Source: an uncultured Petrimonas sp.
GTDB taxonomy: Bacteria > Bacteroidota > Bacteroidia > Bacteroidales > Dysgonomonadaceae
Reading direction: 5' to 3'
Length of the DNA: 10,821 nt
NCBI GenBank assembly: GCA_934621705.1
Contig: CAKTUP010000067.1
Coordinates: 1 to 10,821 of the forward strand
The notes beneath the pieces were generated by a model. The model was given only the letters and a program-made list of their open reading frames with translations, did no database searches and had not been told where the DNA came from. This document shows positions 1 to 10,821 of the stretch, one piece after another. Position 1 is the stretch's first letter. Every line of letters begins with the position of its first letter. The translations under genes were made by a program, and so were the position numbers.

Positions 1-878
1 GCGGGAACAGCCTCTTCGCGTTTGCCTTGCAGGCCGCACTCGAAACTGACGTATTTGTCGTATCCAAGCAATTTCAGGCCTTTAAAACCGTTCACGTAAT
101 TATCGGCTTCGCCGTCTTCGCCCGGCATACTGCGGCGTTTGCGGCTGGCCATGTGCACGTGTTGCAAGTATTTTCCGGCCGATAGGAACGCTGCCATGTC
201 GCAGGTTTCTTCCCACGTCATGTGCCAAAAATCGCCCAGGCAGGTTACACCAGGGTTGTCGATATCGCGGCAAATGGAAGCCGCATCGCCAACCTGACGG
301 AGATAAAACGCTTCGCGGCGGTTAAGCGGTTCCAGAATAACGGTTGTGCCGTATTTCTGTGCCGTATTTCCCATTTCGTTAAACTGCTCGCACAAAAAGT
401 CGCGCGTTTCCTGCGTGTGCGGCATTACGGGAACCTGCGAATTGAACGCCGGAACAATAATCACTCCCGTGGAGCCGAGTTCACCGCCCAGAATAATGAG
501 TTCCTCCATCGTATCGCGGCATTTTTTGCGGATTGCGGGATCGGTAGAAAGAATAAATCCTTCAAAACCGGCGCAAATAGCGCTAACCTTTATGTTTCGC
601 CCTTTCAACGCATCTTTGAACTCCTGCATTCTGGCTTTCATTCCTCTTCCGTGAGGCTCGAAACCAACAACGCCGTGTTTTTCCATAAAATCGAACTTCT
701 CGTTCAGGTTGGCGCCGGGAGCGGTTCCTTCCTGAAACGATATTTTGAGTTCGGCTTTAATGGGATAAACGGGTGCGCCTTTCGATTCGCAACCTGCAGC
801 CGAGAGCGAGTTCCCTACCCCGATAACGGCGGCTCCGGCCAGCGATGTTTTTAAGAATTTTCTTCTGTCTATAGTCAT
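1..878 (-). CDS. Tat-exported TIM-barrel sugar isomerase/epimerase (partial, C-terminus off left edge)
   Basis: The frame is open from an ATG at 878 to the left edge: 292 codons plus two bases. Residues 1-30 form a Tat signal with twin arginines (RRKFLK, 5-10), an Ala/Gly-rich hydrophobic stretch and AAGC at 27-30, which is only a weak lipobox. The rest matches the AP-endonuclease-2/xylose-isomerase-like TIM barrel (sugar phosphate isomerase/epimerase group). Candidate metal ligands are E183 (ILEPLNR), D216 (LGDFWHM), H242 (HVHMA) and E280 (SFECG). Their spacing (33, 26, 38) is close to that of the metal ligands of D-tagatose/D-psicose 3-epimerases (33, 26, 35). The likely role is a metal-dependent epimerase, isomerase or keto-sugar lyase acting outside the cytoplasm; the substrate is unknown. 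It is probably the last or a late gene of the operon starting upstream at 4022, separated from the exported oxidoreductase by a repeat-filled gap. Fold and export are well supported; the reaction is inference. Confidence 0.88.
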   Translation of the reverse strand, partial: MTIDRRKFLKTSLAGAAVIGVGNSLSAAGCESKGAPVYPIKAELKISFQEGTAPGANLNEKFDFMEKHGVVGFEPHGRGMKARMQEFKDALKGRNIKVSAICAGFEGFILSTDPAIRKKCRDTMEELIILGGELGSTGVIIVPAFNSQVPVMPHTQETRDFLCEQFNEMGNTAQKYGTTVILEPLNRREAFYLRQVGDAASICRDIDNPGVTCLGDFWHMTWEETCDMAAFLSAGKYLQHVHMASRKRRSMPGEDGEADNYVNGFKGLKLLGYDKYVSFECGLQGKREEAVP

Positions 879-881
879 TTT

Positions 882-916
882 TTAGCTATTGGCTTTTAGC
901 TGTTAGCTATTGGCTT
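882..916 (+). repeat. Degenerate heptamer array, five TTRGCTN units
   Basis: Five consecutive 7-bp units are read on the plus strand: TTAGCTA, TTGGCTT, TTAGCTG, TTAGCTA, TTGGCTT. All fit TTRGCTN. The first two units recur as units four and five, giving a 15-bp direct repeat with a 21-bp period (882-896 and 903-917). The array lies three bases from the isomerase start codon at 878, so in the mRNA it occupies the place of the ribosome-binding region. Confidence 0.8.
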
Positions 917-988
917 TGTGTTGAGCCGATTGAGTTTGTAGTAATTATTGAAGTTTTTTTTCGATAAGTTTTCCAATATTCAACTACA

Positions 989-1016
989 TTGCCAACCGCC
1001 AAAAGCCAATAGCTAA
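989..1016 (-). repeat. Degenerate heptamer array, four TTRGCNN units, opposite orientation
   Basis: On the minus strand four 7-bp units follow one another: TTAGCTA (1016-1010), TTGGCTT (1009-1003), TTGGCGG (1002-996), TTGGCAA (995-989). They belong to the same repeat family as the array at 882-916 but run in the opposite direction; the two outermost units of each array pair to make the perfect inverted repeat. The array begins 10 bases past the stop codon of the exported oxidoreductase. Confidence 0.72.
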
Positions 1017-1026
1017 AAGCAATTTT

Positions 1027-2403
1027 TTATTTCTGCGCACTGCCGGGTACCTGAACGGTGAATCCCGACATATCCATTTTACCGATATTCAAATCTTTGG
1101 GCGTATAATCGAGTTGAGCAGCGATCATCGTATCCCAACTGGTTTCCTGTCCCGTGTAAGCCGCTTCGCGTCCCATAATGGCTGCCATGTTCGACACTCC
1201 GGTTTCGGAAGCTTGTTCGATGGGTTTGTTTCCGCGGATGCAGTTGATCAGGTTCACGTGTTCCAGCGTGTACGGGTCGGTTTGTTTGAAATTGGCTTTT
1301 TCGGCTTCGCCGTCGTATTGCCAAACTACGTTTCCGGCCAAATCCTTGATCACGTGGCCGCCTTGGCTTGTCCACGAACCTTTTGTTCCCTGGATAAACT
1401 CGCTTACGTTGTTGGCGCATCCGTCAATCTGACGACACATACTGTGCAGGTGGATTCCGTTTTCCATCGTGAAATCTACGCTGAAGTTGTCGTACTGGTC
1501 GCCGGTTACACGACGCTGGCGCGAACCGAAAGCAACCGCTTTCACCGGTCTTAAGCCTGAGAACCAAGTAAACACGTCGATATTGTGAACGTGTTGTTCA
1601 ACAATGTGGTCGCCCGATAACCATTTCCAGTTTACCCAGTCGCGAACCATAAATTCGAAATCGTTCCACGCCGGTTGACGGTCGCGATACCACAACATGC
1701 TTTGGTTCCAATAAACCACACCACCGGTAATTTCGCCGATAAGTCCGTTCATTATCTGTTTGTACGACTCAACATACGAGCGTTGGTGATGACGCTGCGT
1801 TCCGGTAACAACGCTTAAGTTTTTTGCCTGAGCTTGTTTGGCGGTGGCAATCAGCGTGCGATAGCCTACTGCATCAACACAAACCGGTTTTTCCAGGAAG
1901 CAGTGCTTGCCTTGTTCCACAGCATATTTGAAATGCTCGGGACGGAAAAACGGAGGCGTACAATCGATCAACACATCAATTCCGCTGTCGATAACCTGTT
2001 TGTATGCATCTAAGCCCACAAAACGCTTATCGGCCGGAATATCGATGTTCTTATCTGCTTTCAATTTATCGGCAAGGCCGTTAACCCTGTCTTCAAATAC
2101 GTCGCCCAACGCAACAATGGTTACACCGTTTGCAGCATTGAGGAAATTCATGGCCGCGCCCGAACCTCTTCCTCCGCAACCTACTACTCCGGCTTTCAGT
2201 TCCTTTCCGTCGGTTGCCAGGTCCACTAACTCAGGCACATAATACGTTCCGGGTTCTTTCAACGGAACAATGGCGCCTTTCTTTTCTCCGCCGCTGCACG
2301 ATGTCAAAAATCCGGTCGTGCCGGTACCGATAACTCCTACCGCTCCTGCAACTGCAGAGCTTTTCAGGAATGACCTTCTTGATAAGTTATTCTCTTTTTT
2401 CAT
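1027..2403 (-). CDS. Tat-exported Gfo/Idh/MocA-family oxidoreductase, predicted lipoprotein
   Basis: This 458-residue protein starts with a textbook Tat motif (SRRSFLK, 8-14), a hydrophobic stretch and a good lipobox LTSC with Cys36, so it should be folded with cofactor, exported and lipid-anchored. The residues after Cys36 (SGGEKK) are not the acidic-rich signal linked to surface display, which suggests a periplasmic-facing position. The NAD(P)-binding Rossmann motif is VGCGGRG (74-80); the family's catalytic Lys is in EKP (171-173); a His/Asp cluster EQHVHNIDVFTW (269-280) sits where the family's catalytic acid/base region is expected. Such enzymes oxidise or reduce sugar hydroxyls or keto groups. 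Zymomonas glucose-fructose oxidoreductase is a precedent for Tat export with tightly bound NADP. The gene starts 26 bp after the cytochrome-SUMF1 gene, so co-transcription is very likely. It does not resemble GH109 closely by eye. Substrate unknown. Confidence 0.92.
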   Translation of the reverse strand: MKKENNLSRRSFLKSSAVAGAVGVIGTGTTGFLTSCSGGEKKGAIVPLKEPGTYYVPELVDLATDGKELKAGVVGCGGRGSGAAMNFLNAANGVTIVALGDVFEDRVNGLADKLKADKNIDIPADKRFVGLDAYKQVIDSGIDVLIDCTPPFFRPEHFKYAVEQGKHCFLEKPVCVDAVGYRTLIATAKQAQAKNLSVVTGTQRHHQRSYVESYKQIMNGLIGEITGGVVYWNQSMLWYRDRQPAWNDFEFMVRDWVNWKWLSGDHIVEQHVHNIDVFTWFSGLRPVKAVAFGSRQRRVTGDQYDNFSVDFTMENGIHLHSMCRQIDGCANNVSEFIQGTKGSWTSQGGHVIKDLAGNVVWQYDGEAEKANFKQTDPYTLEHVNLINCIRGNKPIEQASETGVSNMAAIMGREAAYTGQETSWDTMIAAQLDYTPKDLNIGKMDMSGFTVQVPGSAQK

Positions 2404-2429
2404 GTCTATAAATTTGTTTTAGAAAAGTT

Positions 2430-4022
2430 TTATTTTGTATTTATTGAACTGTCAGGTTCGCACACAACGCGGAATCCGATGCCTTTTATGTCGGAATACC
2501 ACCAGATACTTTTGGGTTGTTGCGGGTCGGTTTTTAACCAGTCGTCATGCCGGGTGTGGCTACGTGCGGCAGAACGAACATCGGCAGCATCCGACAGATA
2601 GCTTCCGCCTCTTACCACCCACTCTTCTCCTTGTGTTACCAACGGATTATTCGTATTTCCGCTTCTTTTTCCGTAAGCGGCTTCGTCGTATTTGTCGGCC
2701 GTGTATTCCATCACGTTTCCGAGCATATTCTTTAATCCAAACGGATTGGACAATACCAGCGATGGTTCCTGTGTGCGGTTATCGCTGTTTTTGCTGTAGA
2801 TAACAAATGCGCTGATGCTGTCTGTTTTCGCGGGGAAGAATCGTCGCATAAATCCTTCGTCGGAGAAATCTTTGGGGCTTCCCGTAAAGAAGTATGGCGT
2901 TTGTGTTCCTCCGCGTGCAGCGTATTCCCATTCGGCTTCGGTGGGCAGACGGTATTTCTTGCCTGTTTTCTGCGACAGCCACTGGCAGAATGTTTCTGCG
3001 GCATAGTGCGTCATCGTGATGGCCGGCCTGTCGCCCGAACCCCAACCTTGATCGGGAAATCCGAACGGCGCCGTGGGGCCTGAAATGGCATCCACTCCCA
3101 TTGCCCTGAGGTTATTTTCGTAAACTACTTCGGGAGAAGTTCTTCCTTCAGTCAGAGTATTTGCAATAAATGCCCAGTATTGATCCCAAGTGGTTTCCAC
3201 TTCGGCCATAAAGAACGGGCTTACCGTTACTTCGTGCTGCGGCGCTTCGTCGGGTTTGTGGAACGGTTCTTTGGGCGAGCTTCCCATCGTGAAAGTGCCG
3301 CCGGGTATAGCCTTCATATTAAACGAAATGGGCGTTCCCGGAATCTGTTCCGTATAGTTTTCAAAAGCAGTAATCACGGCCGGTTCTTTGAAGAACGAGC
3401 TTGAATCAACAGCCGCACCGGCTTTAAAACCGGGTATGCCAACCATTTGTCCGTGCGAATAGTTGGGATTGTAGTGGCCGGCATCGAGGTGGCAGCTGAT
3501 GCATTGGAGGTTTAACTTTTCGTGATTCTCGTCGTAATACATGTGCGCCGTGATGCCGTCGTCGGTAATTCCCTGAGGGAATAAATTCTGATGGCATTTA
3601 ACGCAAGACTCGTTGGGAATATATTTAACGGCATGTTCGAGTTCCGATTTTTTGTCCCAATCGAAATCGGCGCTGTCCTTGGTAATAAAACCCCATACGT
3701 CGCGGATACCCAAAGCGGCTTTAGCCGTATAGTGCGCCCACGTATCGTCTTTTGGCGGAAGATGGCAATCAACGCAGTTGACCATAACGCCACTCCCGTT
3801 GTTTACGTGAACAGACAATTTCCAGCTTTCTTCGGCGTGAGGATGAACGTGACACATCATACACGACTCGTTGGTGGAAAAATACACAGATGTTTGATAT
3901 AATGCTCCGATTAAAATTATGCCTATGGCAATACCTAACAACAAAATAAAACCTTTGCGCTGATGAAATTTTTTACGGTTTTTTTTGTGCTGAGTATCAT
4001 AGATGTTTTTAGATTTAGCCAT
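2430..4022 (-). CDS. Membrane tetraheme NrfH/NapC-like cytochrome c fused to a SUMF1-like domain
   Basis: The 530-residue protein has a basic N-terminus and one membrane helix (about 24-48), then four c-type heme motifs CXXCH: CMMCH 54-58, CVDCH 83-87, CVKCH 140-144 and CISCH 174-178. Single anchor plus four hemes in under 200 residues is the NapC/NirT/NrfH layout, a family that exchanges electrons between menaquinol and periplasmic partners. The first motif is followed by V-H where NrfH has a Met (CXXCHxM). Residues about 235-522 are a SUMF1/FGE-sulfatase fold: IPGGTFTMGS (239-248), LPTEAEWEYAARGG (359-372), GNVMEY (435-440), VVRGGSY (469-475), GFRVV (516-520). The two cysteines of true formylglycine-generating enzymes, just after RGGSY, are absent (LSDAADVRSAARS). 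It is the first gene after a 133-bp AT-rich gap and is followed at 26 bp by the exported oxidoreductase. Architecture is clear; partner and function are unknown. Confidence 0.93.
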   Translation of the reverse strand: MAKSKNIYDTQHKKNRKKFHQRKGFILLLGIAIGIILIGALYQTSVYFSTNESCMMCHVHPHAEESWKLSVHVNNGSGVMVNCVDCHLPPKDDTWAHYTAKAALGIRDVWGFITKDSADFDWDKKSELEHAVKYIPNESCVKCHQNLFPQGITDDGITAHMYYDENHEKLNLQCISCHLDAGHYNPNYSHGQMVGIPGFKAGAAVDSSSFFKEPAVITAFENYTEQIPGTPISFNMKAIPGGTFTMGSSPKEPFHKPDEAPQHEVTVSPFFMAEVETTWDQYWAFIANTLTEGRTSPEVVYENNLRAMGVDAISGPTAPFGFPDQGWGSGDRPAITMTHYAAETFCQWLSQKTGKKYRLPTEAEWEYAARGGTQTPYFFTGSPKDFSDEGFMRRFFPAKTDSISAFVIYSKNSDNRTQEPSLVLSNPFGLKNMLGNVMEYTADKYDEAAYGKRSGNTNNPLVTQGEEWVVRGGSYLSDAADVRSAARSHTRHDDWLKTDPQQPKSIWWYSDIKGIGFRVVCEPDSSINTK

Positions 4023-4100
4023 CTATCTCTTAATTAGTGAATTAAATTATTTAATTGATATTTTTAAATAAGTGTAAAACAAAAAGATATGTTTTGCCTG

Positions 4101-4108
4101 CAAATATA
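4101..4108 (-). promoter_or_regulatory. Candidate Bacteroidota -7 promoter box upstream of the cytochrome-SUMF1 gene
   Basis: The minus strand reads TATATTTG, an exact match to the Bacteroidota sigma-ABfr -7 consensus TAnnTTTG. It lies in an AT-rich gap (4023-4154) and would give a leader of roughly 70 bases before the ATG at 4022. No clear TTG-type -33 element is at the expected distance, and AT-rich DNA yields chance matches, so this is a candidate only. If real, the three envelope genes have their own transcript. Confidence 0.35.
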
Positions 4109-4154
4109 TGAATTTTTAATTGTATATCGATTTATTTTTTATTAAAAAACCAAT

Positions 4155-5321
4155 TTAATCAATCCATTTTTGCCATTTGTTATCGTGAGCGCTGCCCGAA
4201 GCCACCATAGTTTCCACGAATTGCATTCCACGAACTCCGTCGTAAACGGTGGGGAAATCCAACATTTTTTCATCCGGGGCTTCGCCTTTTCTTTTAGCCA
4301 TAACGGTAAGTGCGAAGTTTCGGTAAATGTTGGCAAATGCCTCTATAAATCCTTCGGGATGGCCGGCGGGCGTTCTCGTGTTCCACCGGGCCAAATCGCT
4401 CATATATTCGTTGCTGCCCATATAAAGCTCTTCCGTCGGCCTATCTTCCCATCTCAAAATCAATCGGTTCGGATCCATCTGGCGCCACTCCATACCTCCT
4501 TTTTCGCCGTAAACCCTGACACGGATATTGTTGGCTTCTCCGGTGGCAATTTGAGTGGCCATCAATACGCCCGCCACACCGTTTTCGAAACGCAGAAGCG
4601 CGGCTCCGTCATCATCTACGGGGCGTCCTTCGACGAATGTTCGTAGATCGGCACAGATTTCCTCCACCTTAAGTCCTGTAATGTATTCGGCCAAGTGCCA
4701 GGCATGGGTTCCCACATCACCCATGGTTCCGGCTTTTCCGGTGCGGGCGGGATCGGTGCGCCATCCGGCGTTGTTTCCGCCCAGGATCTCTATTCTTTTC
4801 GACAGCCATCCTTGCGTGTATTCCACGTAAACCCTTCTAAGCTTTCCGATTTTACCTTCGGCAATTCTTGCTTTGGCTTCTTTCACAGCCGGATAACCGG
4901 AATAAACGTGCGTGAGAGCCAGTGTAAGCCCGGTTTCTTCTACTTTCTTTTGAAGTATTTTGGCTTCTTCCAGCGAGAAAGTTATGGGTTTGTCGATAAC
5001 CACATGGAAACCTTTTTCCAGCGCCATCATGGCGGGTTCGAAATGCCATTTGTTTGGAGTAACAATAGTTACAAAATCCATTCGTTCATCTTCCGGCAGT
5101 TGCATTTCTTTTTCGAACATTTCGTGATAATCAACGTAGATTCGGTTTTCCGGAAGAAAATAGGACTTCCCGGATGCTTTTGATTCTTCGGGATTGGAGC
5201 TGAAACAGCCGCATACCAGCTCTATAAGGTTATCCATAAAGGCCGCACTACGGTGAATTGGACCAATAAATGAGTCATTGCCACCGCCGATCATGCCCAT
5301 TTTGAGTTTTTTTTGTTGCAT
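4155..5321 (-). CDS. Cytoplasmic Gfo/Idh/MocA-family oxidoreductase
   Basis: From the ATG at 5321 the protein has 388 residues and no signal sequence. The N-terminal Rossmann nucleotide-binding motif is MIGGGNDSFIG (10-20) followed by HR, typical of one dehydrogenase subgroup; DKP (110-112) is the variant of the EKP motif carrying the catalytic Lys; GDVGTHAWHLAEY (201-213) is the C-terminal-domain active-site His region. The likely job is NAD(P)-dependent oxidation or reduction of a sugar, inositol or keto-sugar derivative in the cytoplasm. An upstream in-frame ATG at 5372 would add 17 residues encoded by very AT-rich DNA (MSLLILINQIIYQQINP). That stretch looks like untranslated leader, and the family normally begins a few residues before the glycine-rich motif, so 5321 is preferred. 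The downstream gene is the cytochrome-SUMF1 fusion on the same strand, 132 bp away. A cytoplasmic stage of the same pathway as the exported oxidoreductase is plausible but unproven. Confidence 0.9.
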   Translation of the reverse strand: MQQKKLKMGMIGGGNDSFIGPIHRSAAFMDNLIELVCGCFSSNPEESKASGKSYFLPENRIYVDYHEMFEKEMQLPEDERMDFVTIVTPNKWHFEPAMMALEKGFHVVIDKPITFSLEEAKILQKKVEETGLTLALTHVYSGYPAVKEAKARIAEGKIGKLRRVYVEYTQGWLSKRIEILGGNNAGWRTDPARTGKAGTMGDVGTHAWHLAEYITGLKVEEICADLRTFVEGRPVDDDGAALLRFENGVAGVLMATQIATGEANNIRVRVYGEKGGMEWRQMDPNRLILRWEDRPTEELYMGSNEYMSDLARWNTRTPAGHPEGFIEAFANIYRNFALTVMAKRKGEAPDEKMLDFPTVYDGVRGMQFVETMVASGSAHDNKWQKWID

Positions 5322-5415
5322 AGGGTTGATTTGTTGATAAATAATTTGATTAATTAAAATTAGAAGACTCAATGATAAATTATTATTAAGAAGTAATAAG
5401 AGATTGTTAGAATCA

Positions 5416-5423
5416 CAAATTTA
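5416..5423 (-). promoter_or_regulatory. Candidate -7 promoter box for the cytoplasmic Gfo/Idh/MocA gene
   Basis: The minus strand reads TAAATTTG, an exact TAnnTTTG match, about 95 bases upstream of the start at 5321 inside the 209-bp divergent intergenic region 5322-5530. No -33 TTG element is evident at the right spacing. The same gap must also hold the plus-strand promoter of the acyl-CoA synthetase, for which I found no clean match. Confidence 0.3.
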
Positions 5424-5517
5424 ATAATTTTATCGTAAATAGCAGAAAATTGACACTTTTTTATAATAAATCCAAACAAACAATCCATTAACTTATTTGT
5501 TTCAATAATTAAAACAA

Positions 5518-5523
5518 AGAGGT
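5518..5523 (+). promoter_or_regulatory. Shine-Dalgarno-like site (AGAGGT) of the acyl-CoA synthetase
   Basis: AGAGGT lies seven bases before the ATG at 5531 and fixes that start. It stands out because most other genes here have only A/T-rich leaders with little Shine-Dalgarno character. Confidence 0.55.
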
Positions 5524-5530
5524 AACAATA

Positions 5531-7186
5531 ATGAATCAGAATTCTTTTCTCGGATTGATAGAAAAAAGCATCCGAAACCATTGGAATTTACCCGCCATGA
5601 CCGATTTTCAGGGTAACACGTTTTATTACAAGGATTTTGCCCTTGAAATTGACAAACTTCACGAATTCTTTAGTTCGGCCGGTATTCAGCGGGGCGATAA
5701 AATTTCGATTTGTGGAAAAAACTCCGCCAATTGGGCTATCGCTTTCTTCGCCGCTCTTTCTTATGGCGCTGTAGCGGTGAGCATTTTGCACGAATTCGAC
5801 AAAGGCAGCGTGCAATACATTGTGGATCATTCCGATTCGAAAATGTTTTTTGTGGACGAAAGTATCTGGAACGAAACGGATGAGACCAAAATTCCGAAAG
5901 TGGACACGGTTTTTTCACTCGACAATTTTTCGCTGCTGAAAGTTACTTCTAAAGAACTGAAAATTTTTGTAACAAACGCTTTCTCGCACTTCGACGTAAA
6001 ATACGAAAAAGGATTTTTTGTAAACGATGTTGCCTTTAGAACCGATAAGCCGGAAGAATTGGCAGTTATCAACTACACATCGGGCACAACAAGCAGCCCC
6101 AAAGGCGTGATGATTCCGTACAGAAGTTTGTGGTCGAACACCAAATTTGCAAACGACAACCTGGATTTTATCCATTCCGGCGATAACATCGTCTGTATGC
6201 TGCCTATGGCACACACTTACGGACTCGCTTTCGAGATACTCAACTCCATTTCCATGGGCTGCCACATCCATTTTCTGGGAAAAACGCCGTCGCCCAAGGT
6301 GTTACTCGATGCCTTTGCCCGCGTAAAACCCAAGCTGGTACTGGCTGTTCCGCTCATCATAGAAAAAATTGTTACCAAAAACGTTTTCCCGAAACTTAAA
6401 CAAGGAGCCGCAAAAACATTGATTAAAATACCGGTATTGAATTCCATTGTTTACAACAAAGTAAGAAAATCGTTAATCGATGTTTTTGGAGGAAACCTGG
6501 TGGAAGTCGTTATTGGCGGAGCAGCCTTGAATGCCGATGTGGAAAAATTCCTGCGAAAAATAAAATTTCCCTATACCGTGGGTTACGGAATGACGGAATG
6601 CGGGCCGCTAATTTCGTATGCGTATTGGAGCGAGTTTAAAGAACGTTCGTGCGGAAAAGTAGTGGACAGAATGCAGGTGAAAATCGATTCGGAAGACGCA
6701 GAGAACATTGTGGGAGAAATATTAACCAAAGGCACCAATCTGATGCTCGGTTATTACAAAAACGAAGAAGCCACAAAAGCCACGTTTACCGATGACGGCT
6801 GGCTGAAAACCGGCGATTTGGGAATATTGGATAACGATAACTTCGTGTTTATCAAAGGACGGAACAAGAATATGATCCTCGGCCCTTCGGGACAAAATAT
6901 CTATCCCGAAGAAATCGAAGACAAATTGAACAACTCAGCTTACATATTGGAATCGCTGGCGTTGGAAGAAAACGGAAAAATCGTCGCTCTCATTGTTCCT
7001 GACGTAGAAGCGCTGAAAGCGGAAACCATTTTACCCGAACAATACGATTCTTTCTTCGAAAACGAAATAAAGGAAATAAACGCCAAATTAGCCAATTACA
7101 GCAAAATAGCTTCGTTTAGAATTCAATACGAAGAGTTTGAGAAAACACCCAAACGAAGCATTAAACGATTTAAGTATCAGAAGTAA
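5531..7186 (+). CDS. AMP-dependent synthetase/ligase, probable fatty acyl-CoA synthetase
   Basis: This 551-residue ANL-superfamily enzyme should activate a carboxylic acid with ATP to an acyl-adenylate and transfer it to CoA. Core motifs are in order: P-loop YTSGTTSSPKG (182-192), YGMTECGP (352-359), LKTGDLG (425-431) with the ribose-binding Asp, IKGRNKNMI (441-449) at the hinge, and a C-terminal TPKRSIKR (539-546) in which K545 fits the adenylation Lys. Length is normal for a long- or medium-chain acyl-CoA synthetase; the chain length accepted cannot be read from sequence. There is no signal or membrane anchor, so it is cytoplasmic or membrane-peripheral. It is the only plus-strand gene, divergent from the cytoplasmic Gfo/Idh/MocA gene and convergent with the Nudix regulator, ending 19 bp from that gene's stop with no hairpin terminator visible between. 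It appears monocistronic and has no obvious functional link to either side. Confidence 0.92.
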   Translation: MNQNSFLGLIEKSIRNHWNLPAMTDFQGNTFYYKDFALEIDKLHEFFSSAGIQRGDKISICGKNSANWAIAFFAALSYGAVAVSILHEFDKGSVQYIVDHSDSKMFFVDESIWNETDETKIPKVDTVFSLDNFSLLKVTSKELKIFVTNAFSHFDVKYEKGFFVNDVAFRTDKPEELAVINYTSGTTSSPKGVMIPYRSLWSNTKFANDNLDFIHSGDNIVCMLPMAHTYGLAFEILNSISMGCHIHFLGKTPSPKVLLDAFARVKPKLVLAVPLIIEKIVTKNVFPKLKQGAAKTLIKIPVLNSIVYNKVRKSLIDVFGGNLVEVVIGGAALNADVEKFLRKIKFPYTVGYGMTECGPLISYAYWSEFKERSCGKVVDRMQVKIDSEDAENIVGEILTKGTNLMLGYYKNEEATKATFTDDGWLKTGDLGILDNDNFVFIKGRNKNMILGPSGQNIYPEEIEDKLNNSAYILESLALEENGKIVALIVPDVEALKAETILPEQYDSFFENEIKEINAKLANYSKIASFRIQYEEFEKTPKRSIKRFKYQK

Positions 7187-7205
7187 AGAGCTTTTACAAA
7201 GTCAG

Positions 7206-7898
7206 CTACAACGAAAACCTATTCCCGTTTTCGAGAAATTCAGTATATTTTTTTTGATTAAAAAAATAATAGAATGCACCGCGTTTGGAGGAAGATTTAT
7301 CTTTTACCTCCAGTTTATCGAGGATTCCCATTGTCGCAATTTTTTTGCGGAAATTCCGCTTGTCCACCGGCATTTGGTAAATGGCTTCCCAAAGATCCTG
7401 CAACGCAGGGAGGGTGAATTTTTCGTCGAAAAACTCAAATATTATAGGCTGTAGGGAAACTTTGTATCTTAACAACCTCAAAGCATCTTCCACCATAAGA
7501 TTGTGATCGAAAATCAGTTTGGGAAGCTCTCGAATATTTACCCACTTGGCATCGAATGCTTTGGCCAGGCTGGTATCAAATTCTTCTAAGCGCACCAAGG
7601 CATAATAGGCAATGGACACTACTCGGTCGCCGGTATCGCGGCCGATTTCGCCGTATGCTCCAACCTGCTCCATATAAATACCTTGCTGCCGTGTGTATCT
7701 GTACAGAACCTTTTCAGCGGCTTTGTCAACGCTTTCGTTTTCGTCCATAAACCCGCCCATAAGCGACCATTCGCCTTTGTTGGGTTCAAGCGGACGGCGA
7801 GTTAATAAAATATTGAGTTCCTTGTCTTTGAATCCGAAAATAATGCAATCAACGGCGACAAGAAATTTTGTATCGTGAGAATAAAATCCGGTGGGCAT
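7206..7898 (-). CDS. Nudix-fold winged-helix transcriptional regulator (NrtR/AraR type), probable gal-cluster regulator
   Basis: This 230-residue protein has an N-terminal Nudix domain (about 10-145) and a C-terminal winged helix (about 155-220, around FTLPALQDLWEAIYQ and DKRNFRKKI), the layout of NrtR-family repressors. The Nudix box begins normally (G49 F M D E N E55) but where the consensus REUXEE should follow it reads KVLYRY, so the metal-binding glutamates are lost and hydrolase activity is unlikely. Bacteroidota use catalytically inactive Nudix proteins such as AraR as sugar-responsive regulators. It is the last gene of the galM-gluP-galK run on the same strand, 95 bp after galK, across two palindromes. 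Control of this galactose cluster is therefore the natural inference; an arabinose or xylose role is the main alternative. It ends in TAG at 7206. Confidence 0.85.
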   Translation of the reverse strand: MPTGFYSHDTKFLVAVDCIIFGFKDKELNILLTRRPLEPNKGEWSLMGGFMDENESVDKAAEKVLYRYTRQQGIYMEQVGAYGEIGRDTGDRVVSIAYYALVRLEEFDTSLAKAFDAKWVNIRELPKLIFDHNLMVEDALRLLRYKVSLQPIIFEFFDEKFTLPALQDLWEAIYQMPVDKRNFRKKIATMGILDKLEVKDKSSSKRGAFYYFFNQKKYTEFLENGNRFSL

Positions 7899-7917
7899 GA
7901 TAATTAGTTTTGGGTAG

Positions 7918-7937
7918 AGACGCGATTAATCGCGTCT
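7918..7937. repeat. 20-bp perfect palindrome AGACGCGATTAATCGCGTCT
   Basis: The two 10-bp halves are exact reverse complements with no spacer, between galK and the Nudix regulator. Its GC-rich outer arms contrast with the AT-rich surroundings. The sequence resembles short dispersed palindromic repeats found between genes in Bacteroidota and cyanobacteria (from memory, not searched). It starts 20 bp upstream of the regulator's start codon, so it could also be an operator or a leader hairpin. Confidence 0.75.
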
Positions 7938-7949
7938 GTGCAAAATTTA

Positions 7950-7975
7950 CAGGGACGGAAAAAATTCCGTCCCTG
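7950..7975. repeat. Second palindrome: 11-bp stem, 4-base loop
   Basis: CAGGGACGGAA (7950-7960) pairs perfectly with TTCCGTCCCTG (7965-7975) around an AAAA loop. It sits 12 bp past the first palindrome and 18 bp beyond the galK stop. Both share a GACG...CGTC framework. On the minus strand the hairpin follows galK, but no U-run directly follows the stem, so it is a poor intrinsic terminator; it could stabilise the upstream mRNA or attenuate read-through into the regulator gene. Confidence 0.72.
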
Positions 7976-7993
7976 CTTAAATAGGTCAGAATA

Positions 7994-9145
7994 TCAGAGC
8001 TTGCGCGCGCCGTCGCTTATTACAACGTCGTACACCTTAGGCTCATGTCCGTATTTTTCCTTGAACTGCTTTTTGGCATCTTCGATAAACGAATCATAGA
8101 ATTCGTCTTTTACCAGATTGATGGTACATCCGCCAAAACCGCCGCCCATAACGCGCGAGCCTGTAACGCCATGTTCGCGGGCAACATCGTTCAGAAAATC
8201 GAGTTCCTCGCAGCTTACTTCGTACAGTTTGCTCATACCGTGATGCGTTTTGTACATCCGGTCGCCAACAGTTTCGTAATCACCTTTTTCCAACGCTTCC
8301 GAAACATCGTAAACGCGTTGTGTTTCCTCGATCACGTATTTAGCGCGCATATAATCCTCTTCCGTGATTTTGTCTTTAACGGCATCGAGTTGTTCCATGG
8401 TAGCATCACGAAGAAACTGCACATCCGGATTTCCGTTGTCGTGAATGGCTTTGGCAGCACGTTCGCACGATTCGCGGCGTTTGTTATACGCCGATGAAGC
8501 CAGTTCGTGTTTCACCACCGTGTCGAGCAATACCAGTTTGTATCCTTTCGGATTAAAAGGAAAATAATCGAACTCCATCGATTTGGTATCCAGACGCATC
8601 AGGTGGCCTTCTTTTCCGAATAACGATGCAAACTGATCCATAATGCCACATTTCACGCCCACGTAATTGTGTTCCGTGGACTGTCCGATGCGAGCCAGTT
8701 CGAATTTATCGATTCCGAGATTCAGCATATCGTTCAACGCAAAAGCGTACGTGCTTTCCAACGCTGCCGATGACGACATTCCCGCTCCCAGCGGCACATC
8801 GCCGGCAAAAGCGGTATCGAAGCCAACCACTTTTCCGCCACGTTTGATGATTTCGCGGCAAACACCGAAAATATATTTTGCCCAGCCTTCTTTCGGCAGG
8901 TCTTCTTCGTTAAATCCAAACTCCGAATGTTCATTCAAATCGGCAGCGTAAGCACACACCTTATCGGTTCCATTCAAACGGATGGCGGCAATCATTCCTT
9001 TGTCGATTGCTCCGGGAAAAACAAAACTCCCGTTATAATCGGTATGTTCGCCAATGAGGTTTACACGCCCGGGGGACGTGTAAACTTCAGGTGTATCGTT
9101 ACCAAATTTTTCGTGATAAATTTTTAAAACTTGTTCTTTAGTCAT
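7994..9145 (-). CDS. galK: Galactokinase
   Basis: This 383-residue GHMP-family kinase phosphorylates D-galactose at C1 with ATP, the entry step of the Leloir pathway in the cytoplasm. The galactokinase signature GRVNLIGEHTDY is at 26-37 (catalytic Arg27 and sugar-contacting EHTDY), the ATP-binding GHMP motif LGAGMSSSAALE at 119-130, the catalytic Asp in GIMDQF (D170), and GHMP motif 3 RVMGGGFGGC at 331-340. Length and motif order are normal for bacterial GalK. It starts 12 bp after the gluP stop, so the two are co-transcribed, and it is followed by the palindrome pair and the Nudix regulator. An exact 9-bp inverted repeat lies inside codons 21-29 (see separate entry). Confidence 0.97.
   Translation of the reverse strand: MTKEQVLKIYHEKFGNDTPEVYTSPGRVNLIGEHTDYNGSFVFPGAIDKGMIAAIRLNGTDKVCAYAADLNEHSEFGFNEEDLPKEGWAKYIFGVCREIIKRGGKVVGFDTAFAGDVPLGAGMSSSAALESTYAFALNDMLNLGIDKFELARIGQSTEHNYVGVKCGIMDQFASLFGKEGHLMRLDTKSMEFDYFPFNPKGYKLVLLDTVVKHELASSAYNKRRESCERAAKAIHDNGNPDVQFLRDATMEQLDAVKDKITEEDYMRAKYVIEETQRVYDVSEALEKGDYETVGDRMYKTHHGMSKLYEVSCEELDFLNDVAREHGVTGSRVMGGGFGGCTINLVKDEFYDSFIEDAKKQFKEKYGHEPKVYDVVISDGARKL
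9059..9085. repeat. Intragenic inverted repeat near the 5' end of galK
   Basis: GTTTACACG (9059-9067) and CGTGTAAAC (9077-9085) are exact reverse complements around a 9-base GC-rich loop. It covers codons 21-29 of galK, about 60 bp inside the gene. It may be an mRNA hairpin or an intragenic operator, or a by-product of the conserved protein sequence VYTSPGRVN. Confidence 0.45.
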
Positions 9146-9157
9146 TTTTCTGTAAAA

Positions 9158-10540
9158 TTATTTCATTTGTTCTTCCAAAGGTAAACTTTGAGGAGTGGTT
9201 TCAATAGGAATATCCTCAGTGTCAACAGTGGAAATATTCTTATTAACATTTTTCGATCCAATTAAAGCATAATATAACAGATAAGCTAAGCCAACAAATA
9301 CTACCCAGTAGCTCACCAAATAATTCAACCCACCGGTCATATCAACGATTCCGTTTTGAAGCAATGGCAAAATACCACCACCGCAAACAAGCACCATAAA
9401 AATTCCAGACGCTTTTTCGGTATATTTTCCAAGTCCTTCTACAGCAAGATTAAAAATTCCGCCCCACATCACAGAGGTACAAAGCCCCACCAAAACAAGG
9501 AATGCGGCGTTAATCGGCACTTTGGCCAAACCAAATAAACCTTCTGCATCGTTTTTGAAAACCGGCAAGTTAACCATCGATTCGGTTGGCGAGAACATAG
9601 CGGCAAGTGTCAATACCAAGCCAGCTAAAGAAGCTACTGTCAACATTGATTTTGCCGAAACTTTACTACCGATTGCGGCACCAAGGAGACGACCAACGAG
9701 CATCAACAACCAATAAGTGGCTGTTACAGATCCTGCAATAGCTTCTGCAGAGCCAATTCCGCCTAATTGAAGCACATCCAAATCGGGATTTTGCAACCAT
9801 TTATTCAATACATTAGGTACTCCTACCTCTACTCCCACATACACAAAAATACCTACTGCTCCCAGCACGAAATGGCGGAACGACAATGGCGAGTGCTCAT
9901 ATTTTGGAGTTACGGTTGAACGTACGGTGTTTTTCTCGGGAATAGAAGTAAGCGAAATTACTAAAAACGCAAATGCGAAGATGGCCAATGCAGTATACAT
10001 TAACGGGAATACGTCGCTAATCTGAGCGTTTTTAATACCGTTCGGAATTAAAATACCGGTAAGAATAATAACTGCAGTACCTGCCAAGGAGTTAAAAGAA
10101 CCACCGACTTGAATCAGCTGGTTTCCTTTATTTCCACCGCCGCCAAGTCTGTTCAACATCGGGTTTACAACCACATTGAGCAAACACATGGAGAATCCGG
10201 CAACAAACGCGCCCAATAAATAGATACCAAAACTGCCGGCAAAACCGGAAATAGTTTGGATACCTACTCCCACGAATCCCACCGCGATGGCAATGAGAGC
10301 CGTTTTTTTATAACCAAGCTTTTGAAGCAAATTACCGGCCGGATATCCCATAACGGCATAAGCGATAAAATTGGCAAAAACACCCAGCGTACCCATCCAG
10401 TTGGGCACATTAAACTGGAATTTCAAGATATCTCCCATGGGAGAAGCTAAATTGGTAACAAATGCGATCATCCCGAAAAGGAAGATCATCATAATTATCG
10501 GTAAAAGATAATTTTGTTTCTGATCTGTTTTAGTATTCAT
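9158..10540 (-). CDS. gluP: Glucose/galactose:H+ symporter, FucP/GluP-type MFS permease
   Basis: This 460-residue inner-membrane protein has about 12 hydrophobic segments. Family motifs include the N-terminal FVTNLASPMGDIL (27-39), NVVVNPMLNRLG (122-133), QVGGSFNSLAGT (144-155), and near the C-terminus GIFNLAVEGLGKYTEKASGI (361-380) with GGGILPLLQNG (387-397). These match the FHS (fucose-galactose-glucose symporter) branch of the MFS. It should import galactose and/or glucose, feeding galK directly downstream (12 bp) with galM upstream (44 bp). A hydrophilic tail of about 30 residues after the last helix, rich in Asp, Glu and Thr, makes it a little longer than many relatives. Fucose as a substrate is possible, but the context favours galactose. 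Confidence 0.93.
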   Translation of the reverse strand: MNTKTDQKQNYLLPIIMMIFLFGMIAFVTNLASPMGDILKFQFNVPNWMGTLGVFANFIAYAVMGYPAGNLLQKLGYKKTALIAIAVGFVGVGIQTISGFAGSFGIYLLGAFVAGFSMCLLNVVVNPMLNRLGGGGNKGNQLIQVGGSFNSLAGTAVIILTGILIPNGIKNAQISDVFPLMYTALAIFAFAFLVISLTSIPEKNTVRSTVTPKYEHSPLSFRHFVLGAVGIFVYVGVEVGVPNVLNKWLQNPDLDVLQLGGIGSAEAIAGSVTATYWLLMLVGRLLGAAIGSKVSAKSMLTVASLAGLVLTLAAMFSPTESMVNLPVFKNDAEGLFGLAKVPINAAFLVLVGLCTSVMWGGIFNLAVEGLGKYTEKASGIFMVLVCGGGILPLLQNGIVDMTGGLNYLVSYWVVFVGLAYLLYYALIGSKNVNKNISTVDTEDIPIETTPQSLPLEEQMK

Positions 10541-10584
10541 ACTTTTTGATATTAATAAAAATGTTATTTATGTTGAGAATCTCT

Positions 10585-10821
10585 TTATATCGAAAACTGA
10601 TAAGTTGTTCTTGAATGGAAAATTTCTCCGGGTTTTAAAACCACAGAGGGATAATCGGGTTTATTGATGCTGTCGGGATAATGTTGCGTTTCGAAACATA
10701 CTGCCGAACGTTCGGGATATCGATGGCCTTTTTTCGCTTCAAATCCTCCGGTCATCCAGTTTCCGGTGTACATTTGAACTCCCGGTTCAGTTGTGTACAT
10801 TTCCATTTTTATTCCGGTTTT
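10585..10821 (-). CDS. galM: Aldose 1-epimerase (galactose mutarotase), C-terminal part, 5' end off right edge
   Basis: Seventy-eight codons plus a TAA stop are visible, and the frame stays open through the right edge, so the ATG at 10806 is internal. The segment carries the C-terminal hallmarks of GalM: TTEPGVQMYTGN soon after the edge, then CFETQHYPDSINKPDYPS, in which the Glu of ETQ fits the catalytic base (Glu304 in Lactococcus GalM), and the terminal LKPGEIFHSRTTYQF strand. The enzyme interconverts alpha and beta galactose so that GalK receives the alpha anomer. The catalytic histidines and any signal peptide are outside the window, so whether it is periplasmic, as some Bacteroidota GalM proteins are, cannot be judged. 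The gluP start follows after 44 bp, consistent with one operon. Confidence 0.93.
   Translation of the reverse strand, partial: KTGIKMEMYTTEPGVQMYTGNWMTGGFEAKKGHRYPERSAVCFETQHYPDSINKPDYPSVVLKPGEIFHSRTTYQFSI

Follow-up and report, generated by a model that had tools for sequence, protein, structure and literature searches.

A NapC/NrfH–SUMF1 fusion protein of Bacteroidales as a candidate membrane electron-transfer partner of an exported sugar oxidoreductase

The fusion gene and its surroundings

The window considered in this study, i.e. the whole stretch of 10,821 nucleotides (contig CAKTUP010000067.1 of an uncultured Petrimonas sp.), carries on its reverse strand a gene whose product joins a tetraheme cytochrome of the NapC/NrfH type to a SUMF1 domain (Table 1). 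Downstream lie genes for an oxidoreductase of the Gfo/Idh/MocA type (hereafter Gfo) and a TIM-barrel protein, while another Gfo is encoded upstream. Elsewhere in the window (positions 7206-10540), a Nudix/NrtR-AraR-like regulator, a galactokinase and a GluP-type MFS transporter stand in a row and, judging by their sequences, form a probable galactose or arabinose module.

Table 1. Features of the fusion gene and its neighbours (positions in the window)
Feature	Positions	Strand	Basis
TIM-barrel (AP_endonuc_2) sugar isomerase/epimerase, truncated at the window edge	3..878	(-)	Pfam, structure match
Tat-type Gfo/Idh/MocA oxidoreductase, 458 aa, probable partner	1027..2403	(-)	Pfam, NCBIfam, tblastn, model
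NapC/NrfH-SUMF1 fusion protein	2430..4022	(-)	530 aa, uninterrupted ORF
SUMF1/FGE domain, residues 238-492	2547..3311	(-)	Pfam FGE-sulfatase, alignment, Foldseek
Loop D311-T317 (DAISGPT)	3072..3092	(-)	departs from the ApbE motif DxxSGA[ST] at a single position (A to P)
NapC/NirT tetraheme domain, residues 22-187	3462..3959	(-)	Pfam Cytochrom_NNT, CXXCH motifs
K101-D108, aligned with the NrfH quinol-site Lys/Asp stretch	3699..3722	(-)	alignment with NrfH (2j7a)
His60, at the place of the NrfH CXXCHxM methionine, heme 1	3843..3845	(-)	alignment with NrfH
Membrane helix, residues 23-48	3879..3956	(-)	AlphaFold model, hydropathy
Gfo/Idh/MocA oxidoreductase without signal match, upstream, optional (18/70 loci)	4155..5372	(-)	Pfam, tblastn

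A first-pass annotation had described the fusion as a single frame with one membrane helix, four CXXCH motifs and a SUMF1/FGE fold, a description borne out by the open reading frame, Pfam, hydropathy and AlphaFold/Foldseek. The Cytochrom_NNT match scores 90 bits against a cut-off of 24 (1.9e-25), the FGE-sulfatase match (2e-39) covers positions 7-237 of the 255 in the profile, and the CXXCH motifs lie at residues 54, 83, 140 and 174. Hydropathy exceeds 1.6 solely around the N-terminal helix (the peak window starts at residue 24); residues 1-24 carry a charge of +8, and the N-terminus is probably inside. In the AlphaFold model, block means of confidence in the SUMF1 half are above 75, except for residues 291-330 (38-51) and 491-510 (60-63), and those of the cytochrome half past the helix are mostly below 70.

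Distribution of the fusion

In the homologue search 7756 of 7999 scored candidates passed the E-value threshold of 1e-3, and both Pfam domains were present in 120/120 among the homologues listed. Relatives are encoded by 254 of 269 pattern-matched stretches from GTDB genomes, 80 of which were kept, with Petrimonas, Proteiniphilum, Fermentimonas, Dysgonomonas, Parabacteroides, Tannerella, Alistipes, Prevotella and Prolixibacteraceae among their names. The kept loci are 62-92% identical to the query fusion, and are therefore related rather than independent cases. In a class-wide sample of 395 genomes, the full fusion was present in four genomes (five copies), while 19 had a stand-alone SUMF1 relative with 39-44% identity. 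In a quick SUMF1 tree of 68 sequences (17 of the 79 fusions and 51 stand-alone proteins), the fusions form one side of a branch with support of 100. They apparently constitute a large Bacteroidales family of single origin, with which the tree is consistent, without being proof of it. The open-access literature that we searched yielded no account or defined function of a NapC/NrfH-SUMF1 fusion, in line with the first-pass annotation, which knew of no characterised role for this combination.

The two halves of the fusion protein

The four CXXCH motifs are present in all 79 fusions. The motif of heme 1 is invariably CXXCHxH (79/79), at the place where NrfH (2j7a) in the alignment has CXXCHxM, the pattern typical of NrfH/NapC, whose methionine is a heme ligand in NrfH. 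The same alignment revealed that the stretch K101...G105..D108 is retained from NrfH, in which the aligned Lys and Asp belong to the quinol site; K...G..D was found in 74/79 fusions (it is missing in loci L005, L055, L061, L063 and L070). Against the NrfH equivalog TIGR03153 the fusion reaches 69 bits (cut-off 134), and its neighbour is a Gfo, not NrfA. Moreover, in two of the five genomes searched (G003 and G004), an NrfH with CHIM adjoins NrfA, apart from the fusion, which is thus a second NapC-family protein there. With nrfHA separate in these two of the five genomes, we rejected the reading of the fusion as a nitrite reductase subunit.

As regards the other half, Foldseek matched the fusion model to PvdO (5hha; 1.3e-17) and human FGE (3.5e-16). 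The catalytic cysteines of FGE are C336 and C341 (according to the titles of 2aft and 2afy among the Foldseek matches), and an alignment with human FGE detected no cysteines in that region of the fusion. The NCBIfam SUMF1-type models shown gave scores far under their cut-offs (PvdO, 86 vs 500 bits; GldK, 99 vs 350 bits). By the features tested, the SUMF1 half is therefore a fold relative of FGE and not an FGE. The first-pass annotation had noted neither a sulfatase nor a nitrite reductase gene in the window, which agrees with a Pfam scan of its eight main ORFs. Sulfatase activation of the FGE type was rejected, since the Cys pair is absent and no sulfatase occurs among these ORFs, as was a GldK of the T9SS by its score.

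It is conceivable that the SUMF1 half has kept an oxidising activity of the FGE or PvdO type and uses the hemes to dispose of electrons anaerobically. In favour of this, PvdO, named dihydropyoverdine dehydrogenase by NCBIfam, ranks first in both sequence and fold comparisons; the loss of both catalytic cysteines, the low PvdO score and the lack of a sulfatase among the main ORFs of the window all argue against it, and we consider it highly improbable.

The SUMF1 half contains a loop of the form D-[AG]-[IV]-S-G-P-[ST] in 78 of the 79 fusions, L070 being the exception. The surrounding region (residues 291-326), which holds the invariant D311 and P316, has very low model confidence, which would be in keeping with a loop that binds a ligand or partner.

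Neighbours of the fusion gene

Gene neighbourhoods were compared by tblastn in 81 loci (the window included). A Gfo of the window kind lies directly downstream of the fusion, on the same strand, in 72/73 testable loci (those with at least 1.4 kb downstream), and is followed by the TIM-barrel protein in 67/68. Locus L070 encodes a fusion without either of these neighbours, which also lacks the SGP[ST] loop motif and K...G..D. A cytochrome c synthase (identified by Pfam) is found downstream in 35/58 loci, five of which (four from Alistipes and one other) are weak matches beside a separate ResB gene, and a further Gfo, whose inspected example has no export signal, is encoded downstream in 22/58. 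When neighbouring ORFs were clustered, Gfo (65 loci) and TIM (58 loci) were followed by clusters of 31, 21, 20 and 14 loci, most clusters being unannotated; this census relied on ORF picking, which chose long antisense ORFs in some loci and gave no focal ORF in L072 and L075. In L038, L041, L047 and other Parabacteroides-type loci, the TIM barrel is followed not by CcsBA but by a protein of 231-238 aa (no Pfam match in the one member scanned) and one that, by eye, is LuxR-like. The gene context of the fusion points to one partner, i.e. the Gfo.

The exported Gfo and the TIM-barrel protein

The window Gfo has a Tat signal (Pfam, NCBIfam), and its RR, Rossmann glycines, EKP and H-x-H-N-x-D are conserved in at least 95% of 110 sequences. 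The Rossmann glycines and the EKP lysine are functional features of Gfo/Idh/MocA enzymes. GFOR leaves the cytosol via Tat with its cofactor bound before export, and by analogy the Tat signal of the window Gfo suggests that its cofactor would be loaded in the same way. Inositol dehydrogenases ranked first among the structural matches of the Gfo model (pLDDT 88.9), and the 50 matches listed include RgNanOx, YjhC, aldose-aldose oxidoreductase, GFOR, an NAD-dependent glycoside hydrolase (8qc5) and DgpA1.

The TIM-barrel protein matches 3kws ("putative sugar isomerase"; 4.2e-135) and 6wn6 ("3-keto-D-glucoside 4-epimerase"; 5.9e-21). Its Tat signal scores over the cut-off of TIGR01409 (20.4 vs 16.7 bits) and under that of PF10518 (20 vs 22.7 bits), and RRxFL occurs near the start of 52/59 relatives. 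One of four loci with a Gfo paralogue (46-47% identical), L149, encodes a 3-keto-disaccharide hydrolase, a GH109-type protein and a TIM barrel; L151 also has a TIM barrel, and L150 and L152 have, by eye, no such set. In Bacteroides thetaiotaomicron, BT2158 is described as a periplasmic glycoside 3-dehydrogenase (PMC11300592) and BT2157 as a 3-ketotrehalose hydrolase (PMC9007349), and the elimination of 3-keto-glycosides has also been described (PMC10628242). By analogy, a 3-keto pathway is plausible for the Gfo and the TIM barrel. The window Gfo matches the BT_2158 family model weakly (2.7e-6), reaching 26 of the 750 bits that this model (NF058561, glycoside 3-dehydrogenase) requires, and oxidation at C3 is therefore a guess.

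The SUMF1-Gfo pair beyond the fusion

The survey of stand-alone SUMF1 relatives comprised 20 loci of the class sample (19 stand-alone and the fusion L143) and 40 of a phylum sample, in which a match was found in 54/395 genomes (G574, at a contig end, and G676, with an internal stop, were left out). A focal ORF was available in 56 of these 60 loci (L161, L166, L183 and L192 were left out), including L173 and L189-L191, where SUMF1 is part of ORFs longer than 1000 aa. SUMF1 is followed, at a distance of one or two ORFs, by a Gfo of the same kind in 43/56 loci (42/55 without the fusion L143), 13/56 have no adjacent Gfo, and a TIM barrel is present within six ORFs in 26/56. The SUMF1-Gfo pair is therefore wider than the fusion. 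The first-pass annotation had stated that its idea would be refuted if the two halves occurred in close relatives as separate genes with no shared context. For the SUMF1 half, we did find separate genes, but these keep the Gfo as their partner, and the idea is thereby strengthened. The view that the protein transfers electrons and uses its SUMF1 domain to dock a partner gains support at the level of gene context (72/73 fusion and 42/55 stand-alone loci), docking itself being a proposal, and the hub and the docked sugar suggested in the first-pass annotation are conjectural.

Some loci have unusual structures. In L189, L190 and L191, the SUMF1 domain belongs to ORFs of 1171-1184 aa with a protein-kinase-like start (by eye), followed by another SUMF1-like ORF. 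In L125 and L163, a stand-alone SUMF1 without Gfo has large proteins in its vicinity that contain one or two CXXCH motifs.

The reverse search detected 42 Gfo matches in 28/395 genomes, five beside the fusion, 16 beside a stand-alone SUMF1 and 21 beside no SUMF1 known from these surveys. Gfo can thus exist without SUMF1, and it is unlikely that all members of the Gfo family form an obligate complex. Among the six copies with 72-92% identity, five adjoin the fusion. The sixth (L148, 7968-9380, in the Petrimonas genome) is a second Gfo, 92% identical to that of the window; it has no fusion beside it, and upstream of it are encoded a Nuc_H_symport transporter and a Gfo of cytosolic type.

These SUMF1-free copies would also suit an alternative in which Gfo, as is the case for GH109 and GFOR, catalyses a redox-neutral reaction and requires no electron outlet, SUMF1 binds a glycan, and the cytochrome serves another, unlinked enzyme. 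The presence of GFOR, aldose-aldose oxidoreductase and 8qc5 among the structural matches listed fits this alternative, as does that of the SUMF1-fold variable protein 2y3c, a ligand-binding protein, among the Foldseek matches of the fusion. We nevertheless regard it as unlikely, since it is the cytochrome fusion itself that is paired with Gfo almost without exception, and no other neighbour cluster approaches the Gfo/TIM rate.

Proposed role of the fusion

We propose, with moderate confidence, that the fusion serves as the membrane-anchored subunit for electron transfer in a complex that oxidises sugars in the periplasm, and in which electrons pass from Gfo via the hemes to menaquinone. As the fusion gene nearly always directly precedes the Gfo gene, its product probably carries Gfo electrons to the membrane. 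According to this scheme, in which we infer the contact between fusion and Gfo, the direction of electron flow, the substrate, the cofactor state and the hydride-to-single-electron step, the Tat-type Gfo, with an expected non-exchangeable NAD(P), would act on a sugar or glycoside and oxidise one of its ring hydroxyls, possibly that at C3. No longer an FGE-type catalyst, the SUMF1 domain would serve as a docking platform for Gfo, whose electrons would travel through the four hemes of the fusion to menaquinone in the inner membrane, and the TIM-barrel enzyme would then epimerise or cleave the keto product. We favour the route from sugar through NAD(P) and hemes to menaquinone because of the gene pairing, the export signals, the heme maturation genes and the quinone-site stretch.

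Free NAD(P) is not expected in the compartment in which exported Gfo/Idh/MocA enzymes meet their sugars, which raises the question of how they dispose of electrons. The tetraheme protein so regularly paired with Gfo is a concrete candidate for such an outlet, and a SUMF1-fold protein without the FGE cysteines thereby gets a concrete candidate partner. If the proposal is true, Bacteroidales of the gut and of digesters would feed their respiration with electrons from extracytosolic sugar oxidation.

The same complex might also run in reverse, from menaquinol through the hemes to the exported Gfo, which would reduce a keto-sugar or have a stuck cofactor regenerated. NapC-type proteins, including most characterised members of the NapC/NrfH group, mostly oxidise quinol, and the K...G..D stretch is retained in most fusions. 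Likewise, ImoA, a NapC/NirT protein proposed to reduce quinone, was shown to oxidise quinol (PMC9600427). Reverse flow is, for all that, distinctly unlikely: the TIM-barrel match and the context of one paralogue (L149) suit sugar oxidation, and menaquinol (about -75 mV) is poorly suited to reduce NAD(P) (about -320 mV). The proposed direction towards menaquinone rests on these potentials.

A possible flavin step

NAD(P)H reduces heme slowly unless a flavin or a similar carrier takes part, and any such carrier is putative here. A tentative and, on balance, rather unlikely extension of our proposal is that the SUMF1 domain is itself a covalent FMN carrier, with FMN attached by ApbE (an FMN transferase) to the last Ser/Thr of the conserved loop [DE]-x-x-[STA]-x-[PA]-[ST], which has SGPT in the fusions. 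The NAD(P)H in the exported Gfo would then reduce the FMN on SUMF1, which would accomplish the hydride-to-electron step, and the Bacteroidales fusion would wire this FMN directly into hemes and menaquinone. If true, this would represent, to our knowledge, a new flavoprotein fold and the first NAD-type sugar enzyme with a quinone outlet.

An ApbE homologue was found within four ORFs in 19/56 SUMF1 loci, namely in 17/43 with Gfo and 2/13 without, numbers too few to tell apart. The neighbour counts for stand-alone SUMF1 rest on the ORF picker, and 19/56 is a low count because the picker missed an ApbE 218 bases from SUMF1 in genome G649. Pfam identified ApbE in the three members scanned, and NCBIfam gave it as the best family, under the cut-off, for two. 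Near the fusion, ApbE lies within about 1.2 kb in 6/81 loci (L036, L044, L046, L050, L054 and L058). A set of 31 genomes, selected by hand and in many cases because they carry ApbE, contains about 1.8 ApbE genes per genome, and six of these genomes have their sole detected ApbE within 6 kb of SUMF1; from the number per genome we estimate that chance would place an ApbE within about 5 kb in well under one of the 56 loci. The ApbE label, as flagged, changes 12 times on the SUMF1 tree. In the Petrimonas genome, the only ApbE found (L193, 5340-6392) lies about 10 kb downstream of the fusion on the same strand and adjoins a nitroreductase-like ORF (by eye).

The substrate motif of ApbE is given as D-x-x-[S/T]-G-A-[S/T], in which replacement of Ala by Val cut flavinylation to about half (PMC12052999). 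The strict motif D-x-x-[ST]-G-A-[ST] occurs in 0/79 fusions, and with Pro for Ala in 78/79. No other ApbE target emerged nearby: the form [DE]xx[ST]GA[ST] was found in 3/1762 ORFs overall, and in none of the ORFs of at least 90 aa within five ORFs in 20 ApbE loci; a loose motif was absent from 67 Gfo and 59 TIM proteins. Stand-alone SUMF1 loops have R or other residues at the motif Gly, and position 6 is Pro in the rows of the stand-alone survey, except in L142 (Ala). The loop reads E-x-x-A-x-P-S in L164, L168 and L171, of which L168 and L171 (E-x-x-A-R-P-S) have ApbE nearby. A trend towards a loop-final Thr in six early ApbE loci did not hold in the wider survey, where the ApbE-linked L125, L137, L168, L171, L177, L181, L182, L184, L185, L186 and L188 end in Ser. 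The case for flavinylation of SUMF1 by ApbE is suggestive, with contrary examples. We did not accept SUMF1 as a proven ApbE target, in view of the E-x-x-A-x-P-S loops, the Pro at position 6, the Ser endings and the low-confidence loop.

In the open-access literature, ApbE and SUMF1 were not found together among the matches listed, and the words SUMF1, Gfo and NapC are absent from the main text of PMC8238504 and PMC11334425. A modular exchange of flavin and cytochrome carriers has been described (PMC8238504).

Relation to known systems

The fusion combines features of several known systems. With NrfH and the NapC/NirT quinol dehydrogenases it has in common one helix, four c-type heme motifs, the K...G..D stretch and a gene that precedes that of the catalytic subunit, often with a cytochrome c synthase. 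Unlike them, it has CXXCHxH at heme 1, an extra SUMF1 domain and a sugar-type oxidoreductase as neighbour. Its SUMF1 half has the same fold as FGE/SUMF1, PvdO and GldK (Foldseek), but differs from FGE in lacking the Cys pair and from PvdO and GldK in NCBIfam scores far under the cut-offs. LacABC and DET-type dehydrogenases possess cytochrome subunits.

As in the ApbE-flavinylated extracytosolic carriers described in PMC8238504 and PMC12052999, ApbE recurs as a neighbour, here of the stand-alone SUMF1-Gfo pair; those carriers have Ala in the motif, whereas the fusion loop has Pro. The LacABC glucoside 3-dehydrogenase, reported to be membrane bound (PMC9007349), and the DET-type FAD glucose dehydrogenase (PMC6719666) couple extracytosolic sugar oxidation to the membrane, as proposed here. 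Their catalytic subunit is a GMC flavoprotein, whereas in the system described in this study it would be an NAD(P)-type Gfo/Idh/MocA enzyme with a proposed SUMF1 docking domain. We provisionally file the fusion with the quinone-linked periplasmic sugar dehydrogenases, as a variant of this class.
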